From the NCBI RefSeq assembly GCF_009827495.1, contig NZ_WTZA01000001.1:310001-374000 (forward strand): a stretch of DNA of 64,000 nt, written 5' to 3'. The first letter of the stretch is position 1. Every line of letters starts with the position of its first letter. A model generated the notes under the pieces. The model was not told the origin of the DNA. It was given only the letters and a program-made list of their open reading frames with translations, and did no database searches. The stretch comes from Tsuneonella aeria (lineage in GTDB: Bacteria > Pseudomonadota > Alphaproteobacteria > Sphingomonadales > Sphingomonadaceae). Positions 1 through 64,000 of the stretch are shown one piece after another. The position numbers and the translations under genes were made by a program.

Positions 1-863
1 CCGACCGGGTACTTGGCGGCGACGCCATCCCACGGATCGCTTTCGAGCTGCTTCATGCCCAGGCTGATGCGCTGGGTATCGGGATTGATGCGGACGATCT
101 GCACCTTCACCGTGTCACCGATATTGATGACTTCGCTGGGGTGGTTGACGCGCTTGTAGCTCATGTCGGTGACATGGAGCAGGCCGTCGATGCCGCCGAG
201 GTCCACGAACGCACCGTAATCGGTGATGTTCTTGACGACGCCGTCCATGATCTGGCCTTCGGACAGCTTGTCGATGAGTTCGCTGCGCTGTTCCGCGCGC
301 GTTTCTTCCAGGACCGCACGACGCGACACGACGATGTTGCCGCGACGGCGATCCATCTTCAGGATCTGGAAGGGCTGCGGCATGTCCATCAGCGGGCCGA
401 CATCGCGCACCGGGCGAATATCGACCTGGCTGCCGGGGAGAAACGCCACGGCGCCATCGAGGTCGACGGTGAAGCCGCCCTTGACGCGGCCGAAGATGCG
501 GCCGTCCACGCGCTTGCCTTCGCCGAACTCGTTCTCGAGCTTGTCCCAGGCGGCTTCGCGGCGGGCGCGGTCGCGGCTGAGCATCGCTTCGCCGTCAGCG
601 TTCTCGACGCGGTCGACGAACACTTCGACTTCCGAGCCGACCGTAAGGCCATGGTCGCCTTCGCCTTCGCCGCGGGTGAATTCCTTGAGGGCCACACGGC
701 CTTCGCTCTTCAGACCCACGTCGATGATGGCCATGCCATTCTCGATCGCGGTCACGGTGCCTTTCACGACGCGGCCTTCGAAGCCTTCGTCGCCGGCGCC
801 GCCGAGCTGTTCGTTGAGCAGCGCCTCGAAATCGGCGCGTGTGGGATTGGCGGTTGAAGCCAT
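1..863 (-). CDS. rpsA: 30S ribosomal protein S1, 5' part (truncated by window edge)
   Basis: The visible 287 N-terminal residues begin MASTANPTRADFEALLNEQL and run into repeated S1 OB-fold units (for example the stretch GRVVKGTVTAIENGMAIIDV near residue 30). S1 binds mRNA on the small ribosomal subunit and helps unstructured or weak-SD messages initiate. The protein is normally about 550–570 residues with six S1 domains, so roughly half is outside the window. The start at 863 is the first ATG before the conserved N-terminus. The gene follows cmk on the same strand with a gap of 178 bases, the usual alphaproteobacterial cmk-rpsA order. I could not see a convincing terminator between the two, so co-transcription is possible. 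Confidence 0.95.
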   Translation of the reverse strand, partial: MASTANPTRADFEALLNEQLGGAGDEGFEGRVVKGTVTAIENGMAIIDVGLKSEGRVALKEFTRGEGEGDHGLTVGSEVEVFVDRVENADGEAMLSRDRARREAAWDKLENEFGEGKRVDGRIFGRVKGGFTVDLDGAVAFLPGSQVDIRPVRDVGPLMDMPQPFQILKMDRRRGNIVVSRRAVLEETRAEQRSELIDKLSEGQIMDGVVKNITDYGAFVDLGGIDGLLHVTDMSYKRVNHPSEVINIGDTVKVQIVRINPDTQRISLGMKQLESDPWDGVAAKYPV

Positions 864-1041
864 GTTTCGGGGGTTCCCGTTACTACGTTTGCTACCGGCC
901 ACCGGTTTTACCGGGGTCTTTACCCGTCTCTCGCACGATTGCGGGGTCAACGGGGCAAGAGGGCCGTCTTCTCCGCGCGGCCGGATGCCGCCGCGAAGGT
1001 CCTGTCGAGCGATGCTGTCGGGACGGGCGCGCACATACGCG

Positions 1042-1683
1042 CTAGCGCCTCTCAGGGCAAGCGCGAAGGCGCGCCGCCTCGACCGCCTCGACCGCAGCGG
1101 CTAGCGCCTGCTCCCTGGTCATTGCCGAGTTGTCGATAACGAACGCCCCTTCAGCGACCCGCAGCGGCGCGTCGGTGCGCGCGGCGTCGCGCTCGTCACG
1201 GGCGCGGATGTCCGCTGCGATTTCGTTCAGGGTCACGTCCGCTCCCCGCTCCCGCATCTCGCTCCACCGCCGCCGGGCACGGGTTTCGATCGCAGCCGTC
1301 ACGAAGATCTTCACGTCCGCGTCGGGTGCAATGACAGTGCCGATATCGCGCCCGTCCAGTACAGCGCCACCGGCCTGCGTAGCGAACGTGCGTTGGCGCG
1401 CGAAAAGTGCCTGTCGGACCGAGGGGTGGATCGACACGCGACTGGCGAGCCCACCCGTCTCCTCGCTGCGCAGATGCGGATCGAGCAGCAGGCCGTCAGG
1501 AAAGCTTGTGGCGGCGAGGGCGTCGCCGCCATCGTCCGGATTGCCGCCATCGAGAAAAACCTGCCGGCCGACCGCGCGATAGAGCAACCCGGTATCGAGA
1601 TAGGGCAGGCCGTAATGGGCAGCGAGCGCGCGGGCGATAGTGCCCTTTCCCGATGCGGTCGGGCCGTCGACGGCGATGATCAT
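1042..1683 (-). CDS. cmk: Cytidylate kinase
   Basis: 213 residues. It phosphorylates CMP and dCMP with ATP in pyrimidine nucleotide metabolism in the cytoplasm. The start is set at the ATG giving MIIAVDGPTASGKGTIARAL, because the P-loop GPTASGKGT then falls at residues 7–15 as in the family; a longer frame reaching 1731 adds a non-conserved leader. Further matches are YLDTGLLYRAVG and VLDGRDIGTVIAPDADVKIF. Length matches the usual 210–230. It lies upstream of rpsA on the same strand. An unrelated plus-strand gene separates it from aroA, its common neighbour. Confidence 0.95.
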   Translation of the reverse strand: MIIAVDGPTASGKGTIARALAAHYGLPYLDTGLLYRAVGRQVFLDGGNPDDGGDALAATSFPDGLLLDPHLRSEETGGLASRVSIHPSVRQALFARQRTFATQAGGAVLDGRDIGTVIAPDADVKIFVTAAIETRARRRWSEMRERGADVTLNEIAADIRARDERDAARTDAPLRVAEGAFVIDNSAMTREQALAAAVEAVEAARLRACPERR

Positions 1684-1746
1684 GCAAAATCCCCTAGTCG
1701 GCATTCGCGGACTTGAGAACCGCCCGCTCAATGTTATCTCGCCTGG

Positions 1747-1801
1747 GCGAGGGCCACGTCCCGCGTGCTTTTTGACAAGCAGGAGGTCCGGGACGGCCCG
1801 G
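1747..1801 (+). promoter_or_regulatory. Possible guanidine-II (mini-ykkC)-like hairpin pair upstream of sugE
   Basis: Hairpin 2 at 1788–1801 is a perfect 5-bp stem CCGGG/CCCGG closing the tetraloop ACGG, which fits the ACGR loop of guanidine-II riboswitches. Hairpin 1 at about 1751–1762 is a weaker GGG/CCC stem whose six-base loop contains ACG. The GTG start of a Gdx-type SMR exporter follows 23 bases after hairpin 2, a known genomic context for this class. Hairpin 1 does not have a clean ACGR tetraloop, so the call is tentative. A weak promoter-like pair (TTGAGA at 1713, TTATCT at 1734, 15-base spacing) would start the transcript just before hairpin 1. Confidence 0.4.
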
Positions 1802-1824
1802 CGGAAACCTTGAAGGAGGCTGCC

Positions 1825-2145
1825 GTGGCCTGGATCTACCTGTTCGTCGCCGGACTGTTCGAAATCGTGTGGGCGTATTCGATGAAGCTCTCGGACGGAT
1901 TTTCCCGGCCGACATATTCCGCCATCACGATCATCGCGATGATCCTGAGCTTCGCCTTGCTGGCGCTGGCCATGAAGTCGCTCCCGCTGGGCACAGCCTA
2001 CACCGTTTGGACCGGCATTGGTGCGGTGGGCGCCTTCATTCTCGGCATCGTGTGGCTCGGCGAGACGGTGAGCGTCGCGCGTGTTACGGCGGCGGTTCTG
2101 ATCGTTTCGGGCCTGGTGCTGATGAAGGTGTCATCGCCCGGCTGA
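1825..2145 (+). CDS. sugE: SugE/Gdx-type small multidrug resistance exporter
   Basis: 106 residues with four membrane helices, the standard SMR length. SMR proteins are dual-topology antiporters of the inner membrane that exchange a cation substrate for protons. The stretch LALAMKSLPLGTAYTVWTGI, with Glu in the first helix (LFEIVWAYSMK), is characteristic of the Gdx/SugE branch, which exports guanidinium, rather than the EmrE branch. The start chosen is GTG at 1825, preceded by a strong AAGGAGG at 1813–1819; an upstream in-frame ATG at 1765 would add 20 residues not seen in the family and would translate through the hairpins. It is opposite in orientation to its neighbours cmk and aroA, so it is its own transcription unit. 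Confidence 0.9.
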   Translation: MAWIYLFVAGLFEIVWAYSMKLSDGFSRPTYSAITIIAMILSFALLALAMKSLPLGTAYTVWTGIGAVGAFILGIVWLGETVSVARVTAAVLIVSGLVLMKVSSPG

Positions 2146-2152
2146 CGCGCTG

Positions 2153-2401
2153 TCAGGATGCGCGTCGGCGCTCGACCAGTGCCTTGCCGATGCCGTACAG
2201 GGCGATCGACGCCCAGAACCCTTCGAGGACCAGGCTGGGCAGGTTTGTGTGTTCAACCAGCGACACGGTCAGCAGCGCCGCACCGGCGAGGTTAGTCCCG
2301 TGCAGCACGAACGGGTTGGGCGCCGCGTTGAAGGTGAGGTAGGCGTACGCGGCGATGATGCAGGCCATGCCGAAGAAGCCGACGATCGTATAGATATCCA
2401 T
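2153..2401 (-). CDS. Small CBU_0592-like membrane protein
   Basis: 82 residues with about three hydrophobic helices (IVGFFGMACIIAAYAYL near the N-terminus, NLAGAALLTVSL in the middle, GFWASIALYGIGKALV at the end). The pattern, including an Asn-Pro-x-x-x-His segment (NPFVLHG), resembles the CBU_0592 family of small inner-membrane proteins of unknown function. It starts 7 bases after the aroA stop on the same strand, so it is very probably translated from the aroA transcript. Nothing in the sequence indicates a substrate or partner. Confidence 0.75.
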   Translation of the reverse strand: MDIYTIVGFFGMACIIAAYAYLTFNAAPNPFVLHGTNLAGAALLTVSLVEHTNLPSLVLEGFWASIALYGIGKALVERRRAS

Positions 2402-2407
2402 GAGACG

Positions 2408-3745
2408 TCAGGCGCGCGCCTGTTCGAGCAGCGCCTCGAACGCCGGGAAACTGGTGCCGATGGGGCGCACGTCGTCGACCTCCACGCCGTCCACGCTGGC
2501 GAGGCCGGCGACCGCCATGCTCATGGCGATCCGGTGGTCGAGGTGCGTCTCGATCCGGCCGTCCGTCGTGCCTCGCAGCGGTGCGCCGCCGGACCCGTCA
2601 ATCGCCAGGCCGTCAGCGGTTTCCTCGACTCGCGCGCCGACTGCGGCAAGGGCGGTGGCCATGGCCGCGAGGCGATCGCTTTCCTTGACGCGCAGTTCCT
2701 CGAGCCCGCTCGTGGTGGTGCGACCCTGGGCCAGGGCGGCAGCGACGAACAGGATCGGAAATTCGTCGATCATGCTGGGGGCCAGCGCCGGGTCTACCTC
2801 GATGCCCCGTAGCACGGAGTGGCGCACATGGAGGTCCGCTACCGGTTCGCCGCCGACTTCGCGCGGTTCGATCGCCGTAATGTCAGCGCCCATCTGCCGG
2901 AGCACCTCGATCAACCCGGCACGCGTCGGGTTGAGGCCGACGTTCTCGATCACGAGATCGCTGCCTTCTACCAGTGTCGCGGCAACGATGAAGAACGCGG
3001 CCGAAGACGGGTCGCCCGGCACGATAATGGCTTGCGGGCGCAGGTCCGCCTCCCCGTGGATGCGGATCGTGCGCGTGCCGCCGGATTCCTCCACTTCGAC
3101 GCGAGCGCCGAAGCCGCGCAGCATCCGCTCGGTATGATCGCGAGTCGGTACGGGTTCGATCACGGTTGTAATGCCGGCGGTGTTGAGCCCGGCGAGCAGG
3201 ATAGCGCTCTTCACCTGGGCGCTCGGCACCGGGAGACGATACTCGATAGGCACGGGGACGGGTGCGCCCGTCATCATCAGTGGCAGGGTCCCCCCCGGCG
3301 ACGGGGTGAACTGCGCGCCGATCCGGCTCAGCGGTTCGATCACGCGGCCCATGGGGCGCTTCGACAGGCTGGCATCTCCGGTGAAGGCTGCGGTGATCGC
3401 GTGGCTGGCGATAAGGCCCATCAGCAAACGTGTGGACGTGCCGGAATTGCCCATCTCCAGCGCGCTTTCGGGTTGCAGGAGCGCGCCCACACCCACGCCG
3501 TGGATTGACCACGGATCGTCCGCCCTTTCCTTGTAGATCGTCGCGCCAAGGGCGCCGAGGGCCGCAGCCGTCGCCATGACGTCTTCGCCCTCAAGCAGGC
3601 CGGTCACGCGCGTCTCACCAACGGCGAGGGCGCCCAGCATGATCGCCCGGTGGCTGATCGACTTGTCCCCCGGTACCCGGATGCGCCCACGCAAAGGGCC
3701 AGCAGGCATGAAGCGGCGGGGCTGAGGCAAGGAGGGCGAGTTCAT
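2408..3745 (-). CDS. aroA: 3-phosphoshikimate 1-carboxyvinyltransferase (EPSP synthase)
   Basis: 445 residues. It transfers the enolpyruvyl group of PEP to shikimate-3-phosphate, the sixth step of the shikimate pathway. Conserved segments are visible in order: RVPGDKSISHRAIMLGAL (about residues 23–40, phosphate-binding Lys and Ser), MGNSGTSTRLLMGLI, KSAILLAGLNT, and near the end VKESDRLAAMATAL and HLDHRIAMSMAVAG. The GNSGTSTR form has Ala/Ser-type spacing different from the enteric GNAGTAMR and is closer to class II, glyphosate-tolerant enzymes; that is inferred from the motif only. The start has no clear SD. The stop lies 7 bases from the small membrane protein at 2401. Confidence 0.95.
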   Translation of the reverse strand: MNSPSLPQPRRFMPAGPLRGRIRVPGDKSISHRAIMLGALAVGETRVTGLLEGEDVMATAAALGALGATIYKERADDPWSIHGVGVGALLQPESALEMGNSGTSTRLLMGLIASHAITAAFTGDASLSKRPMGRVIEPLSRIGAQFTPSPGGTLPLMMTGAPVPVPIEYRLPVPSAQVKSAILLAGLNTAGITTVIEPVPTRDHTERMLRGFGARVEVEESGGTRTIRIHGEADLRPQAIIVPGDPSSAAFFIVAATLVEGSDLVIENVGLNPTRAGLIEVLRQMGADITAIEPREVGGEPVADLHVRHSVLRGIEVDPALAPSMIDEFPILFVAAALAQGRTTTSGLEELRVKESDRLAAMATALAAVGARVEETADGLAIDGSGGAPLRGTTDGRIETHLDHRIAMSMAVAGLASVDGVEVDDVRPIGTSFPAFEALLEQARA

Positions 3746-3904
3746 GGGAGATGTGTCCGGCGAGGGGCGGCGCGCGGCTTTTGACAGCGGGGGTGGGCTA
3801 TGGCAAGGCGCGCCCGCTCTTGATTCCGGTGCGCCGGTTATCCATCAAGTCTCCCTATATTTCGCCTATCCGCCCCCGCGGGCAGGCAGCATCGAGGAAT
3901 TGCA

Positions 3905-4228
3905 ATGGTCAAGCCAGAGTGGGGCGCCAAGCGCCAGTGCCCCAAGTGCGGTGAACGGTTCTACGACCTCACCAAGGACGATCCAGTGACCTGCATCGAA
4001 TGCGGTGAGCAGTGGGATCCGGAACCCGTGCTGAAGTCGAAGCAGCCGATCCCGTTCGAGGAAGAGAAGAAGAAGGACGCCGAGCCTGATTCCGATCTGG
4101 CCGACGACGAACTGGACGACATCGACGTCGATGACGACGAGGATTCGCCTGACAACGACGTGGACCTGGGCGGTGACGACGACCTGGGCGTTGCCACTGG
4201 CGGTGACGACAACGACGACGACACCTAA
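3905..4228 (+). CDS. FYDLN-acid protein (TIGR02300-type zinc-ribbon)
   Basis: 107 residues in two parts. The first 45 contain two CxxC pairs (CPKC near residue 12 and CIEC near 31), a rubredoxin-like zinc ribbon around the hallmark GERFYDLTKDDP. The remainder is an extremely acidic tail dominated by Asp (for example LADDELDDIDVDDDEDSPDN), giving a very low pI. The family is restricted to alphaproteobacteria and has no established function. It is divergent from aroA across a 159-base gap and precedes tRNA-Ala. An acidic tail of this kind could bind basic protein or metal, which is speculation. Confidence 0.9.
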   Translation: MVKPEWGAKRQCPKCGERFYDLTKDDPVTCIECGEQWDPEPVLKSKQPIPFEEEKKKDAEPDSDLADDELDDIDVDDDEDSPDNDVDLGGDDDLGVATGGDDNDDDT

Positions 4229-4329
4229 TTCCCGCTTGCCAAGCGCAGGCCGGGTCCATAAAGGGCCCGCCTGCCGCTTCGGCGGCGCCGCATACTCCTC
4301 CCAGGAGGTCTGCGGACAGCGATGGAAAT

Positions 4330-4405
4330 GGGGCCTTAGCTCAGCTGGGAGAGCGCCTGCATGGCATGCAGGAGGTCAGCGGTTCGATCCCGCTAGGCTC
4401 CACCA
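4330..4405 (+). tRNA. tRNA-Ala (anticodon GGC)
   Basis: A 76-nt cloverleaf including encoded CCA. The acceptor arm GGGGCCT pairs with AGGCTCC, the D arm contains AGCTCAGCTGGGAGAGC, the anticodon stem CCTGC/GCAGG closes the loop ATGGCAT with GGC in positions 34–36, and the T arm carries GGTTCGATCC. It decodes GCC. A U-tailed hairpin follows at 4446. Confidence 0.96.
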
Positions 4406-4445
4406 TTGCACAACAGATAAGTCGGGTTCTCTGCTGAGGCTCGCA

Positions 4446-4480
4446 CGCTGGCCGACGAGGTTTCGTCCGCCGGCGTTTTT
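4446..4480 (+). terminator. Rho-independent terminator after tRNA-Ala
   Basis: A 12-position stem (CGCTGGCCGACG against CGTCCGCCGGCG, one mismatch and one G-U) with a short loop AGGTTT is followed by five T residues at 4476–4480. It sits 40 bases after the tRNA and 45 before the ffh start, so it should separate the two units. Confidence 0.7.
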
Positions 4481-4525
4481 CGCATTCGGCAGGCCCGCAC
4501 GGGCCGCCCCGGTTTGAGGTAGCGC

Positions 4526-6004
4526 ATGTTCGACAATCTGTCCGACCGCCTCGGTAACGTGTTCGACCGCCTGCGCGGCCGCGGCGCGCTGAGCGAGACG
4601 GATGTGCGCGAGGCGATGCGCGAGGTGCGGGTCGCACTGCTGGAGGCCGACGTCGCCCTGCCGGTCGCGCGGCGCTTCATCGACGCGGTGACGGAGAAAG
4701 CTGTCGGCCAGGACGTGCTGCGCTCGGTCACGCCGGGCCAGCAGGTCGTCAAGATCGTCCACGACGAACTGGTCGAGATGCTGGGCGGCGGGGAAGGTGC
4801 GCAGGCGGAAGATCTGAACCTGGCCGCCAAGCCGCCGGTCGTGATCATGATGGTCGGGCTTCAGGGTTCGGGTAAGACGACCACGACCGCCAAGCTGGCC
4901 AAGTATATCCGCGAGAAGCACGGGCGTAAGGCGCTGATGGCCTCGCTCGACGTGGCGCGTCCGGCGGCGCAGGAACAGCTCGCTGTTCTCGGCACGCAAG
5001 TCGATGTCGCGACGCTGCCGATCGTCAAGGGTCAGCAACCCGTCGACATCGCCCGGCGTGCGCTGGAATCGGCGCGCCTGCAGGCAATGGACGTGCTGTT
5101 GCTAGATACCGCGGGCCGGCTCCACGTCGATCAGGCCCTGATGGACGAGATGAAGGCGGTCGCCGGCGTCTCGGCGCCGACCGAAGTGCTGCTGGTGGTC
5201 GATTCGCTGACCGGCCAGGACGCGGTAAACGTGGCGCAATCGTTCAGCGGGGAAGTGCCGCTGACAGGCGTCGTGCTGACACGGATGGACGGCGATGCCC
5301 GTGGCGGCGCCGCGCTCAGCATGCGGCACGTCACCGGCAAGCCGATCAAGTTCGCAGGCACGGGCGAAAAGCTCGACGCGCTGGAGGCGTTTCATCCGGG
5401 CCGCGTGGCCGACCGCATTTTGGGCATGGGCGACGTTGTCAGCCTGGTGGAAAAGGCTGCCGCCTCCATCAAGGAGGAAGATGCCGAGGCGCTGGCAAAG
5501 CGCATGGCAAAGGGTCAGTTCGATCTCAACGACCTGCGCATGCAGCTGAAGCAGATGCAGAACATGGGTGGGCTGGGCATGCTGGCAGGCATGATGCCCG
5601 GCATGAAGAAGGCCAAGGCCGCGATGGCCAGCAGCGGCATGGACGACAAGCTGCTGGTGCATATGGACGCGGTCATCTCGTCCATGACGCCAATGGAACG
5701 CGAGCGGCCCGAACTGATGAATGCCAAGCGCAAGAAGCGCGTGGCCGCGGGCGCCGGCGTCGACGTGCAGGACGTGAACAAGCTGCTCAAGATGCACCAG
5801 GAAATGGCCCGCGCGATGAAGCAGATACGCAAGATGGGCGGCTTCAAGGGCCTCGCTGCCGCTTTTGGCAAGGGCGGTCTCGGCGGGGCGCTCGGCGGCA
5901 TAGGTATGGGCGGGGGGGCGGGCGGCTCGGCTCCGCCGGCGCTCCCGGGGCTCGGCAGCGGCGCGATGCCGGCCAACCTGCAGGACCTGATGAAGAAGAA
6001 GTGA
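4526..6004 (+). CDS. ffh: Signal recognition particle protein Ffh
   Basis: 492 residues. Ffh is the SRP54 GTPase that binds signal sequences with 4.5S RNA and delivers ribosomes to FtsY at the membrane. N domain at about 1–90; G domain with P-loop GLQGSGKTTTTAKLA near residue 112, DTAGRLHVDQALMDEM, TRMDGDARGGAALS and the closing GMGDVVSLVEKA; then a Met-rich M domain (MQLKQMQNMGGLGMLAGMMP) for signal-sequence and RNA binding. The C-terminal tail is a Gly-rich linker (about 445–480) ending in basic KKK, longer than in E. coli (453 aa) and typical of alphaproteobacteria. rpsP follows after 33 bases, so ffh may lead the ribosomal operon. Confidence 0.97.
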   Translation: MFDNLSDRLGNVFDRLRGRGALSETDVREAMREVRVALLEADVALPVARRFIDAVTEKAVGQDVLRSVTPGQQVVKIVHDELVEMLGGGEGAQAEDLNLAAKPPVVIMMVGLQGSGKTTTTAKLAKYIREKHGRKALMASLDVARPAAQEQLAVLGTQVDVATLPIVKGQQPVDIARRALESARLQAMDVLLLDTAGRLHVDQALMDEMKAVAGVSAPTEVLLVVDSLTGQDAVNVAQSFSGEVPLTGVVLTRMDGDARGGAALSMRHVTGKPIKFAGTGEKLDALEAFHPGRVADRILGMGDVVSLVEKAAASIKEEDAEALAKRMAKGQFDLNDLRMQLKQMQNMGGLGMLAGMMPGMKKAKAAMASSGMDDKLLVHMDAVISSMTPMERERPELMNAKRKKRVAAGAGVDVQDVNKLLKMHQEMARAMKQIRKMGGFKGLAAAFGKGGLGGALGGIGMGGGAGGSAPPALPGLGSGAMPANLQDLMKKK

Positions 6005-6037
6005 TTTCAGTCGTTTACATTTGAAAGGTAAGACACA

Positions 6038-6586
6038 ATGGCAATTGCAATCCGGCTTTCGCGCGGTGGCGCGAAGAAGCGTCCGTACTATCGCATCGTG
6101 GTGGCTGACAGCCGCGCGGCGCGTGACGGCAAGTACCTGGAACAGATCGGCACGTACAACCCGCTGCTGCCCAAGGACAGCGAGGAGCGCGTGAAGCTCA
6201 ACGGCGACCGCGCGAAGCACTGGCTTTCGGTGGGTGCGCAGCCGTCTGACCGCGTGGCGCGCTTCCTCGATGCCGCCGGCATCCGCGAGCGTGCGCCCCG
6301 TAACAACCCGAAGAAGGGTGAGCCGGGCGAAGCGGCCAAGGAACGCGCGGAAGAGCGTGCCGCCAAGGCTGCCGAGGCAGAGGAAGCTGCCGCAGCTGCC
6401 GCCGCCCAGCCTGAAGCGGAAGAAGCGCCGGCAGTTGAAGAGGCCGCTGCCGAAGCCCCCGCGGACGAAGCCGCGCCGGGCGCCGATTCGCCGGCCGAGG
6501 GTGCCGCCGAGCCCGACGAAGGCAGTACGCTGAAGGCGAGTTCGGAAGAGCCCGTCGAAGGTAGCGAAGAAAAGGCGGAAGGCTGA
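6038..6586 (+). CDS. rpsP: 30S ribosomal protein S16 with long acidic/Ala-rich tail
   Basis: 182 residues, about twice the bacterial norm of 80–90. The conserved S16 fold is residues 1–85, starting [20 protein letters not shown] and including [15 protein letters not shown]. From about residue 95 the sequence is low-complexity Ala/Glu/Pro (repeated EEAAAAA-like runs, then [18 protein letters not shown]). Such tails occur on S16 of sphingomonads and are presumably disordered. The SD is GAAAGG before ATG 6038. It is followed by rimM after 5 bases, the first pair of the classical rpsP-rimM-trmD-rplS operon. Confidence 0.96.
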
Positions 6587-6591
6587 TCCCG

Positions 6592-7077
6592 ATGGACAAG
6601 CCCGTTACCCTGGCCGCCATCACCGGCGCGCACGGGGTGACGGGCGACGTCCGTCTCAAGCTGTTCGGCGAAGGGCTCGATGCCCTAAAAAGATATGCCG
6701 CCTTCAACGATGGCGCGCTGACTGTCCGGACGCTGCGTAACGATGGCAAGGGCGGGGCGATCGCCCGCTTCGCCGAAGTGCCGGATCGCACGGCCGCTGA
6801 AAAGCTGCGCGGAACTGTGCTCACTGTCCCGCGTTCCGCGATGCCTCCGCTTGCCGAAGGCGAGTATTATCACGCCGACATAATCGGCCTGCCCGTCACG
6901 ACCGAGAACGGCACGGCAATTGGCACCGTGGTCGGCATCGAAAATTTCGGTGCGGGCGATATTCTCGAGATCGAAGCCGTCGCGGGCGGACGTTTCATGG
7001 TCCCCTTCACGCTGGTGGCCGCGCCATCCTGGTCGGCCGAAGGCGTGGTCATCGCGGACGGCTTCGTACCCGACTGA
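6592..7077 (+). CDS. rimM: Ribosome maturation factor RimM
   Basis: 161 residues. RimM assists maturation of the 16S 3' domain around S19 during 30S assembly. The N-terminal RimM domain includes AAITGAHGVTGDVRLKLFGE (residues 6–25, the family's G-x-h-G-x-x-G signature), and the C-terminal PRC-barrel begins near LAEGEYYHADIIGLPV and contains GRFMVPFTLVAAPSW. Length is at the short end of the usual 160–180. It lies 5 bases after rpsP. The next gene is on the opposite strand, so the canonical link to trmD is broken here. Confidence 0.95.
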   Translation: MDKPVTLAAITGAHGVTGDVRLKLFGEGLDALKRYAAFNDGALTVRTLRNDGKGGAIARFAEVPDRTAAEKLRGTVLTVPRSAMPPLAEGEYYHADIIGLPVTTENGTAIGTVVGIENFGAGDILEIEAVAGGRFMVPFTLVAAPSWSAEGVVIADGFVPD

Positions 7078-7082
7078 CGATC

Positions 7083-8036
7083 CTAGCCGCCACGGTCCCC
7101 GCCTTCCGGCGCAGCGCGTAACATCGGACGTTCCTTTGCCAGGTGATTGCGGATGGTCGTCGCCGCGACTCCCGCCTGCCCCATGGCATTGCTGATCTGA
7201 TCGAGCCCGATCACGACGTCGCCGGCCGCGAACAGGCCGGGGACGCTCGTTTCCTGATGCGCGTCCACCGTCACGCAATGCCCTTCGCCGATACGTGCCC
7301 CTGCCAACTCCGCGAGCTCCGAACGGACATGCGAGCCCAGTGCAGGATAGACGCTGTCGAAAGCCACTCGTCCCTGCGCGGTGTCGAACGCCAGTTGATC
7401 TCCCTCGATCGCGTAGCCCCCGCATGGCCCGGCGATGCAGATGATCCCCGCCTCGTCGAGGCGCGCCATGCACTCTGCGTCGAGTTCATGGTCGCCTTGT
7501 GAGCTCACCAGCGTGAGATCGGCGGTGAACCCGCGCAGGAACAGGGCTTCGGCAGTGCCGTGCTTGCCCGTGCCGATCACGGCCACTCGCCTGTCGGTCA
7601 CCTCATAGCCGTCGCACACCGGGCAATAGCGCAACAGACCGCGTGCGAGCGCTTCGTCATGCACGCTTTCCTCCAGGCCATCGGGCCGGCGGTTCACGAC
7701 CCCGGTTGCGAGCAGCACGCTGCGGGCGGTGTAAGTGGCCCCCTCGGTGCCGACGGTGAAGCGGTCGCCCACCCGGGCCAGATGTTCGACTGTCTTTTCC
7801 TCGCGGATGGCGCCGTATTTGCGCGCCTGTTCGCGCATCCGGCGCAGCAGTTCCTTGCCTTCGATCCCGTCCGGATAGCCGGCATGGTTGTGCGTGCACG
7901 GAATCCAGGCCGCGCGGCTGGTACCGTTGTCGAACAGGCGGATCGAAAGGTGATAGCGCGCAAGATAGATCGCCGCGGTCAGCCCCGCCGGCCCTGCGCC
8001 GATGATGATGCAATCGTCGGTGGTTGTGTCGTCCAT
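7083..8036 (-). CDS. Thioredoxin-reductase-like FAD/NAD(P) oxidoreductase
   Basis: 317 residues, the usual length of low-Mr thioredoxin reductases. FAD-binding [16 protein letters not shown] lies near the N-terminus, a CPVCDG redox centre (CxxC as in TrxB CAxCDG) near residue 135, a second Rossmann motif [13 protein letters not shown] follows, and the C-terminal FAD contact is [20 protein letters not shown]. The CxxC suggests disulfide reduction, but residues around the NADP site diverge from E. coli TrxB, so the natural partner is uncertain. The start at 8036 ([18 protein letters not shown]) is chosen because longer frames add a non-conserved leader. The gene lies antisense between rimM and trmD, with only 43 bases between its start and that of trmD. 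Confidence 0.85.
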
Positions 8037-8079
8037 CGCCTGCCTTGATCCCCCTGGCTGTCTGTCGCATGGCGCGCCG

Positions 8080-8820
8080 ATGCCGTTCGCCGCCACCGTC
8101 TTAACGCTTTATCCCGAGATGTTTCCCGGGCCACTGGCGATTTCGCTCGCCGGGCGCGCGCTGGAGCGGGGGGATTGGAGCCTTCAGACCGTGCAGATCC
8201 GCGACTTCGCGATGGATCGCCACCGCACGGTGGATGACACCCCGGCGGGCGGCGGCGCTGGAATGGTCCTGAAGGCGGACGTCCTGGCCGCGGCGCTCGA
8301 CAGTGTTGCAGACGATCGGCCCGTCCTGGCGATGACGCCGCGGGGCGCACCGATCGCGCAGGCCCGCGTTCGGGACCTTGCCGCGGGCCCGGGCGTAACC
8401 ATCCTGTGTGGCCGCTTCGAAGGCTTCGACGAGCGGCTGTTCGAGGCGCGCCCGCATATCGAGCAGGTCAGCCTTGGCGACATCGTTCTTTCGGGCGGAG
8501 AGCCGGCGGCGCTGGCGGTGCTCGATGCTTGCATTCGGCTGCTTCCCGGCGTAATGGGCGCGCCGCTCAGTGGTGCCGAGGAATCCTTCGAGGAAGGCTT
8601 GCTCGAATACCCTCAGTACACCCGACCTTATGAATGGGAAGGGCGCACGATCCCCGAAGTGCTGCGATCGGGGGATCATGCGAGGATCGCCGCATGGCGC
8701 AAGGCCATGAGCGAATCCGATACACGGCTACGCAGGCCGGACCTTTGGGAGCGTCACGATGGCGCTCGGGTTCAGCCTGCCTCTGGCGCGCGGCGTGAAA
8801 CGAAGGAATCGGACCAGTGA
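8080..8820 (+). CDS. trmD: tRNA (guanine37-N1)-methyltransferase
   Basis: 246 residues. TrmD methylates N1 of G37 in tRNAs reading CNN and some GG-containing codons, preventing +1 frameshifts. The protein begins [20 protein letters not shown], typical of the SPOUT fold, and contains [31 protein letters not shown] and the trefoil-knot region [20 protein letters not shown] that binds S-adenosylmethionine. The upstream in-frame ATGs from 8002 lie inside the divergent gene and are not conserved. The stop overlaps the rplS GTG start by 4 bases (GTGA), indicating translational coupling. Confidence 0.95.
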
Positions 8821-9188
8821 ACCTGATCCAGCAACTCGAAGCCGAAGCCGTCGGCGCCCTGTCGGAAGGCAAGGACATCCCGGCCTTCCGTGCCGGTGAC
8901 ACCGTACGCATCGGCGTGCGCGTGGTCGAAGGCACCCGTACCCGTACCCAGAACTTCGAAGGCGTGTGCATCGCCCGTTCGAACCGGGGCATCAACAGCA
9001 ATTTCACCGTCCGCAAGATGAGCTTCGGGGAAGGGGTGGAGCGCGTGTTCCCGCTCTATTCGCCGAACATCGAGAGCATCACCGTGGTTCGTCGCGGTAT
9101 CGTTCGCCGGGCGAAGCTCTATTATCTGCGCGGCCGCACCGGCAAGCGCGCGCGCATCGCCGAACGCCGCGAGACCGCTTCGCAGTAA
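8817..9188 (+). CDS. rplS: 50S ribosomal protein L19
   Basis: 123 residues starting at GTG 8817, overlapping the trmD stop. L19 sits at the 30S–50S interface. Conserved parts are [60 protein letters not shown] and [15 protein letters not shown]. Size is typical (115–130). A strong terminator follows at 9210, so it ends the trmD-rplS unit. Confidence 0.97.
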
Positions 9189-9209
9189 GCTTTCGCGCAT
9201 ACGAGCACG

Positions 9210-9244
9210 AAAGGGCGCTCCGGTCGGCCGGGGCGCCCTTTTTC
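9210..9244 (+). terminator. Rho-independent terminator after rplS
   Basis: Inverted repeat AAAGGGCGCTCCGG / CCGGGGCGCCCTTTTT with loop TCGG, running into five T residues. It begins 21 bases after the rplS stop and closes the ribosomal transcription unit before asd. Confidence 0.85.
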
Positions 9245-9279
9245 GTGAGCGGGTCAATTGCGCTGCGTGCCCACCCCCG

Positions 9280-9308
9280 TTGCGCTTTGCCCACGAGAGG
9301 CTTAGGCG
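9280..9308 (+). promoter_or_regulatory. Putative promoter of asd
   Basis: TTGCGC at 9280–9285 and TAGGCG at 9303–9308 with 17-base spacing, lying between the rplS terminator and the asd start 33 bases further on. A comparable TTG-17-TAG pair precedes tRNA-Asp in this window. The -10 match is weak. Confidence 0.35.
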
Positions 9309-9341
9309 TCGGCCCGAAATTTTTGCAGGTGCGAAGGAGAC

Positions 9342-10373
9342 ATGGCCATGGGCTACCGGGTGGCAGTGGTCGGTGCGACCGGCAATGTGGGCCGCGAAAT
9401 GCTGGCCGTGCTGGCGGAGCGCGAATTTCCCATTGATGAGCTCGCGGCGGTGGCCAGCTCGCGCTCGGTCGGGACCGAGGTCGAGTTCGGCGACACCGGC
9501 AAGATGCTGAAATGCCGCAACATCGATCACTTCGACTTCGCCGGCTGGGACATCGCCCTGTTTGCTGCCGGCAGCGGCCCCGCCAAGGAGCACGCGCCCC
9601 GGGCCGCTGCCGCAGGCTGCGTCGTTATCGACAATTCCTCGCTCTACCGCATGGACCCGGATGTGCCGCTGATCGTGCCGGAAGTGAACCCGGATGCGAT
9701 CGACGGATATTCCGCCCGGAATATTATCGCCAACCCGAACTGCTCCACTGCGCAGATGGTCGTCGCGCTGAAACCGCTGCACGATGCGGCCGGGATCAAG
9801 CGAGTGGTCGTCAGCACCTATCAGTCGACAAGCGGTGCCGGGAAGGCGGGTATGGACGAACTGTTCCAGCAAAGCCGCGCCATCTTCGTCGGCGACCAGG
9901 TGGAGGTGCAGAAGTTCACCAAGCAGATCGCGTTCAACGTGATCCCGCACATCGACAGCTTCCTCGACGATGGTTCGACCAAGGAAGAATGGAAGATGGT
10001 GGTCGAGACCAAGAAGATCCTCGACCCGAAGATCAAGGTGACCGCCACCTGCGTGCGCGTGCCGGTGTTCGTTGGTCACTCCGAATCGATCAATATCGAA
10101 TTTGAACGCGAGCTCGGCGCCGAACAGGCGATGGACATTCTGCGTGAAGCGCCCGGCGTGATGCTGATCGACAAGCGTGAAGACGGTGGATACGTCACCC
10201 CGATCGAATGCGTGGGCGACGGGGCGACGTATGTCTCGCGCGTGCGGGATGACCCGACGGTCGAGAACGGGCTCAACATCTGGTGCGTTTCGGATAACCT
10301 GCGCAAAGGCGCAGCGCTGAATGCCGTGCAGATCGCGGAGCTGCTCGGCCGCCGGTGCCTTCAGAAGGGATGA
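9342..10373 (+). CDS. asd: Aspartate-semialdehyde dehydrogenase
   Basis: 343 residues. It reduces aspartyl phosphate to aspartate semialdehyde with NADPH, the branch point for Lys/DAP, Thr and Met synthesis. The NADP site is VVGATGNVGREML (residues 8–20), the active Cys is at 134 in IANPNCSTAQMV, and the substrate-binding segment is VFVGHSESINIEFE. The SD AAGGAG is 7 bases before the ATG. Its last codons overlap the next start (ATGA at 10370–10373), coupling it to a lipoprotein gene. DAP from this pathway also feeds the peptidoglycan genes elsewhere in the window. Confidence 0.96.
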   Translation: MAMGYRVAVVGATGNVGREMLAVLAEREFPIDELAAVASSRSVGTEVEFGDTGKMLKCRNIDHFDFAGWDIALFAAGSGPAKEHAPRAAAAGCVVIDNSSLYRMDPDVPLIVPEVNPDAIDGYSARNIIANPNCSTAQMVVALKPLHDAAGIKRVVVSTYQSTSGAGKAGMDELFQQSRAIFVGDQVEVQKFTKQIAFNVIPHIDSFLDDGSTKEEWKMVVETKKILDPKIKVTATCVRVPVFVGHSESINIEFERELGAEQAMDILREAPGVMLIDKREDGGYVTPIECVGDGATYVSRVRDDPTVENGLNIWCVSDNLRKGAALNAVQIAELLGRRCLQKG

Positions 10374-10978
10374 AGGCTGGTCGCACTGCCAGCCTGGCAG
10401 TAGCTTTGATGGTGCCGCTGATGTTCATCGGCGCATGTGGCGGTCCGCCGGCCCGGGACGAGGCGCCGAAGGCGGCAGGCACCGCTGCGGCAACCGCAGT
10501 CGCGCCAGCCGCGCATCAGGGCGTAGCGATACTGGATACTGACGGCATCGCGATCGGGCGCGCGAAGGCGAATGCTCGATTCTTTCCGTTCGGCACGCCG
10601 CGGGACGCGGTCGAGACGTCGGCCGAGCGGGCATTGGCAGAGCCTGCGGTGCGGAGCGAAAACGCGGAGTGCGGCGCCGGACCGATGCGGTTCGTTCGCT
10701 ATGGATCGCTTACACTCAACTTCCTGGATGACCGCCTGGCAGGCTGGTGGGCGGAGCCCGGGCGCAATTCTGTGACGCGGGACAGTATTCGCCCCGGCAT
10801 GCGGTTGCGCGACTTGGCGGTCGGCCGCAGCGTCAAGCGCGTTGCCGAAAGCACGCTGGAAGGCGAATTCACATACGTTTCCGCCGACGGTCGGGAAATC
10901 GGGGGCTTTGCCGACGGGGCCGGCGAGAACGCCCGGATCGCGTCTCTCCATGCCGGCGCGAACTGCTTCTTCCGGTAA
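10370..10978 (+). CDS. Hypothetical lipoprotein
   Basis: 202 residues from the ATG at 10370, which overlaps the asd stop as ATGA and has AGAAGGG just upstream. The N-terminus MKAGRTASLAVALMVPLMFI ends in a lipobox (IGAC), so the mature protein should be lipidated at Cys and, lacking Asp at +2, sorted to the outer membrane. The mature part has two conserved-looking stretches: GRANANARF-like FFPFGTPRDAVETSAERAL and ECGAGPMRFVRYGSLTLNFL, followed by a second weak repeat. The paired pattern suggests a repeated periplasmic module. I do not recognise the family. Confidence 0.8.
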   Translation: MKAGRTASLAVALMVPLMFIGACGGPPARDEAPKAAGTAAATAVAPAAHQGVAILDTDGIAIGRAKANARFFPFGTPRDAVETSAERALAEPAVRSENAECGAGPMRFVRYGSLTLNFLDDRLAGWWAEPGRNSVTRDSIRPGMRLRDLAVGRSVKRVAESTLEGEFTYVSADGREIGGFADGAGENARIASLHAGANCFFR

Positions 10979-11024
10979 ACCCCTTGCGCTTTGCGGATCG
11001 TCCGCGCTGCTTTAGACTTGCTGG

Positions 11025-11477
11025 ATGACCAACCTTTTGCAGAAAAGCGGGGGCTGCCAGTGCGGACGTGTGCGCTACACCGCGTCCGTCGATCCGGCAG
11101 AAGCATATCTGTGCCACTGCCGGATGTGCCAGCGCGCGACCGGGGGCTTCGCAGCGAGCTTCGTCTCCGTCGAACAGGCTGACGTCGACTGGGATGGCGA
11201 GCCCGACTTCTACGAAAGCTCGCCCATCGCGGAGCGGCCGTTCTGCGCGCGGTGCGGGACACCGTTGGGGTTCCGGTTCAAGACGGGCTCCACGAAGATG
11301 GACCTCACCGTTGGCAGCTTCGACGACCCGGGTGACTTCGTGCCCAAGCATCACTTCGGGGCGGAGAGCCTGCATGAGGCGTGGCTGGACACCAGCGCCT
11401 TGCCGCGGATCCGCACCGACGAGTACGAAGTGCTGGTGCAGAAATGGCGCCAGGCAGGAGTGGAGCCCCCGCCATGA
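11025..11477 (+). CDS. GFA-family (CENP-V/GFA) zinc protein
   Basis: 150 residues. It matches the glutathione-dependent formaldehyde-activating/CENP-V fold: CQCGRVRYTASV near residue 10, CHCRMCQRATGG near 30 and a distal FCARCGTPLGFRF near 75 supply the seven Cys ligands of two zinc sites. Most bacterial members have unproven activity, so formaldehyde or glutathione chemistry is only a family-level suggestion. It is coupled to the following hydrolase by an ATGA overlap at 11474–11477. Confidence 0.88.
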   Translation: MTNLLQKSGGCQCGRVRYTASVDPAEAYLCHCRMCQRATGGFAASFVSVEQADVDWDGEPDFYESSPIAERPFCARCGTPLGFRFKTGSTKMDLTVGSFDDPGDFVPKHHFGAESLHEAWLDTSALPRIRTDEYEVLVQKWRQAGVEPPP

Positions 11478-12226
11478 ACGCGATCTGCGAAATTCATCCG
11501 GGATACGACGGGCAACCCCTTGCGGTCCACCGGATGGGATCGGGCCGGCCCGTGCTGCTGCTGCATGGCCTGTTTTCCGACGCGAGCACCAACTGGATCC
11601 GGTTCGGACACGCGCAGCGCCTCGCCGACGCAGGGTTCGAGGCGATCATGCCCGATCTTCGCGCGCACGGGGCGAGCGCCAGGCCGCACGAGGCGGAGGC
11701 TTATCCGCACGACGTGCTCGTCAAGGACTTGGCCGCGCTGGTCGCTGGGCTGGACCTGGCGGACTTCGATCTTGTGGGGTTTTCCCTCGGTTCGCGGACG
11801 GCGGCGCGCGGTGTCATCACGGGGCTCAAGCCCCGACGGCTGGTGCTCGCCGGCATGGGGCTCGAAGGACTGGCCGGATGGAATCGGCGTGCGGCATTCT
11901 TCCTCGACGCCATCGACCGGTTCGAGACCGTGAAGCACGGCGACCCGGCATTCTTCGCGGTCAGCTTCATGAAAACACAGAAGGTGGATCGCGCCGCGGC
12001 CCGCCTTCTGCTTGAATCGGTGGGGGATACCGAGCCGGCCGAACTCGCCCGGATAACGATGCCGACGCTGGTCCTGTGCGGGGCGCAGGATCGGGACAAT
12101 GGCGATCCGGCGAAATTGGTCGCCGCCTTGCCCGATGCGCGGCTGGAAGAGGTGCCCGGCACGCACATGAGTTCCGTCACCGAACCCGCGATGGGCGAGG
12201 CGATTGCCCGGTTCCTCTCGCCTTGA
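11474..12226 (+). CDS. Alpha/beta-fold hydrolase
   Basis: 250 residues. The strand-turn-helix nucleophile elbow GFSLGSR (GxSxG) lies near residue 102, the oxyanion region LLLHGLFSDAS near 26, and the C-terminal catalytic segment contains VLCGAQDRDNGDPA (acid) and GTHMSSV (His). The start is the ATG overlapping the GFA stop; the upstream frame is the GFA gene in another reading frame. Substrate cannot be told from sequence; size and motifs fit esterases or C–C hydrolases. Coupling to a GFA protein may hint at detoxification of a small carbonyl or thioester, which is inference. Confidence 0.88.
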   Translation: MNAICEIHPGYDGQPLAVHRMGSGRPVLLLHGLFSDASTNWIRFGHAQRLADAGFEAIMPDLRAHGASARPHEAEAYPHDVLVKDLAALVAGLDLADFDLVGFSLGSRTAARGVITGLKPRRLVLAGMGLEGLAGWNRRAAFFLDAIDRFETVKHGDPAFFAVSFMKTQKVDRAAARLLLESVGDTEPAELARITMPTLVLCGAQDRDNGDPAKLVAALPDARLEEVPGTHMSSVTEPAMGEAIARFLSP

Positions 12227-12294
12227 TTCACGCGGCGCACAGGTTACGGCCGTAACAAACGCAACCAGAACATGATCCGGGAGAGATTCAGCCC

Positions 12295-14139
12295 ATGAAG
12301 TTTGCATCCACCGCGCTTGCCGCGCTCGCCGTGGCGCTCGCCACGCCGGCGTTCGCCCAGGAAACCGCGCCAACGGCCGCCGCCAACAGTGCCTATCCCC
12401 TGACGCCGGAAGGCGCCGCCCGATTCGTCGCCGCGGCGGAAAAGGACTTGTTCGACTACACGGTCGAAGCCAGCCAGGTGAACTGGGTGAACGCGACGTA
12501 TATTACCGAAGATACCGACGCGATGGCCGCGCGGATCAATGCGGTGGGCACGGAGAAAAGCGTCAGGTACGCCCTGGAGGCGGCGAAGTTTGCCGCGCTC
12601 CCCGGTCTCGATGCCGATGTGAGGCGCAAGCTCGACATCATGCGCAACGGCCTGGTCCTCCCGGCGCCGACCCGCCCGGGTGCCGCAACCGAACTGAACC
12701 AGATCGCGACCGACCTGCAGAGCCAGTACGGCAAGGGCAAGGGCACGCTCAACGGCAAGGAGATCAGCGGGTCCGACATCGAGGCCGAGATGGGGAACCT
12801 CGAGCGGACACCGGCCGAACTCGCCGAGATGTGGGCAAGCTGGCACACCAACGTGGGCGCTCCGATGAAGGACGATTACGCCCGCATGGTCACGATCGCC
12901 AACGAGGGCGCGAAGGAGCTCGGCTTTGCCGACACGGGCGCGATGTGGCGTTCGGGTTACGACATGACGCCGGCTGAATTCACCGCGATGACGGAGCGGC
13001 TGTGGAACGAAACGAAGCCGCTGTACGAAGCGCTGCACACGTATGTTCGCTGGAAACTCAACGAGAAGTACGGCGATGCGGTGCAACCCAAGACGGGCCC
13101 GATCCGCGCCGATCTGCTGGGCAACATGTGGGCTCAGGAATGGGGCAACATCTATCCCCTGGTGGCTCCCGCAGGCGCGGGCGATCTTGGCTATGACATC
13201 GGCGAACTGCTGGCCGCCCAGGGCAAGACGCCGCTCGACATGGTGAAGATCGGCGAGGGGTTCTATTCCTCGCTCGGGTTCGAGGCGCTGCCGCAGACGT
13301 TCTGGCAGCGATCGATGTTCGTGAAGCCGGCGGACCGCGAAGTCGTGTGCCATGCCAGCGCGTGGAACATCGACAACAAGGACGATATCCGCATCAAGAT
13401 GTGCACCAAGGTGAATTCCGATGACTTTGTCACCATTCACCACGAGCTTGGGCACAATTACTACCAACGGGCCTATAACGATCAGCCGTTTCTTTACTTG
13501 AACGGTGCGAACGACGGTTTCCACGAGGCGATCGGCGATTTCGTCGCGCTGTCCATCACGCCGCAGTACCTTGTCGACATCGGCCTGCTCGACGCGTCGA
13601 AAGTACCGAGCGCGGACAAGGACACCGGGTTGCTGCTGCGCCAGGCCATGGACAAGGTGGCGTTCCTCCCGTTCGGCCTGCTGGTCGACAAGTGGCGCTG
13701 GGGCGTGTTCGACGGGTCGATCACCCCGGCAAACTACAACACCGCTTGGGTCGACCTGAAGAAGCAGTACCAGGGCATCGTTCCGCCCGTCGACCGGCCG
13801 GCCGACGCGTTCGATCCCGGTGCGAAGTACCACATCCCCGGCAACACGCCTTACACCCGGTACTTCCTGGCGCGGATCCTGCAATTCCAGTTCTACCAGG
13901 CGGCGTGCAAGCAGGCCGGGTGGGAGGGACCGCTGCATCGCTGCAGCTTCTACGGCAACAAGGAGGTCGGGGCGAAGCTGAACGCCATGCTCGAGATGGG
14001 CGCATCGAAGCCCTGGCCTGACGCGCTGCAGGTCTTCACCGGAACCCGGCAGATGAGCGCGAAGCCGATGCTGGACTATTTCGCGCCGCTCAAGAAGTGG
14101 CTCGACCAGCAGAACAAGGGCAAGCCCAAGGGCTGGTAA
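12295..14139 (+). CDS. Peptidyl-dipeptidase A-like M2 metallopeptidase (ACE family), secreted
   Basis: 614 residues with a signal peptide (MKFASTALAALAVALATPAFAQ). The zinc site is HHELGH with HExxH at 383–387 and the third ligand Glu at 411 in FHEAIGDF, the spacing of angiotensin-converting enzymes. M2 enzymes release C-terminal dipeptides; in bacteria this probably means periplasmic peptide scavenging. Other typical family stretches are WAQEWGNIYPL and TPYTRYFLARILQFQFYQAA. A single catalytic domain and no membrane anchor are present. It stands alone, with an inverted repeat downstream at 14169. Confidence 0.93.
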   Translation: MKFASTALAALAVALATPAFAQETAPTAAANSAYPLTPEGAARFVAAAEKDLFDYTVEASQVNWVNATYITEDTDAMAARINAVGTEKSVRYALEAAKFAALPGLDADVRRKLDIMRNGLVLPAPTRPGAATELNQIATDLQSQYGKGKGTLNGKEISGSDIEAEMGNLERTPAELAEMWASWHTNVGAPMKDDYARMVTIANEGAKELGFADTGAMWRSGYDMTPAEFTAMTERLWNETKPLYEALHTYVRWKLNEKYGDAVQPKTGPIRADLLGNMWAQEWGNIYPLVAPAGAGDLGYDIGELLAAQGKTPLDMVKIGEGFYSSLGFEALPQTFWQRSMFVKPADREVVCHASAWNIDNKDDIRIKMCTKVNSDDFVTIHHELGHNYYQRAYNDQPFLYLNGANDGFHEAIGDFVALSITPQYLVDIGLLDASKVPSADKDTGLLLRQAMDKVAFLPFGLLVDKWRWGVFDGSITPANYNTAWVDLKKQYQGIVPPVDRPADAFDPGAKYHIPGNTPYTRYFLARILQFQFYQAACKQAGWEGPLHRCSFYGNKEVGAKLNAMLEMGASKPWPDALQVFTGTRQMSAKPMLDYFAPLKKWLDQQNKGKPKGW

Positions 14140-14168
14140 CGCGCGCGCGATCGTACTTGCGGCCGGAT

Positions 14169-14219
14169 CGAATCCCCCTGATGAGAGCCCCTTGAGGGCA
14201 AGTTCATCAGGGGGATTCG
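14169..14219 (+). promoter_or_regulatory. Perfect 16-bp inverted repeat covering the SD of the YbjN gene
   Basis: Arm CGAATCCCCCTGATGA at 14169–14184 is repeated as its exact reverse complement at 14204–14219, with an inner GCCC/GGGC stem in the 19-base loop. The right arm contains AGGGGGA at 14209–14215, seven bases before the GTG start at 14223, so the hairpin would bury the SD. No T-tract follows, arguing against a simple terminator. Confidence 0.75.
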
Positions 14220-14222
14220 CAC

Positions 14223-14726
14223 GTGAGGTCTTCGATCAGGATATGCGCTGCAGCCGCGCTTTCGATGGTCCTTTTGGGCGGCACGCCGGTTCTCGCCGCT
14301 GACGAGACGGTGACGGCATACAATCCGGGAGGCATCGCGAAGGCGATGCGCGATGCCGGTTACAAGGCGGATCTCGACGTCGACGGCTACGGCGATCCCA
14401 TGATCAAGACGGCGTTCGGCCAGTTTGACGGATTCATCTATTTCTACGGCTGCGACGAAACCAACCACGATCGGTGCGAATCGCTGCAGTTTCGCGCAGG
14501 CTTTGATCGCGAAAAGCCGATGCCTCTTTCGCTGCTGAACGAGATCGTCACCAAGTACCGCTATACGGCCATGTGGCTCGATAAAGACGGCGATCCGTGG
14601 GTCAATTTCGACCTCGTGACCGGCGCGGGCATTCCCCGCCAGGTCTTCATCCGTTCACTCGAGGCATATTCCGACAACCTGACCGATGTGTCCGACATGA
14701 TTTTTGCAGAAGAGCGCGGAAACTAG
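14223..14726 (+). CDS. Secreted YbjN-domain protein
   Basis: 167 residues starting at GTG. Residues 1–25 (MRSSIRICAAAALSMVLLGG and TPVLAA) form a signal peptide. The mature domain has the YbjN/type-III-chaperone-like pattern: an alpha segment IAKAMRDAGYKADLDVDGYG, beta strands around FDGFIYFYGCDETNHDRCESLQFRAGF, and a C-terminal helix IRSLEAYSDNL. YbjN proteins are of unclear biochemical role. The export signal and the two Cys residues 7 apart suggest a periplasmic disulfide. The right arm of the inverted repeat at 14169 holds its SD. Confidence 0.85.
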   Translation: MRSSIRICAAAALSMVLLGGTPVLAADETVTAYNPGGIAKAMRDAGYKADLDVDGYGDPMIKTAFGQFDGFIYFYGCDETNHDRCESLQFRAGFDREKPMPLSLLNEIVTKYRYTAMWLDKDGDPWVNFDLVTGAGIPRQVFIRSLEAYSDNLTDVSDMIFAEERGN

Positions 14727-14739
14727 GCGCGGCAGTCCT

Positions 14740-16176
14740 TTAGCGGAACGGCGGTTCGTTGAACGCGCGCAGCTTGCGGCTGTGCAACCGGTCGCCTTCC
14801 TCCTTCAACCGGCGGCATGCCGCCACACCGATCTGGAGGTGGGCCGCGATCGCTTCTTCGTAGAAGCGGTTGGCCTGGCCAGGCAGCTTGATTTCGCCAT
14901 GTAGCGGCTTGTCGCTTACGCACAGGAGCGTGCCATAAGGCACGCGGAAGCGGTAACCCTGGCCGGCGATGGTAGCGCTTTCCATGTCCACACCGACCGC
15001 GCGGCTCAACGACATTCGGTGTGCGGAGCGGGTATACTGGAGTTCCCAGTTGCGATCGTCCGTCGTGACGACTGTGCCGGTGCGCATGCGTTGCTTGAGA
15101 TCGGCGCCGTGCGTGCCGGACACTTCTTCCGCCGCGCCGTAGAGCGCCTGCTGCACTTCGGCGATGGCCGGCAAGGGAATCTCCGGCGGCAGGACCATGT
15201 CCAGCACGTGATCGTCCCGCAGGTAGGCGTGTGCCAGGACGTAATCTCCGATCTTCTGGCTGGGGCGAAGCCCGCCGCAGTGGCCGATCATCAACCACGC
15301 CTCCGGCCTGAGAACGGCAAGATGATCGGTGATCGTCTTGGCGTTGGACGGGCCGACGCCGATGTTGACGAGGGTGATCCCGCTGCGGTTCTCGCCGATC
15401 AGGTGATAGGCGGGCATCTGGTGCCGGCGCCATGCCGTGTCCGACAACTGGAGCCGCGCGTTCTCTCGCTTTTCGGTGAGCATGAGGCCACCGGCGCCGG
15501 CGAGCGCCGTGTGCCCGTTTTCGCCCAGCTGCGCGGCCGCCCAATCGACGAATTCGTCGACATAGCGGTGATAGTTTGTGAACAGGATGAAGCGCTGGAA
15601 GTGTTCGGGTGCGGTGCCCGTGTAATGGGCGAGGCGCGCGAGCGAGAAATCGGTGCGCAGCCCGTCGAACAGGGAGAGGGGAATCGTTTCGCCTCCCCCA
15701 ATCTCGATCCCGTCCGCCAGTTCATCGCCGATCAGGGCAAGCTCGGTCGCGGGGAAATGGCGCGCGAGTTCCTGCGGACTGATGCGTGACAGTTCGAGCC
15801 CGGCACCGCCGTCAAGGACATAGGGAAAGGGGATTTCCTGGCGCGAGGCGCGCACTTCGAGGGCGATGTCGTAATCCGCCGCGATCAACTGGAGCTGATC
15901 GCGCAAGTAATCCGCGAACAGTGCGGGCTTGGTGACAGTGGTAGCATAGGTGCCCGGCGTATTGAGCCGTCCGAACGCGCGGCCACGGCCCTGGCGGGGT
16001 TCCCCGCCCGTGAAGCGCAGCACCAGTTCAGGATATGCGTAGCTGCCGTCGAACCGCCGATGGGCGGGGGGCGCGGTGCCTTCGCGCGAATATGCCAGGA
16101 TATCGCCGCGCAAGGTCTCGACCGCGCGGGCGTGGAGTTCGGTAAGTTCCCTGATGACCGTATCGATGGATTGCAT
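14740..16176 (-). CDS. amn: AMP nucleosidase
   Basis: 478 residues from ATG 16176 (MQSIDTVIRELTELHARAVE); an in-frame ATG at 16206 would add ten residues and cannot be excluded, since neither has a clear SD. The enzyme hydrolyses AMP to adenine and ribose-5-phosphate. The C-terminal nucleoside phosphorylase-like domain carries VNIGVGPSNAKTITDHLAVL, MIGHCGGLRPSQKIGDYVLA and VGVDMESATIAGQGYRF. The N-terminal domain is specific to Amn (IEIGGGETIPLSLFDGLRTD). It converges on the YbjN gene with 13 bases between stops. Confidence 0.92.
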   Translation of the reverse strand: MQSIDTVIRELTELHARAVETLRGDILAYSREGTAPPAHRRFDGSYAYPELVLRFTGGEPRQGRGRAFGRLNTPGTYATTVTKPALFADYLRDQLQLIAADYDIALEVRASRQEIPFPYVLDGGAGLELSRISPQELARHFPATELALIGDELADGIEIGGGETIPLSLFDGLRTDFSLARLAHYTGTAPEHFQRFILFTNYHRYVDEFVDWAAAQLGENGHTALAGAGGLMLTEKRENARLQLSDTAWRRHQMPAYHLIGENRSGITLVNIGVGPSNAKTITDHLAVLRPEAWLMIGHCGGLRPSQKIGDYVLAHAYLRDDHVLDMVLPPEIPLPAIAEVQQALYGAAEEVSGTHGADLKQRMRTGTVVTTDDRNWELQYTRSAHRMSLSRAVGVDMESATIAGQGYRFRVPYGTLLCVSDKPLHGEIKLPGQANRFYEEAIAAHLQIGVAACRRLKEEGDRLHSRKLRAFNEPPFR

Positions 16177-16242
16177 CGACCGCCGATAGCGCGCCGATGA
16201 TGACATTTCAAACGGCGGAGATACCGCGTTCAGGCACGCACG

Positions 16243-16270
16243 AAAAAAGGGCGCCGTTTTCGCGGCGCCC
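16243..16270 (-). terminator. Rho-independent terminator after rplI
   Basis: On the minus strand the stem GGGCGCCG / CGGCGCCC (loop CGAAAA) runs into six T residues. It lies 27 bases beyond the rplI stop and ends the rpsF-rpsR-rplI unit. Confidence 0.85.
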
Positions 16271-16296
16271 TCTGTTCGGTGTCGAGATCGCGGGGA

Positions 16297-16905
16297 TCAG
16301 GCCTCGTCGGCCGATGCGCGTTCTTCCAGCAGGTCGGCCGGAATCTCTCCCGGCTCCAGGCTGCGGTCGACTTCCTCGGTGAAGCCTTCGGTTTCGTTGC
16401 GTTCGTCGGCCGCCATCGATCCGATGACATCGACGCCCTGGCGCTGCAGTTCCGCTTCGTCATCGGAGCGGGCCACGTTGGCCTTCACCGTCACGTGCAC
16501 TTCAGGGTGGAGCGCGATGGTGACGTCGTGGACACCCAGGGTCTTGATCGGGTGACCCATCACGACCTGGCGCTTGTCGACCTTGTGGCCGGCAGCTTCC
16601 AGACCGCTGACGACGTCACGGACGTTGACCGAACCGTAAAGCTGGCCGGCGTTCGAGGACGAACGGATCAGGACGATCTCGGCGCCTTCGAGGTCGCCGC
16701 CAGCCTTTTCGGCGTCGCTACGGCGATCGGCGTTTTCCTTTTCCAGGCGTTCGCGGTTCGATTCGTAGACCTTGCGGTTCGCTTCGTTGGCGCGCAGCGC
16801 CTTCTTTTGCGGGAGCAGAAAGTTGCGCGCGTACCCGTCCTTGACGGTCACGACATCGCCCATCGCGCCGAGATTAGCGACTCGTTCGAGCAGGATGATA
16901 TCCAT
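16297..16905 (-). CDS. rplI: 50S ribosomal protein L9, C-terminally extended
   Basis: 202 residues against about 150 in most bacteria. The N-terminal rRNA-binding domain [32 protein letters not shown] is followed by the long connecting helix and the C-terminal domain ([38 protein letters not shown]). The last 40 residues, rich in Glu and Asp, are an extra tail typical of sphingomonads. It is the last gene of the rpsF-rpsR-rplI operon, 13 bases after rpsR. Confidence 0.96.
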
Positions 16906-16918
16906 TGTGCGGCCCTCC

Positions 16919-17143
16919 TTACTTCACGATGTAGGGCAGCAGGCCGATCTGGCGCGAACGCTTGATGGCCTGGGCAAGCTCACGCTGCTTCTTGGCAGAA
17001 ACGGCGGTGATGCGGCTGGGGACGATCTTGCCCCGCTCGGACATGAAGCCCTGAAGCAGGCGCACGTCCTTGTAATCGATCTTCGGCGCGTTCTTGCCCG
17101 AAAACGGGCAGGACTTGCGGCGGCGGAAAAACGGGCGGGCCAT
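16919..17143 (-). CDS. rpsR: 30S ribosomal protein S18
   Basis: 74 residues. It pairs with S6 on the 30S platform. Conserved [33 protein letters not shown] and the ending [13 protein letters not shown] identify it. The start ATG shares its last base with the stop codon region of rpsF at 17143, so the two are translationally coupled as expected for a heterodimer. Confidence 0.96.
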
Positions 17144-17523
17144 CAGTCGCGCTCCTCACGGTCGCGACGCGGCTTGCGATCGCGGTCTCCACGTTCGCGG
17201 TCGCCCTTGCGCATCATCACGCTGGGGCCGCTCTCATGCTCGTCGACACGCACGGTCAGGTAACGGATCACGTCTTCGTTGATCCGGGTCTGACGCTCGA
17301 GCTCGGCAACGACGGAGCCGGGCCCCTCGATGTTGAGCATGACGTAGTGCGCCTTGCGGTTGCGGTCGATCTTGTAGGCGAGGTTCTTGAGACCCCAGGT
17401 CTCGGTCTTGGTCACCTTGCCGTCGTTCGCTTCGACGATTTCGGTGGCCGTCGCGGCCAATGCATCGACCTGAGCCTGGCTCAGATCCTGGCGCGCGAGA
17501 AAGATGTGCTCGTACAGAGCCAT
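17143..17523 (-). CDS. rpsF: 30S ribosomal protein S6
   Basis: 126 residues beginning [20 protein letters not shown], with [21 protein letters not shown] in the core and a basic tail ([20 protein letters not shown]) at the C-terminus that lacks the E. coli-type polyglutamate motif. The frame is open upstream to 17826, but that part is not conserved. A promoter-like CTTGCT with CTAAGG 16 bases downstream is visible on the minus strand near 17640–17670, in the region shared with the divergent gene at 17721. Confidence 0.95.
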
Positions 17524-17720
17524 ATTCTTACGTCCTTGTCCATGCCGATCGCTGGCTTGTCCCGCGCGGATCGCAGGGGCCCCTCCGGCTTTCTTGATTT
17601 CCCGCCCCCGGCTTGCGCATTGATTGCGGAAAGCGGGGCCCTTAGCCGGATCGGGCACAAAAGCAAGTCTTGTGCGCTTGTCGCCTGGCGGGCACTTGGC
17701 CCGCGAGTGGGGAGATACGC

Positions 17721-18659
17721 ATGGCCGGTGGTCTGGTTGCGCTGCTTGACGACGTTTCGGTAATCGCGCGCGCGGCTGCCGCCTCGATAGACGATGTGGG
17801 AATTGCGGCCAGCAGGGCCGGCGCAAAGGCGGCCGGCGTGGTGATCGACGATGCGGCCGTGACGCCAGCCTATGTCACCGGCTTCACGCCAGACCGCGAA
17901 TTGCCGATCATCTGGCGCATCGCGCGGGGCAGTCTCAAGAACAAGCTGGTGATCCTGCTGCCGATCGCCCTCCTGCTGAGCGAATTCCTGCCATGGGCGA
18001 TAACGCCGCTGCTGATGCTGGGCGGCGCATTCCTCTGCTACGAAGGCGCGGAAAAGGTCATCGAGAAGCTCGGCGGCGCAAAACACGGCGAGACGCTGGA
18101 AGATCCGATCGAGGATCCGGTCGCTTTCGAGAAATCGCGCGTCGCGGGGGCAATCCGCACCGATCTTATCCTCTCGGCGGAAATCATGGCGATCACCCTG
18201 GCCTCGATCGGGCCCGAGACACTGCTTGCGCGCGCGGCGATCCTGGCTGTGGTTGGTATCGGCATCACCCTGGTGGTTTATGGAGTGGTCGGACTTATCG
18301 TGAAGATGGACGATGTCGGCCTCCATCTGACTCACCGTTCCTCCGCTTCCGCTCAAAAGGTCGGGCGGGGATTGCTGCTGGCGATGCCCAAGGTCCTGAC
18401 TCTGCTTTCGGTGGTCGGCACCGTTGCCATGCTATGGGTGGGCGGGGGGATCATCCTCCACGGCCTATACGAGCTGGGCGTCCCGGGGCCCGAGCACCTG
18501 GTGGAAGTGATGCGCCACGCGGTGGAGGCTGCCTCCGGCGCGCTCGGCGGCATCCTCGGGTGGATGACTTACGCTGCGCTTTCAGCCCTGGTGGGGCTGA
18601 TCCTGGGGGCGATCATCGTGTTCGTTCTGCACAAGGTGCTGAAGGTGGGCGCCCACTAG
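17721..18659 (+). CDS. DUF808 (YedI-like) inner-membrane protein
   Basis: 312 residues. The start [20 protein letters not shown] matches the family N-terminus and has GGGGAG 5 bases upstream. The family pattern continues with [27 protein letters not shown], then [17 protein letters not shown], and several hydrophobic helices ([11 protein letters not shown] region, [41 protein letters not shown] and a final [18 protein letters not shown]). Function is unknown; E. coli YedI is the best-known relative. Its stop overlaps the stop of the convergent ligase gene. Confidence 0.9.
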
Positions 18660-20074
18660 CCCAGGCGGGCGAGAAGGTCGCTTGCAAAGGCGCTCAGCGT
18701 ATCGTCCCGTGCGCCCATGACCACGATGCGGTCTCCGGGTCGGGCGAGGGCCGCGACCCGCTCCGCCACGGCGTCCCGCGTGGGAACATGCTCGGCCCGG
18801 CCGCCGGCCTGTTCGATCAGGCGGACGATCCGTTCAGCGCCCCCGTCACGTTCTACCGTGCCGCCGAAATAGAGCGGATCGCAGATAAACGTCCGATCAT
18901 TTTCGCCGAGCTCGCGGGCGAATGTCTCGGCAAGCTCACCCCCCATCTGGCGCAAGGGTCCGTAGCCGTGGGGCTGGAAGAACGCGAGTACCCGGCCCGG
19001 ATGGCGCCGCAGTGTTCGCAAGGTGGCGGCGCATTTCTCGGGATTGTGGCCGAAATCGTCGATCACGGTGATGCCGGAGTAGGTGGTGCCGACGATATCG
19101 AAACGCCGGGCAAGGCCCTTGAACGATGCCATCGCGGCGGCCGCTTCTTCGGGCCGGACCCCCGCCGCCGACGCACCGGCGATCGCTGCCAGCGCGTTGG
19201 AAAGGTTGTGCCGCCCGGGCATGGCCACCCGGATCGCGTGACGTGAACCGTCGCGGCGGTCGACGATCTGCGCCGCGATCGATGTGGCGGTTTCGACGAT
19301 CGAGCCCGCTTCGACGAACAGGTCCGCGTCCGTATGGTCGACGGCAAAGCTGGTCACCCCGCCGAGGGCGCCGGCGAGCGCGCGGGCTTCCGGATCGTCG
19401 AAATTCACGGCGCGCCGCGCGGATGCCTGGAGGTAGTCCGCGAACAGGACGCGCAGTTCCGCCATGCTCTTGTGATCGAGGCTGACGTTGAGCAGCACCC
19501 CGACCTCCGGGCGATAGAGCGCGATGGACCCGTCGCTCTCGTCCACTTCGCTGACGTAGGTGTCGCGGCCGCCAACGTGCGCGCTCGCGAAGGGATCGGC
19601 GGCGGTGGCAAAGTTCTTCATCACCGCGCCGTTCATGATCGTCGGAGCGCGGCCGGCGCAGTGCAGGATCCATCCGAGCATGGCCGTGACAGTGGACTTG
19701 CCGCTGGTGCCGGCGATCGCGATGCCCGTCCCGGCCGCGTTCAACAGGGCGGCGTTGAGCTCCGCCCGCGACATCCGCTCGCAACCAAGCTCGCGCGCCT
19801 TGGCGATCTCCGGCACGGTGTCCTCGACTGCGGCGCTCGCTACGACGATCTGGTCGGGGGATGTCACCCCGCTTCCGTCCTGCGGGAAAAGGTCGAAACC
19901 GTTCTCCGCCAGCCAGGCGAACTTTTCGGGCGTGCGCCCCTGATCGTGGCTGCGGTCCGAACCCGCCACCGTTCCTCCCAGGCCGCGAACGATCTGGGCC
20001 AAGGGCAGCATGCCTGACCCGCCGATGCCGCAGAAGAACCAGGGGCGGGCCGCGATGTCGATGAAACTGTGCAT
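18656..20074 (-). CDS. mpl: Mur ligase family protein, probably Mpl (tripeptide:UDP-MurNAc ligase)
   Basis: 472 residues. The N-terminal Rossmann domain starts FFCGIGGSGMLPLAQIVRGL, the ATP P-loop is IAGTSGKSTVTAMLGWI near residue 120, and VLLNVSLDHKSM plus VIDDFGHNPEKCAATL (family DYAHHP-like position) follow. MurC and Mpl are close relatives; the short form and the divergent neighbour encoding an LD-carboxypeptidase favour Mpl, which reattaches recycled L-Ala-D-Glu-DAP to UDP-MurNAc. MurC would usually lie in a dcw cluster, absent here. The unusual GTSGKST for GTHGKTT is notable. Confidence 0.75.
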   Translation of the reverse strand: MHSFIDIAARPWFFCGIGGSGMLPLAQIVRGLGGTVAGSDRSHDQGRTPEKFAWLAENGFDLFPQDGSGVTSPDQIVVASAAVEDTVPEIAKARELGCERMSRAELNAALLNAAGTGIAIAGTSGKSTVTAMLGWILHCAGRAPTIMNGAVMKNFATAADPFASAHVGGRDTYVSEVDESDGSIALYRPEVGVLLNVSLDHKSMAELRVLFADYLQASARRAVNFDDPEARALAGALGGVTSFAVDHTDADLFVEAGSIVETATSIAAQIVDRRDGSRHAIRVAMPGRHNLSNALAAIAGASAAGVRPEEAAAAMASFKGLARRFDIVGTTYSGITVIDDFGHNPEKCAATLRTLRRHPGRVLAFFQPHGYGPLRQMGGELAETFARELGENDRTFICDPLYFGGTVERDGGAERIVRLIEQAGGRAEHVPTRDAVAERVAALARPGDRIVVMGARDDTLSAFASDLLARLG

Positions 20075-20135
20075 GATCGGCGGCGACGATTAGGCGGGGA
20101 TGTGCGCGATGGGAAGCGCTGCTAAGGCTGGCGCG

Positions 20136-20963
20136 ATGACCCGCGTCGCCATTTGCGCCCCAGCCACCCCGATCACCCGCGATGTGGCCGCCGAGGTTAC
20201 AGCATTGGCGGCATCCGAGTTTCCCGCGCTGGATCTGGACTTTCACGAACAGTGCTTCGCGCAGGAAGGCCATTTCGCCGGGCCGGATGCCTTGCGCCTT
20301 TCCGCGCTGCTCGAATGCGCCAACGATCCGTCGGCAGAAGCGGTCTGGTTCGCGAAGGGCGGCTACGGCTCCAACCGGATAGCATCGGAAGCTGTCACCG
20401 GCCTGGGTGCGAACGCGCGCGGCAAGACCTTCATGGGGTATTCCGACTGCGGCTTCCTGCTGGCGGCCCTGTACCGCGAAAGGATCGGCCGGCCCGTGCA
20501 CGGTCCGATGCCGCTCGACATCCGGCGGGACGGCGGGAGCGAGGCGATCCGGCGCGCACTACAATGGTTTTCCAGCGATGCCGCCGGCCAGGAACCGCGT
20601 CTGGATGGCCGGCCCACGGTCGCGTTCAACCTGATGACGCTGGCGACGCTCATCGGCACGCCGCTGATGCCCGACTTGCGCGGACACGTCGTCATAGTCG
20701 AGGAAGTCGCCGAGCACCTCTACGCGATCGACCGGTTGTTCTTCCACGTCGCGGCGAACCTGACGGGGGTCGCCGGCATCCGTCTCGGCATGGTCACCGC
20801 GGTGCCTGAGAACGACCGGCCCTTCGGCAGCGAGGCGGAGGACATCGCGCGTTACTGGTGCGAGCGCGCGTCCATCCCCTACCTCGGCCGCGCAGAAGTC
20901 GGCCATCATGCAGCCAACCGGATCGTGCCCTTCGGCCTTGCGGCGCCCGCCCGGCGCGCATAG
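20136..20963 (+). CDS. ldcA: LD-carboxypeptidase (S66 family)
   Basis: 275 residues from the ATG giving MTRVAICAPATPITRDVAAE; 20100 is an alternative start with a non-conserved leader. S66 enzymes remove the terminal D-Ala from tetrapeptides, producing the tripeptide used by Mpl. The Ser-Glu-His triad is visible: nucleophile Ser in FMGYSDCGFL, Glu in VIVEEVAEHLYAIDRL, and His in VGHHAANRIVPFG near the C-terminus; WFAKGGYGSNRI is also family-typical. No signal peptide is seen, so it acts in the cytoplasm. It is divergent from the mpl-like gene, with 61 bases between their starts. Confidence 0.9.
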   Translation: MTRVAICAPATPITRDVAAEVTALAASEFPALDLDFHEQCFAQEGHFAGPDALRLSALLECANDPSAEAVWFAKGGYGSNRIASEAVTGLGANARGKTFMGYSDCGFLLAALYRERIGRPVHGPMPLDIRRDGGSEAIRRALQWFSSDAAGQEPRLDGRPTVAFNLMTLATLIGTPLMPDLRGHVVIVEEVAEHLYAIDRLFFHVAANLTGVAGIRLGMVTAVPENDRPFGSEAEDIARYWCERASIPYLGRAEVGHHAANRIVPFGLAAPARRA

Positions 20964-20989
20964 GCGGCGGTCGCAAAGAGGAGCATTGC

Positions 20990-21928
20990 ATGAAAGCGTT
21001 CGTCTTCCCCGGCCAGGGGAGCCAGAAAGTGGGCATGGGCGTGGAACTGGCCGCCGCCAGCGCGGCCGCGCGCGAGGTTTTCCAGGAAGTCGACGACGCG
21101 CTTTCCCAGAAACTGTTCGCGATCATGGCGGATGGGCCGGACGATGCGCTCACGCTCACCGAAAACGCCCAGCCGGCGATAATGGCCCACGCGATCGCGG
21201 TTCTGCGGGTGCTGGAGAAAGAGGGGGGCGTCGCGCTCGATTCCGTGGCGGACTGCGTGGCCGGACATTCGCTCGGAGAATACACGGCGCTGTGCGCGGC
21301 GGGCGCGTTCACGCTGGCGGACACGGCGCGGCTGCTGAAGCTGCGCGGGCAGGCCATGCAGGCGGCGGTTCCGGTGGGCGTGGGGGCGATGTGCGCGTTG
21401 CTCGGCGCCGATCTCGAAAAGGCGCAAGCGCTGGCCGATGCTGCTGCCGAAGGGCAGGTCTGCCAGGTCGCGAACGACAACGATCCCACGCAGGTCGTCC
21501 TCTCCGGACACCGCGAAGCCATCGAGCGCGCGGTTGCGCTGGCGAAGGGTCACGGGATTAAGCGCGGCGTCGTGCTGCCCGTTTCGGCACCTTTTCACTG
21601 CGCGTTGATGCAGCCAGCAGCCGATGCGATGGCCGAAGCGCTGGAACGCACGCCGCCCCGGCCGTTCCGCGTGCCGCTCTACGCCAACGTCACGGCCGGT
21701 CAGGTCACCGATCCTGCAGAGGAACGCGGATTGCTCGTCAATCAGGTGTGCGGCCGGGTGCGCTGGCGCGAGAGCGTGCTGGCCATGCAGGCATCGGGCG
21801 TCGACACGTTCGTCGAACTGGGCGGAAAGGTGCTCGGTCCCATGATCGGGCGCAGCGCGCCTGATGTTGTGACAAGGAGCGTGGTGACAATGGCCGATAT
21901 CGAAGCTTTGGCGAAGGAGATCGCGTGA
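20990..21928 (+). CDS. fabD: Malonyl-CoA:ACP transacylase
   Basis: 312 residues. It loads malonyl groups on acyl carrier protein for fatty acid synthesis. The start MKAFVFPGQGSQKVGMGVEL is canonical, preceded by AGAGGAG. The nucleophile is Ser94 in VAGHSLGEYTAL, the partner His lies in VSAPFHCALMQPA near residue 205, and GGKVLGPMIGR closes the protein. It overlaps the start region of fabG (GTGATG at 21925–21930). Confidence 0.96.
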   Translation: MKAFVFPGQGSQKVGMGVELAAASAAAREVFQEVDDALSQKLFAIMADGPDDALTLTENAQPAIMAHAIAVLRVLEKEGGVALDSVADCVAGHSLGEYTALCAAGAFTLADTARLLKLRGQAMQAAVPVGVGAMCALLGADLEKAQALADAAAEGQVCQVANDNDPTQVVLSGHREAIERAVALAKGHGIKRGVVLPVSAPFHCALMQPAADAMAEALERTPPRPFRVPLYANVTAGQVTDPAEERGLLVNQVCGRVRWRESVLAMQASGVDTFVELGGKVLGPMIGRSAPDVVTRSVVTMADIEALAKEIA

Positions 21929-22680
21929 TGTTCAACCTCCAGGGCATGACCGCGCTGGTCACGGGCGCGAGCGGCGGCATTGGTTCGGCCATAGCGTATG
22001 CGCTGGCGCGGCAGGGCGCGCGCCTCGCCCTGTCCGGCTCCAACGGCGAGAAGCTGCGGGTCTTTCGCGAGCAGCTCAATCGCGAGATCGGCGGCGATCA
22101 CGTGGAGATCACCTGCGATCTGTCGAACACCGCCCAGGTCGAGGAGTTGATCCCCGCCGCGATGGATACGTTCGGCAAGCTCGATATCCTCGTCAACAAC
22201 GCCGGTATCACGCGCGACAACCTCGTCATGCGGATGAAGGACGAGGAATGGGACGCGGTGATCCGGGTCAACCTTGAGGCGGCGTTCCGCCTCATGCGCG
22301 GCGCGGCCAAGCCCATGATGAAGGCACGATTCGGCCGCATCGTCACCATTACCAGCGTCGTCGGCGCGACCGGCAACCCGGGGCAGGCGAACTACGCGGC
22401 GGCCAAGGGCGGGCTGACCGCAATGTCCAAGGCGATGGCGCAGGAACTGGCGAGCCGCGGGATCACCGTGAACTGCGTGGCGCCCGGCTTCATCCGCACC
22501 GCCATGACCGACACGCTGCCCGATGCGCAGAAGGATGCCCTCAATGCGCGCATCCCCATGGGACGCATGGGCGAGGGCGAGGATATCGGCGCAGCCGTCG
22601 CCTATCTTTCGTCGCGCGAAGCAGGATATGTCACCGGCCAGACCTTGCATGTGAACGGCGGGATGGCGATGATCTCGTGA
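21928..22680 (+). CDS. fabG: 3-oxoacyl-ACP reductase
   Basis: 250 residues. It reduces 3-ketoacyl-ACP with NADPH. The start ATG at 21928 overlaps the fabD stop (TGATG) and has AAGGAG at 21914–21919, a better spacing than the GTG three bases earlier. SDR motifs in order: TGASGGIGSAIA (cofactor), NNAGITRDNLVMRMKDEEW, catalytic Ser in ITSVVGATGNPGQ, Tyr and Lys in NYAAAKGGL, and the ending YVTGQTLHVNGGMAMIS. A fabD-fabG pair without acpP following is seen; dnaN comes next, 168 bases on. Confidence 0.96.
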   Translation: MFNLQGMTALVTGASGGIGSAIAYALARQGARLALSGSNGEKLRVFREQLNREIGGDHVEITCDLSNTAQVEELIPAAMDTFGKLDILVNNAGITRDNLVMRMKDEEWDAVIRVNLEAAFRLMRGAAKPMMKARFGRIVTITSVVGATGNPGQANYAAAKGGLTAMSKAMAQELASRGITVNCVAPGFIRTAMTDTLPDAQKDALNARIPMGRMGEGEDIGAAVAYLSSREAGYVTGQTLHVNGGMAMIS

Positions 22681-22848
22681 GGTGGCGTTATCCCCAAGGA
22701 ATCTGCGCCGCGCCGCTGTGATCGCCGCGATCATCCTTGTGCGGTGCGGTCCCCCCGCTAAGGATAATCGCGAATTTCCGGCGCTCGCGGGCGATTCCGG
22801 CCCCGGATAGGCAGACGGGCGCGCACGGAGGGATAAGAGTAGGAACCG

Positions 22849-23976
22849 ATGAAGGCGACGATCGAACGCGCGACACTGCTGCGCTGCCTGTCCCACGTGC
22901 AGTCGGTGGTTGAACGCCGCAACACGATTCCCATCCTCTCGAACGTGCTGATCGACGCCTCCGACGGCGGCTCGCTCAAAGTCATGGCGACCGACCTCGA
23001 CCTGCAGGTCGTCGAACAGATGGCGGCCGCTTCGGTCGAGGGTGCGGGCGCCGTGACGGTATCCGCCCACCTGTTGTTCGACATCGCGCGCAAGCTGCCG
23101 GAAGGAAGCCAGGTCAGCCTGGAGACGGCGGACAACCGCATGACGGTGAAGGCCGGGCGCAGCCGCTTCTCTCTGCCCACCTTGCCGCGTGACGATTTCC
23201 CGGTGATTGTCGAAGGCGATCTGCCGACCAGCTTCGAATTGCCGGCCAAGACGCTGGCGGAACTGATCGACCGCACCCGGTTCGCCATCTCCACCGAAGA
23301 AACCCGCTACTACCTCAACGGGATTTTCCTCCACGTGTCGGACGAGGCGCAACCGGTGCTCAAGGCGGCCGCGACCGACGGCCACCGGCTCGCGCGGTTC
23401 ACCTTGCCCCGCCCGGAAGGCGCCGATGGGATGCCCGACGTGATCGTACCGCGCAAATGCGTGGCGGAACTCCGCAAGCTGCTGGAAGAATCCCTCGACG
23501 GCAACGTCCAGATCGACCTGTCGGCCAGCAAGATCCGCTTCACCCTGGGCGGGGAGGGCGGCGTTGTCCTGACCAGCAAGCTGATCGACGGGACGTTCCC
23601 TGATTATTCGCGGGTGATCCCCACCGCGAACGACAAGCTGCTGAAGCTCGATCCGCGGTCGTTCTACCAGGGCGTGGACCGCGTGGCGACGATCGCCACG
23701 GAAAAAACGCGCGCGGTGAAGATGGGGTTGGAAAGCGACAAGGTGACGCTGTCCGTGACCTCGCCCGACAACGGCACCGCGGCGGAGGAAGTGCCCGCCG
23801 ACTACCGGGCCGAAGGGATGGAGATCGGCTTCAACGCCAATTACCTGAAGGACATTCTCCACCAGATCGATGGCGACACGGTGGAACTGCACCTGGCCGA
23901 CCCTGGCGCCCCGACGCTGATCCGCCAGGATGAAAAGAGCCCGGCGCTCTACGTCCTCATGCCGATGCGGGTCTGA
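22849..23976 (+). CDS. dnaN: DNA polymerase III beta clamp
   Basis: 375 residues, normal for the sliding clamp. It begins MKATIERATLLRCLSHVQSV and has VVERRNTIPILSNVLIDASD, the classical second-strand motif. Three repeated clamp domains are apparent, and the C-terminus PALYVLMPMRV is the expected hydrophobic-cleft edge. It is separated from dnaA and recF here, unlike the ancestral dnaA-dnaN-recF order. The 168-base upstream gap holds three TTATCC cores (22688, and inverted at 22762 and 22831). Confidence 0.97.
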   Translation: MKATIERATLLRCLSHVQSVVERRNTIPILSNVLIDASDGGSLKVMATDLDLQVVEQMAAASVEGAGAVTVSAHLLFDIARKLPEGSQVSLETADNRMTVKAGRSRFSLPTLPRDDFPVIVEGDLPTSFELPAKTLAELIDRTRFAISTEETRYYLNGIFLHVSDEAQPVLKAAATDGHRLARFTLPRPEGADGMPDVIVPRKCVAELRKLLEESLDGNVQIDLSASKIRFTLGGEGGVVLTSKLIDGTFPDYSRVIPTANDKLLKLDPRSFYQGVDRVATIATEKTRAVKMGLESDKVTLSVTSPDNGTAAEEVPADYRAEGMEIGFNANYLKDILHQIDGDTVELHLADPGAPTLIRQDEKSPALYVLMPMRV

Positions 23977-23988
23977 GGACGGGGCCGG

Positions 23989-24816
23989 TCAGCCTGCGGG
24001 GCGCCACGGCCTCACCAGGCGGTACAGTTTCACCAGAACGTCCCGCCCCCAGCGCAGCGGGCCGAGCGCGAGGTTTTCGGTTATCCATCGGCGTGCCGAA
24101 ACCCTGGGGGCAGGGCCGATGACGGACGGGGGAAATCGTCCCGCCTCCACGTCGGTCAGCAGTCGCCCGCGGACGCGATTGGATACGTTGGTGTCATGTA
24201 CCACCTGCAGCCAGGCCGGGGGCCCGCGTTCCTGAAGGATCGGAACGTGCTTGACCATCTCCATGTGATTGATGGTGTTCCCGGTACGCAGCGATGGCGT
24301 GTCGTGTTCCACCAGGTTGGTGAACGCGCTCGACCGGTGCCGATGAAGGTAACGCATGCCATCGCGCAGCACGATCCCGCTGGTGAAATTGATCGCGTAA
24401 GGCGGTGCCCGGCCGGCAGACGCCACCGCCATTTTCACGCGCGCGACGTAATCCACGGCGATCCCGTCATCGCTGTCCAGGTTTGAGGTGACGACCAGGC
24501 GGCCGGGTTGCGGCGGTCCGATAACGGAGCGGGTGAAAGCCGCCCATTTGCCGTGCGGGAACATGGGTGTGAAAACGGCGCGGAATGGGAACACCGCCTG
24601 CGCCGCGACGATACGCGCGCGGGCATCATCGCCGGTCTCGTCGTCGAACAATACTATCCAGTCGAAATCCGGGTCGGTTTGGGCGGCGACGCTGGGCAGG
24701 CAATATCGTTCGAAAAGGTCGAACCGCCCGGCGAGCCACGCTGGATCGGACCGCAGCGTCTGTTCGCGCCCCGGGGTCGCCAGGTTGAAACGGGTCAGGA
24801 TGACGTGGCTGATCAT
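23989..24816 (-). CDS. Rhamnosyltransferase-like glycosyltransferase
   Basis: 275 residues. Features of the putative rhamnosyltransferase family: MISHVILTRFNL at the start, FERYCLPSVAAQTDPDFDWI near 35–55, LFDDETG, and the metal-binding-like VVTSNLDSDDGIAVDYV near 110. A GT-A fold using nucleotide sugar is probable; the acceptor is unknown. It has no signal peptide or membrane helix. It sits alone between dnaN (convergent, 12 bases between stops) and the reductase gene on its own strand, so a polysaccharide cluster is not evident. Confidence 0.75.
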   Translation of the reverse strand: MISHVILTRFNLATPGREQTLRSDPAWLAGRFDLFERYCLPSVAAQTDPDFDWIVLFDDETGDDARARIVAAQAVFPFRAVFTPMFPHGKWAAFTRSVIGPPQPGRLVVTSNLDSDDGIAVDYVARVKMAVASAGRAPPYAINFTSGIVLRDGMRYLHRHRSSAFTNLVEHDTPSLRTGNTINHMEMVKHVPILQERGPPAWLQVVHDTNVSNRVRGRLLTDVEAGRFPPSVIGPAPRVSARRWITENLALGPLRWGRDVLVKLYRLVRPWRPAG

Positions 24817-24862
24817 CGCGGCCGGTTAGTGCTCGCGGGATAGCGAGTCGAGTGCGCGCCGA

Positions 24863-26182
24863 TCATCCGCGCGCGCGGATCATGCTTTCGATGTCGACGA
24901 ACTTTTCCCGCGGAGAGCCCGCGCGCGCGGCGCTGGCTTCTGCTTCCTCGATCTTCTTCCAGTCGCGGAAGGTGACGATATCCAGGGCGCGTTCGGCAGC
25001 GAGCCGGTCGAAACCTGCGCGCCCATCCTTCGATGCCGCGCCGATCGCACCGGACGCCAGGTCTTCGGCGATGCGATCGACCACCCCGAACCCGTCGGGC
25101 CGGTTCGTGCCGATCGTTCCTGTCGGCCCCCGCCGCGCCCAACCGACGGCGTACAATCCCGGCAGAATCCGTCCCTCGTCGTTGGGGAACCGTCCCAGCC
25201 GTTCGTCAAACGGGACCCCGGGTATGGGCGAGGAGCGATACCCGATGCACGCGACGACCAGATCGGCCGGGACCACGTATGTTTCGCCAGTTCCAACAGC
25301 GCGCCCGGCGTCCACCACGGTCCGTTCCACCTCCACGCCGCGTACCGTGCCTTCACCGACGATGCGCACGGGGGAGGCGAACATGTCGAAATCGATGGTG
25401 ACCGGCTTCGCGGCACGGTCGGCCTCGGAAAGTGCAGCAAAACTGCGCAGGTGACTGACCGATTTGCGCAGCCCCGGCTCCAGCATGGCATCGTCTCCCT
25501 CGTCGGGAAGATCGGCGGGGTCGACGCGGGGCGCGGCGCGGGAGAGGTGCTGCAGTTCCCCCAGTTCCTTGGGCGTCATCATGATCTGGTGCGGGCCGCG
25601 CCGGCCGACGATGGTGATCGTGGAAACGCACGCATCGCGTAAGGCCGCCAGCGCGTGCGAGACGATATCGCTTCCGGCGAACTCCTCCTCCGTCTTGGCC
25701 AGGATACGCGCAACATCCAGCGCCACGTTGCCCATGCCGATGACGACAGCGTTCGCTCCGGATAGGTCCGGATCGAGATCGGTGAAGGCGGGGTGGCCGT
25801 TATACCAACCGACGAACGCGGCACTGCCAAACACGTTGGCCAGATCCTCGCCCGGCAGGCCGAGCGGCCGATCGTGCGGAGCGCCGGTCGCGAGGATGAT
25901 GGCGTCGTACAGGTCCTGCAGTTCCTCGACCGACACGTCCTCGCCGATCGTTACATTGCCGACGAAGCGGACATTCTCGCTGAGGGCGGTCGCCTCGTAT
26001 CGGCGGCTGACCCCCTTGATCGACTGGTGATCGGGTGCAACCCCGGTCCGGATCAGGCCATAGGGCACCGGCAGCGTATCGAACACGTCCACCCGGACGT
26101 CGTCGCCCCACTTTCTCTGCGCGGCTTCCGCCGTGTAATATCCCGCAGGACCCGAGCCGACGATCGCGAGATGAACGGTCAC
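24863..26182 (-). CDS. FprA-like ferredoxin/adrenodoxin–NADP reductase
   Basis: 439 residues. The FAD site VGSGPAGYYTAEAAQ is at residues 9–23, followed by PVPYGLIRTGVAPDHQSIK, a signature of the adrenodoxin-reductase/mycobacterial FprA group. The NADP motif is VVIGMGNVALDVARIL near 150, with the RRGPHQIMMTPKELGEL segment after it, and the C-terminal WARRGPTGTIGTNRPDG binds nicotinamide. These enzymes shuttle electrons between NADPH and ferredoxins or P450 partners. No ferredoxin gene is adjacent. The start ATG at 26182 lies just before the first Rossmann motif. Confidence 0.9.
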   Translation of the reverse strand: MTVHLAIVGSGPAGYYTAEAAQRKWGDDVRVDVFDTLPVPYGLIRTGVAPDHQSIKGVSRRYEATALSENVRFVGNVTIGEDVSVEELQDLYDAIILATGAPHDRPLGLPGEDLANVFGSAAFVGWYNGHPAFTDLDPDLSGANAVVIGMGNVALDVARILAKTEEEFAGSDIVSHALAALRDACVSTITIVGRRGPHQIMMTPKELGELQHLSRAAPRVDPADLPDEGDDAMLEPGLRKSVSHLRSFAALSEADRAAKPVTIDFDMFASPVRIVGEGTVRGVEVERTVVDAGRAVGTGETYVVPADLVVACIGYRSSPIPGVPFDERLGRFPNDEGRILPGLYAVGWARRGPTGTIGTNRPDGFGVVDRIAEDLASGAIGAASKDGRAGFDRLAAERALDIVTFRDWKKIEEAEASAARAGSPREKFVDIESMIRARG

Positions 26183-26504
26183 GCGGTCTGGCCGCTCCCG
26201 GCCAAGGGGACAATCGCCCGGCGGACGCGTTCAACCATTGGAGGGGCTCGCATGGGTCGATCTCCCGGGCGCTGTTTGATTTGGCAATTCATGCACGGCG
26301 CCCTGTTGCTTGGCAAGCGAGCCATTCGCTGATGCGGCGTGGTCTTGCGCAGCGGCAACGCGCCATCGAAGGGCTGAAGGGAGGGCGGCTGGTGCGGATC
26401 GCCTGGCGCAAAATCGCGCGTGTCCCGGCAAGCGGCGGTTTCCCCCACGTCTGGAACGGCGTGACTGCTGACAGGCCGCCCGCGCGCGGCTAAGGGCGCC
26501 GACG
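26183..26504. other. 322-base divergent intergenic region, no supported gene
   Basis: This gap separates the divergently transcribed reductase and lepA genes. Both strands contain short open frames, but none has an SD plus a recognisable protein. AAGGGCG at 26491 probably serves as the lepA SD. I see no RNA hairpin with a T-tract, and no clear promoter pair. Confidence 0.6.
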
Positions 26505-28322
<1,818 letters not shown>

Positions 28323-28450
28323 TCGCCAGCCATGGTGAAAGCGTTTCCGGGCCCTTCCTGAAACGATTGCCTGAACGCGGGCAGGACAGCGTGGACGAGG
28401 GCGGCAACTTCACTTTGCGTTCACGCGGGCCGGCGTTATAGGCGCGGCCT

Positions 28451-29269
28451 ATGCAGACGCCCCTTCGCGCTTCGCCCCGCACCCCTTCGTCGCGCCGCCT
28501 GGCGGTGGCGGCCGCAGTCGGCCTCTCGCTCGCTCTTTCGGCATGTGCCGGGCGCAGCAGCGGTCCGCAGGATACCAGCTATGTCGCGCGGGACGTGGAA
28601 TCGCTCTACGCCGCGGCGAAGGACCGGCTCGATCGCGGGCAGCCGAAGCTCGCCGCCGCGCTGTTCGACGAGGTGGAGCGCCAGCATCCCTATTCGCCGT
28701 GGGCCCGCCGCGCCCAGTTGATGAGCGCGTTCAGCTACTACGTGGCGCGCGATTACAACAAGTCGGTGGAGAGCGCGCAGCGGTTCCTCTCCATCCACCC
28801 CGGCAACCGCGATGCGCCATATGCCTATTACCTGATCGCGCTCAGCTATTACGAGCAGATCAGCGACGTGGAGCGTGACCAGAAGGTGACGGAGCAGACG
28901 CGCACCGCGCTGCAGGAATTGATCCGTCGCTACCCCGCGACTGAGTATGCAAGCGATGCGAAGCTCAAGCTGGACCTGGTGCAGGATCACCTCGCCGGTA
29001 AGGAGATGGAGATCGGGCGCTTCTACGAACGGTCGGGGAGCTGGCTGGCGGCGCAGATCCGGTTCCAGAACGTGGTCGACAACTACCAGACCACCAGCCA
29101 CGCGCCCGAAGCCCTCTACCGCCTCGCCGAAACGAGCCTCGCCCTGGGCGTGCCGGAAGAGGCGGTGAAGTACACCGCCGTGCTCGGCGCGAACTACCCG
29201 GGCAGCGAGTGGTACGAGAAAGCCTACAAGCTGGTGCAGAAGAACGCCGCTGGCGTTACCGCAAGCTAG
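28451..29269 (+). CDS. bamD: Outer-membrane assembly lipoprotein BamD
   Basis: 272 residues. The signal sequence ends in the lipobox LSAC (SLALSACAG) near residue 32, so Cys is lipidated and the protein anchors in the outer membrane. Five TPR-like helical pairs follow, with DVESLYAAAKDRLDRGQPKLAAALFDEVERQHPYSPWA as the BamD hallmark. BamD partners BamA in folding outer-membrane proteins and is essential. There is no SD before the ATG. A TTATAG box at 28436–28441 with TTTGCG 16 bases before it could place the transcription start almost at the ATG, giving a near-leaderless message (inference). Confidence 0.93.
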   Translation: MQTPLRASPRTPSSRRLAVAAAVGLSLALSACAGRSSGPQDTSYVARDVESLYAAAKDRLDRGQPKLAAALFDEVERQHPYSPWARRAQLMSAFSYYVARDYNKSVESAQRFLSIHPGNRDAPYAYYLIALSYYEQISDVERDQKVTEQTRTALQELIRRYPATEYASDAKLKLDLVQDHLAGKEMEIGRFYERSGSWLAAQIRFQNVVDNYQTTSHAPEALYRLAETSLALGVPEEAVKYTAVLGANYPGSEWYEKAYKLVQKNAAGVTAS

Positions 29270-29493
29270 TCCCGGAATTTCGCCTCGAACCCGCCCCGGG
29301 AGATGGGGTAGGGCGGCGTGCCGGTATGGTCAGTTCCGCCTTACCGGACATGGTAAATTCCGGTGCAACGAACCGCCCGCGTTCTCCGGTAAAACGGCGT
29401 TCTGCCTCGGTTACGAATTTTTACCCATTACCCTCCTAGACTGAGCGCGGCTCCGGCCAATCGCAACGGAGGCGGCAAAATCTGCCGCATCGA

Positions 29494-31845
29494 ATGGGTA
29501 CAGTCGCAGACAAGTCCACGGCAGACGGACAGCGGGCGAGGGTGGGACCCTTGCGCGCCTGGCTGCGCCGTGCGCTCGCGTGGCGACGCCGCGGTCGGCC
29601 GATCGATCCGCGCACCCGGATTCTGGCATGGGCGATCGGTCTCGGCCTGATCTCCGGCGCGATCGAACTGTTCGAACCGCTGGAAGACGCCTTCCGCGCC
29701 GTGCGCGCCATGGTGCGCGAACACCCGGCCGATCAATCGATTGTCGTGGTGAATGTCGACGAATACTCGCTCAGCGTCCTCGGCGGGAACGAACCCCGGC
29801 GCAGCGACGACGCGAAGCTGCTCGACAACCTGTTCGCCATGGGCGCCAAGCGGGTGTTCTTCGACCGCGCCTACGCCGACCTGTCGACGCCAGCGGAAGA
29901 CGCCAAGCTGGTCGAGGCCTTCAAGCGGTATCGTGGCCGGGTGTTCGTTGGGGCGGTTCCCAACGTTAAGCGCATCAGCGGTGAAAACCTGAACCTGAAG
30001 CCCAATCCTTACTTTGCGCCGCATGTGAACATTGTAAGTATACTTGGCCAGGAAGGTCCGCTTGGCCTCGCTATCCGTTTTCCGACCGAGAGTAAAATCG
30101 GCGGCGAGGCAAAGCCGTCCCTGTCAGCAGAACTGGCGAACGTTCGACTTCCTGAGCAGATGTACAGGATCGATCTGGCGATCGACCACGCGACAGTGCC
30201 CACAATGCACTATCTCGATCTTCTCAACGGGGACATTGATCGGGCAGCGGTAGCGGGCAAGGATTTTGTCGTTAGCCCACCAAGCCGGATGACGTACGAC
30301 TTCCACCCGATACCGTTCCAACAAAAGGTCGCTGGCGCTATCCTTCATGCGGTCGGCGCGCAAACGCTGAAGAAAGGCGTTCCCATCGAATCCGGCTGGA
30401 TAATGCCCTTCCTGGTGGCGTGCGCGTTCCTGTTGTACCAGGCCCGGCGCGTCCGCCCGTCGCGGACCCAGTTCGCGGCCGTTGCCGGCCTCCTCCTTAT
30501 CGTGCCTCTTGGACTGGACTTCCTCCTCATCAACGTGGACATCTTTGCCGCAATTTGTGCGCTCGCGATCGGCGGGGTGCGGTTCCACATGCTCGATCGC
30601 ATGTCTTACCGGGGCTCGACCGATTTGCGCCGTATCGAGACGGCGATCGACATGCGCAGCGACAGCGGAACGGAAGTGCTGGCCATCAAGCTGCGCAACT
30701 TCGCCACGATCAGTGCAAACCTGGCCGCAGAGCAGGTGGATGAATTGCTCGGCAAAGTGCAGGCCCGGCTACGCGCGACGCAGCCCGATGCGGAATTCCT
30801 TTTTGAAAAAGACACGTTCGTCTGGCTGCAACCCCGTGTCGACGGCGAGCTGCTGGAAGACCACTTGCGCGGGCTCCACGCCCTGTTCAACATCAACATA
30901 ACGGTAGGGGCGCATTCGCCCGACGTGGCAACCGCTATCGGCGCTGACACGAATTACTCTTCGCCACTGCGCGAGCGGATCGAAAGTGCAATCCAGTGCG
31001 CCGAGGATGCCGCGCGTGCCGGCCGGATTTTCATGATCAGCGAGGAGGATATCGTCGAGGATCGGGCCTGGCGCCTGGAGATCCTGTCCGAGCTTGAAAG
31101 CGCCATCCGGCACAACGAGGTGGAAGTCCTCTATCAGCCCAAGGTGTCTCTGAAGAGCGGCGCAATCATCGGCGCCGAAGCCCTGCTGCGCTGGCGGCAC
31201 CCCGTTCGCGGGATGATCGATCCATCGAAGGTCATCAAGATCGCCGAGGAGCACAACCGCGTCGACATGATCACGCGCTTCGTCCTCAATCGCGCCTTGA
31301 GCCAGGCGCGGGCCGCGATCGCAGCGGACCCGGCATTTCGCATCGCCATCAATATTTCCGCGCTCGATCTGCGCGATCCCCTGTTCACACGCCAGCTTCG
31401 CCAGTTGCTGAAGGCATACCGCGTTCCTGCCGGCAACCTGGTGATCGAAATCACCGAGACTGCCCCGATCGACAATGACGAGGTCGTGGCTGCCGTCTTC
31501 GCCGAGATCAAAGCGATGGGGGTGAAGCTGTCGGTGGACGATTTCGGCATGGGTCACGCTTCGCTGCATTACTTGCGGCGCATTCCGGCGGACGAGGTCA
31601 AGATCGATCGCAGTTTCGTGTCCGGCATGGACAACTGCGCGGAGGACGCGGCGCTCGTGCGATCTGCGATCGAGATGATCCATTCACTCGGGCGGATCGC
31701 CGTTGCCGAAGGCGTCGAGCGCCCGGTGCTGGTGCAGCGCCTTCACGAAATGGGATGCGACGCGGCCCAAGGGTATCATTTCTCGAAGGCCATCCCGATG
31801 GCCCAGCTACTGCCACAACTCCGGGACAAAGCCGTGGCCGCTTAA
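29494..31845 (+). CDS. CHASE2 – degenerate GGDEF – EAL cyclic-di-GMP phosphodiesterase
   Basis: 783 residues. One N-terminal membrane helix (about 44–64), a periplasmic CHASE2 sensor (65–300), two or three membrane helices (about 303–367), a diguanylate-cyclase-like domain lacking the GGDEF motif (around 380–510; AEFLFEKDTFVWLQP occupies its place), and a full EAL domain (530–775). EAL residues are intact: E562 in EALLRW, Asn in INISALDLRD, Glu in EITETAP, D682-D683 in DDFGMG, Lys in VKIDRSF, Glu in EGVER and Q759 in QGY. It should hydrolyse c-di-GMP in response to an external cue. The DDFGMG form replaces the usual DDFGTG. Confidence 0.92.
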   Translation: MGTVADKSTADGQRARVGPLRAWLRRALAWRRRGRPIDPRTRILAWAIGLGLISGAIELFEPLEDAFRAVRAMVREHPADQSIVVVNVDEYSLSVLGGNEPRRSDDAKLLDNLFAMGAKRVFFDRAYADLSTPAEDAKLVEAFKRYRGRVFVGAVPNVKRISGENLNLKPNPYFAPHVNIVSILGQEGPLGLAIRFPTESKIGGEAKPSLSAELANVRLPEQMYRIDLAIDHATVPTMHYLDLLNGDIDRAAVAGKDFVVSPPSRMTYDFHPIPFQQKVAGAILHAVGAQTLKKGVPIESGWIMPFLVACAFLLYQARRVRPSRTQFAAVAGLLLIVPLGLDFLLINVDIFAAICALAIGGVRFHMLDRMSYRGSTDLRRIETAIDMRSDSGTEVLAIKLRNFATISANLAAEQVDELLGKVQARLRATQPDAEFLFEKDTFVWLQPRVDGELLEDHLRGLHALFNINITVGAHSPDVATAIGADTNYSSPLRERIESAIQCAEDAARAGRIFMISEEDIVEDRAWRLEILSELESAIRHNEVEVLYQPKVSLKSGAIIGAEALLRWRHPVRGMIDPSKVIKIAEEHNRVDMITRFVLNRALSQARAAIAADPAFRIAINISALDLRDPLFTRQLRQLLKAYRVPAGNLVIEITETAPIDNDEVVAAVFAEIKAMGVKLSVDDFGMGHASLHYLRRIPADEVKIDRSFVSGMDNCAEDAALVRSAIEMIHSLGRIAVAEGVERPVLVQRLHEMGCDAAQGYHFSKAIPMAQLLPQLRDKAVAA

Positions 31846-31914
31846 CAGTTTATTTACCCTTAAGATTTTGGTAACGCCTTTTGTTAGCACGCCCGTGCAA
31901 ACAGGAGGAAAACC

Positions 31915-31977
31915 ATGCTGTTCAAGCTCACCGTGGGCATCTGGGACTGGATGACCGAACTTTTCGGCGGTCGCTGA
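31915..31977 (+). CDS. 20-residue amphipathic small protein (unrecognised)
   Basis: ATG at 31915 is preceded by a near-perfect AGGAGG at 31903–31908. The peptide is MLFKLTVGIWDWMTELFGGR, ending at TGA 31975–31977. Hydrophobic residues fall on one helical face (L2, L5, I9, W12, L16) while K4, D11 and E15 line the other, so an amphipathic membrane-associating helix is likely. A strong terminator begins 18 bases after the stop, and the next gene is convergent, so this is neither a leader peptide nor an upstream ORF of a plus-strand gene. The EAL gene ends 69 bases upstream and may share the transcript. I do not recognise the sequence. Confidence 0.6.
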   Translation: MLFKLTVGIWDWMTELFGGR

Positions 31978-31994
31978 GCCAATCGAAAGAATTG

Positions 31995-32022
31995 AAAAGC
32001 CCCGGTTTTTCCGGGGCTTTTT
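31995..32022 (+). terminator. Bidirectional rho-independent terminator
   Basis: AAAAGCCCCGG / CCGGGGCTTTTT with a TTTTT loop. The T-tract serves the plus strand (small ORF and EAL gene); the A-tract on the left gives four Ts on the minus strand, so it could also stop mfd transcripts, whose stop codon is at 32111. Confidence 0.85.
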
Positions 32023-32110
32023 GATTCAGGGACGGATTTGGCGACATGGTCGCGAAATCAAATGGTTAACGGCGAATCACCAATGCACACGTGAACATCG
32101 CCACACCCGA

Positions 32111-35100
32111 TCATGCCGCCTTCTTCGCCTTCCCTGCGCGCCGGGCCACCCCGCTCAGCCCCTTGGTGAGCTGCAGCAGACCGTTGAGACGGCTGTTCGC
32201 ATCGCCCCATGCGCGCGAGAGGACAAGCTTCATGTCCGGGCGTAACCGGGCGTCCGGTCCGACCCGCTCTACCCACGCCAGCAATCCGGCCGGGTCGGGA
32301 AAATCGTCGTTGTGGAACGTGACCAGCGTGCCCCGGGCGCCGACGTCGATCTTGGCGATATTGGCCTCGATCGCGCGGTGCTTGATCTCGATCAGCTTGA
32401 CGAGGTTGGCGGTCGCCGGCGGCAGGGGGCCGAACCTGTCGATCATCTCGGCCGCCAGTCCTTCGATCTCGCCCTGATCGCGCGCGTCGTTGAGCCGCCG
32501 GTAAATCGCCATGCGTACGGCGAGGTCCGGCACGTAATCCTCGGGGATCATGATCGGCGCATCGACGGTGATCTGGGGCGAGGGGCCCGCCTCCCGCACG
32601 ACGCCGGAGTCGCCCGCCTTGGCGGCCAGGATCGCGTCCTCCAGCATGGATTGGTACAACTCGAAGCCCACTTCGCGGATATGGCCGGATTGTTCGTCAC
32701 CCAGCAGGTTGCCGGCCCCCCGGATGTCGAGATCGTGGCTGGCCAGCTGAAACCCGGCGCCCAGCGAATCGAGATCGCCCAGGACCTTCAGGCGTTTTTC
32801 CGCGACTTCGCTGAGCGCCGTGTCGGGGGTCGTGGTGAGGTAGGCGTACGCGCGCCGCTTCGATCGGCCGACCCGTCCGCGGAGCTGGTACAACTGCGCC
32901 AGACCGAACCGGTCGGCCCGGTGAATGACGATCGTGTTGGCGCTCGGGATATCGAGCCCGCTTTCGACGATCGTCGTCGACAGCAGCACTTCGTAGCGCC
33001 CGTCGTAGAACGCGCTCATCCGTTCTTCCACCTCGGTGGGGCTCATCTGCCCGTGTGCGCTGATGGATTTCACTTCCGGCACATGGCTGGCGAGCCACTG
33101 TTCCACCTGCGGCATGTCGGCGATGCGCGGCACCACGATGAAGCTCTGGCCGCCGCGGTGATGTTCGCGCAGCAGCGCCTCGCGCATCACCATGTCGTCC
33201 CATTCCATGACGTAGGTCCGCACCGCGAGACGATCGACCGGCGGGGTCTGGATGGTCGAAAGCTCGCGCAGCCCGCTCATCGCCATCTGCAGCGTGCGGG
33301 GGATGGGCGTCGCGGTGAGGGTAAGCACGTGGACGTCCGCGCGCAGCTGCTTGAGCTTCTCCTTGTGCGTCACGCCGAAGCGCTGTTCCTCGTCCACGAT
33401 CACCAGGCCGAGATTCTTGAACTGCGTGCTCTTCGACAGGATGGCGTGCGTGCCCACCACCACGTCGATATCGCCGCTGGCCAGCCCGTCGCGGGTCTCT
33501 GACATTTCCTTCGCCGTGACCAGCCGGCTGAGCCGCCCGACCTTGAGCGGAAAGCCGGAGAAACGCGCCGCGAAGTTCTCGTGGTGCTGGCGGGCGAGCA
33601 GGGTGGTGGGCGCGACCACCGCGACCTGCCGCCCGCTCATTGCGGTGGCGAAGGCGGCCCGCAGCGCGACTTCCGTCTTGCCGAAGCCCACGTCGCCGCA
33701 CACCAGGCGGTCCATCGGGCGGCCACTGGCGAGATCTTCCAGCACCTCGTCGATGGCGCGGTCCTGATCGTCGGTTTCCTCCCACGGGAAGCGGTCGACG
33801 AACTGGTTGAAGCTCGCTTCCTCCGTCTCGACCACGGCAGCCTTGCGCAACGCGCGGGCGGCCGCGGTGCGCAGCAGTTCGTGGGCGATCTCGCGGATGC
33901 GTTCCTTGAGGCGCGAGCGGCGCTTCTGCCAGGCCTCTCCGCCCAGCCGATCGAGCCCGACCATCTCCTCGCTCGATCCGTAACGGCTGAGCACCTCGAG
34001 GTTCTCGACCGGGACGTAGAGCTTGTCGCCGCCGTGGTATTCCAGCATCACGCAGTCGTGCTGCGACTTGCCGACGGGGATCGCTTCCAGCCCCAGGTAC
34101 TTGCCGATGCCGTGATCGATGTGGACGACCAGGTCCCCGGCGTTGAGCGCCTGGAGCTCGGCGAGGAAGGCGTCCGCGCTCTTGCGGCGTTTCTTGCGCC
34201 GGACCAGCCTGTCGCCCAACAGGTCCGCCTCGGTAACGAAATCGATCTGTTCGCTGGCGAACCCGGTTTCGAGCGGCAGGACGATGGCGACGGCGCGGCC
34301 CTTGGCCGACATGCCGAGTGCTTCCTGCCAGCTTTCGGCCAGTTCCATCGGTGCGCCAGCTTCCGTAACGATCGACGCGATACGGGCGCGGCTGCCCTTG
34401 GAATAGGCGGCCAGGAGCGGGCGCTTGCCGGCCTTGCCCACTGCCTTCAGGTGATCCGCCGCCGCGGCGTAGAGATTGTCGCCCGATCCGTTCGCGATGC
34501 GGGCGCGCTCCGGCGCGAAATCGCGCCCCGACTGGAACCCGAAATCGACCACGGCAGGCCCCTCGGGCTCAGCGAAGATCGACGCGCGGTGTATCGGCCG
34601 GTCGCGCATCTGCGCCGCCAGCTCGTCTTGCGTTAGGTAGAGCGCGTCTTCGGGGAGGGGGCGATAGGTCCCTTCCTCGCGCTGGCGGTGGTAATCGGCA
34701 ATGTCGCCGAAGCGCTCTTCCGCGGCGGTCACCGCGGCGCTGTCGATGACGATCAGGTCCTCGCCTGACAGGTGATCGAACAGCGTGGCGAGCCGGTCCT
34801 CGAACAGGGGTAGCCAGTGCTCCATCCCGGCAAGCCGGCGGCCGTCGCTGATCGCCTGGTAGAGCGGGTCCTGCGTGGCATTGGCGCCGAACATTTCGCG
34901 ATAGCGCGAACGGAACCGCTTGATCGTATCGGCATCGAGCAGCGCCTCGCTCGCAGGGAGAAGCAGGTGCCGGTCGAGCGTGCCCGTGGTCATCTGCGTG
35001 GTGGGGTCGAACAGGCGCAGCGATTCCAGGTCGTCGCCGAAGAAATCGAGCCGCAGGCCGGATTCGATGCCGGAGGGGAACACGTCGAAGATCGAACCGC

Positions 35101-35593
35101 GCACCGCGAATTCGCCATGATCGATCACGGTATCGGTACGGTTGTATCCCTGCCGCTGCAGCAGAGTGATCAGCGCTTCGCGCGCGATGACCATGCCGGG
35201 CTTCAGTTCCTGCACCGCCTCGCGCACGCGGAAGGGGGTGAGCACACGCTGGAGCAGGGCGTTGGAAGTGGTTACGAGGAGTTGCGGCGCCTTGCCGCCC
35301 GCTTGCAGCCGATGGAGCGCCGCCAGCCTTCTCGCGCTCACTGCCAGGGCAGGGCTTGCGCGGTCATACGGAAGGCAGTCCCATGCCGGGAACTCGATGA
35401 CCTCCAGCTCCGGCGCGAAGTAGTGCGCCGCATCCGCGACCGAGCGCATGGCGGCCTCGTCGGGCGCGACGAAAACCGCACGTCCCTTTGCCGCACGGGC
35501 AAGGTCGGCCATCACCAGCGGCTGTGCCCCGCGCGGGATGGACGAGAGTGTCAGCGGCTGACGGGCGGTGAGGATCGTCTTGAGGTCGGGCAT
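32111..35593 (-). CDS. mfd: Transcription-repair coupling factor Mfd
   Basis: 1160 residues. Mfd removes stalled RNA polymerase and recruits UvrA. The N-terminal UvrB-like region contains YDRASPALAVSARRLAALHRL, followed by the RNAP-interacting domain (VVHIDHGIGKYLGLEAI), then helicase motifs GDVGFGKTEVALRAAF (Walker A), IVDEEQRFGVTHKE (DEEQ box), LTLTATPIPRTLQMAMSGLR and the QLRGRVGRSK motif VI. The C-terminal D7 domain ends with Lys/Ala. Size matches the family (about 1150). Confidence 0.97.
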   Translation of the reverse strand: MPDLKTILTARQPLTLSSIPRGAQPLVMADLARAAKGRAVFVAPDEAAMRSVADAAHYFAPELEVIEFPAWDCLPYDRASPALAVSARRLAALHRLQAGGKAPQLLVTTSNALLQRVLTPFRVREAVQELKPGMVIAREALITLLQRQGYNRTDTVIDHGEFAVRGSIFDVFPSGIESGLRLDFFGDDLESLRLFDPTTQMTTGTLDRHLLLPASEALLDADTIKRFRSRYREMFGANATQDPLYQAISDGRRLAGMEHWLPLFEDRLATLFDHLSGEDLIVIDSAAVTAAEERFGDIADYHRQREEGTYRPLPEDALYLTQDELAAQMRDRPIHRASIFAEPEGPAVVDFGFQSGRDFAPERARIANGSGDNLYAAAADHLKAVGKAGKRPLLAAYSKGSRARIASIVTEAGAPMELAESWQEALGMSAKGRAVAIVLPLETGFASEQIDFVTEADLLGDRLVRRKKRRKSADAFLAELQALNAGDLVVHIDHGIGKYLGLEAIPVGKSQHDCVMLEYHGGDKLYVPVENLEVLSRYGSSEEMVGLDRLGGEAWQKRRSRLKERIREIAHELLRTAAARALRKAAVVETEEASFNQFVDRFPWEETDDQDRAIDEVLEDLASGRPMDRLVCGDVGFGKTEVALRAAFATAMSGRQVAVVAPTTLLARQHHENFAARFSGFPLKVGRLSRLVTAKEMSETRDGLASGDIDVVVGTHAILSKSTQFKNLGLVIVDEEQRFGVTHKEKLKQLRADVHVLTLTATPIPRTLQMAMSGLRELSTIQTPPVDRLAVRTYVMEWDDMVMREALLREHHRGGQSFIVVPRIADMPQVEQWLASHVPEVKSISAHGQMSPTEVEERMSAFYDGRYEVLLSTTIVESGLDIPSANTIVIHRADRFGLAQLYQLRGRVGRSKRRAYAYLTTTPDTALSEVAEKRLKVLGDLDSLGAGFQLASHDLDIRGAGNLLGDEQSGHIREVGFELYQSMLEDAILAAKAGDSGVVREAGPSPQITVDAPIMIPEDYVPDLAVRMAIYRRLNDARDQGEIEGLAAEMIDRFGPLPPATANLVKLIEIKHRAIEANIAKIDVGARGTLVTFHNDDFPDPAGLLAWVERVGPDARLRPDMKLVLSRAWGDANSRLNGLLQLTKGLSGVARRAGKAKKAA

Positions 35594-35640
35594 GTGTTTT
35601 CCGGACGGTGGGTTACCGGGCAGGCGCGCACGCGGCGGCG

Positions 35641-35662
35641 CCCGATCCGCGCGCGGATCGGG
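35641..35662. repeat. Perfect 22-bp palindrome between mfd and sdhE
   Basis: Two 11-base half sites, CCCGATCCGCG and its exact complement, meet without a spacer. It sits 47 bases upstream of the mfd start and 69 bases beyond the sdhE stop (minus strand). No T-tract follows on either side. It could be a protein-binding site or an RNA hairpin; the sequence alone does not decide. Confidence 0.6.
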
Positions 35663-35730
35663 ACAGTCGGGGCCATGTCAGATAGTGCGAACGCGGCGCG
35701 CGGCAACCGGTTTCCGGTCCGCCCGGCGAT

Positions 35731-36018
35731 TCATCCGATGGCGACGTAATCAAGTTTCCGCATCAGGACCATCTGCTCCCCGGCGAGATGATCTGGCGGC
35801 TGCTCGACGCCGAGTGCCCAGGCCATCACGTCCACATCGTCTTCTTCGAGCAAGGCTTCGAACCAAGCGAGACCCGCCTCGTCCCAGCTCTCGCCATAGC
35901 GATCGTAGAAGCCGCCGATCATGTAATCAGCCTCGCGCGTGCCGCGGTGCCAGGCGCGGAAACGCGCGCGGGCGAGACGTGCGGCGAGACGGTCTGCAGG
36001 GGGAGGGGCGCTGGCCAT
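35731..36018 (-). CDS. sdhE: FAD assembly factor SdhE
   Basis: 95 residues from the ATG at 36018; an earlier ATG at 36054 adds an Ala-rich leader. The RGxxE motif needed for succinate dehydrogenase flavinylation is present as HRGTREADYMIGGFYDRYGE, followed by the conserved acidic helix FEALLEEDDVDVMAWALG. SdhE helps attach FAD to SdhA in the cytoplasm. Gene order recG–sdhE–mfd is a conserved alphaproteobacterial arrangement; here a hemerythrin gene also lies between. It ends 9 bases from the hemerythrin start region on the same strand. Confidence 0.93.
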   Translation of the reverse strand: MASAPPPADRLAARLARARFRAWHRGTREADYMIGGFYDRYGESWDEAGLAWFEALLEEDDVDVMAWALGVEQPPDHLAGEQMVLMRKLDYVAIG

Positions 36019-36062
36019 GGCGGCGTCCCTAGCCGCCATGGCCGTGGCCGTCATCCGGGGAT

Positions 36063-36575
36063 TCAGCTGGCGTCCGCGTCCACCGCGGTCAGCTCGGCGG
36101 GCGGCAGACCGCCAGCCTCGGCCTGCGCCTTCAGCTCTTCCTTGCGCGCGATCATCTGGTCGAGCATCGACACGACATCCACGTCGCTGTCGCGCACCTG
36201 GGCGAAATAGCCTTCCTTGGGCTGTTCCTCTTCTTTCACGTGGTGCTCGATCTGCTCCTGCAGGACTTTCACCTTGGCTTCGAAGAATTCCCCTTCGCCC
36301 CCGGATTCCATGATGTCGTTGATCAGCACGCTCGCCCCGTCATGCTCGACATGGGCTTCCTTGTAGAGGTCTTCTTCCACCACGTCCTTGGTCGCCGGGT
36401 AGAAGATTTCTTCTTCCAGCAGCGAGTGGATCTTGAGCTCGTTGCAAATCTGCTGGGCAATCTGCCACTTCCGGCCCGAGTCGCCGGCCTTTTCGAACTT
36501 CGTGAACAGGTCCTCGACCTCGCGGTGGTCGTTCTTGAGCAGCATGATCGCGTCGGTGAATTCCCTGGTGGCCAT
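36063..36575 (-). CDS. Hemerythrin/HHE-domain protein
   Basis: 170 residues. The HHE pattern is clear: LLKNDHREVEDLFTKFEKAG (His in the first helix), LKIHSLLEEEIFYPAT (H-x3-E), VEHDGASVLINDIM, and LQEQIEHHVKEEEQ (HHxxEE). These ligands bind a di-iron centre used for oxygen, nitric oxide or stress sensing. The C-terminal 40 residues are acidic and Ala/Pro-rich and probably disordered. It lies between sdhE and recG; the ATG has no strong SD. Confidence 0.88.
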   Translation of the reverse strand: MATREFTDAIMLLKNDHREVEDLFTKFEKAGDSGRKWQIAQQICNELKIHSLLEEEIFYPATKDVVEEDLYKEAHVEHDGASVLINDIMESGGEGEFFEAKVKVLQEQIEHHVKEEEQPKEGYFAQVRDSDVDVVSMLDQMIARKEELKAQAEAGGLPPAELTAVDADAS

Positions 36576-36717
36576 TCTGGTTCTCCGGTTGGCGGATGGG
36601 TGGTGTCGTCCGCTAAAGCGGCGAGGTGCGGGACTGGTTCCTGCTTAACATTTGGCATGTGCTGCCAACACGCCAGCAGGGGTGACGAAACACGCCTAAC
36701 TTGTTCTAAGGCGCGCC

Positions 36718-38778
36718 ATGCGCCCCGAAGTGCTCAACCCTCTGTTCGCCCCGGCCGATTCGCTGGACGGGGTCGGGCCGAAGGTCGCGCGGCCGCTGGA
36801 AAAGCTCGGCCTGACCCGCGTACGCGACGTGGCGTACCACCTGCCAGACCGGTTCGTGACCCGGCGGCCGGTGGAAAATCTCGGCCACGCGAGCGTCGGC
36901 GAACAGATCGTGGTGCCGCTGACGGTGAGCGAACACCGCGCGGCCCGCAGCGGCCGGGGGCCATACAACGTGATGGCGTACGATGCGCTCGGGAACGTGG
37001 TATCGCTGACCTACTTCGGGAAGGCGAGCTACACGGCGCGAAAGCAGCTGCCGGTGGGCGAGCGCCGCTGGGTGGCGGGGCGGCTGGACCAGTATGGCCA
37101 GATGCTCCAGATCGTTCACCCGGAACACGTGGCCGAGGACAGCAGCGGTCTGCTGGGAACGCTGAACGAGCCGGTCTATGCCCTGTCGGAAGGCTTCACC
37201 CAGCCCAAGGTCGCGGGCCTGGTCGCGCAGGCGCTGGCGCGGCTTCCCGATCTCCCCGAATGGATCGAACCTTCCCAGCTCGCCTCCGCGGGGTGGCCGG
37301 CGTGGGCGGAGGCCCTGCCGCTCGCGCACCGCGGCGCGCATCAGGCAGCGCGCGACCGGTTGGCCTATGACGAACTGTTCGCCAACAGCCTGGCGCTCAT
37401 GCTGGTCCGCGCGGACAATCGCCGCCGGCGCGGACAGGCGCTGCAAGGCGACAGATCACTCCGGGCGAAACTCGCGCTGCCGTTTCCACTGACCGGAGCG
37501 CAGCGCCGCTCGATCGACGAGATCGCAGGCGACCTTGCCCAGGGTGTCCCGATGCTCCGGCTGCTGCAGGGCGATGTGGGATCGGGCAAGACTGTCGTGG
37601 CGCTGGAAGCCATGCTGATCGCGGTGGAGGCGGGGGCGCAGGCGGCGCTCCTCGCGCCCACGGAGATACTGGCGCGCCAGCATTTCGAGACACTGCGCCG
37701 CATGCTGGCGCCGACCGGGGTCGAGATCGCCCTGCTCACCGGCCGCGACAAGGGGCGTGCCCGCGAATCGATCCTGATGGGGCTGCAGGATGGCAGCATT
37801 CCGATCGTCGTCGGCACGCACGCCATCTTCCAGGACGCGGTCGCCTATCGCAACCTCGGCCTGGTGGTGATCGACGAGCAGCACCGGTTCGGCGTGTCCC
37901 AGCGGCTGATGCTGGCGAGCAAGGGGCGCGTGACGCCGCATACCCTGGCCATGACCGCCACCCCGATCCCCCGCACTCTGACCCTGGCCCAGTACGGCGA
38001 GATGGATGTCAGCCGCCTCGACGAGATGCCGCCGGGCCGTCAGGCGATCGACACGGTCGTCATCGCGGCTGAGCGATTGCCCGAGGTGGTGGAACGTCTG
38101 GCGGCCCAGATGGAAGCAGGCGCGCAGGCGTACTGGGTGTGCCCGATGGTCCGCGAACTGGAGACGGAGGACATCGCCGCGGCCGAGGCGCGTTACGCTT
38201 CGCTGAAGGCGCGTTTCGGCGATGACATCGTGCTGGTCCACGGGCAGCTTCGCCCTGAGGAGAAAGACGCCGCGATGGAGCGGTTCGCCTCCGGGCGGGC
38301 CCGGCTTCTCGTCGCGACCACGGTGATCGAGGTGGGGGTGGACGTCCCCAACGCCACGCTGATGGTGATCGAGCAGGCCGAACGGTTCGGCCTTGCCCAG
38401 TTGCACCAGTTGCGCGGGCGCGTGGGGCGGGGCGACAAGAAGTCGGTCTGCGTGCTCCTGCGCGGCGATGCGCTGAGCGAAACTGGCAAGCAGCGCCTCG
38501 CCCTCATGCGCGAGACGCAGGACGGATTTCGCCTGGCCGAGGAGGATCTACGGCTGCGCGGCGGGGGCGAGCTGCTGGGCACCCGACAGTCGGGTGACAC
38601 GCCCTTCCGCATCGCCGATCTCGACCAGATCCAGCGCCTGCTCCCCCTGGCGCACGACGATGCGCGGCTGTTGATGGATCGTGACGGCGGGCTCTCGGGA
38701 GAAAGAGGGGCGGCGGCCCGGATCCTGCTCTATCTCTTCGAACGGGACTGGGGGGTCCAGCTCCTGCGGGGAGGGTAG
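36718..38778 (+). CDS. recG: ATP-dependent DNA helicase RecG
   Basis: 686 residues. RecG remodels stalled replication forks and Holliday junctions. The N-terminal wedge/OB region (MRPEVLNPLFAPADSLDGVGPK) is followed by Walker A GDVGSGKTVVALEAML, VIDEQHRFGVSQR, MTATPIPRTLTLAQYGEMD, VGVDVPNATLMVIEQAERFG and QLRGRVGRGDKKS. It matches RecG rather than PriA. A TonB-like gene starts with its GTG 4 bases after the stop. Confidence 0.96.
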   Translation: MRPEVLNPLFAPADSLDGVGPKVARPLEKLGLTRVRDVAYHLPDRFVTRRPVENLGHASVGEQIVVPLTVSEHRAARSGRGPYNVMAYDALGNVVSLTYFGKASYTARKQLPVGERRWVAGRLDQYGQMLQIVHPEHVAEDSSGLLGTLNEPVYALSEGFTQPKVAGLVAQALARLPDLPEWIEPSQLASAGWPAWAEALPLAHRGAHQAARDRLAYDELFANSLALMLVRADNRRRRGQALQGDRSLRAKLALPFPLTGAQRRSIDEIAGDLAQGVPMLRLLQGDVGSGKTVVALEAMLIAVEAGAQAALLAPTEILARQHFETLRRMLAPTGVEIALLTGRDKGRARESILMGLQDGSIPIVVGTHAIFQDAVAYRNLGLVVIDEQHRFGVSQRLMLASKGRVTPHTLAMTATPIPRTLTLAQYGEMDVSRLDEMPPGRQAIDTVVIAAERLPEVVERLAAQMEAGAQAYWVCPMVRELETEDIAAAEARYASLKARFGDDIVLVHGQLRPEEKDAAMERFASGRARLLVATTVIEVGVDVPNATLMVIEQAERFGLAQLHQLRGRVGRGDKKSVCVLLRGDALSETGKQRLALMRETQDGFRLAEEDLRLRGGGELLGTRQSGDTPFRIADLDQIQRLLPLAHDDARLLMDRDGGLSGERGAAARILLYLFERDWGVQLLRGG

Positions 38779-38781
38779 CGG

Positions 38782-39570
38782 GTGGCGGGCAATTCAGTCG
38801 CGATCAATCCGGCCGAAATTATCCCGCGCGCAATGTACGAATGGCGGCCACCACGCATGGTATCGGCGGGGGCGGCAGCAGGCGTGACGGCGCTTGTCGT
38901 AGCCCTGCTCGTCCATGGCTTCGGAGTGGAGCATCGCGCGCAGCCTGTCCCGGCGCTGGTCTCGGTCGCCTTCAGCGAGACGCCGCCCCCGCCCAGGCCC
39001 AGGCAGCGGGCAGAGCAGCGCCGGGCCCGCAAGCCCGCGCCCAGGGACGATGCGGGCGTGCGTAACCTGCGCAATCGCGCCACCCCTGTTGTCGCGCCGC
39101 CTGTGACCCCGCTGATCGTCCCGCCGCCGATCGTCGCCGCAACCGAGGCCGATGCCGGCAGCGCTGCGCAAACCGGGGCGGCCGACCTTCCCGGGCCCGG
39201 CCGCGGGGCGGGGCTGCATGGCGATGGGCCAGGCGGCGGCGGCACGGGCGGGGACGGGGACGGGACCGGCGATGGAGAGCCCGTGCGCGGCCCGCGGCGC
39301 ATCTCCGGGCGGCTGTCGTTCGCGGACCTGCCCGATGGAGTCCTCTCCGAAGGGCAGGAAGCCGCCGTCACCGTGATCTTCGCCGTGGGGCCTGGCGGGC
39401 GCGTGAGCGGCTGCCGTGCGGACGAATCGAGCGGGATGGTCCCTCTAGACAGCCTGACCTGCCGCCTGATCGAGCAGCGCTTCCGCTATCGCCCCGCCAC
39501 CGATCGTAACGGGCGGCCGGTCGGCGCGATGGTGCGCGAAACCCACTGGTGGATCGCGCGGCCCGAATAG
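38782..39570 (+). CDS. Energy transducer TonB-like protein
   Basis: 262 residues from GTG 38782, which has GGGAGG upstream overlapping the recG stop; ATG at 38833 is a weaker alternative. A single membrane helix near residues 30–48 (SAGAAAGVTALVVALLVHG) is followed by a Pro-rich and then Gly-rich linker (about 60–180) and a C-terminal TonB-like domain (ISGRLSFADLPDGVLSEGQE... ending WIARPE). TonB couples proton motive force to outer-membrane receptors. Lacking a TonB box partner or ExbB/D nearby, it may be an accessory TonB. Confidence 0.75.
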   Translation: MAGNSVAINPAEIIPRAMYEWRPPRMVSAGAAAGVTALVVALLVHGFGVEHRAQPVPALVSVAFSETPPPPRPRQRAEQRRARKPAPRDDAGVRNLRNRATPVVAPPVTPLIVPPPIVAATEADAGSAAQTGAADLPGPGRGAGLHGDGPGGGGTGGDGDGTGDGEPVRGPRRISGRLSFADLPDGVLSEGQEAAVTVIFAVGPGGRVSGCRADESSGMVPLDSLTCRLIEQRFRYRPATDRNGRPVGAMVRETHWWIARPE

Positions 39571-39580
39571 CTGGGCGTGT

Positions 39581-39982
39581 TCAGGGTTCGGCGTAGCCGA
39601 GCACGCGCATCTCCAGCGTTCCCGTCCGCGGATCGGCCGGAAGGAAGACGCCGCCGTTGTGCTTCGAATGGGCGGGCACGTAATCGAGCGCGACCGTGCT
39701 GACCACCGGCGGCTCGCCGGCCAGCTCCAGGGACGCCTCGATCTCCACGTTCGCGGCCGTGCGCCCCGAAAGGTTGCGCGCTTCGAACTCCACGACGTAG
39801 CCGCCCCCGGTCGGGGTGACGTCGCCGGCCTCCACCACGACCACCGGCACGGCGACGCCTTCCTGGCGCGTGGCCTCCCAACCGATGAATCCCACGAGGC
39901 CCACGGTCAGCAGCAGGCCGATAGAGCCCGCCAGGATCGCGAGCGGCGGCAGGCGGTCGTGTTTTCCTTCGTCTTCTTTCAT
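39581..39982 (-). CDS. TIGR02588-type membrane-anchored protein
   Basis: 133 residues: one N-terminal membrane helix (AILAGSIGLLLTVGLVGFIGW, about 13–33) and a beta-rich periplasmic domain. It contains VVVEAGDVTPTGGGYVVEFEARNLSGRTAANVEIEASL and a DPRTGTLEMRVLGYAEP ending. The small extracytoplasmic fold resembles fibronectin-III-like domains. It begins 8 bases after the TIGR02587-type gene on the same strand; the two occur as a pair in alphaproteobacteria. No function is known. Confidence 0.82.
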   Translation of the reverse strand: MKEDEGKHDRLPPLAILAGSIGLLLTVGLVGFIGWEATRQEGVAVPVVVVEAGDVTPTGGGYVVEFEARNLSGRTAANVEIEASLELAGEPPVVSTVALDYVPAHSKHNGGVFLPADPRTGTLEMRVLGYAEP

Positions 39983-39990
39983 TGCTGCTC

Positions 39991-40839
39991 CTAGACGACG
40001 AGACGCGCGCTACCGGCGCCGAGCGCCGCGGGGAATCCCAGCACGGCGGTCATCATCGCGATGGGCCCCAGCGCCATTCCATTGGTCCACCCGAAGGTCC
40101 ACAGGACATAAAGGCTGACGAGCAACGCGATCCCGTATCCCGCCATCGTGAACACCAGGATGCCGGTCAGGCTGTTCATGCCTTCGGGCAGCTCATGCTC
40201 CCCCTTGAAATCCAGCGCATAGACGAACGCATGGAGGACCAGCAGCGAAAACACGACAAGCGCCAGGGCATGCCAGGGCGTCATCATGAATGCGATCGAC
40301 ATCATCTCTTCGGTAGGGGCGAGATTGAACGCGATGAACAGCGCGCCCACCACCATGAGGAATAGCTCCGTCGCGTAGGAGTCCTCCACGTCCAGCGCAT
40401 CCTCGCCATCGCCCTCGTCGGCGCGCGCTCCGAGCTGCCCGCGGGCGAGCGCGGCGCCGATGCTGGCCGGAACGGCCTCGATGGCGATCTTACCGAGAAT
40501 CTCGCTTGCCGGCATTCCCGACGCGATCACCCCCAGCAGGAACAGGATGAGAGCCGAGGCGACAATCCCTGTGCCGAGTGCGGTGAAGGCATCGACGACA
40601 TCTTCCAGGATTCCGCCATCGGTACTCCTGAACCCCACGATGCGGCAGAGAGGCACGAGCAGCACGAACGCCGCGAGCAGGAGTAGAAGCAGGCGCCCCC
40701 GGTCCACGTAGAAACCGAGCCACCACATCTCCATCGTCATCAGCATCGGAAGCGCGAAGATCAGCGCGCCGGCAAAGGCGCGGGCGAGGCCCTTGGCAAA
40801 GTCGCGGTTGCTGTGGGAGGCGGCGGAACGGGCGTTCAT
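39991..40839 (-). CDS. TIGR02587-type polytopic membrane protein
   Basis: 282 residues from ATG 40839; the longer open frame runs through tRNA-Pro and is not real. Hydrophobic segments give about seven membrane helices (for example ALIFALPMLMTMEMWWLGFYV, LLLLLLAAFVLLVPLC, ALGTGIVASALILFLLGVIA, ALVVFSLLVLHAFVYAL and GYGIALLVSLYVLWTFG). A conserved loop with EDALDVEDSYATELF precedes a helix with EEMMSIAFMMTP. No transporter family is recognisable. It heads the pair with the TIGR02588-type protein. Confidence 0.82.
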   Translation of the reverse strand: MNARSAASHSNRDFAKGLARAFAGALIFALPMLMTMEMWWLGFYVDRGRLLLLLLAAFVLLVPLCRIVGFRSTDGGILEDVVDAFTALGTGIVASALILFLLGVIASGMPASEILGKIAIEAVPASIGAALARGQLGARADEGDGEDALDVEDSYATELFLMVVGALFIAFNLAPTEEMMSIAFMMTPWHALALVVFSLLVLHAFVYALDFKGEHELPEGMNSLTGILVFTMAGYGIALLVSLYVLWTFGWTNGMALGPIAMMTAVLGFPAALGAGSARLVV

Positions 40840-40909
40840 GTCGCCAATAACCCGGGCGCGCCCGGTTGTTTCCAGCGGAACGTCCCGCGCCCGCAGAGGT
40901 GTGAAGAAA

Positions 40910-40986
40910 TGGTCGGGGAAAGAGGATTCGAACCTCCGGCCCCTGCCTCCCGAAGACAGTGCTCTACCAGGCTGAGCTATTCCCCG
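40910..40986 (-). tRNA. tRNA-Pro (anticodon CGG)
   Basis: 77-nt cloverleaf with encoded CCA on the minus strand. Acceptor CGGGGAA pairs with TTCCCCG. Anticodon stem CTGTC/GGCAG closes loop TTCGGGA, with CGG at 34–36, decoding CCG. The C at position 1 is typical of bacterial tRNA-Pro. Confidence 0.95.
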
Positions 40987-41098
40987 ACCGATCTTGCCCA
41001 CCGCAGCCGAAGCGCGAAGGTGGGCGAGGCAGGCGGCGGCCTATAGGGAGGGGATGGCGGGGTGGCAAGCCGGCAATTCGCGCAGTAGGGACAGGGCC

Positions 41099-42067
41099 AT
41101 GGCCAGTGCCTTTCCGCGCAGCGATTCTCCCGGCAGTTCTCCCGGCGATACCCATCCGGAACAGCAATACCTCGACCTGATGCGGCGTATCTGGGAGCAG
41201 GGGTCGGAGCGGATCGACCGCACGGGGGTGGGCACGCGTTCCGTCTTCGGCGCCACCTTGCGCTTCGACCTGGCGGGCGGGGCGATGCCGCTCATCACCA
41301 CCAAGCGGGTGTACTGGAAGACGGCGACGCGCGAATTGCTGTGGTTCCTCACCGGCGAAACGAACATCCGGCCCCTGGTGCTTCAGGGCGTCCACATCTG
41401 GGACGACTGGCCCCATGCCCGTTACGTGCGTGAGACCGGTGACGACATCGCGATCGCCGAATTCGTCGAACGTATCGCCGCGGACGAAGCGTTCGCCGGC
41501 AATTGGGGCGATCTGGGGCCGGTGTACGGCAAGCAATGGGTCGACTGGCCGACCTGGCGCTATCGCGCCGACGGTCTCTACGAGCCGGGCGAAGGCATCA
41601 ACCAGGTGGCCGCGGTGGTCGAATCGTTGCGGAACAATCCGGGCAGTCGCCGGCACATCATCGAAGGCTGGAACGTCGCGGAGCTTGACCGCATGGCCCT
41701 GCCGCCGTGCCACAAGACCTACCAGTTCCACGTCGCGGACGGGAAGCTCAACGGGTTGCTGTACCAGCGCAGCTGCGATGTCGCCCTGGGCCTGCCGTTC
41801 AACTTGTGGTCGGCCGCGCTGCTGCAGCGGATGCTGGCCCAGCAGACGGGTCTGGAACCGGGGGAGTTCGTCTGGATGGGCGGCGACGTGCACCTTTACC
41901 TGAACCATGCCGACCTCATCGAACAGCAGCTCGCCCGCGCGCCGCAAGGCGCTCCGCGGCTCGAGCTGCTGCGCCAGCCGGACAGCATTTTCGACTACGC
42001 TATCGAAGATTTCGCGGTCATCGATTACACGCCGCTTGGCCCACTCAAGGCGCCGGTGGCCGTGTGA
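41099..42067 (+). CDS. thyA: Thymidylate synthase
   Basis: 322 residues. ThyA converts dUMP to dTMP with methylene-tetrahydrofolate. The conserved RTGVGTRSVFG, TTKRVYWKTATRELLWFLTG and the active Cys204 in LPPCHKTYQFHV are present; LYQRSCDVALGLPFN follows. The start at 41099 has CAGGG upstream; earlier in-frame ATGs lie near the tRNA and lack conservation. The protein carries a short N-terminal extension of about 15 residues before QQYLDLMRRIW. A folate enzyme gene (5-FCL) is found further along. Confidence 0.95.
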   Translation: MASAFPRSDSPGSSPGDTHPEQQYLDLMRRIWEQGSERIDRTGVGTRSVFGATLRFDLAGGAMPLITTKRVYWKTATRELLWFLTGETNIRPLVLQGVHIWDDWPHARYVRETGDDIAIAEFVERIAADEAFAGNWGDLGPVYGKQWVDWPTWRYRADGLYEPGEGINQVAAVVESLRNNPGSRRHIIEGWNVAELDRMALPPCHKTYQFHVADGKLNGLLYQRSCDVALGLPFNLWSAALLQRMLAQQTGLEPGEFVWMGGDVHLYLNHADLIEQQLARAPQGAPRLELLRQPDSIFDYAIEDFAVIDYTPLGPLKAPVAV

Positions 42068-42077
42068 CGGCGCTTTC

Positions 42078-42107
42078 TTGACTCCGTGACCGGCTTTGAA
42101 ATAAAAT
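42078..42107 (+). promoter_or_regulatory. Putative promoter of the bkd operon
   Basis: TTGACT at 42078–42083 and TAAAAT at 42102–42107, 18 bases apart, five of six matches each to the sigma-70 consensus. It lies between the thyA stop and the bkdA1 start at 42150. Confidence 0.55.
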
Positions 42108-42149
42108 AACGCCGACGTAAAAGATTGCTTCTGACGCGGGAGAGCGTGA

Positions 42150-43445
42150 ATGGCGGACGAAATGTCCAGCGGACCGGGGCAGGCGGGCCACAACCGCCCT
42201 GCGCTGCAGTTCTATGTTCCCGAACCGAAATTCCGTCCCGGCGACACGGTCGATTTCTCCGACTTGCGCATCAGCCGCCCGGGTGAACAGGCGCGGCCCG
42301 ACGAAACATGTGCGCCGATCGACACGCAGGGCTTGGCCAACGATCTCATCCGCGTGCTGGGCGATGACAACGCCGCACACGGACCGTGGGACCCGAAGCT
42401 CGGCCCCGAGACCTTGCGCCAGATGCTGCGGACGATGGCCCTGACGCGCGCCTTCGATGAACGGATGTACCGCGGGCAGCGGCAGGGCAAGACCAGCTTC
42501 TACATGAAGTGCACCGGGGAAGAGGCGACCAGCGTGGCCGCCGGGATGGCGCTTGCCGCCGATGACATGGTGTTCCCCAGCTATCGCCAGCAGGGCATCC
42601 TGATCGCGCGCGGATATCCCCTGGTTGAGATGATCAACCAGATCTACTCCAACCGCGGGGACAAGCTGAAGGGGCGCCAGCTGCCCATCATGTATTCCAG
42701 CCGGGCGCACAGCTTCTTCACCATAAGCGGCAACCTGGCGACGCAGACGCCGCAGGCGGTGGGCTGGGCGATGGCCAGCGCGATGCGCAGTGACAGCCGG
42801 ATCGCCGCGACCTGGGTGGGCGAAGGGAGCACGGCGGAAGGGGACTTCCACGCCGCCTGCCTGTTCGCCGCCGTCTACAACGCGCCGGTGATCCTCAACG
42901 TCGTCAACAATCAATGGGCGATCTCCAGCTTTTCCGGTTTCGCTGGCGGGGAGCGGGCGACCTTTGCCGCGCGCGGGGTCGGCTACGGCATCGCCAGCCT
43001 GCGGGTGGACGGGAACGACGCGCTGGCGGTCTATGCGGCGGAGCAGTGGGCCGCCAATCGGGCGCGGGCCAACGGCGGCCCCACCGTGATCGAACATTTC
43101 AGCTACCGCGCCGAAGGGCACTCCACCTCCGACGATCCCAGCCAGTATCGCAGCGCGCAGGAACGCAACGAATGGCCGCTGGGCGATCCGATCACGCGGT
43201 TGAAGGACCACCTGATCCACCTCGGCGAGTGGGACGAGGATCGGCAGCAGCAGCTCGACCTCGACTGCGCGGAGCAGGTGAAGGCCGCCACCAAGGAGGC
43301 CGAGAAGAACGGCGTCCTCGGCCACGGCATGCACCACCCGTTCCACACGATGTTCGAAGACGTATTCGAGGAACTCCCCTGGCATCTGGAAGAACAGGCC
43401 GCCCAGGCTATCCGCGAAAGGAAGATCAAGTGGCCACAAGCCTGA
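42150..43445 (+). CDS. bkdA1: Branched-chain 2-oxoacid dehydrogenase E1 alpha
   Basis: 431 residues. Together with E1 beta it decarboxylates the 2-oxoacids from valine, leucine and isoleucine using thiamine diphosphate. Motifs: RPALQFYVPEPKFRPGD at the start, QGKTSFYMKCTGEEATS, RQLPIMYSSRAHSFFTISGN, ThDP site VGEGSTAEGDFHAACLFAAVYNAPVILNVVNNQWAIS, and EGHSTSDDPSQYR. These are closer to the Pseudomonas BkdA1 type than to pyruvate dehydrogenase. The SD is GGGAG at 42139. The stop overlaps the bkdA2 start by 16 bases. Confidence 0.94.
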   Translation: MADEMSSGPGQAGHNRPALQFYVPEPKFRPGDTVDFSDLRISRPGEQARPDETCAPIDTQGLANDLIRVLGDDNAAHGPWDPKLGPETLRQMLRTMALTRAFDERMYRGQRQGKTSFYMKCTGEEATSVAAGMALAADDMVFPSYRQQGILIARGYPLVEMINQIYSNRGDKLKGRQLPIMYSSRAHSFFTISGNLATQTPQAVGWAMASAMRSDSRIAATWVGEGSTAEGDFHAACLFAAVYNAPVILNVVNNQWAISSFSGFAGGERATFAARGVGYGIASLRVDGNDALAVYAAEQWAANRARANGGPTVIEHFSYRAEGHSTSDDPSQYRSAQERNEWPLGDPITRLKDHLIHLGEWDEDRQQQLDLDCAEQVKAATKEAEKNGVLGHGMHHPFHTMFEDVFEELPWHLEEQAAQAIRERKIKWPQA

Positions 43446-44494
43446 TCGACGACGCCCCCGTCGGCCTGGCCGACGCGCCGGCGCGGAACATCAACATGAT
43501 CGAGGCGATCAACGACGCGCTCGACATCATGCTCAGCCACGATCCCACGGTTGTCATCATGGGAGAGGACGTCGGCTACTTCGGCGGCGTGTTCCGCGCC
43601 ACCGCGGGCCTGCAGGAGAAGCACGGCAAGAACCGCGTGTTCGATACGCCGATTTCCGAATGCGGCATTATCGGCGCGGCGGTCGGCATGGGCGCATATG
43701 GCCTGCGCCCCGTCCCCGAAATCCAGTTTGCCGACTACATCTATCCGGGGATCGACCAGCTCATCAGCGAAGCGGCGCGGCTTCGGTACCGCTCTGCCGG
43801 CGAATATATCGCGCCTATGACGGTGCGCAGCCCCTTCGGCGGCGGCATCTTCGGGGGGCAGACTCACAGCCAGAGCCCGGAATCGCTGTTCACCCACGTC
43901 GCCGGGCTCAAGACCGTGATCCCCAGCACGCCCTACGACGCCAAGGGCCTGCTGATCGCGGCAATCGAGGATAACGATCCGGTGATCTTCTTCGAACCGA
44001 AGCGGATCTACAACGGCCCCTTCAGCGGTTACTACGACAAGCCGGTCGAACCGTGGAAGAACCACGCCGACAGCCGCGTGCCCGAAGGATACTACAGCAT
44101 CCCGCTCGGCAAGGCGCGCACCGTGCGCGAGGGCGACGCGCTGACGGTGCTGACATACGGCACGATGGTCCATGTGAGCGAGGCGGTGTGCCGCGAGAAA
44201 GGCGTCGATGCCGAAATCATCGACCTGCGCACCCTGGTTCCGCTCGACATCGCGGCGATCGAGGCTTCGGTGGAAAAGACCGGACGCTGCCTGATCGTGC
44301 ACGAGGCCACGCGCACCAGCGGCTTCGGCGCGGAGCTCAGCGCCCTCGTGACCGAACGCTGCTTCTATCACCTGGAGGCACCCGTCGAACGGGTGACCGG
44401 GTTCGACACGCCATATCCGCACAGCCTCGAATGGGCCTATTTCCCCGGCCCGGTTCGCATCGGCGAAGCAATCGATTCGATTTTGAAAGCCTGA
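43430..44494 (+). CDS. bkdA2: Branched-chain 2-oxoacid dehydrogenase E1 beta
   Basis: 354 residues from GTG 43430, overlapping bkdA1. The SD AAAGGAAG lies before it. Conserved NINMIEAINDALDIMLS, VIMGEDVGYFGGVFRATAGLQ, TPISECGIIGAAVGMGAYG, VRSPFGGGIFGGQTHSQSPE, and DLRTLVPLDIAAI are typical of the beta subunit. The open frame extends far upstream inside bkdA1 but is antisense-free shadow; only this start gives family alignment. Confidence 0.93.
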   Translation: MATSLIDDAPVGLADAPARNINMIEAINDALDIMLSHDPTVVIMGEDVGYFGGVFRATAGLQEKHGKNRVFDTPISECGIIGAAVGMGAYGLRPVPEIQFADYIYPGIDQLISEAARLRYRSAGEYIAPMTVRSPFGGGIFGGQTHSQSPESLFTHVAGLKTVIPSTPYDAKGLLIAAIEDNDPVIFFEPKRIYNGPFSGYYDKPVEPWKNHADSRVPEGYYSIPLGKARTVREGDALTVLTYGTMVHVSEAVCREKGVDAEIIDLRTLVPLDIAAIEASVEKTGRCLIVHEATRTSGFGAELSALVTERCFYHLEAPVERVTGFDTPYPHSLEWAYFPGPVRIGEAIDSILKA

Positions 44495-44498
44495 TCCG

Positions 44499-45884
44499 AT
44501 GGCCCGTTTCACATTCAAGCTCCCCGACATCGGCGAAGGCATCGCCGAGGCCGAGATCGTCGCCTTCCACGTCAAGCCGGGCGACCGGGTGGAGGAAGAC
44601 CAGCAGATTGCCGACATGATGACCGACAAGGCCACGGTTGAGATGGAAAGCCCCGTCGCGGGCACCGTCGTGGAGGTCGCAGGCGAAGTCGGCGACGTGA
44701 TCGCGATCGGCTCCATGCTGGTGGTGATCGAGACCGAGGGCGAAGTCGCCGGGGACGCGGCGCCGGCGCCCACTGCGGAGGTGGTCGAGGAACGGATCGA
44801 GGTGGAGAACCCCGACGCCTCGGATGCCGACGCGGCGATTGCGCAAGTGGCCGCCCCGGACGAGTCGGTGCCCGAGCCGGTTTCCTCTCCCGTTCGCCCC
44901 AAGCCTGTCGAAGGATTGTCCTCCTCTCCGAAGGCAGCGCCGACGAAGCAGGATGACGGTTCTGCCTCAGGGGGCATTTCGCAACCGACGAGCCCGGCAC
45001 GAACGGGAAGCGGCGCCAGGGTTCTCGCCACCCCGGCCGTGCGCCAGCGCGCGCGCGATCTTGGCATCGATCTTGCCGAAGTCCGGCCGGGCGAGGAGGG
45101 GCGCATCCGCCATGCCGACCTCGATGCCTTCATCTCCTACGGCGCGGCGAGCGGCCACGCCCCGGCAGGCAGCGCTCGCCCGGACGAGGCGATCAAGGTC
45201 ATCGGCCTGCGCCGCCGCATCGCGGAGAACATGGCCGCGGCCAAGCGCAACATCCCGCACTTCACCTACGTGGAGGAATGCGACGTCACCGAGATGGAGC
45301 GGCTGCGCGAACAGCTCAACGCGGCGCGGGGGGAACGGCCCAAGCTCACGATGCTGCCGCTGCTGATCGCCGCGATCTGTCGGACGGTGCCGGAGTTTCC
45401 CATGATCAACGCGCGGTATGACGATGACGCGGGCGTGGTGACGCGCCACGGCGCGGTGCACCTCGGCATGGCGACCCAGACCGACGGGGGCCTGATGGTG
45501 CCCGTGATCCGCGATGCGCAGGCGAAGAACCTGTGGCAGCTGGCAACGGAAATCCGCCGCCTTGCCGATGCTGCGCGCGATGGTTCGGCGAAGTCCGCCG
45601 AGTTGTCGGGATCGACGCTCACCGTCACTTCGCTCGGCCCGCTCGGCGGCGTGGCGACGACGCCCGTTATCAACCGGCCCGAGGTCGCGATCATCGGCCC
45701 CAATCGCATCGTCGAACGCCCGATGTTCGTGCCCGACGGCATGGGCGGCGAGCGGGTGGAGAAGCGCAAGCTGATGAACATCTCCATCAGCTGCGATCAC
45801 CGCGTGGTCGATGGGTGGGATGCCGCGAGCTTCATCCAGGCAATCAAGCGCCTGATCGAGACGCCGGCGCTCCTGCTGGTGTGA
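44499..45884 (+). CDS. bkdB: Dihydrolipoyl acyltransferase, E2 of the branched-chain complex
   Basis: 461 residues. One lipoyl domain (1–80, Lys in MTDKATVEMESP), a Pro/Ala linker, a subunit-binding domain (ATPAVRQRARDLGIDLAEVR) near 175–210, and the catalytic domain with DHRVVDGWDAASF (HxxxDG) near the end. It transfers acyl groups to CoA. A dihydrolipoyl dehydrogenase (E3) gene is not adjacent; the E3 must be encoded elsewhere. It starts 4 bases after bkdA2. Confidence 0.95.
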   Translation: MARFTFKLPDIGEGIAEAEIVAFHVKPGDRVEEDQQIADMMTDKATVEMESPVAGTVVEVAGEVGDVIAIGSMLVVIETEGEVAGDAAPAPTAEVVEERIEVENPDASDADAAIAQVAAPDESVPEPVSSPVRPKPVEGLSSSPKAAPTKQDDGSASGGISQPTSPARTGSGARVLATPAVRQRARDLGIDLAEVRPGEEGRIRHADLDAFISYGAASGHAPAGSARPDEAIKVIGLRRRIAENMAAAKRNIPHFTYVEECDVTEMERLREQLNAARGERPKLTMLPLLIAAICRTVPEFPMINARYDDDAGVVTRHGAVHLGMATQTDGGLMVPVIRDAQAKNLWQLATEIRRLADAARDGSAKSAELSGSTLTVTSLGPLGGVATTPVINRPEVAIIGPNRIVERPMFVPDGMGGERVEKRKLMNISISCDHRVVDGWDAASFIQAIKRLIETPALLLV

Positions 45885-45903
45885 GAGACGCACTTCAACG
45901 TCA

Positions 45904-45919
45904 AAAGAGAATTCTCTTT
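45904..45919. promoter_or_regulatory. Perfect 16-bp palindrome upstream of YdeI-like gene
   Basis: The sequence AAAGAGAATTCTCTTT is its own reverse complement. It overlaps a -35-like TTGACA at 45918–45923, lying 57 bases before the ATG. A closely related element lies before pgk (52255–52274). It may be an operator, which is inference. Confidence 0.55.
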
Positions 45920-45975
45920 GACACGCGATTGCACCATCTTTTGCGGAAAAGTGGGGATCGGCTAGACCCGCTGGC

Positions 45976-46563
45976 ATGATCACCGATCCGCGCATCGACG
46001 CCTACATCGACAAGGCCGCGCCCTTCGCGCAGCCGATCCTGGTCCATCTGCGCAAGGTCGTCCATTCGGCGATTCCGCAGGTGGAGGAGGGCATCAAGTG
46101 GGGCATGCCGCACTTCATAACCGGCGGCAGGAACGTCGCAGGGATGGCGGCTTTCAAGGCGCACTGCGCGTTCGTTATTCACGGGGACGGGCGGCAGGGC
46201 GCCAAGGACACCGAAGGGATGGGCCGGTACGGCAAGATCGCCTCCCTCGCCGATCTACCTCCCGAAGAGGAACTGGTCGCCACGCTCCGCCTCGTCGTAG
46301 AAGAGGCGGGTAAAGCCCGCAAAAGACTAGGAAAACCACCCGCTGAAGCGGAACTGTCAGTCCCCGACGACTTGGCCGCGGCACTCGCCGGAAACGCGGC
46401 GGCGGCGGATCATTTCGCCGCCTTCACCGCGGCGCAGCGGCGCGATTACATCGCGTGGATCACCGATGCGAAGCGCGCGGAAACCCGCGCCCGGCGGCTG
46501 AAGGACACCATCGCCTGGGTCGCCGAAGGAAAGCGGCGCAACTGGAAGTACGAGAAGCGCTGA
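45976..46563 (+). CDS. YdeI/OmdA-like and DUF1801-domain protein
   Basis: 195 residues. N-terminal DUF1801 pattern: FAQPILVHLRKVVHSAIPQVEEGIKWGMPHFI (residues 18–49), followed by a C-terminal YdeI/OmpD-associated-like region (LSVPDDLAAALAGNAAAADHFAAFTAAQRRDYIAWITDAKRAETRARRL, ending in the KRRNWKYEKR segment). The two-domain arrangement is common in alphaproteobacteria and actinobacteria. Function is unproven; the name reflects relation to stress-resistance proteins. Confidence 0.85.
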   Translation: MITDPRIDAYIDKAAPFAQPILVHLRKVVHSAIPQVEEGIKWGMPHFITGGRNVAGMAAFKAHCAFVIHGDGRQGAKDTEGMGRYGKIASLADLPPEEELVATLRLVVEEAGKARKRLGKPPAEAELSVPDDLAAALAGNAAAADHFAAFTAAQRRDYIAWITDAKRAETRARRLKDTIAWVAEGKRRNWKYEKR

Positions 46564-46578
46564 GCGGGCGGCCCGCGC

Positions 46579-47013
46579 CTAGCGAACGATCGCCTTGTAG
46601 GTCAGGCGTCCGCTGGTGGCACTGGCGGGCACGCGCATCCGCAGGTGCGTCACGTCCTCCGCCGACGCGAGACGGTTGCCGAGGCGCAATTCGCCGAGCT
46701 GGCCCCAGGTACGCCCGCCATCGATGGAGACTTCCGCCGCGTCGCTCCCGGCGCGCTGGAACGCCAGCGGCCGCGGCACCGCGCTCTCGACGACGTATCC
46801 CTTTGCGGACGGCGCGGCCGTCCATGCGACCATCAGCACCACCTTGTCGCCCTTGCGCAAGGTCGTCGCAGGCTCAAGGGCGCGCACCCCTTCCACCTGG
46901 CGCTCAATGAACACCGCGCGATCGATATCGACCGCGGCCGATGCGCCAGCAGCGCTTGCCATTGCGCATGCAAACAGGGCTGCCTTGAGCCCGAGATTCC
47001 TCGCCGATCGCAT
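46579..47013 (-). CDS. Hypothetical secreted protein
   Basis: 144 residues from ATG 47013, which has GGGGGGAA upstream. A signal peptide (MRSARNLGLKAALFACAMAS, cut near AGASA-A) is followed by a domain with beta-strand-like stretches: VDIDRAVFIERQVEGVRALEPATTL, VLMVAWTAAPSAKGYVVESAVP, and LRMRVPASATSGRLTYKAIVR. The centre has a DUF11/immunoglobulin-like look (WGQLGELRLGN). Such domains are common in sphingomonad cell-surface proteins. No family name can be assigned with confidence. Confidence 0.7.
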   Translation of the reverse strand: MRSARNLGLKAALFACAMASAAGASAAVDIDRAVFIERQVEGVRALEPATTLRKGDKVVLMVAWTAAPSAKGYVVESAVPRPLAFQRAGSDAAEVSIDGGRTWGQLGELRLGNRLASAEDVTHLRMRVPASATSGRLTYKAIVR

Positions 47014-47118
47014 TGCAATTCCCCCCATTCGCCCGTTGCCGGGCCGGGGGTCTTTTGCCGGCGATATGGTTAATTTTGCGTAGAGCAAGATTGCGGCAAA
47101 AAGCAGCGGTACGGGCGG

Positions 47119-47147
47119 TTGACAGCCCGCGGATGACCCCTTAGTGG
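47119..47147 (+). promoter_or_regulatory. Putative promoter of tRNA-Asp
   Basis: TTGACA at 47119–47124, 17-base spacing, TAGTGG at 47142–47147, 32 bases before the mature tRNA. Confidence 0.55.
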
Positions 47148-47179
47148 CGCGGCTCCCAAGCGGTGCGAACCCCTTTTGC

Positions 47180-47256
47180 GCGGGTGTAGCTCAGTTGGTT
47201 AGAGTGCCGGCCTGTCACGCCGGAGGTCGCGGGTTCGAGCCCCGTCACTCGCGCCA
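47180..47256 (+). tRNA. tRNA-Asp (anticodon GTC)
   Basis: 77 nt including CCA. Acceptor GCGGGTG pairs with CACTCGC; anticodon stem CCGGC/GCCGG holds CTGTCAC with GTC at 34–36; the T arm carries GGTTCGAGCC. It decodes GAC and GAT. Confidence 0.96.
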
Positions 47257-47316
47257 CTTGGGACTTCTCTTCACGCTGTGATCGCTGGCGGCAGTGTTTG
47301 TAACGCTAGCGCAGGC

Positions 47317-47532
47317 TCAACCCCAGCGGCCGGTTTCCATCCAGATCAGGAAGCGCCGCAGGGGCAGCAGCCAGGCCAGCCCCAGCGCCAGGTAGACAGC
47401 CGACTGCGCCAGCCCGTTCCAGTCACCGATCAGCGATGGGACGTATCGGGCCACCACGAGCGAATAGACGCCGATGAGAAACAGGAGCGCCAGGAGCCCG
47501 AGCGGGATGCGTAGTGTCGGTTCGGTCCTCAT
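47317..47532 (-). CDS. DUF2842 small membrane protein
   Basis: 71 residues from ATG 47532 (MRTEPTLRIPLGLLALLFLI). Two hydrophobic helices (GLLALLFLIGVYSLVVARYV and NGLAQSAVYLALGLAWLLPL) enclose a loop, and the protein ends RRFLIWMETGRWG. DUF2842 is alphaproteobacterial and of unknown role. The start overlaps the stop of the 5-FCL gene (ATGA at 47529–47532), giving translational coupling. Confidence 0.85.
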   Translation of the reverse strand: MRTEPTLRIPLGLLALLFLIGVYSLVVARYVPSLIGDWNGLAQSAVYLALGLAWLLPLRRFLIWMETGRWG

Positions 47533-48116
47533 GCGAAAGGACCATAAACACGCGTCGGCGTGACCACGGCGGTCAGCGGGTGATCGTGCGCCTCGCTCGG
47601 GAGTTCGTCTGCCAACTGGATATCCCAGGCGAGCCCGATCGCGATCGTGCCGGGATGGGACTCCAGCCACCGGTCATAGTGCCCGCCGCCCTGGCCCAAC
47701 CGCGCACCGTCGGCTGTGAACGCGACAAGCGGCACGATCAGCACGTCCGGCGTTACTTCCGGCGCATCGACCCGCGGTTGCAGCAGGTTGAACGGACCGG
47801 TCTCGAGATCGCTCTCCCCGTTGGGATCGGTGTGGAGCGCGAATGCCATGGGCGCATCGCGGGCCGCGAAGCGGGGCAGGGCGATTGCGTGCCCGTTCTC
47901 TTGAAAATGCCGCGCATAGGCGCCCGCCGGCGCCTCGTCGGGACCGGCCCGGTAAAGCCCGACTGTTGCGCCCGGTGTGATCAGGCGGGCCACCGTAGCG
48001 GGAGGAACGCGAAAAAGCAGGGCCCGCGTGGCATCGGGCAGGGCGGCCACGTGCCGGCGCCGCTGGGCCTTCAAATCCCGGCGCAGCGCCGCCTTGTCGA
48101 GCACAGTATCGGTCAT
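47529..48116 (-). CDS. 5-formyltetrahydrofolate cyclo-ligase
   Basis: 195 residues. It converts 5-formyl-THF to 5,10-methenyl-THF using ATP. The family features are KAALRRDLKAQRRRHVAALP at the N-terminus (R-x-x-x-R phosphate contacts), and GARLGQGGGHYDRWLE, the substrate/ATP site. Its position after 6S RNA and zapA is a conserved proteobacterial arrangement (E. coli ygfA downstream of ssrS). Confidence 0.93.
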   Translation of the reverse strand: MTDTVLDKAALRRDLKAQRRRHVAALPDATRALLFRVPPATVARLITPGATVGLYRAGPDEAPAGAYARHFQENGHAIALPRFAARDAPMAFALHTDPNGESDLETGPFNLLQPRVDAPEVTPDVLIVPLVAFTADGARLGQGGGHYDRWLESHPGTIAIGLAWDIQLADELPSEAHDHPLTAVVTPTRVYGPFA

Positions 48117-48131
48117 GCCTGCCTGTTAGCG

Positions 48132-48300
48132 ATGGTGTGGCGGAACCACCATGGGTCGTTGCCCCAAAATCCTCTGACGCCGAACGTCAGGCGGGGACCA
48201 TATACCCCGGTTCCCGGGACGAACCCGGTAGCCAGGGCAGGGACAGCCCCCAGGATGTGCTTATAGCCCCAGGGATTTTCGATGCGGCTCGTGCCGGGCA
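48132..48300 (-). ncRNA. ssrS: 6S RNA (SsrS)
   Basis: The 200-base gap between zapA and the 5-FCL gene on the minus strand is the conserved site of 6S RNA. Its sequence folds as a long rod: GAAAATCC near the 5' side pairs with GGATTTT on the 3' side, TACCGGGTTCGTCCCGGG forms the apical region, and the hairpin CTGACG-TTCGG-CGTCAG at 48173–48189 occupies the 3' edge of the expected central bubble. 6S mimics an open promoter and binds sigma-70 RNA polymerase. Exact ends are estimated. Confidence 0.75.
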
Positions 48301-48317
48301 GCCCCGCCGCACCCAAT

Positions 48318-48836
48318 CTAGGTGTTGGGCCGGCCGCTCTCAAGCTTGTCGGCACATTCTTCCAGCATTTGCGCCAGTCGTTCGAGGGCCGGGGCAAGGT
48401 CAGCCATCTGCGGCGCCTGATCCGCAGTGCCGAGCGCTTGCACGTGGGCCGCCAGCTCGTCGCGCTCGGACGTAACGGATGCAAGCCTGGATGACAGGTC
48501 TTCGGCGTGTTTCCGCGCCGCTGCCAGTTCGCCCTGGAGCGCTTCGTTAACGGACGCCGCCCGCGCCGGTTCGTCGCTTTGCCGGGTTCGGGCGGCTTCC
48601 ATCTCACGCTCGGCATTCGCGCCATCCCTGTCTTCGGCCGCGTGCGGTTGGTGCGCTTCGTCGGCAAGAATGAGGGCCGCGAACAGCAGGTTCTGCGCTT
48701 CGTGCCCCGAGAGGTTCCCGAGCGCGACCAGCTTGTCACTGACAAGCGCACCCAGCCGTATCACGCGGTCTTCCTCGCCCGCCGCGCACGCCACGCGAAA
48801 TATCCGGCCGCCGACGGAAAGTGCGACTTCGCTCAT
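48318..48836 (-). CDS. zapA: Cell division protein ZapA
   Basis: 172 residues, long for ZapA (E. coli 109). The N-terminal globular part carries the ZapA signature (MSEVALSVGGRIFRVACAAGEEDRVIRLGALVS and DKLVALGNLSGHEAQNLLFAALILADEA), and the C-terminal two thirds are a charged coiled coil. ZapA crosslinks FtsZ filaments. It overlaps the upstream small coiled-coil gene by 4 bases and precedes 6S RNA. Confidence 0.9.
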   Translation of the reverse strand: MSEVALSVGGRIFRVACAAGEEDRVIRLGALVSDKLVALGNLSGHEAQNLLFAALILADEAHQPHAAEDRDGANAEREMEAARTRQSDEPARAASVNEALQGELAAARKHAEDLSSRLASVTSERDELAAHVQALGTADQAPQMADLAPALERLAQMLEECADKLESGRPNT

Positions 48837-49039
48837 GATTCCATCTCGGCCAACAGGGCGTCGATCTCGCCGATCGTCTGCGCGACCGTCTCGCGAAGCG
48901 ATTCGTGCCGCTCCACCAGCGCCGTGACCGATGGCTGCTCCGCGCCGGCGGGGGGGCGCGGCTGATCGGCAGCGGCGGCAATCCGTGCGAGCGCACTTTC
49001 GATCCGCTGGACTGCGGCTTCGGTCCTGTTCGTTTCCAT
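48833..49039 (-). CDS. Small coiled-coil protein upstream of zapA
   Basis: 68 residues (METNRTEAAVQRIESALARI at the start). Two helical segments with heptad-like spacing, AAVQRIESALARIAAAA and VERHESLRETVAQTIGEIDALLAEM, are joined by a Pro-rich linker. Its stop overlaps the zapA start (ATGA at 48833–48836), so the two are co-translated. No family is recognised. Context suggests a role in division or ZapA assembly, which is inference. Confidence 0.75.
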   Translation of the reverse strand: METNRTEAAVQRIESALARIAAAADQPRPPAGAEQPSVTALVERHESLRETVAQTIGEIDALLAEMES

Positions 49040-49218
49040 GGCCGCGGATTTACCGCATTTCAGCGCAAGAGCAAAGATTTGCTGCCGCGAGTTGACAGAT
49101 CGTCTGCACAAACGGGCGGGTGATCGATCGGTCCGCTTGCCTTGACCTTGCTCCGGGGGTCCGCGAAGGGGGCCGCGCGCGCCCGAATCGCACCTTTCTG
49201 GTCAGGAGCATTGCCGAG

Positions 49219-51207
49219 ATGACGCTGGATACCGCCCGCCTGGCGCCGATGGCCAACGCCATTCGCGCGCTGTCCATGGATGCGGTGCAGGCGGCCAATT
49301 CGGGCCACCCCGGAATGCCGATGGGCATGGCCGACGTGGCGACCGTGCTCTGGTCCAGATATTTGCGTTTCGATCCGAGCGCACCGGACTGGGCGGATCG
49401 CGACCGCTTCGTGCTGAGCGCCGGGCACGGATCGATGCTGATCTACAGCCTGCTCCACCTGTCTGGCTACGCCTCGCCCACTATCGAAGACATTCGCAAT
49501 TTCCGCCAGCTTGGCAGCGTGTGCGCCGGCCATCCGGAAAACTTCCTGGTCGACGGCATCGAATGCACGACCGGGCCGCTCGGCCAGGGCCTTGCGATGG
49601 CGGTTGGCATGGCGATGGCGGAGCGGCATCTCAACGCCGTCTATGGCGACGCGCTGGTCGATCATCGCACCTGGGTCATCGCGGGTGACGGGTGCCTGAT
49701 GGAAGGCGTGAACCACGAAGCGATCGGCCTTGCCGGTCACCTCGCCCTGGGCCGCCTGAAGGTGCTGTGGGATTCCAACCGCATCACGATCGACGGATCG
49801 ACGGATCTTTCCACCTGCGAGGACATTCCGGCCCGCTACCGCGCGGCCGGATGGCACGTGCTGAAATGCGACGGACACGATTTTTCGGACATCGACCGCG
49901 CGCTGGCAGAGGCAGCGCGTCTCGACGATCGCCCTGTGCTAGTCGAATGCCGCACGGTGATCGGCAAGGGCGCCCCGAACAAGCAGGGAACCAGTGCCGT
50001 CCACGGCGCAGCGCTGGGCGACGAGGAAGTGGCCGCAGTGCGCGAGCACCTGGTCTGGACGTCGGAGCCTTTCGTGATCCCCGACGAGATCATGGTCGAC
50101 TGGCGAGCGACCGGCGATCGCGGCAAGTCCGCCCATGTCGAATGGCGATCGCGCCTCGACAGCAGCTCCGCGCGGGCCGATTTCAGCGCACGGATGGCTG
50201 GCGACCTTCCGGCCGACACCGGCCTCGCCGACTATATCGAAGGCCTGTTGGCGGACCCGAAGAAGGTCGCCACCCGCAAGGCGAGCGAGATGGCGCTGGA
50301 GGTGCTGACCGCGTCTGTTCCGGCCATGATCGGCGGTTCGGCCGACCTTACCGGTTCCAATAACACCAAGACCAAATCGACCCGCCCGCTGACCGCGAAC
50401 GATTACGCCGGGCGTTATGTCTATTACGGCATTCGCGAATTCGGCATGGCCTGCGCGATGAACGGCATGGCGCTGCACGGCGGCGTCGTACCTTACGGCG
50501 GTACGTTCCTGATTTTCAGCGATTATTGCCGAAACGCCGTGCGCCTCAGCGCGCTGCAGCAGACCCGCGCGATCTACGTCTTCACGCATGACAGCATCGG
50601 CCTGGGCGAGGACGGGCCGACGCATCAGCCGATCGAGCAGTTGATGAGCCTGCGGCTTATCCCCAACCTCAATGTGTTCCGCCCGTGCGACGCGGTTGAG
50701 ACTGCGGAGTGCTGGGCCCTCGCGCTTTCGAGGCCCGAGACGCCTTCGGTTCTCGCGCTCAGCCGGCAGAACCTGCCGCAATTGCGCACCCAGGGCGGGA
50801 TGCTTTCGTCAAAGGGCGCATACCGTTTGCGCAGCGCCAGGGCTCCGCGCAAGGTCGTGCTGATCGCGACCGGTTCGGAGGTCGAGGTGGCCGTGGCCAC
50901 GGCCGACGCGCTCGAGGCCGAGGGCATCGGCGCGGACGTGATCTCGATGCCCTGCATGGAGTTGTTCGAGGCGCAGGACGCGGCCTACAAGGCCGATCTG
51001 CTGCCCGATCTCCCGCCGGAAGAGTTGCTGCGCGTCTCGATCGAAGCGGGCGCCACGCTGGGCTGGGAACGCTATACCCGGGGCAATGGCATCCAGATAG
51101 GTCTCGACCGTTTCGGCGCGTCGGCCCCGGCGGAAGATCTCTACGCGCGGTTCGGCATCACGAGCGATGCGATCGTCCCGCAAATCAAAGCAAAACTAGG
51201 CATTTAG
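49219..51207 (+). CDS. tkt: Transketolase
   Basis: 662 residues. It transfers two-carbon ketol units in the pentose phosphate pathway using thiamine diphosphate. Motifs: NSGHPGMPMGMADVATVLW, SAGHGSMLIYSLLHL, ThDP site VIAGDGCLMEGVNHEAIGLAGHL, and the C-terminal ATGSEVEVAVATADALEA. The start ATG at 49219 has AGGAG 11 bases before; earlier frames are unconserved. It heads a run of central-carbon genes on the plus strand. Confidence 0.95.
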   Translation: MTLDTARLAPMANAIRALSMDAVQAANSGHPGMPMGMADVATVLWSRYLRFDPSAPDWADRDRFVLSAGHGSMLIYSLLHLSGYASPTIEDIRNFRQLGSVCAGHPENFLVDGIECTTGPLGQGLAMAVGMAMAERHLNAVYGDALVDHRTWVIAGDGCLMEGVNHEAIGLAGHLALGRLKVLWDSNRITIDGSTDLSTCEDIPARYRAAGWHVLKCDGHDFSDIDRALAEAARLDDRPVLVECRTVIGKGAPNKQGTSAVHGAALGDEEVAAVREHLVWTSEPFVIPDEIMVDWRATGDRGKSAHVEWRSRLDSSSARADFSARMAGDLPADTGLADYIEGLLADPKKVATRKASEMALEVLTASVPAMIGGSADLTGSNNTKTKSTRPLTANDYAGRYVYYGIREFGMACAMNGMALHGGVVPYGGTFLIFSDYCRNAVRLSALQQTRAIYVFTHDSIGLGEDGPTHQPIEQLMSLRLIPNLNVFRPCDAVETAECWALALSRPETPSVLALSRQNLPQLRTQGGMLSSKGAYRLRSARAPRKVVLIATGSEVEVAVATADALEAEGIGADVISMPCMELFEAQDAAYKADLLPDLPPEELLRVSIEAGATLGWERYTRGNGIQIGLDRFGASAPAEDLYARFGITSDAIVPQIKAKLGI

Positions 51208-51222
51208 CAGGAGCTTCTAACA

Positions 51223-52230
51223 ATGGCGACCAAGGTTGCGATCAACGGTTTCGGGCGTATCGGGCGGCTTGTCGCGCGCGCCATCCTCGAGCGGACCGAT
51301 CACGATCTGGAGCTGGTGTCGATCAACGACCTGGCCGACACCAAGTCCAACGCGCTGCTCTTCGGTTTCGACAGCACGCACGGCCGCTTCCCCGGCACGG
51401 TGGAGACGGACGGTAACGACCTGGTCGTGAACGGTCGCCGGATCCACGTGACGGCGGAGCGCGATCCCGGCAACCTTCCGCACAAGGCGAACGGCATTGA
51501 CCTGGTGCTTGAATGCACCGGTTTCTTCCAGTCGGACGAGGCGAGCCGCCCCCACCTGTCGGCCGGCGCCAAGCGCGTGCTGATCTCCGCCCCGGCGACG
51601 GGTGTTTCGAAGACCATCGTGTTCGGCGTCAACCAGGACAGCCTGACCGCCGACGACGTGATCGTCTCCAACGCAAGCTGCACCACGAACTGCCTGGCGC
51701 CGGTGGCCAAGGTCCTGCACGAGGCGATGGGCATCGAGCGCGGTTTCATGACCACGATCCACAGCTACACCAACGACCAGCGCATGCTCGACCAGATCCA
51801 TTCGGACCTGCGGCGCGCGCGCGGCGGGGCGCAGAACATGATCCCCACCACGACCGGCGCGGCGCGGGCGGTGGGCCTCGTTCTGCCGGAGCTGAAGGGC
51901 AAGCTGGACGGCAGTTCGGTGCGGGTGCCGACGCCGAACGTGTCGATGATCGACCTCGTCTTCACGCCGGGTCGCGACACCTCCGCCGAAGAGATCAACG
52001 CCGCGCTGAAGGCCGCCGCCGATGGCCCGATGAAGGGCGTGCTGGACTACACCGACAAACCGCTTGTTTCGAGCGATTTCAATCACTACCCGGCGTCTTC
52101 TACCGTTGATTCTCTTGAAACCGCCGTGCTCGAGAGCAAGCTTGCCCGGGTGGTCAGCTGGTACGACAACGAGTGGGGCTTCTCTAACCGCATGATCGAT
52201 ACCGCCGGGGTCATGGCCCGGCTGATCTGA
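51223..52230 (+). CDS. gap: Glyceraldehyde-3-phosphate dehydrogenase (type I)
   Basis: 335 residues. It oxidises G3P to 1,3-bisphosphoglycerate. NAD site [16 protein letters not shown] at residues 5–20; active Cys153 in [12 protein letters not shown]; the His-containing phosphate region follows, and [18 protein letters not shown] [15 protein letters not shown] ends it. The SD AGGAG at 51210 precedes ATG 51223. It lies 15 bases after tkt. Confidence 0.96.
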
Positions 52231-52254
52231 CCTCACGGCCGCGCAGTGGGCGTG

Positions 52255-52274
52255 TCAAAGAGAATTCTCATTGA
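52255..52274. promoter_or_regulatory. Near-perfect palindrome before pgk
   Basis: TCAAAGAGAATTCTCATTGA, 18 of 20 positions symmetrical. It shares the core GAGAATTCTC and flanking CAAA with the palindrome at 45904–45919. It ends 14 bases before the pgk ATG, overlapping its weak SD. Confidence 0.55.
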
Positions 52275-52288
52275 GAGCGGAACGATAC

Positions 52289-53503
52289 ATGAAGCAGTAT
52301 AGAACGCTCGACGATCTGCCAGACGATCTGCGCGGCAAGGTCGCGCTGGTGCGCGTCGATCTCAACCTGCCGATGATCGAAGGCCGGGCAAGCGACGTGA
52401 CCCGGGTGGAGGCGAGCGCGCCGACGATCCTGGAACTGGCCGATGCCGGGGCCAAGGTCCTGCTGCTCGCCCACTTCGGCCGGCCGAAAGGCGCGCGGAG
52501 CTCGGTGATGAGCACCAGCATTGTGCAGGGTGATGTCGAGCGGGTGCTGGGCCGCGAGATCATGTTCATTCCCGAGGTGATGGGCCCCGTGGTCGAACAA
52601 TCGATCGGCATCCTGCGCGATGGCGACATCGGCCTGCTCGACAACGTGCGCTTCTGGCCGGGCGAGGAGGCAAACGATCCGCTGTTCGCGCAAGGCATGG
52701 CGGCGCACGGCGACATCTACGTCAACGACGCGTTTTCCGCCGCGCACCGGGCGCATGCCAGCACGGAAGGGCTGGCGCATCTCCTCCCCGCATACGCAGG
52801 GCGGGCGATGGAGAAGGAACTGCGCGCGCTCGATGCCGCGCTCGGATCGCCGGAGCCCCCGGTGGCGGCCGTGGTCGGCGGCGCCAAGGTATCGAGCAAG
52901 CTCGCCGTGCTGGAGAACCTGGTCGGGCAGGTGCAGCACCTCATCATCGGCGGCGGGATGGCCAACACGTTCCTCGCCGCGCGCGGGGTGAACGTCGGTA
53001 AGTCGCTGTGCGAACACGATCTTGCCTCGACCGCCAACGCCATCCTCGACGCAGCCGACCACGCAGGATGCACGGTGCACCTGCCCTATGACGTCGTCGT
53101 GGCGAAGGAATTCGCCGCCAATCCGCCCAGCCTGCGTACCTGCAACGTGCACGAGGTGGCGCCCGACGAGATGATCCTCGACGTGGGCCCCGCCGCGGTC
53201 GAATCGCTCGCCGACGTGCTGAAGACCTGCCGCACCCTGGTGTGGAACGGCCCTCTGGGCGCGTTCGAGACCGCGCCGTTCGACACCGCGACCGTCGCAC
53301 TCGCCCGCACCGCCGCGGCGCTCACCCAGGACGGCAGCCTGATTTCCGTCGCGGGCGGCGGCGATACCGTGGCGGCGCTGAACCACGCCGGCGTGGCGGA
53401 GCAGTTCTCCTACGTCTCTACCGCCGGTGGGGCGTTCCTCGAATGGATGGAGGGGCGCGAACTGCCCGGCGTGAAGGCGCTGGCACAGGATCGGGCGGCG
53501 TGA
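52289..53503 (+). CDS. pgk: Phosphoglycerate kinase
   Basis: 404 residues. It makes ATP from 1,3-bisphosphoglycerate. It starts [20 protein letters not shown] and contains [61 protein letters not shown], and the C-terminal [20 protein letters not shown] at 52271 is a possible but less likely start. Its stop overlaps the thioesterase GTG start. Confidence 0.96.
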
Positions 53504-53973
53504 GCGAACAGGTCCCGCCGGCCGATGAAGGCGTCGGCGCCGGCAGCCACCTGATCCCCGTCAGCGAAGGCGAGTGGGCCGGCTGGGCGAGCTGGGAGGA
53601 CGATCCGTTCGAGGATCTGGTCGGCCCTTATTACCAGCGGCAGGAGCCGGGCGGGGCAATGGTCCTCGCCTTCCGTGCCGAGCCGCGCCACATGAACGGC
53701 GGCGGGTTCATGCACGGCGGCAATATCCTGACCTTTGCCGATTCCGCGCTGTTCACGATCGCCCGGCACGAGATGGCGGGGAGCCACGGGGTCACGCTCC
53801 ACCTTGCGGGGGACTTCCTCAACCCGGTGCCCGTGGGCGCGCTGGTCGAGGCACGCGGAGAGGTGACACGGGGCGGCGGCAAGACGGTGTTCGTGCGCGG
53901 CATGGTGACTGCTGACGGCACGCCCGCGCTGAGCTTCACGGGCATCATCCGCAAGGTCGGCAAGCGCGCCTGA
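53500..53973 (+). CDS. Hotdog-fold (PaaI-type) thioesterase
   Basis: 157 residues from GTG 53500, which overlaps the pgk stop (GTGA). The hotdog helix motif [21 protein letters not shown] near residues 65–85 and the strand [27 protein letters not shown] identify the 4HBT/PaaI group, which hydrolyses acyl-CoAs. The substrate is not identifiable. Coupling to glycolytic genes may be an incidental operon placement. Confidence 0.88.
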
Positions 53974-54018
53974 GGGCGGCTTGCGAGGGTTACCGGGGCT
54001 AGCTATGGCCCGGCCCAA

Positions 54019-54040
54019 ATTCGCATGCGCATTCGCATGC
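54019..54040. promoter_or_regulatory. Direct repeat ATTCGCATGC upstream of fba
   Basis: ATTCGCATGC occurs at 54019–54028 and again at 54031–54040, a 12-base period, 30 bases before the aldolase start. The repeat could be a regulator binding site; no T-tract or promoter is obvious. Confidence 0.35.
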
Positions 54041-54069
54041 ACAGTCGCTTGAACAGGCAGGGAAGCACG

Positions 54070-54957
54070 ATGAACCATCAGGAAATGACCGACCGTATCG
54101 CCACCGGCCAGGGCTTCATCGCGGCCCTCGACCAGTCGGGGGGATCGACCCCCAAGGCGCTGGCCGGCTACGGCGTCGAAGAAGGCGCGTGGAACGGCGA
54201 TGACGAGATGTTCGCCCTGATCCACCAGATGCGCAGCCGCATCGTGGAATCCCCCTGCTTCGGCAACGGCAAGGTGATCGGCGCGATCCTGTTCGAAAAG
54301 ACGATGGACGGGGAAAGCGGCGGCAAGCCGGTGCCGGAACGACTGGCCGAGCGCGGCATCGTGCCGTTCCTGAAGGTCGACAAGGGCCTTGAGGACGAGG
54401 TGAACGGCGCGCAGCTGATGAAGCCGATGCCCGATCTCGAAAACCTTCTGGCCCGCGCCAAGGCCAAGGGCGTGTTCGGCACCAAGATGCGCAGCGTCAT
54501 CAAGTCGAACGATACGGCCGGTATCAAGCAGGTCGTCCGCCAGCAGTTTGCGGAAGGCGCGCGGATCCTGGCCGCCGGCCTCGTCCCGATGCTGGAGCCG
54601 GAATACGACATCAAGGCGCCCGACCGGGCGGAAGGCGAGATCGTCCTGCGCGACGCGATTCTGGAAGGGCTCGACGCGCTTCCCGCGGGGCAGCAGGTCA
54701 TGCTCAAGCTCTCGATCCCGGTGGAACCCAACCTCTACAAGCCGCTGATCGATCACCCCGCCGTGCTGCGCGTGGTCGCATTGTCCGGCGGGTATTCGAC
54801 CGACGAGGCGTGCGAGAAGCTCTCCCAGAACGAAGGCATGATCGCCAGCTTCAGCCGCGGCCTGTTGCAGGACCTGCGCCACCAGCAGTCGGACGAGGAA
54901 TTCGATTCGACGCTGGGCGCGGCGATCGACAAGATCCAGGCGGCCAGCGTCGCCTGA
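54070..54957 (+). CDS. fba: Fructose-bisphosphate aldolase, class I
   Basis: 295 residues. It cleaves FBP to DHAP and G3P through a Schiff base. The family features are ATGQGFIAALDQSGGSTPKAL, ILFEKTMDGE, PFLKVDKGLEDE, and the Schiff-base Lys213 in QVMLKLSIP. The SD AGGGAAG lies 4 bases before ATG 54070. The open frame to 54025 is unconserved. It ends the central-carbon run; an independent promoter is possible given the direct repeats upstream. Confidence 0.94.
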   Translation: MNHQEMTDRIATGQGFIAALDQSGGSTPKALAGYGVEEGAWNGDDEMFALIHQMRSRIVESPCFGNGKVIGAILFEKTMDGESGGKPVPERLAERGIVPFLKVDKGLEDEVNGAQLMKPMPDLENLLARAKAKGVFGTKMRSVIKSNDTAGIKQVVRQQFAEGARILAAGLVPMLEPEYDIKAPDRAEGEIVLRDAILEGLDALPAGQQVMLKLSIPVEPNLYKPLIDHPAVLRVVALSGGYSTDEACEKLSQNEGMIASFSRGLLQDLRHQQSDEEFDSTLGAAIDKIQAASVA

Positions 54958-54996
54958 CGGAGTGCGCGGGCCCGCTGCCGGTCAGCGGGCCACCAG

Positions 54997-55380
54997 TCAG
55001 CGGGCTTCGTAGACGAAGCGATAGTCGCGCAAAGGCATCTCCGCCTGCGTGGTTTTTTCCGGGCGCACGCTGACGAGGGCGAGCACCTTGCCGTGCGTGC
55101 CGTACGGTTCGCCCAAGGTCAGATCGGCGTTGTCGGCCCAGCCTGCGCCGCTGATCCGCGTGCGCACGACCACGCGCCCGGCCCAGACGCAGCGGGCATT
55201 CATCGGGCAGCGGCTGTCCTCCACCAGCGCGGTCGGCGTTACCGAAAGATCGCCGACCTGCACCGCGACGCCCAGGGGCACGGCATACCCCTGCGGCTGC
55301 GGCGGCGTGGTGTCGGGCGGCGGGATCACCGCGCAGGCGTTGAGCAGCAGGGCGGGCAGGATGACGCTGAAGGATCGCAT
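54997..55380 (-). CDS. Hypothetical lipoprotein with SRCPxxxxCVWAG motif
   Basis: 127 residues. Signal peptide MRSFSVILPALLLNAC with lipobox LNAC. The mature part contains EDSRCPMNARCVWAGRVVVR, a two-Cys motif seen in a family of small secreted proteins of unknown role, and ends EMPLRDYRFVYEAR. It is convergent with fba and divergent from thiE. Confidence 0.82.
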   Translation of the reverse strand: MRSFSVILPALLLNACAVIPPPDTTPPQPQGYAVPLGVAVQVGDLSVTPTALVEDSRCPMNARCVWAGRVVVRTRISGAGWADNADLTLGEPYGTHGKVLALVSVRPEKTTQAEMPLRDYRFVYEAR

Positions 55381-55440
55381 GGCGGCGATAACGCACGGTC
55401 ATCGCTTGCGGTTGCCTGAATGGCCGCTACCTGTCGGCGC

Positions 55441-56082
55441 ATGACCGGCTGCCAGCTCTATCTCATATCCCCTCTCAATGTCGGCGGGGCCTTTCCCGAA
55501 CGGCTCGAACGCGCGCTCGGCGCGGGCGACGTCGCCGCGTTCCAGTTTCGTGTGAAGGACGTCGACCAGCACGCCGCTGCGCGCCTTGCGGAACCCTTGC
55601 AGGCATTGTGCGCCGCGCACGATTGCGCCTTCATCGTCAACGACAGTGTGGCGCTGGCCAAGCGGCTGGGGGCGGACGGCGTCCACCTCGGCCAGTCCGA
55701 CGGCGACGTGCGGGATGCGCGCGCGATGGTCGGGCGCGACATGCAGATCGGCGTCACCTGCCACGATAGCCGCCACCTGGCGCTGGAGGCGGGGGACGCC
55801 GGCGCGGACTATGTCGCGTTCGGAGCATTCTTCCCCAGCAGCACCAAGGCGACCGAACATCGCCCCTCGCTCGAGCTCCTCACCTGGTGGCAGACGATGG
55901 TGGAGCTGCCGTGCGTCGCGATAGGAGGCATCACCCCCGATAATTGCGGGCCGATCCTGCGCGCCGGCGCCGATTTCCTCGCCGTGTCCGCAGCCGTGTG
56001 GGACGGCGACCCGGCGGAAAACGTGCGCCGTTTCCACGCGACGATCCGCGACAACCCGTTCGAGGCGCCAAACGGCGACTGA
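55441..56082 (+). CDS. thiE: Thiamine-phosphate synthase
   Basis: 213 residues from ATG 55441. ThiE condenses HMP-PP and thiazole phosphate. The conserved segments are LYLISPLNVG, FQFRVKDVD, FIVNDSVALAKRLGADGVHLGQSDGD, and the C-terminal CVAIGGITPDNCGPILRAGADFLAVSAAVW. The upstream extension to 55420 is unlikely. No TPP riboswitch hallmark is seen upstream. Transketolase and bkd E1 in this window depend on its product. Confidence 0.92.
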   Translation: MTGCQLYLISPLNVGGAFPERLERALGAGDVAAFQFRVKDVDQHAAARLAEPLQALCAAHDCAFIVNDSVALAKRLGADGVHLGQSDGDVRDARAMVGRDMQIGVTCHDSRHLALEAGDAGADYVAFGAFFPSSTKATEHRPSLELLTWWQTMVELPCVAIGGITPDNCGPILRAGADFLAVSAAVWDGDPAENVRRFHATIRDNPFEAPNGD

Positions 56083-56157
56083 GCCCGGATATTTTGGCCG
56101 GTTCGTCCGTTGTCCAACGCGAGGGGCGGGACGCGTCCCGTGTAACGAGGGACAAAT

Positions 56158-57435
56158 ATGCGCACAATTTTTGCCGCCGCTTCGCTGCTCGCACTGGCGG
56201 CATGCGGTTTCAACGGTACCGACCGCTATGCCGAGGACGGTTCCGCCGACCGGGAAGCCAACGCCACGACCGAAAGCCTGGCCGACAGCATGGCTTCGCA
56301 CGACGGCGGCGACGCGGCCTCCGACATTCCCAACATCCCTGATACCGAAGCGCGGCCGATCATGCAGGCGCAGGTTGTGCTCGACCGCCAGGGCTTCGGC
56401 CCCGGCGTGATCGACGGCAAGATGGGCATGTCCACCACGAACGCCCTGCGGGGTTTCCAAGAAGCCCATTCGCTGTCGGTGACGGGTGAACTGGACGAGC
56501 CGACCAAGGCCAAGCTGGCGCAGTGGCAATCCATCCCCGCCACCCGCGTCGTGCGCATACCGGCGGATTGGGGCACGCTGAAGTACGCCCGCATCCCCGA
56601 AGATGCCGCCGACCAGGCCAAGATGGAGCGGCTCGGGTACGAAAACCTCGATGAAAAGCTGGCCGAACGCTTCCACACCACGGTCGATGTGCTGAAGGCG
56701 CTGAACCCGGGGGGGCGCCCGGCGGGCATGACCGAGGGTTCCATGCAGAGCCCCGTAAGGCAGGGGACCGGGCCCGCGACGCCCGGCGCTTCGCCCAGTG
56801 CGAGTGGCAGCCCGGCCGACCGCGCGACAGCCTCGCCATCGCCCACCCCGTCAGCGAGCGGAACGGAAGGGGCGAACACGGCGCCGCTCCCGTCCACCTT
56901 CGCGGCCGGCCAGCTTATCCGCGTGCCCAACATCGGCGGCGACCGCATCGCGCCGGGTGCCGTGGACGATCCCGACTGGCAGCAGACCCTGCAAAGCCTG
57001 GGCGTCGGGACCGAGCAGCCGAACGTCGAACGGATCGTCGTCTCCAAGAGCAAGGGCACACTGAAGGGCTATGACCAGGCGGGCAAGCTGCTGGTGCTGT
57101 TCACCGTCACCTCGGGCTCAAGCAAGGATCCGCTGCCGCTCGGCAACTGGAAGATAAACGGCGTCGCGCGCAATCCCACCTTCGCGTACAATCCCGAACT
57201 GTTCTGGGACGTGCCCGACCACGAGGAAAAGCAGCAGCTTCCCCCGGGGCCGAACGGCCCGGTCGGCGTGGTGTGGATCGATCTCGACAAGGAACACTAC
57301 GGCATTCACGGCACGCCCGAACCGCAGACGATCGGCCGCGCGCAGTCGCATGGCTGCGTCCGCCTGACCAACTGGGATGCGGCGCGCCTGGCGCAGATGG
57401 TGAAGCCCGGCACGAAGGTCGTCTTCGAGGCCTGA
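56158..57435 (+). CDS. L,D-transpeptidase lipoprotein with peptidoglycan-binding domain
   Basis: 425 residues. A lipobox LAAC ends a short signal sequence (MRTIFAAASLLALAAC). A peptidoglycan-binding domain with AQVVLDRQGFGPGVIDGKMG (about 65–100) follows, a Pro/Ser linker (200–250), then the YkuD catalytic domain with HGTPEPQTIGRAQSHGCVRL; nucleophile Cys400. It crosslinks peptidoglycan through 3-3 bonds or anchors lipoproteins. Coupled to an M23 peptidase gene 7 bases downstream. Confidence 0.92.
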   Translation: MRTIFAAASLLALAACGFNGTDRYAEDGSADREANATTESLADSMASHDGGDAASDIPNIPDTEARPIMQAQVVLDRQGFGPGVIDGKMGMSTTNALRGFQEAHSLSVTGELDEPTKAKLAQWQSIPATRVVRIPADWGTLKYARIPEDAADQAKMERLGYENLDEKLAERFHTTVDVLKALNPGGRPAGMTEGSMQSPVRQGTGPATPGASPSASGSPADRATASPSPTPSASGTEGANTAPLPSTFAAGQLIRVPNIGGDRIAPGAVDDPDWQQTLQSLGVGTEQPNVERIVVSKSKGTLKGYDQAGKLLVLFTVTSGSSKDPLPLGNWKINGVARNPTFAYNPELFWDVPDHEEKQQLPPGPNGPVGVVWIDLDKEHYGIHGTPEPQTIGRAQSHGCVRLTNWDAARLAQMVKPGTKVVFEA

Positions 57436-57442
57436 GGGCACG

Positions 57443-58084
57443 ATGGGCGCGCTCGACCGGGCATTGACGATCGTCATCACGGCCACGCTGACATCGGCGG
57501 TGTGGTTCCTGGCCGGCGGCACGATCGTCGATCGCCTGCGCGGCGGACACGCGGGGTGGAGCCTGGTCGGCGCGCGCGCCGTGCCGGCCCGCCCCGCTGC
57601 CAGGCCTGCGCCTGAAGCGAGCGCTCCCGGTGCGGTGGCCGTGCGCTCCGGGTCGCTGGTGATCCCGGTGGCCGGCACGACTTCGGGCGAACTGGTCGAC
57701 ACGTTCAACGCGCCGCGGGGCGGCGGCACCCGCACGCACGAAGCGCTCGACATCCTGGCGCCCGAAGGCACGCCCGTCCTCGCCGCAGCGCCGGGGCGGG
57801 TCGAAAAGCTGTTCTGGTCGGACGCCGGGGGCAAGACGATCTACGTCCGGTCGGCCGACGGGCGGACGATCTACTACTACGCCCATCTCGTCGACTACGC
57901 GCCGGGCCTTGCGGAAAACCAGATCGTCACCGCGGGGCAGCGGCTGGGCGGGGTGGGGGTGACGGGCAATGCCGATCCCGCCGTGCCGCACCTCCATTTC
58001 CAGATCCTGCGCACGACCCCGGCCGCGAAATGGTGGGCGGACGCGACTCCGGTCAACCCCTATCCGTTGCTGACAAAACGCTGA
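57443..58084 (+). CDS. M23-family peptidase
   Basis: 213 residues. An N-terminal membrane helix (RALTIVITATLTSAVWFLAGG) anchors it. The LytM zinc motifs are intact: HEALD (HxxxD, near residue 93) and HLHF (HxH). It cleaves peptidoglycan cross-bridges or acts in division; the full metal set suggests an active enzyme. It starts 7 bases after the L,D-transpeptidase gene, so the two envelope enzymes are co-expressed. Confidence 0.9.
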   Translation: MGALDRALTIVITATLTSAVWFLAGGTIVDRLRGGHAGWSLVGARAVPARPAARPAPEASAPGAVAVRSGSLVIPVAGTTSGELVDTFNAPRGGGTRTHEALDILAPEGTPVLAAAPGRVEKLFWSDAGGKTIYVRSADGRTIYYYAHLVDYAPGLAENQIVTAGQRLGGVGVTGNADPAVPHLHFQILRTTPAAKWWADATPVNPYPLLTKR

Positions 58085-58474
58085 TCAATCCGCAGCGGGC
58101 CCGGATCGCACGCAGCGCATGCGCGCCAGCGGCCCTTCCAGATTGGTGCGTTGCAGGACGCGCGGGCCGCTCAGCCTGAAGAGTGCGCCGCGCATCGGGC
58201 CGCGGGTGAAGACCACGTTCTTGCCCATGCGCAAGTACGTGCCCTTGCCGGTTTCGGACACGTAGCTCGACCCGTTGATCACATCGAACCACGCGCCGTC
58301 GACGGGCACCGACGCGGGGCCGGCGGCGTCGCCGGGCAGTTCGCACAGATAGCGGCCGTGCGGCAGCGTGCCGATCTTGCCCGTCATTTCAGGCAAAACC
58401 GCCCCCGCGCCCGCCGGCCAGGCGAAGGCGGCGAACACGGGGCAGGCGAACAGGATAAAGCGGCGCGCGGGCAT
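58085..58474 (-). CDS. Hypothetical exported protein
   Basis: 129 residues from ATG 58474. Signal peptide (RRFILFACPVFAAFAWPAGAGA). The mature part contains a Gly/Cys-flanked segment TLPHGRYLCELPGDAAG, NGSSYVSETGKGTYL and a distal RMRCVRSG, with two Cys residues likely forming a disulfide. The stop abuts that of the M23 gene (convergent). I do not recognise the family. Confidence 0.7.
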   Translation of the reverse strand: MPARRFILFACPVFAAFAWPAGAGAVLPEMTGKIGTLPHGRYLCELPGDAAGPASVPVDGAWFDVINGSSYVSETGKGTYLRMGKNVVFTRGPMRGALFRLSGPRVLQRTNLEGPLARMRCVRSGPAAD

Positions 58475-58608
58475 GGCCGCCACGCTAGCATCGGCGGACC
58501 GCGTTCACCAGCACCTTGCCCCCCGCCGCCGGGGAAGCTAGAGCGCGGCGCGCGGCGCCCGTTCCCAACCGGTGATGCGGCCCATCCCAATCAAAGGCTC
58601 TTTCCAGC

Positions 58609-59172
58609 ATGAAGATCTCCGGCGTGGACATCCGTCCCGGCAACATCCTCGAATACGAAGGCGGCATCTGGAAGGTTGCCAAGATCCAGCACACCCAGCC
58701 CGGCAAGGGCGGGGCCTACATGCAGGTCGAAATGAAGAACCTGCAGGACGGCCGCAAGACGAACGTGCGCTTCCGCAGCGCCGACACGATCGAGCGGGTG
58801 CGCCTCGACCAGAAGGAATTCCAGTACCTCTACATGGACGGCGATAGCCTCGTGTTCATGGACAAGGACAGTTACGAACAGATCAACCTGCCGGCCGACC
58901 TCCTGGGTGATGCCGCCGCGTTCCTGACCGACGGGATGGACGTCACGCTGGAACTGTGGGACGAACGCCCCATCTCGGTCGCGCTGCCGGATCAGGTCGA
59001 AGCCACGATCGTGGAAGCCGACGCGGTGGTGAAGGGACAGACCGCCAGTTCCAGCTACAAACCGGCCGTCCTCGACAACGGCGTGCGCGTGATGGTGCCG
59101 CCGCACATCGAAAGCGGTACGCGCATCATCGTCGACGTGTACGAGCGGACATACGTCGGCAAGGCGGGCTGA
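58609..59172 (+). CDS. efp: Elongation factor P
   Basis: 187 residues. EF-P rescues ribosomes stalled at proline runs. The three OB-like domains are complete; the tip loop [10 protein letters not shown] places Lys33 where E. coli EF-P carries modified Lys34. Conserved [20 protein letters not shown] and the C-terminal [18 protein letters not shown] follow. No EpmA/EpmB modification genes are in the window. Confidence 0.96.
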
Positions 59173-59178
59173 TCGGCC

Positions 59179-60015
59179 ATGGCTGCTGTTTCGGGCCTGA
59201 TCCGCGTGATGGAAAAGGCCGCGCGCAAGGCGGGCGGCCGGCTGCGGCGCGACTTCGGCGAGGTCGAGCACCTCCAGGTAAGCCGCAAGGGCCCGTCGGA
59301 CTTCGTCTCGAAGGCCGACCAGATCGCCGAGCGGACGATCTATGACGAACTGCTCCACGCGCGGCCCGACTGGGGCTTCGTGATGGAGGAAGGCGGGACG
59401 ATCGAAGGCGATCCGGGCAAGCCCCGGTGGATCGTCGATCCGCTGGACGGAACATCCAACTTCCTCCACGGAATCCCGCACTTCGCCATCTCGATCGCGG
59501 TGCAGGAACCGGCGCTGGACGGCAGGGGCCCTGACGGTTCGGGCTGGGGCGAGGTGACCGCGGGTGTCGTCTACCAGCCGATCACCGACGAAACCTTCTG
59601 GGCGGAAAAGACCCGCGGCGCATGGCTCCACGACGCGCGCCTGCGCGTATCGAGCCGCCGCCACATGTCGGACGCCCTGATCGCCACCGGCATCCCTTAC
59701 GGTGGGCACGGCGACTTCGGCGAATGGAGCCGGATCTTCGCAGCCATCGGCCCGCAGGTCGCCGGCATCCGCCGGTTCGGTTCCGCCTCGCTTGACCTCG
59801 CATGGGTGGCAGCCGGCCGCTTCGACGGGTTCTGGGAGAGTGATCTTGCCCCGTGGGACACCGCTGCCGGGTGCCTGCTGGTGCGCGAAGCCGGCGGTTT
59901 CGTCTCCGACTACCGCGGACGGTCGCTGCCCATCTGCGACAGCCAGGTCCTGGCGGCGACCGACGGCCTCCATTCCAAGCTGCACAAGGCATTGGCGACC
60001 GCGCTCAAGAACTGA
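59179..60015 (+). CDS. suhB: Inositol monophosphatase family protein (SuhB-like)
   Basis: 278 residues. The IMPase metal-binding motifs are EEGGTIEGDPGKPRWIVDPLDGTSNFLHGIPHF (near residues 74–105) and DLAPWDTAAGCLLVREAGG. It hydrolyses inositol or related phosphates and, in E. coli, SuhB also joins antitermination complexes. It begins 6 bases after efp. Confidence 0.9.
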   Translation: MAAVSGLIRVMEKAARKAGGRLRRDFGEVEHLQVSRKGPSDFVSKADQIAERTIYDELLHARPDWGFVMEEGGTIEGDPGKPRWIVDPLDGTSNFLHGIPHFAISIAVQEPALDGRGPDGSGWGEVTAGVVYQPITDETFWAEKTRGAWLHDARLRVSSRRHMSDALIATGIPYGGHGDFGEWSRIFAAIGPQVAGIRRFGSASLDLAWVAAGRFDGFWESDLAPWDTAAGCLLVREAGGFVSDYRGRSLPICDSQVLAATDGLHSKLHKALATALKN

Positions 60016-60067
60016 GCACGCTTGCGGCGGCACCCCGCTGCCGCTATCCGGCTGCGCGCCGGTGCGA

Positions 60068-60152
60068 GCCCCCGTGGTGGAATTGGTAGACGCGCTCGAC
60101 TCAAAATCGAGTTCCGCAAGGAGTGCCGGTTCGACTCCGGCCGGGGGCACCA
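60068..60152 (+). tRNA. tRNA-Leu (anticodon CAA)
   Basis: 85 nt including CCA, with the long variable arm of class II tRNAs. Acceptor GCCCCCG pairs with CGGGGGC; anticodon stem CTCGA/TCGAG encloses CTCAAAA with CAA at 34–36, decoding TTG. A palindromic hairpin follows at 60238. Confidence 0.95.
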
Positions 60153-60237
60153 GCGCATTTCGTTCGTATCGAATTCAGGCCGGTGACGCGCCGGTTCCAG
60201 CCCGCATCGCACTCGTCAGACGCAGGAAATTCGACGA

Positions 60238-60262
60238 CCGCCGGGGAGAGGGTCCCCGACGG
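60238..60262. repeat. Inverted repeat downstream of tRNA-Leu
   Basis: CCGCCGGGGA / TCCCCGACGG, 9 of 10 positions paired, loop GAGGG. No T-tract follows on either strand, though it lies between tRNA-Leu and the convergent small gene at 60299, so it might terminate both. Confidence 0.4.
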
Positions 60263-60298
60263 CCGTCTCTCCTCCCCAGGAGATTATGGATCACGCGG

Positions 60299-60487
60299 TC
60301 AGGTGTACGTGCCCAGCCGGTGATGCAGCGCGTTGATCCTTGCCAGCTCGTCGCGGTCGTCCAGCGTGCGGGCATAGGCGGTCAGCGCCGTGCGCAGCAG
60401 CTTGAAATCGGCGGTCGAGAGGAGCGCCCTGGCGCGGCCCGGTTCGCTCGCGCCGGTGGTGCCGGTCTCTTCGGTGGTCGTGGTCAT
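60299..60487 (-). CDS. Small protein downstream of isocitrate lyase
   Basis: 62 residues from ATG 60487, with GAGGAG before it. The N-terminus is Thr/Glu/Gly-rich (MTTTTEETGTTGASEPG) and the rest forms two charged helices (ALLSTADFKLLRTALTAYARTLDDRDELARINALHHRLGTYT). It begins 11 bases after the aceA stop, so it is likely co-transcribed. I do not recognise the family. Confidence 0.7.
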   Translation of the reverse strand: MTTTTEETGTTGASEPGRARALLSTADFKLLRTALTAYARTLDDRDELARINALHHRLGTYT

Positions 60488-60498
60488 CGTCTCGCTCC

Positions 60499-62097
60499 TC
60501 ACGCTGCCGCGAACTGGTTCATGGTGTTGTGCTCGCCGCCCGCCTTCAGGGCCGCTTCGCCGGCGAAGTATTCCTTGTGGTCGTCGCCGATGTCGGACCC
60601 CGACATGTTCTGGTGCTTCACGCAGGCGATGCCCTGGCGGATTTCCTCGCGCTGCACGTTCCTGACGTAGCCCAGCATGCCCTGGTCCCCGAAGTATTCG
60701 CGAGCGAGGTTGTCGGTGGAAAGCGCTGCGGTGTGGTACGTCGGCAGGGTAATCAGGTGGTGGAAGATGCCCGCTTCACGCGCGGCATCGCGCTGGAAGG
60801 TGCGGATGCGCTCGTCGGCTTCGTCGGCAAGCTCCGTCCCGTCATAATCCACGTGCATCAGCCTGGCGCGGTCGTACGCTGACAGGTCGCGGCCTTCTTC
60901 TGCCCACTTGTCATAGACTTGCTGGCGGAAGTTCAGCGTCCAGTTGAAGCTCGGGCTGTTGTTGTACACCAGCTTTGCATTGGGGATCACCTCGCGCACC
61001 CGGCTGATCATGCCGCCGATCTGGCCGATGTGCGGCTTTTCGGTTTCGATCCACAGCAGGTCGGCCCCGTTCTGCAGCGACGTGATGCAGTCGAGCACGC
61101 AGCGATCCTCGCCGCTGCCGGCACGGAACTGGAACAGGTTGCTGGGCAGGCGCCGGGGCCGCAGCAGCTTGCCGTCGCGGGTGATGAGGACATCGCCGTT
61201 GCCGATCTCGCCCGCTGACACTTCCTCGCAATCGAGGAAGCTGTTGTACTGATCGCCCAGGTCGCCCGGTTCCTTGCTGAAGGCGATCTGCTTGGTGAGG
61301 CCGGCGCCCAGGCTGTCGGTGCGGGCGACGATCACGCCGTCCTCCACGCCGAGTTCGAGGAACGCGTACCGCACCGCGCGAATCTTCTGCAGGAAGTCTT
61401 CGTGCGGGACGGTGACCTTGCCGTCCTGGTGGCCGCATTGCTTCTCGTCGGAAACCTGGTTCTCGATCTGGATCGCGCAGGCCCCGGCCTCGATCATCTT
61501 CTTCGCCAGCAGGTACGTCGCCTCCGCATTGCCGAAGCCCGCGTCGATATCGGCGATGATCGGCACGACGTGCGTTTCGTGGTTGTCGATCGCGTGCTGG
61601 ATGCGCGCCGCCTCCAGCTCGTCGCCGGCCTCCCGCGCCGTGTCGAGTTCGCGGAACAGGCCGCCCAGCTCGCGCGCGTCCGCCTGGCGCAGGAAGGTGT
61701 AGAGTTCCTCGATCAGCGCGGGCACGCTGGTTTTCTCGTGCATCGACTGATCGGGCAGGGGGCCGAATTCGCTGCGCAGGGCGGCGATCATCCAGCCCGA
61801 CAGGTAGAGGTAACGGCCCTTCGTGGTGCCGAAATGCTTCTTGATCGCGATCATCTTCTGCTGGCCGATAAAGCCGTGCCAGCAGCCAAGGCTCTGCGTG
61901 TAAGCCGCGGGGTCGGCGTCGTATGCCGCCATGTCCTGCCGCATGATCCCGGCGGTATAGCGCGCGATGTCGAGCCCGGTGGGGAAGCGGTTCTGCAGGC
62001 GCATCCGGGCGGCGCTCTCGGCATCGATCGCCGCCCAGGCCGTGCCGGCGGTATCGATGGTGCGGCGGAAGTCGGCGATGTGGTTCTGATAGGTCAT
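60499..62097 (-). CDS. aceA: Isocitrate lyase
   Basis: 532 residues, the long subclass (as in Pseudomonas, about 531). It splits isocitrate into succinate and glyoxylate, the first glyoxylate-shunt step. The active-site signature is EKQCGHQDGKV, with Cys at about residue 221; IADIDAGFGNAEATYLLAKKMIE and TDSLGAGL are also conserved. Divergent from the RamB/ScfR-like regulator across a 135-base region with repeated boxes. No malate synthase gene is in the window. Confidence 0.96.
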   Translation of the reverse strand: MTYQNHIADFRRTIDTAGTAWAAIDAESAARMRLQNRFPTGLDIARYTAGIMRQDMAAYDADPAAYTQSLGCWHGFIGQQKMIAIKKHFGTTKGRYLYLSGWMIAALRSEFGPLPDQSMHEKTSVPALIEELYTFLRQADARELGGLFRELDTAREAGDELEAARIQHAIDNHETHVVPIIADIDAGFGNAEATYLLAKKMIEAGACAIQIENQVSDEKQCGHQDGKVTVPHEDFLQKIRAVRYAFLELGVEDGVIVARTDSLGAGLTKQIAFSKEPGDLGDQYNSFLDCEEVSAGEIGNGDVLITRDGKLLRPRRLPSNLFQFRAGSGEDRCVLDCITSLQNGADLLWIETEKPHIGQIGGMISRVREVIPNAKLVYNNSPSFNWTLNFRQQVYDKWAEEGRDLSAYDRARLMHVDYDGTELADEADERIRTFQRDAAREAGIFHHLITLPTYHTAALSTDNLAREYFGDQGMLGYVRNVQREEIRQGIACVKHQNMSGSDIGDDHKEYFAGEAALKAGGEHNTMNQFAAA

Positions 62098-62161
62098 GTG
62101 CGCTGCCCTGGTGGAAGGTTGCCACCGTTCTACGTGGGCGGGCCGCGTTCGGAACGTATTT

Positions 62162-62234
62162 TTTACAAATAATCTTGTCTCGTTCGCGTGGTCACGGCAA
62201 TATCGGCTGCAAACTTGTCAAGGAATTTACAAAT
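62162..62234. promoter_or_regulatory. Repeated TTTACAAAT boxes in the aceA–regulator gap
   Basis: TTTACAAAT occurs at 62162–62170 and again at 62226–62234, overlapping the regulator ATG at 62233. A related TGCAAAC lies at 62208. RamB-type regulators recognise A/T-rich boxes containing TTTGCAAA-like cores, so these are candidate operators for aceA and for autoregulation. Confidence 0.45.
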
Positions 62235-63600
62235 GGTGGATGGGGCGCTGTTTGCCGGACCAGCACTGCGGCGCTTGCGCCGGCGCGAGGGGTTGAGCCA
62301 GTCGGCCATGGCCGCGCGCCTCGCCATATCGCCCAGCTACCTCAACCTTATCGAGCGCAACCAGCGGCCGGTCTCCGCCCGGGTCATCGTTCAGGTGGCC
62401 GACCAGTTCGACTTCGATCCGCGGCTGTTGCGCGAGGATGAGACGATCGGGGGTGTCGACGGGCTGGCCAGGCGATTGTCGGACGAACGCTTCGCCGACC
62501 TCGCGATCGATCGCGACGAGCTCAACGAATTTCTCGCCGCAGCGCCGCACGCCGCGGCGGCGTTCGCGCGGTTGTACGACAATGCCGCACCGGCCGCGCT
62601 GCGGGACGACCCGATTATCGCGGTTCGGCGGGAGATTGAACGCTGGCGCAATCATTTCGCCGATCTCGACACGGCGGCCGAGGCGCTGGCCGACGAATTG
62701 CGCCTGTCGCGCGGTGACACCGGCGCCGCGCTGACGGAGCGCCTGCGCGAACGGCACCAGATCGCGGTGCGCATCCTCCCGAACGACGTATTGCCGGATA
62801 CGCTTCGCAGACTCGATCTCCACGCACGGCAGTTGCAGCTGAACGAGATGCTCGACCCCGCGTCGCGCACGTTCCAGGTTGCGATCCAGATCGCAGCGCT
62901 GGAGTTTCGCAGCGCGATCGCCAACCTGGCTGCCGCACCGCAGTTCGCCGATCCGTCCGCGCGCGGCCTGTTCGAACGCCATCTTACCGCTTACGTCGCG
63001 GCCGCCCTGGTCATGCCCTATGGCCGGTTCCTCCGTGCGTGCGAGGGGACCGGGTACGATCTGGCGGTGCTGGGCCGGCGCTTCGGCGTGGGCTTCGAAC
63101 AGCTCGCTCACCGGCTCACCACCTTGCAGCGGGTCGGGCAGCGGGGCTTGCCGTTCTTCATGGCACGGATTGACCGGGCGGGGCAGGTCTCCAAGCGATA
63201 CGCGGGCGCCAGCGGCGCTGCCTGGCTGGACGGGGACGCCAGCTGCCCCTTGTGGCTGGCCCACCGCGCATTCGAGCGGACGGGCGAACTGTGCGTTCAC
63301 CCGGTCCTGGTGGACGGCGCGGGCGGGGCGCCGGCGCACTGGCTGACGATGGCCCGCACTGTCAACGGCCGCGGCGGCGCCCGCTTCGTCGTCGCACTGG
63401 GGGTGGAGGCGCACATGGCCGCGGATATCGCGGCGGCGCGGGGGATTTCGCTGAGGGCGGAGGATGCGACGCGGATCGGCCAGGGCTGCGCACGATGCCA
63501 CGTGCCCAACTGCGTCCAGCGCTCGCTGCCTCCGCACGGGGCGGTGCTCCAGTTCCCGGCGCTGGAGCAGGGCGTGACTCCGTTCCGCTTTGGCGGTTAA
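62233..63600 (+). CDS. RamB/ScfR-like XRE-family transcription regulator
   Basis: 455 residues from ATG 62233 (AAGGAA SD at 62219). A helix-turn-helix (LRRREGLSQSAMAARLAISPSYLNLIERNQRPVS) occupies residues 12–60, an IrrE-like middle region follows, and the C-terminal domain ends with CARCHVPNCVQRSLPP, a Cys cluster typical of short-chain fatty acid regulators (RamB in actinobacteria, ScfR types in proteobacteria). Facing aceA, it probably controls acetate or glyoxylate-shunt genes. This mirrors corynebacterial RamB–aceA regulation. Confidence 0.88.
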   Translation: MVDGALFAGPALRRLRRREGLSQSAMAARLAISPSYLNLIERNQRPVSARVIVQVADQFDFDPRLLREDETIGGVDGLARRLSDERFADLAIDRDELNEFLAAAPHAAAAFARLYDNAAPAALRDDPIIAVRREIERWRNHFADLDTAAEALADELRLSRGDTGAALTERLRERHQIAVRILPNDVLPDTLRRLDLHARQLQLNEMLDPASRTFQVAIQIAALEFRSAIANLAAAPQFADPSARGLFERHLTAYVAAALVMPYGRFLRACEGTGYDLAVLGRRFGVGFEQLAHRLTTLQRVGQRGLPFFMARIDRAGQVSKRYAGASGAAWLDGDASCPLWLAHRAFERTGELCVHPVLVDGAGGAPAHWLTMARTVNGRGGARFVVALGVEAHMAADIAAARGISLRAEDATRIGQGCARCHVPNCVQRSLPPHGAVLQFPALEQGVTPFRFGG

Positions 63601-63667
63601 CCATGCATCGCGGAACCGGCCCCGGGAGCGGCCGTTTTTGCAGGGTATAATGAGGGAGAACACCATA

Positions 63668-63955
63668 ATGACCGAAGAACGCATCACCGAAGTGGAAACG
63701 CCGCGCGGCGACACGCACACCACGCACACGATCGTCACCGATGGCGAACCGCGCCGCAGCGGCGGATCGGGCTGGCTGATCGCGCTCATCCTGCTCGTCG
63801 CCGTCGTCGCCGGCCTGTTCCTGTTTTCAGGCATGAGCAATTCGGAAGCCGCGAAGGACAACGCGATCGCCGATGCGGCCAGCAATGTCGGCGATGCCGC
63901 CCAGCAGGTCGGCGATGCGGCGCAGGACGCGGCCGATTCGGTGACCAAGAACTGA
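63668..63955 (+). CDS. Small single-pass membrane protein
   Basis: 95 residues from ATG 63668 with AGGGAG upstream. A Thr/Glu-rich cytoplasmic head (MTEERITEVETPRGDTHTTH), one helix (GWLIALILLVAVVAGLFLFSG, about 35–55), and a tail with repeated VGDAAQ-like units (NVGDAAQQVGDAAQDAADSV). The repeats may form an amphipathic helix. The function is unknown. Confidence 0.75.
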   Translation: MTEERITEVETPRGDTHTTHTIVTDGEPRRSGGSGWLIALILLVAVVAGLFLFSGMSNSEAAKDNAIADAASNVGDAAQQVGDAAQDAADSVTKN

Positions 63956-63964
63956 GCTATCGAC

Positions 63965-64000
63965 CACCGCCGGCGGCGATTTCCGCTGCCGGCGGCGGTT
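63965..64000 (+). terminator. Terminator hairpin at window end (partial)
   Basis: ACCGCCGGCGGC pairs with GCTGCCGGCGGCGGT across the loop, followed by T residues cut off by the window end. It starts 10 bases after the small membrane gene. Confidence 0.6.

Follow-up and report, generated by a model that had tools for sequence, protein, structure and literature searches.

A conserved micropeptide gene beside a CHASE2-EAL phosphodiesterase gene of Sphingomonadaceae, and its possible role as a dedicated partner of the enzyme

Introduction

AcrZ, KdpF and MgtS are small-protein regulators of larger membrane proteins. The peptide described here resembles them in being very short and in being encoded near the gene of a membrane-bound target or under common regulation with it; by analogy, we propose that it would likewise modulate this target by binding. 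It differs in that members of its family go down to 11 amino acids (aa), a length that cannot span a membrane, in that the proposed target is a c-di-GMP phosphodiesterase (PDE), and in having no match in Pfam or NCBIfam.

Two further systems bear on the leader of the gene. RNA thermometers of the ROSE/fourU type are leaders that sequester the Shine-Dalgarno (SD) sequence. The peptide leader is similar in that it is short and its hairpin pairs the ribosome-binding site, but in our window Rfam assigns it to no such family, and covariation within the genus does not rise above controls. The other system is the CtrA regulon, whose consensus is given as TTAA-N7-TTAAC for Hyphomonas (excerpt of PMC7200025). 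Motif scanning and transcriptome data from Sphingomonas sp. WG are reported to show a c-di-GMP phosphodiesterase raised together with CtrA, and CtrA of S. melonis is cited as governing motility and c-di-GMP signalling (both in the excerpt of PMC8921679). The peptide leaders share TTAA-N7-TTAA boxes with this regulon of S. melonis, Sphingomonas sp. WG and Hyphomonas; the difference is that the box at the peptide gene is a putative one, assigned by motif.

Sphingomonads are abundant in soil, in water and on plants, and we found little in print on the enzymes that set their c-di-GMP level. Here, we analyze a short open reading frame (ORF) behind a PDE gene of Tsuneonella aeria, in a stretch of 64,000 nt referred to as the window (contig NZ_WTZA01000001.1, positions 310,001 to 374,000), and its relatives throughout the Sphingomonadaceae. 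A preliminary description of this DNA had noted neither the peptide family nor its exclusive pairing with a single group of PDE orthologues, and the CtrA-like box and the leader that pairs the SD had likewise escaped it.

Results

An SD-led ORF and a terminator lie between a PDE gene and mfd

The features of the locus are collected in Table 1; G, L and C numbers below are our own labels for genomes, loci and contigs. The preliminary description had reported a 20-codon ORF with two Trp, a strong SD and a terminator shortly 3′ of it, and all of these can be read from the sequence: the ATG at 31915 lies 6 nt beyond AGGAGG, the frame ends with TGA at 31975-31977, and a 7-bp G+C stem (AAAAGCCCCGG/CCGGGGCTTTT, 31995-32021), which begins 17 nt past the stop, is followed on the plus strand by the T tract TTTTTGAT. 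An SD of this strength is unusual in the window, where 5 of 40 genes match it at 5-6 of the 6 positions (genes chosen mechanically, with the start taken for the best SD). The terminator scan of the window listed the 31995-32022 element on the minus strand only; it is near-palindromic and could also serve mfd on that strand. Across the family, 60 of 69 loci have a terminator 3′ of the ORF vs. 66 of 1380 shuffles.

Table 1. Features of the peptide locus in the 64,000-nt window.
Feature	Position	Strand	Basis and remarks
CHASE2 - degenerate GGDEF - EAL c-di-GMP phosphodiesterase, 783 aa	29494..31845	+	Pfam; conserved partner gene
Putative CtrA-like box TTAA-GATTTTG-GTAAC	31860..31875	+	Sequence; one mismatch to TTAA-N7-TTAA
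Predicted leader hairpin CCTTTTGTT-a-GCAC-GCCC-GTGC-a-AACAGGAGG	31877..31908	+	Fold; pairs the whole SD
Shine-Dalgarno AGGAGG	31903..31908	+	Sequence; 6 nt ahead of ATG
Micropeptide ORF MLFKLTVGIWDWMTELFGGR, 20 aa	31915..31977 (with stop)	+	Sequence, family comparisons
Intrinsic terminator (GC stem, T tract)	31995..32022	+	Sequence, terminator scan, family test
mfd (transcription-repair coupling factor)	32111..35593	-	Pfam; convergent with the ORF

The EAL (5.1e-70) and CHASE2 (2.5e-12) domains of the window PDE are recognized by Pfam, and its GGDEF domain scores 20.2 bits, below the cut-off of 23.8. Nine EAL-domain positions, the catalytic ones of this family, are identical in 67 of 67 peptide-linked PDE rows; in the 18 PDE rows lacking an adjoining peptide, the EAL positions are intact save for one E to D change. 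The gap between PDE and ORF is 69 nt. The two share a reading frame across 31843-31914, with three stops between them if the PDE's own is counted, and a read-through fusion of PDE and peptide was considered and set aside. Only 11 of 34 loci have an in-frame spacing, which makes it unlikely that read-through is what the arrangement serves. An Rfam scan of the window gave four tRNAs and no other match, and so no family of SD-sequestering leaders.

PDE and peptide stay together while neighborhoods change

Within the genus Tsuneonella, the PDE was detected at E ≤ 1e-60 in 8 of 11 genomes, and in all eight a cognate SD-led ORF of 12-20 aa follows it directly, 67-70 nt past the PDE stop. Besides the window peptide, these are MSIFVASIWEWVEWFLGGR, MSIWKFWNDVFGGR, MSIWSGWRALFGGN, MWAWFRDVWGGR, MSFWEWFENCFGGR, MSIWNWFDRVLGGR and MSIWGYVTWFLGGR. 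Their lengths differ by whole codons, the frame being kept in 8 of 8 PDE-bearing genomes, and one Trp and a Gly-Gly are invariant; the conservation in relatives on which the preliminary description had made the gene depend is present. An RNA model of the region, R1, scores 125-156 bits in the same eight genomes (in its consensus the CtrA-like box forms one arm of a hairpin, unlike in the leader structure that we propose below). The other three genomes of the genus (G001, G004 and G005) have neither the PDE at E ≤ 1e-60 nor an R1 match above 24 bits, an apparent joint loss of PDE and peptide. Among the R1 matches inspected outside the genus most were terminators, and the exceptions in G016 (38 bits), G031 and G022 led to a comparison of the regions downstream of the PDE.

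Within about 1.4 kb on either side of the pair, mfd was found downstream of the ORF in all 8 genus loci and bamD upstream in 7 of them, vs. 0 of 26 loci elsewhere for each. Only the PDE and the peptide stay together while their neighborhoods change, an adjacency that is evidence of coupling, not of contact. A short ORF with Trp codons and a terminator hairpin next to it would also suit a leader peptide, in which ribosome stalling at the Trp codons controls the downstream gene by attenuation. However, the downstream gene in the window is convergent, mfd holds this position in the genus loci and in none of the others, and the ORF has been relocated intact in G189 and lies behind an insertion in G155 (see below). 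This turnover of neighbors refutes the leader peptide as a general explanation, in agreement with the preliminary description, and we consider it highly improbable. In one genome, G254, a stretch resembling mfd is found on the upstream side of the PDE.

The peptide accompanies one PDE orthologue group across Sphingomonadaceae

We searched 249 Sphingomonadaceae genomes for the PDE, which gave a match at E ≤ 1e-80 in 67, and read the regions downstream. Across the family, the slot 3′ of the PDE holds peptides that range from 11 to 42 aa and share a core, mostly [FI]-W-[DE]-W-[LIVM]-x-G (the F-W-D-W type); [FILVW]-W-x-W is present in 55 of 69 peptides. Examples are MKNKKPNKGFWDWLLGGGWGSTGTGG and MAKRTKQPVRGFWDWLLGGGWSN, as well as MWSFWDWLFPG and MWDIWEWIFGR, whose loci were found via the peptide profile. 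Longer members have a basic N-terminal tail, an aromatic FWDWL core and a Gly-rich end, and the very divergent ones include MTGGWLWSFLFK (G144) and that of G035, which has no W-x-W. The loci number 87 in all, 11 of them picked through peptide hits; the PDE-first sample therefore consists of 76 PDE loci (8 from the genus, 26 and 42 from the family search), of which 58 have the peptide ORF.

A PDE tree of 85 of the 87 loci (quick method, SH-aLRT support only; G272 and G255, both with peptide, are absent as the full PDE was not in the set) contains 67 rows with an adjoining peptide and 18 without. Sixteen of the 18 form a single paralogue clade (SH-aLRT 100), and the tree requires 3 label changes vs. 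a mean of 16.7 for shuffled labels. Six of these 16 PDEs share their genome with another copy that does have the peptide. The clade constitutes a second CHASE2-EAL group of the same family, with no such peptide behind it.

The remaining two PDEs, in G189 and G155, belong to the orthologues, and their peptides have been displaced. In G189, the peptide gene is found on another contig (L235, contig C4) with its own TTAAC box, SD and ORF, and no PDE within the surrounding 4.8 kb. In G155 (L282), an IS4/5-type transposase gene (positions 235-1116; Pfam DDE_Tnp_1 and DUF4096) separates the PDE from the peptide (ATG at 1227), whose leader and ORF are intact beyond it; the insertion is a natural separation experiment for PDE and peptide. 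That peptide and leader survive both relocation and separation makes their own transcription likely, one of the options offered by the preliminary description. Counting these two displaced copies, the peptide is present in the genome of every one of the 60 PDE orthologues in the PDE-first sample, whereas it follows 0 of 16 paralogues.

Searches from the peptide side lead back to the PDE

Whole-genome searches with a peptide profile, A3, gave 45 places at E ≤ 1e-3 in the 249 genomes, many of which had contributed to the profile. There is one strong match per genome (45 places in 45 genomes). All but one are on the strand of the PDE and at most 600 nt 3′ of it (44 of 45); the exception is the relocated copy of G189. 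Eight of the weaker matches (E 1e-3 to 0.05) were examined: six of them adjoin a diverged PDE, and those of G185 and G173 neither lie next to one nor resemble the peptide. In all, the weaker matches with no PDE or peptide were those in G185, G173 (two places) and G001, and a further eight weak matches that we inspected were attributed to chance. A weaker match in the same range in G197 fell on a locus already known from the PDE side.

A search at the level of the order, in 246 genomes, provided a cleaner test of the pairing. Thirty-six genomes matched at E ≤ 1e-3, all of them Sphingomonadaceae, and 20 of these had no earlier locus (19 were newly drawn, and one, G073, had given no match in an earlier search). 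The PDE lies just upstream in 20 of 20, and our ORF rule picks the peptide in 19; at the other, L312, PDE and profile match are present without a pick. We had also considered a chance ORF, maintained by its closeness to the end of a conserved gene, since short ORFs are common and 161 of 6900 dinucleotide-shuffled family regions (2.3%) contain one that satisfies our rules (an ATG, an SD, a length of 8-55 aa and an aromatic core). The split between orthologues and paralogues, together with these 20 genomes, refutes this explanation, and what probability it retains is negligible.

At the level of the class, 15 of 337 genomes matched at E ≤ 0.01, and the two that did so at E ≤ 1e-3 (G024 and G136) are of the same family. 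At this sensitivity, the PDE-peptide pair looks confined to Sphingomonadaceae, as judged by a profile that misses short Tsuneonella members; for G000, which has such a member, neither A3 nor the order search gave a match. A pattern search with GGAGN{3,9}ATGTCNWTYTGG matched 35 of the 249 family genomes at 37 places. The 3 places in the genus are the peptide, and 30 of the other 34 were read and look like chance; the pattern is too strict outside the genus because peptides there begin differently.

Residues are kept, codons vary and no database family matches

In the 55 peptides with [FILVW]-W-x-W, residues hold and codons vary (Gly GGC/GGT/GGA, Leu CTC/CTG/CTT, Asp GAC/GAT). Between 18 overlapping pairs from the same genus, of the same length and with at least 60% identity, differences at codon positions 1, 2 and 3 number 45, 26 and 71, a moderately coding-like pattern with many replacements. 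Silent changes, named in the preliminary description as potential support, are found among the core codons, but replacing codons exceed silent ones over the pairs (57 vs. 46).

Pfam and NCBIfam were scanned with the 30 of 36 A3 members that have at least 20 residues, the window peptide among them, and no family was found at E ≤ 1. A search of 5.8 billion proteins yielded 104 relatives of the peptide at E ≤ 0.1, among them entries from Altererythrobacter atlanticus and Sphingomonas prati, and the names shown were 'hypothetical' or 'uncharacterized'. Seven rows of another profile, A5, were taken from database proteins. In the titles and opening lines of abstracts of open-licence PubMed Central literature we recognized no description of such a peptide, and none is given in the excerpts of PMC2877005, PMC8921679, PMC7200025 and PMC6429828. 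The family is large, unnamed and undescribed in Pfam, NCBIfam and the open-licence PubMed Central texts covered in this way, in keeping with the preliminary description, which called the protein undescribed.

Its view of the helix as strongly amphipathic, on the other hand, did not survive comparison with permuted sequences. The helical moment of the window peptide is 0.41 for an 11-mer vs. a permuted mean of 0.43, with 52% of permutations as high, and for an 18-mer 17% of permutations are as high; over the family the median is 26%, with 8 of 69 members under 5%. An amphipathic toxin was rejected on this account. The wider proposal is that of a toxin-like or signal-like peptide, active on membranes or secreted, that is merely co-regulated with the PDE or, in a variant, is a ligand of the periplasmic CHASE2 domain. 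It is favored by the aromatic-rich core, the basic tail of many members (the 69 peptides average a net charge of +2), a helix predicted at low confidence and the fact that CHASE2 is a sensor domain. These moments no higher than permutations speak against it, as do the single strong match per genome and the existence of members with 11 aa, and overall we find it rather unlikely, though the strongest of the competing explanations.

A putative CtrA-like box and a predicted SD hairpin characterize the leader

A TTAAC box, CtrA-like by motif, is found in most members' leaders. Of 69 leaders, each taken as its last 140 nt, 41 contain TTAA-N7-TTAA with no more than one mismatch vs. 8.4% of shuffles, and 58 contain TTAACC, GGTTAA or GTTAAC vs. 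9.9%; 28 of the 69 have no box within one mismatch and 14 have nothing closer than three. At the PDE start the box is less distinct than at the peptide, and TTAA-N7-TTAA within one mismatch was seen there in 2 of 34 loci and not at the window PDE (the regions scanned differ, and the PDE-start scan used both strands). GTTAAC, GGTTAA or TTAACC is nonetheless present near the PDE start in 13 of 34 loci vs. 3 of 34 and 1 of 34 in controls, suggesting a regulation common to PDE and peptide.

In the predicted fold of the window leader, the SD is paired with a probability of 1.00, and the minimum free energy has a z of -3.6 vs. SD-fixed shuffles. Over the 69 leaders, SD pairing averages 0.74 vs. 0.60 when the upstream part is shuffled (Wilcoxon p 1e-8); the mean z is -2.1, with z below -1.5 in 43 of 69 and pairing above 0.7 in 41 of 69. 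For 25 other window genes used as a control, the corresponding values are 0.61 vs. 0.60 for pairing and -0.47 for z, with 5 of 25 below -1.5. Covariation in hand-cut genus hairpins did not exceed that of shuffles, and on alignment A1, whose structure is a different one, it was mixed; support for the leader hairpin is accordingly that of fold energy.

A short transcript with hairpins at its 5′ and 3′ ends and a leader more stable than shuffles could also point to a regulatory small RNA, perhaps of dual function, in which the hairpins and the SD-like stretch matter and the short ORF is secondary; the Rfam result for the window weighs neither for nor against this. The core amino acids are kept while codons vary, however, lengths change by whole codons, and hairpin sequences differ among genera. 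A small RNA is thus an improbable account, more so than a membrane-active or secreted peptide.

A joined-chain model places no peptide on the PDE with confidence

We modeled an artificial chain of PDE, linker and peptide with AlphaFold2 (31 sequences). The PDE is mostly well folded (mean pLDDT 86 overall), the linker (784-812) is disordered, at values below 50, and the peptide helix (811-824) is at about 55. The peptide was not confidently docked on the PDE in this model, whose output gives no contacts; contact is neither proven nor excluded by it. The lack of confident docking took direct binding from an even chance, in our estimation, to slightly below one, and lowered the probability of our main reading from 0.55 to 0.52.

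Discussion

The locus holds an ORF with a conserved frame and core, associated with one PDE orthologue group and provided with its own leader, SD pairing and terminator; it is almost certainly a real, translated gene. Two properties that mark small-protein regulators, a conserved coding sequence and an exclusive genetic association with the PDE, are both found here, and the peptide is probably a functional partner of its PDE. Our main reading, that this is a micropeptide gene encoding a dedicated partner of the adjoining CHASE2-EAL PDE, has in our estimate a probability of about one half (0.52).

We propose that CtrA or a CtrA-like regulator would drive a transcript of roughly 100-150 nt, whose leader hairpin would restrain translation until it is melted or remodelled. 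The peptide would then act in trans, as the displaced copies in G189 and G155 indicate if they are functional, most likely by binding the membrane-anchored PDE; that it binds the PDE directly is a possibility that, after the joined-chain model, we put just short of even odds. Binding may change the activity, location or stability of the enzyme, and the peptide would thereby tie the motility and cell-cycle program to c-di-GMP breakdown. The most specific form of the idea, in which these regulatory micropeptides of at least 11 residues are dedicated, trans-acting subunits or modulators of CHASE2-EAL PDEs made from their own CtrA-controlled, SD-gated mini-mRNA, is put forward tentatively and is a shade less probable again.

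If this is correct, the peptide genes would rank with the smallest known protein genes that are conserved, and would add a new layer of c-di-GMP control throughout one bacterial family. Gene callers easily overlook a conserved gene of 11-42 codons; tied as it is to a single group of PDE orthologues, it offers a direct handle on that PDE. With a target, a promoter class and a translational gate predicted, the minimal size of a conserved regulatory protein becomes a testable matter.

A search of genome contigs with the window PDE returned one relative, from Tsuneonella rigui, and the stretches of it and of G010 that were compared read alike.
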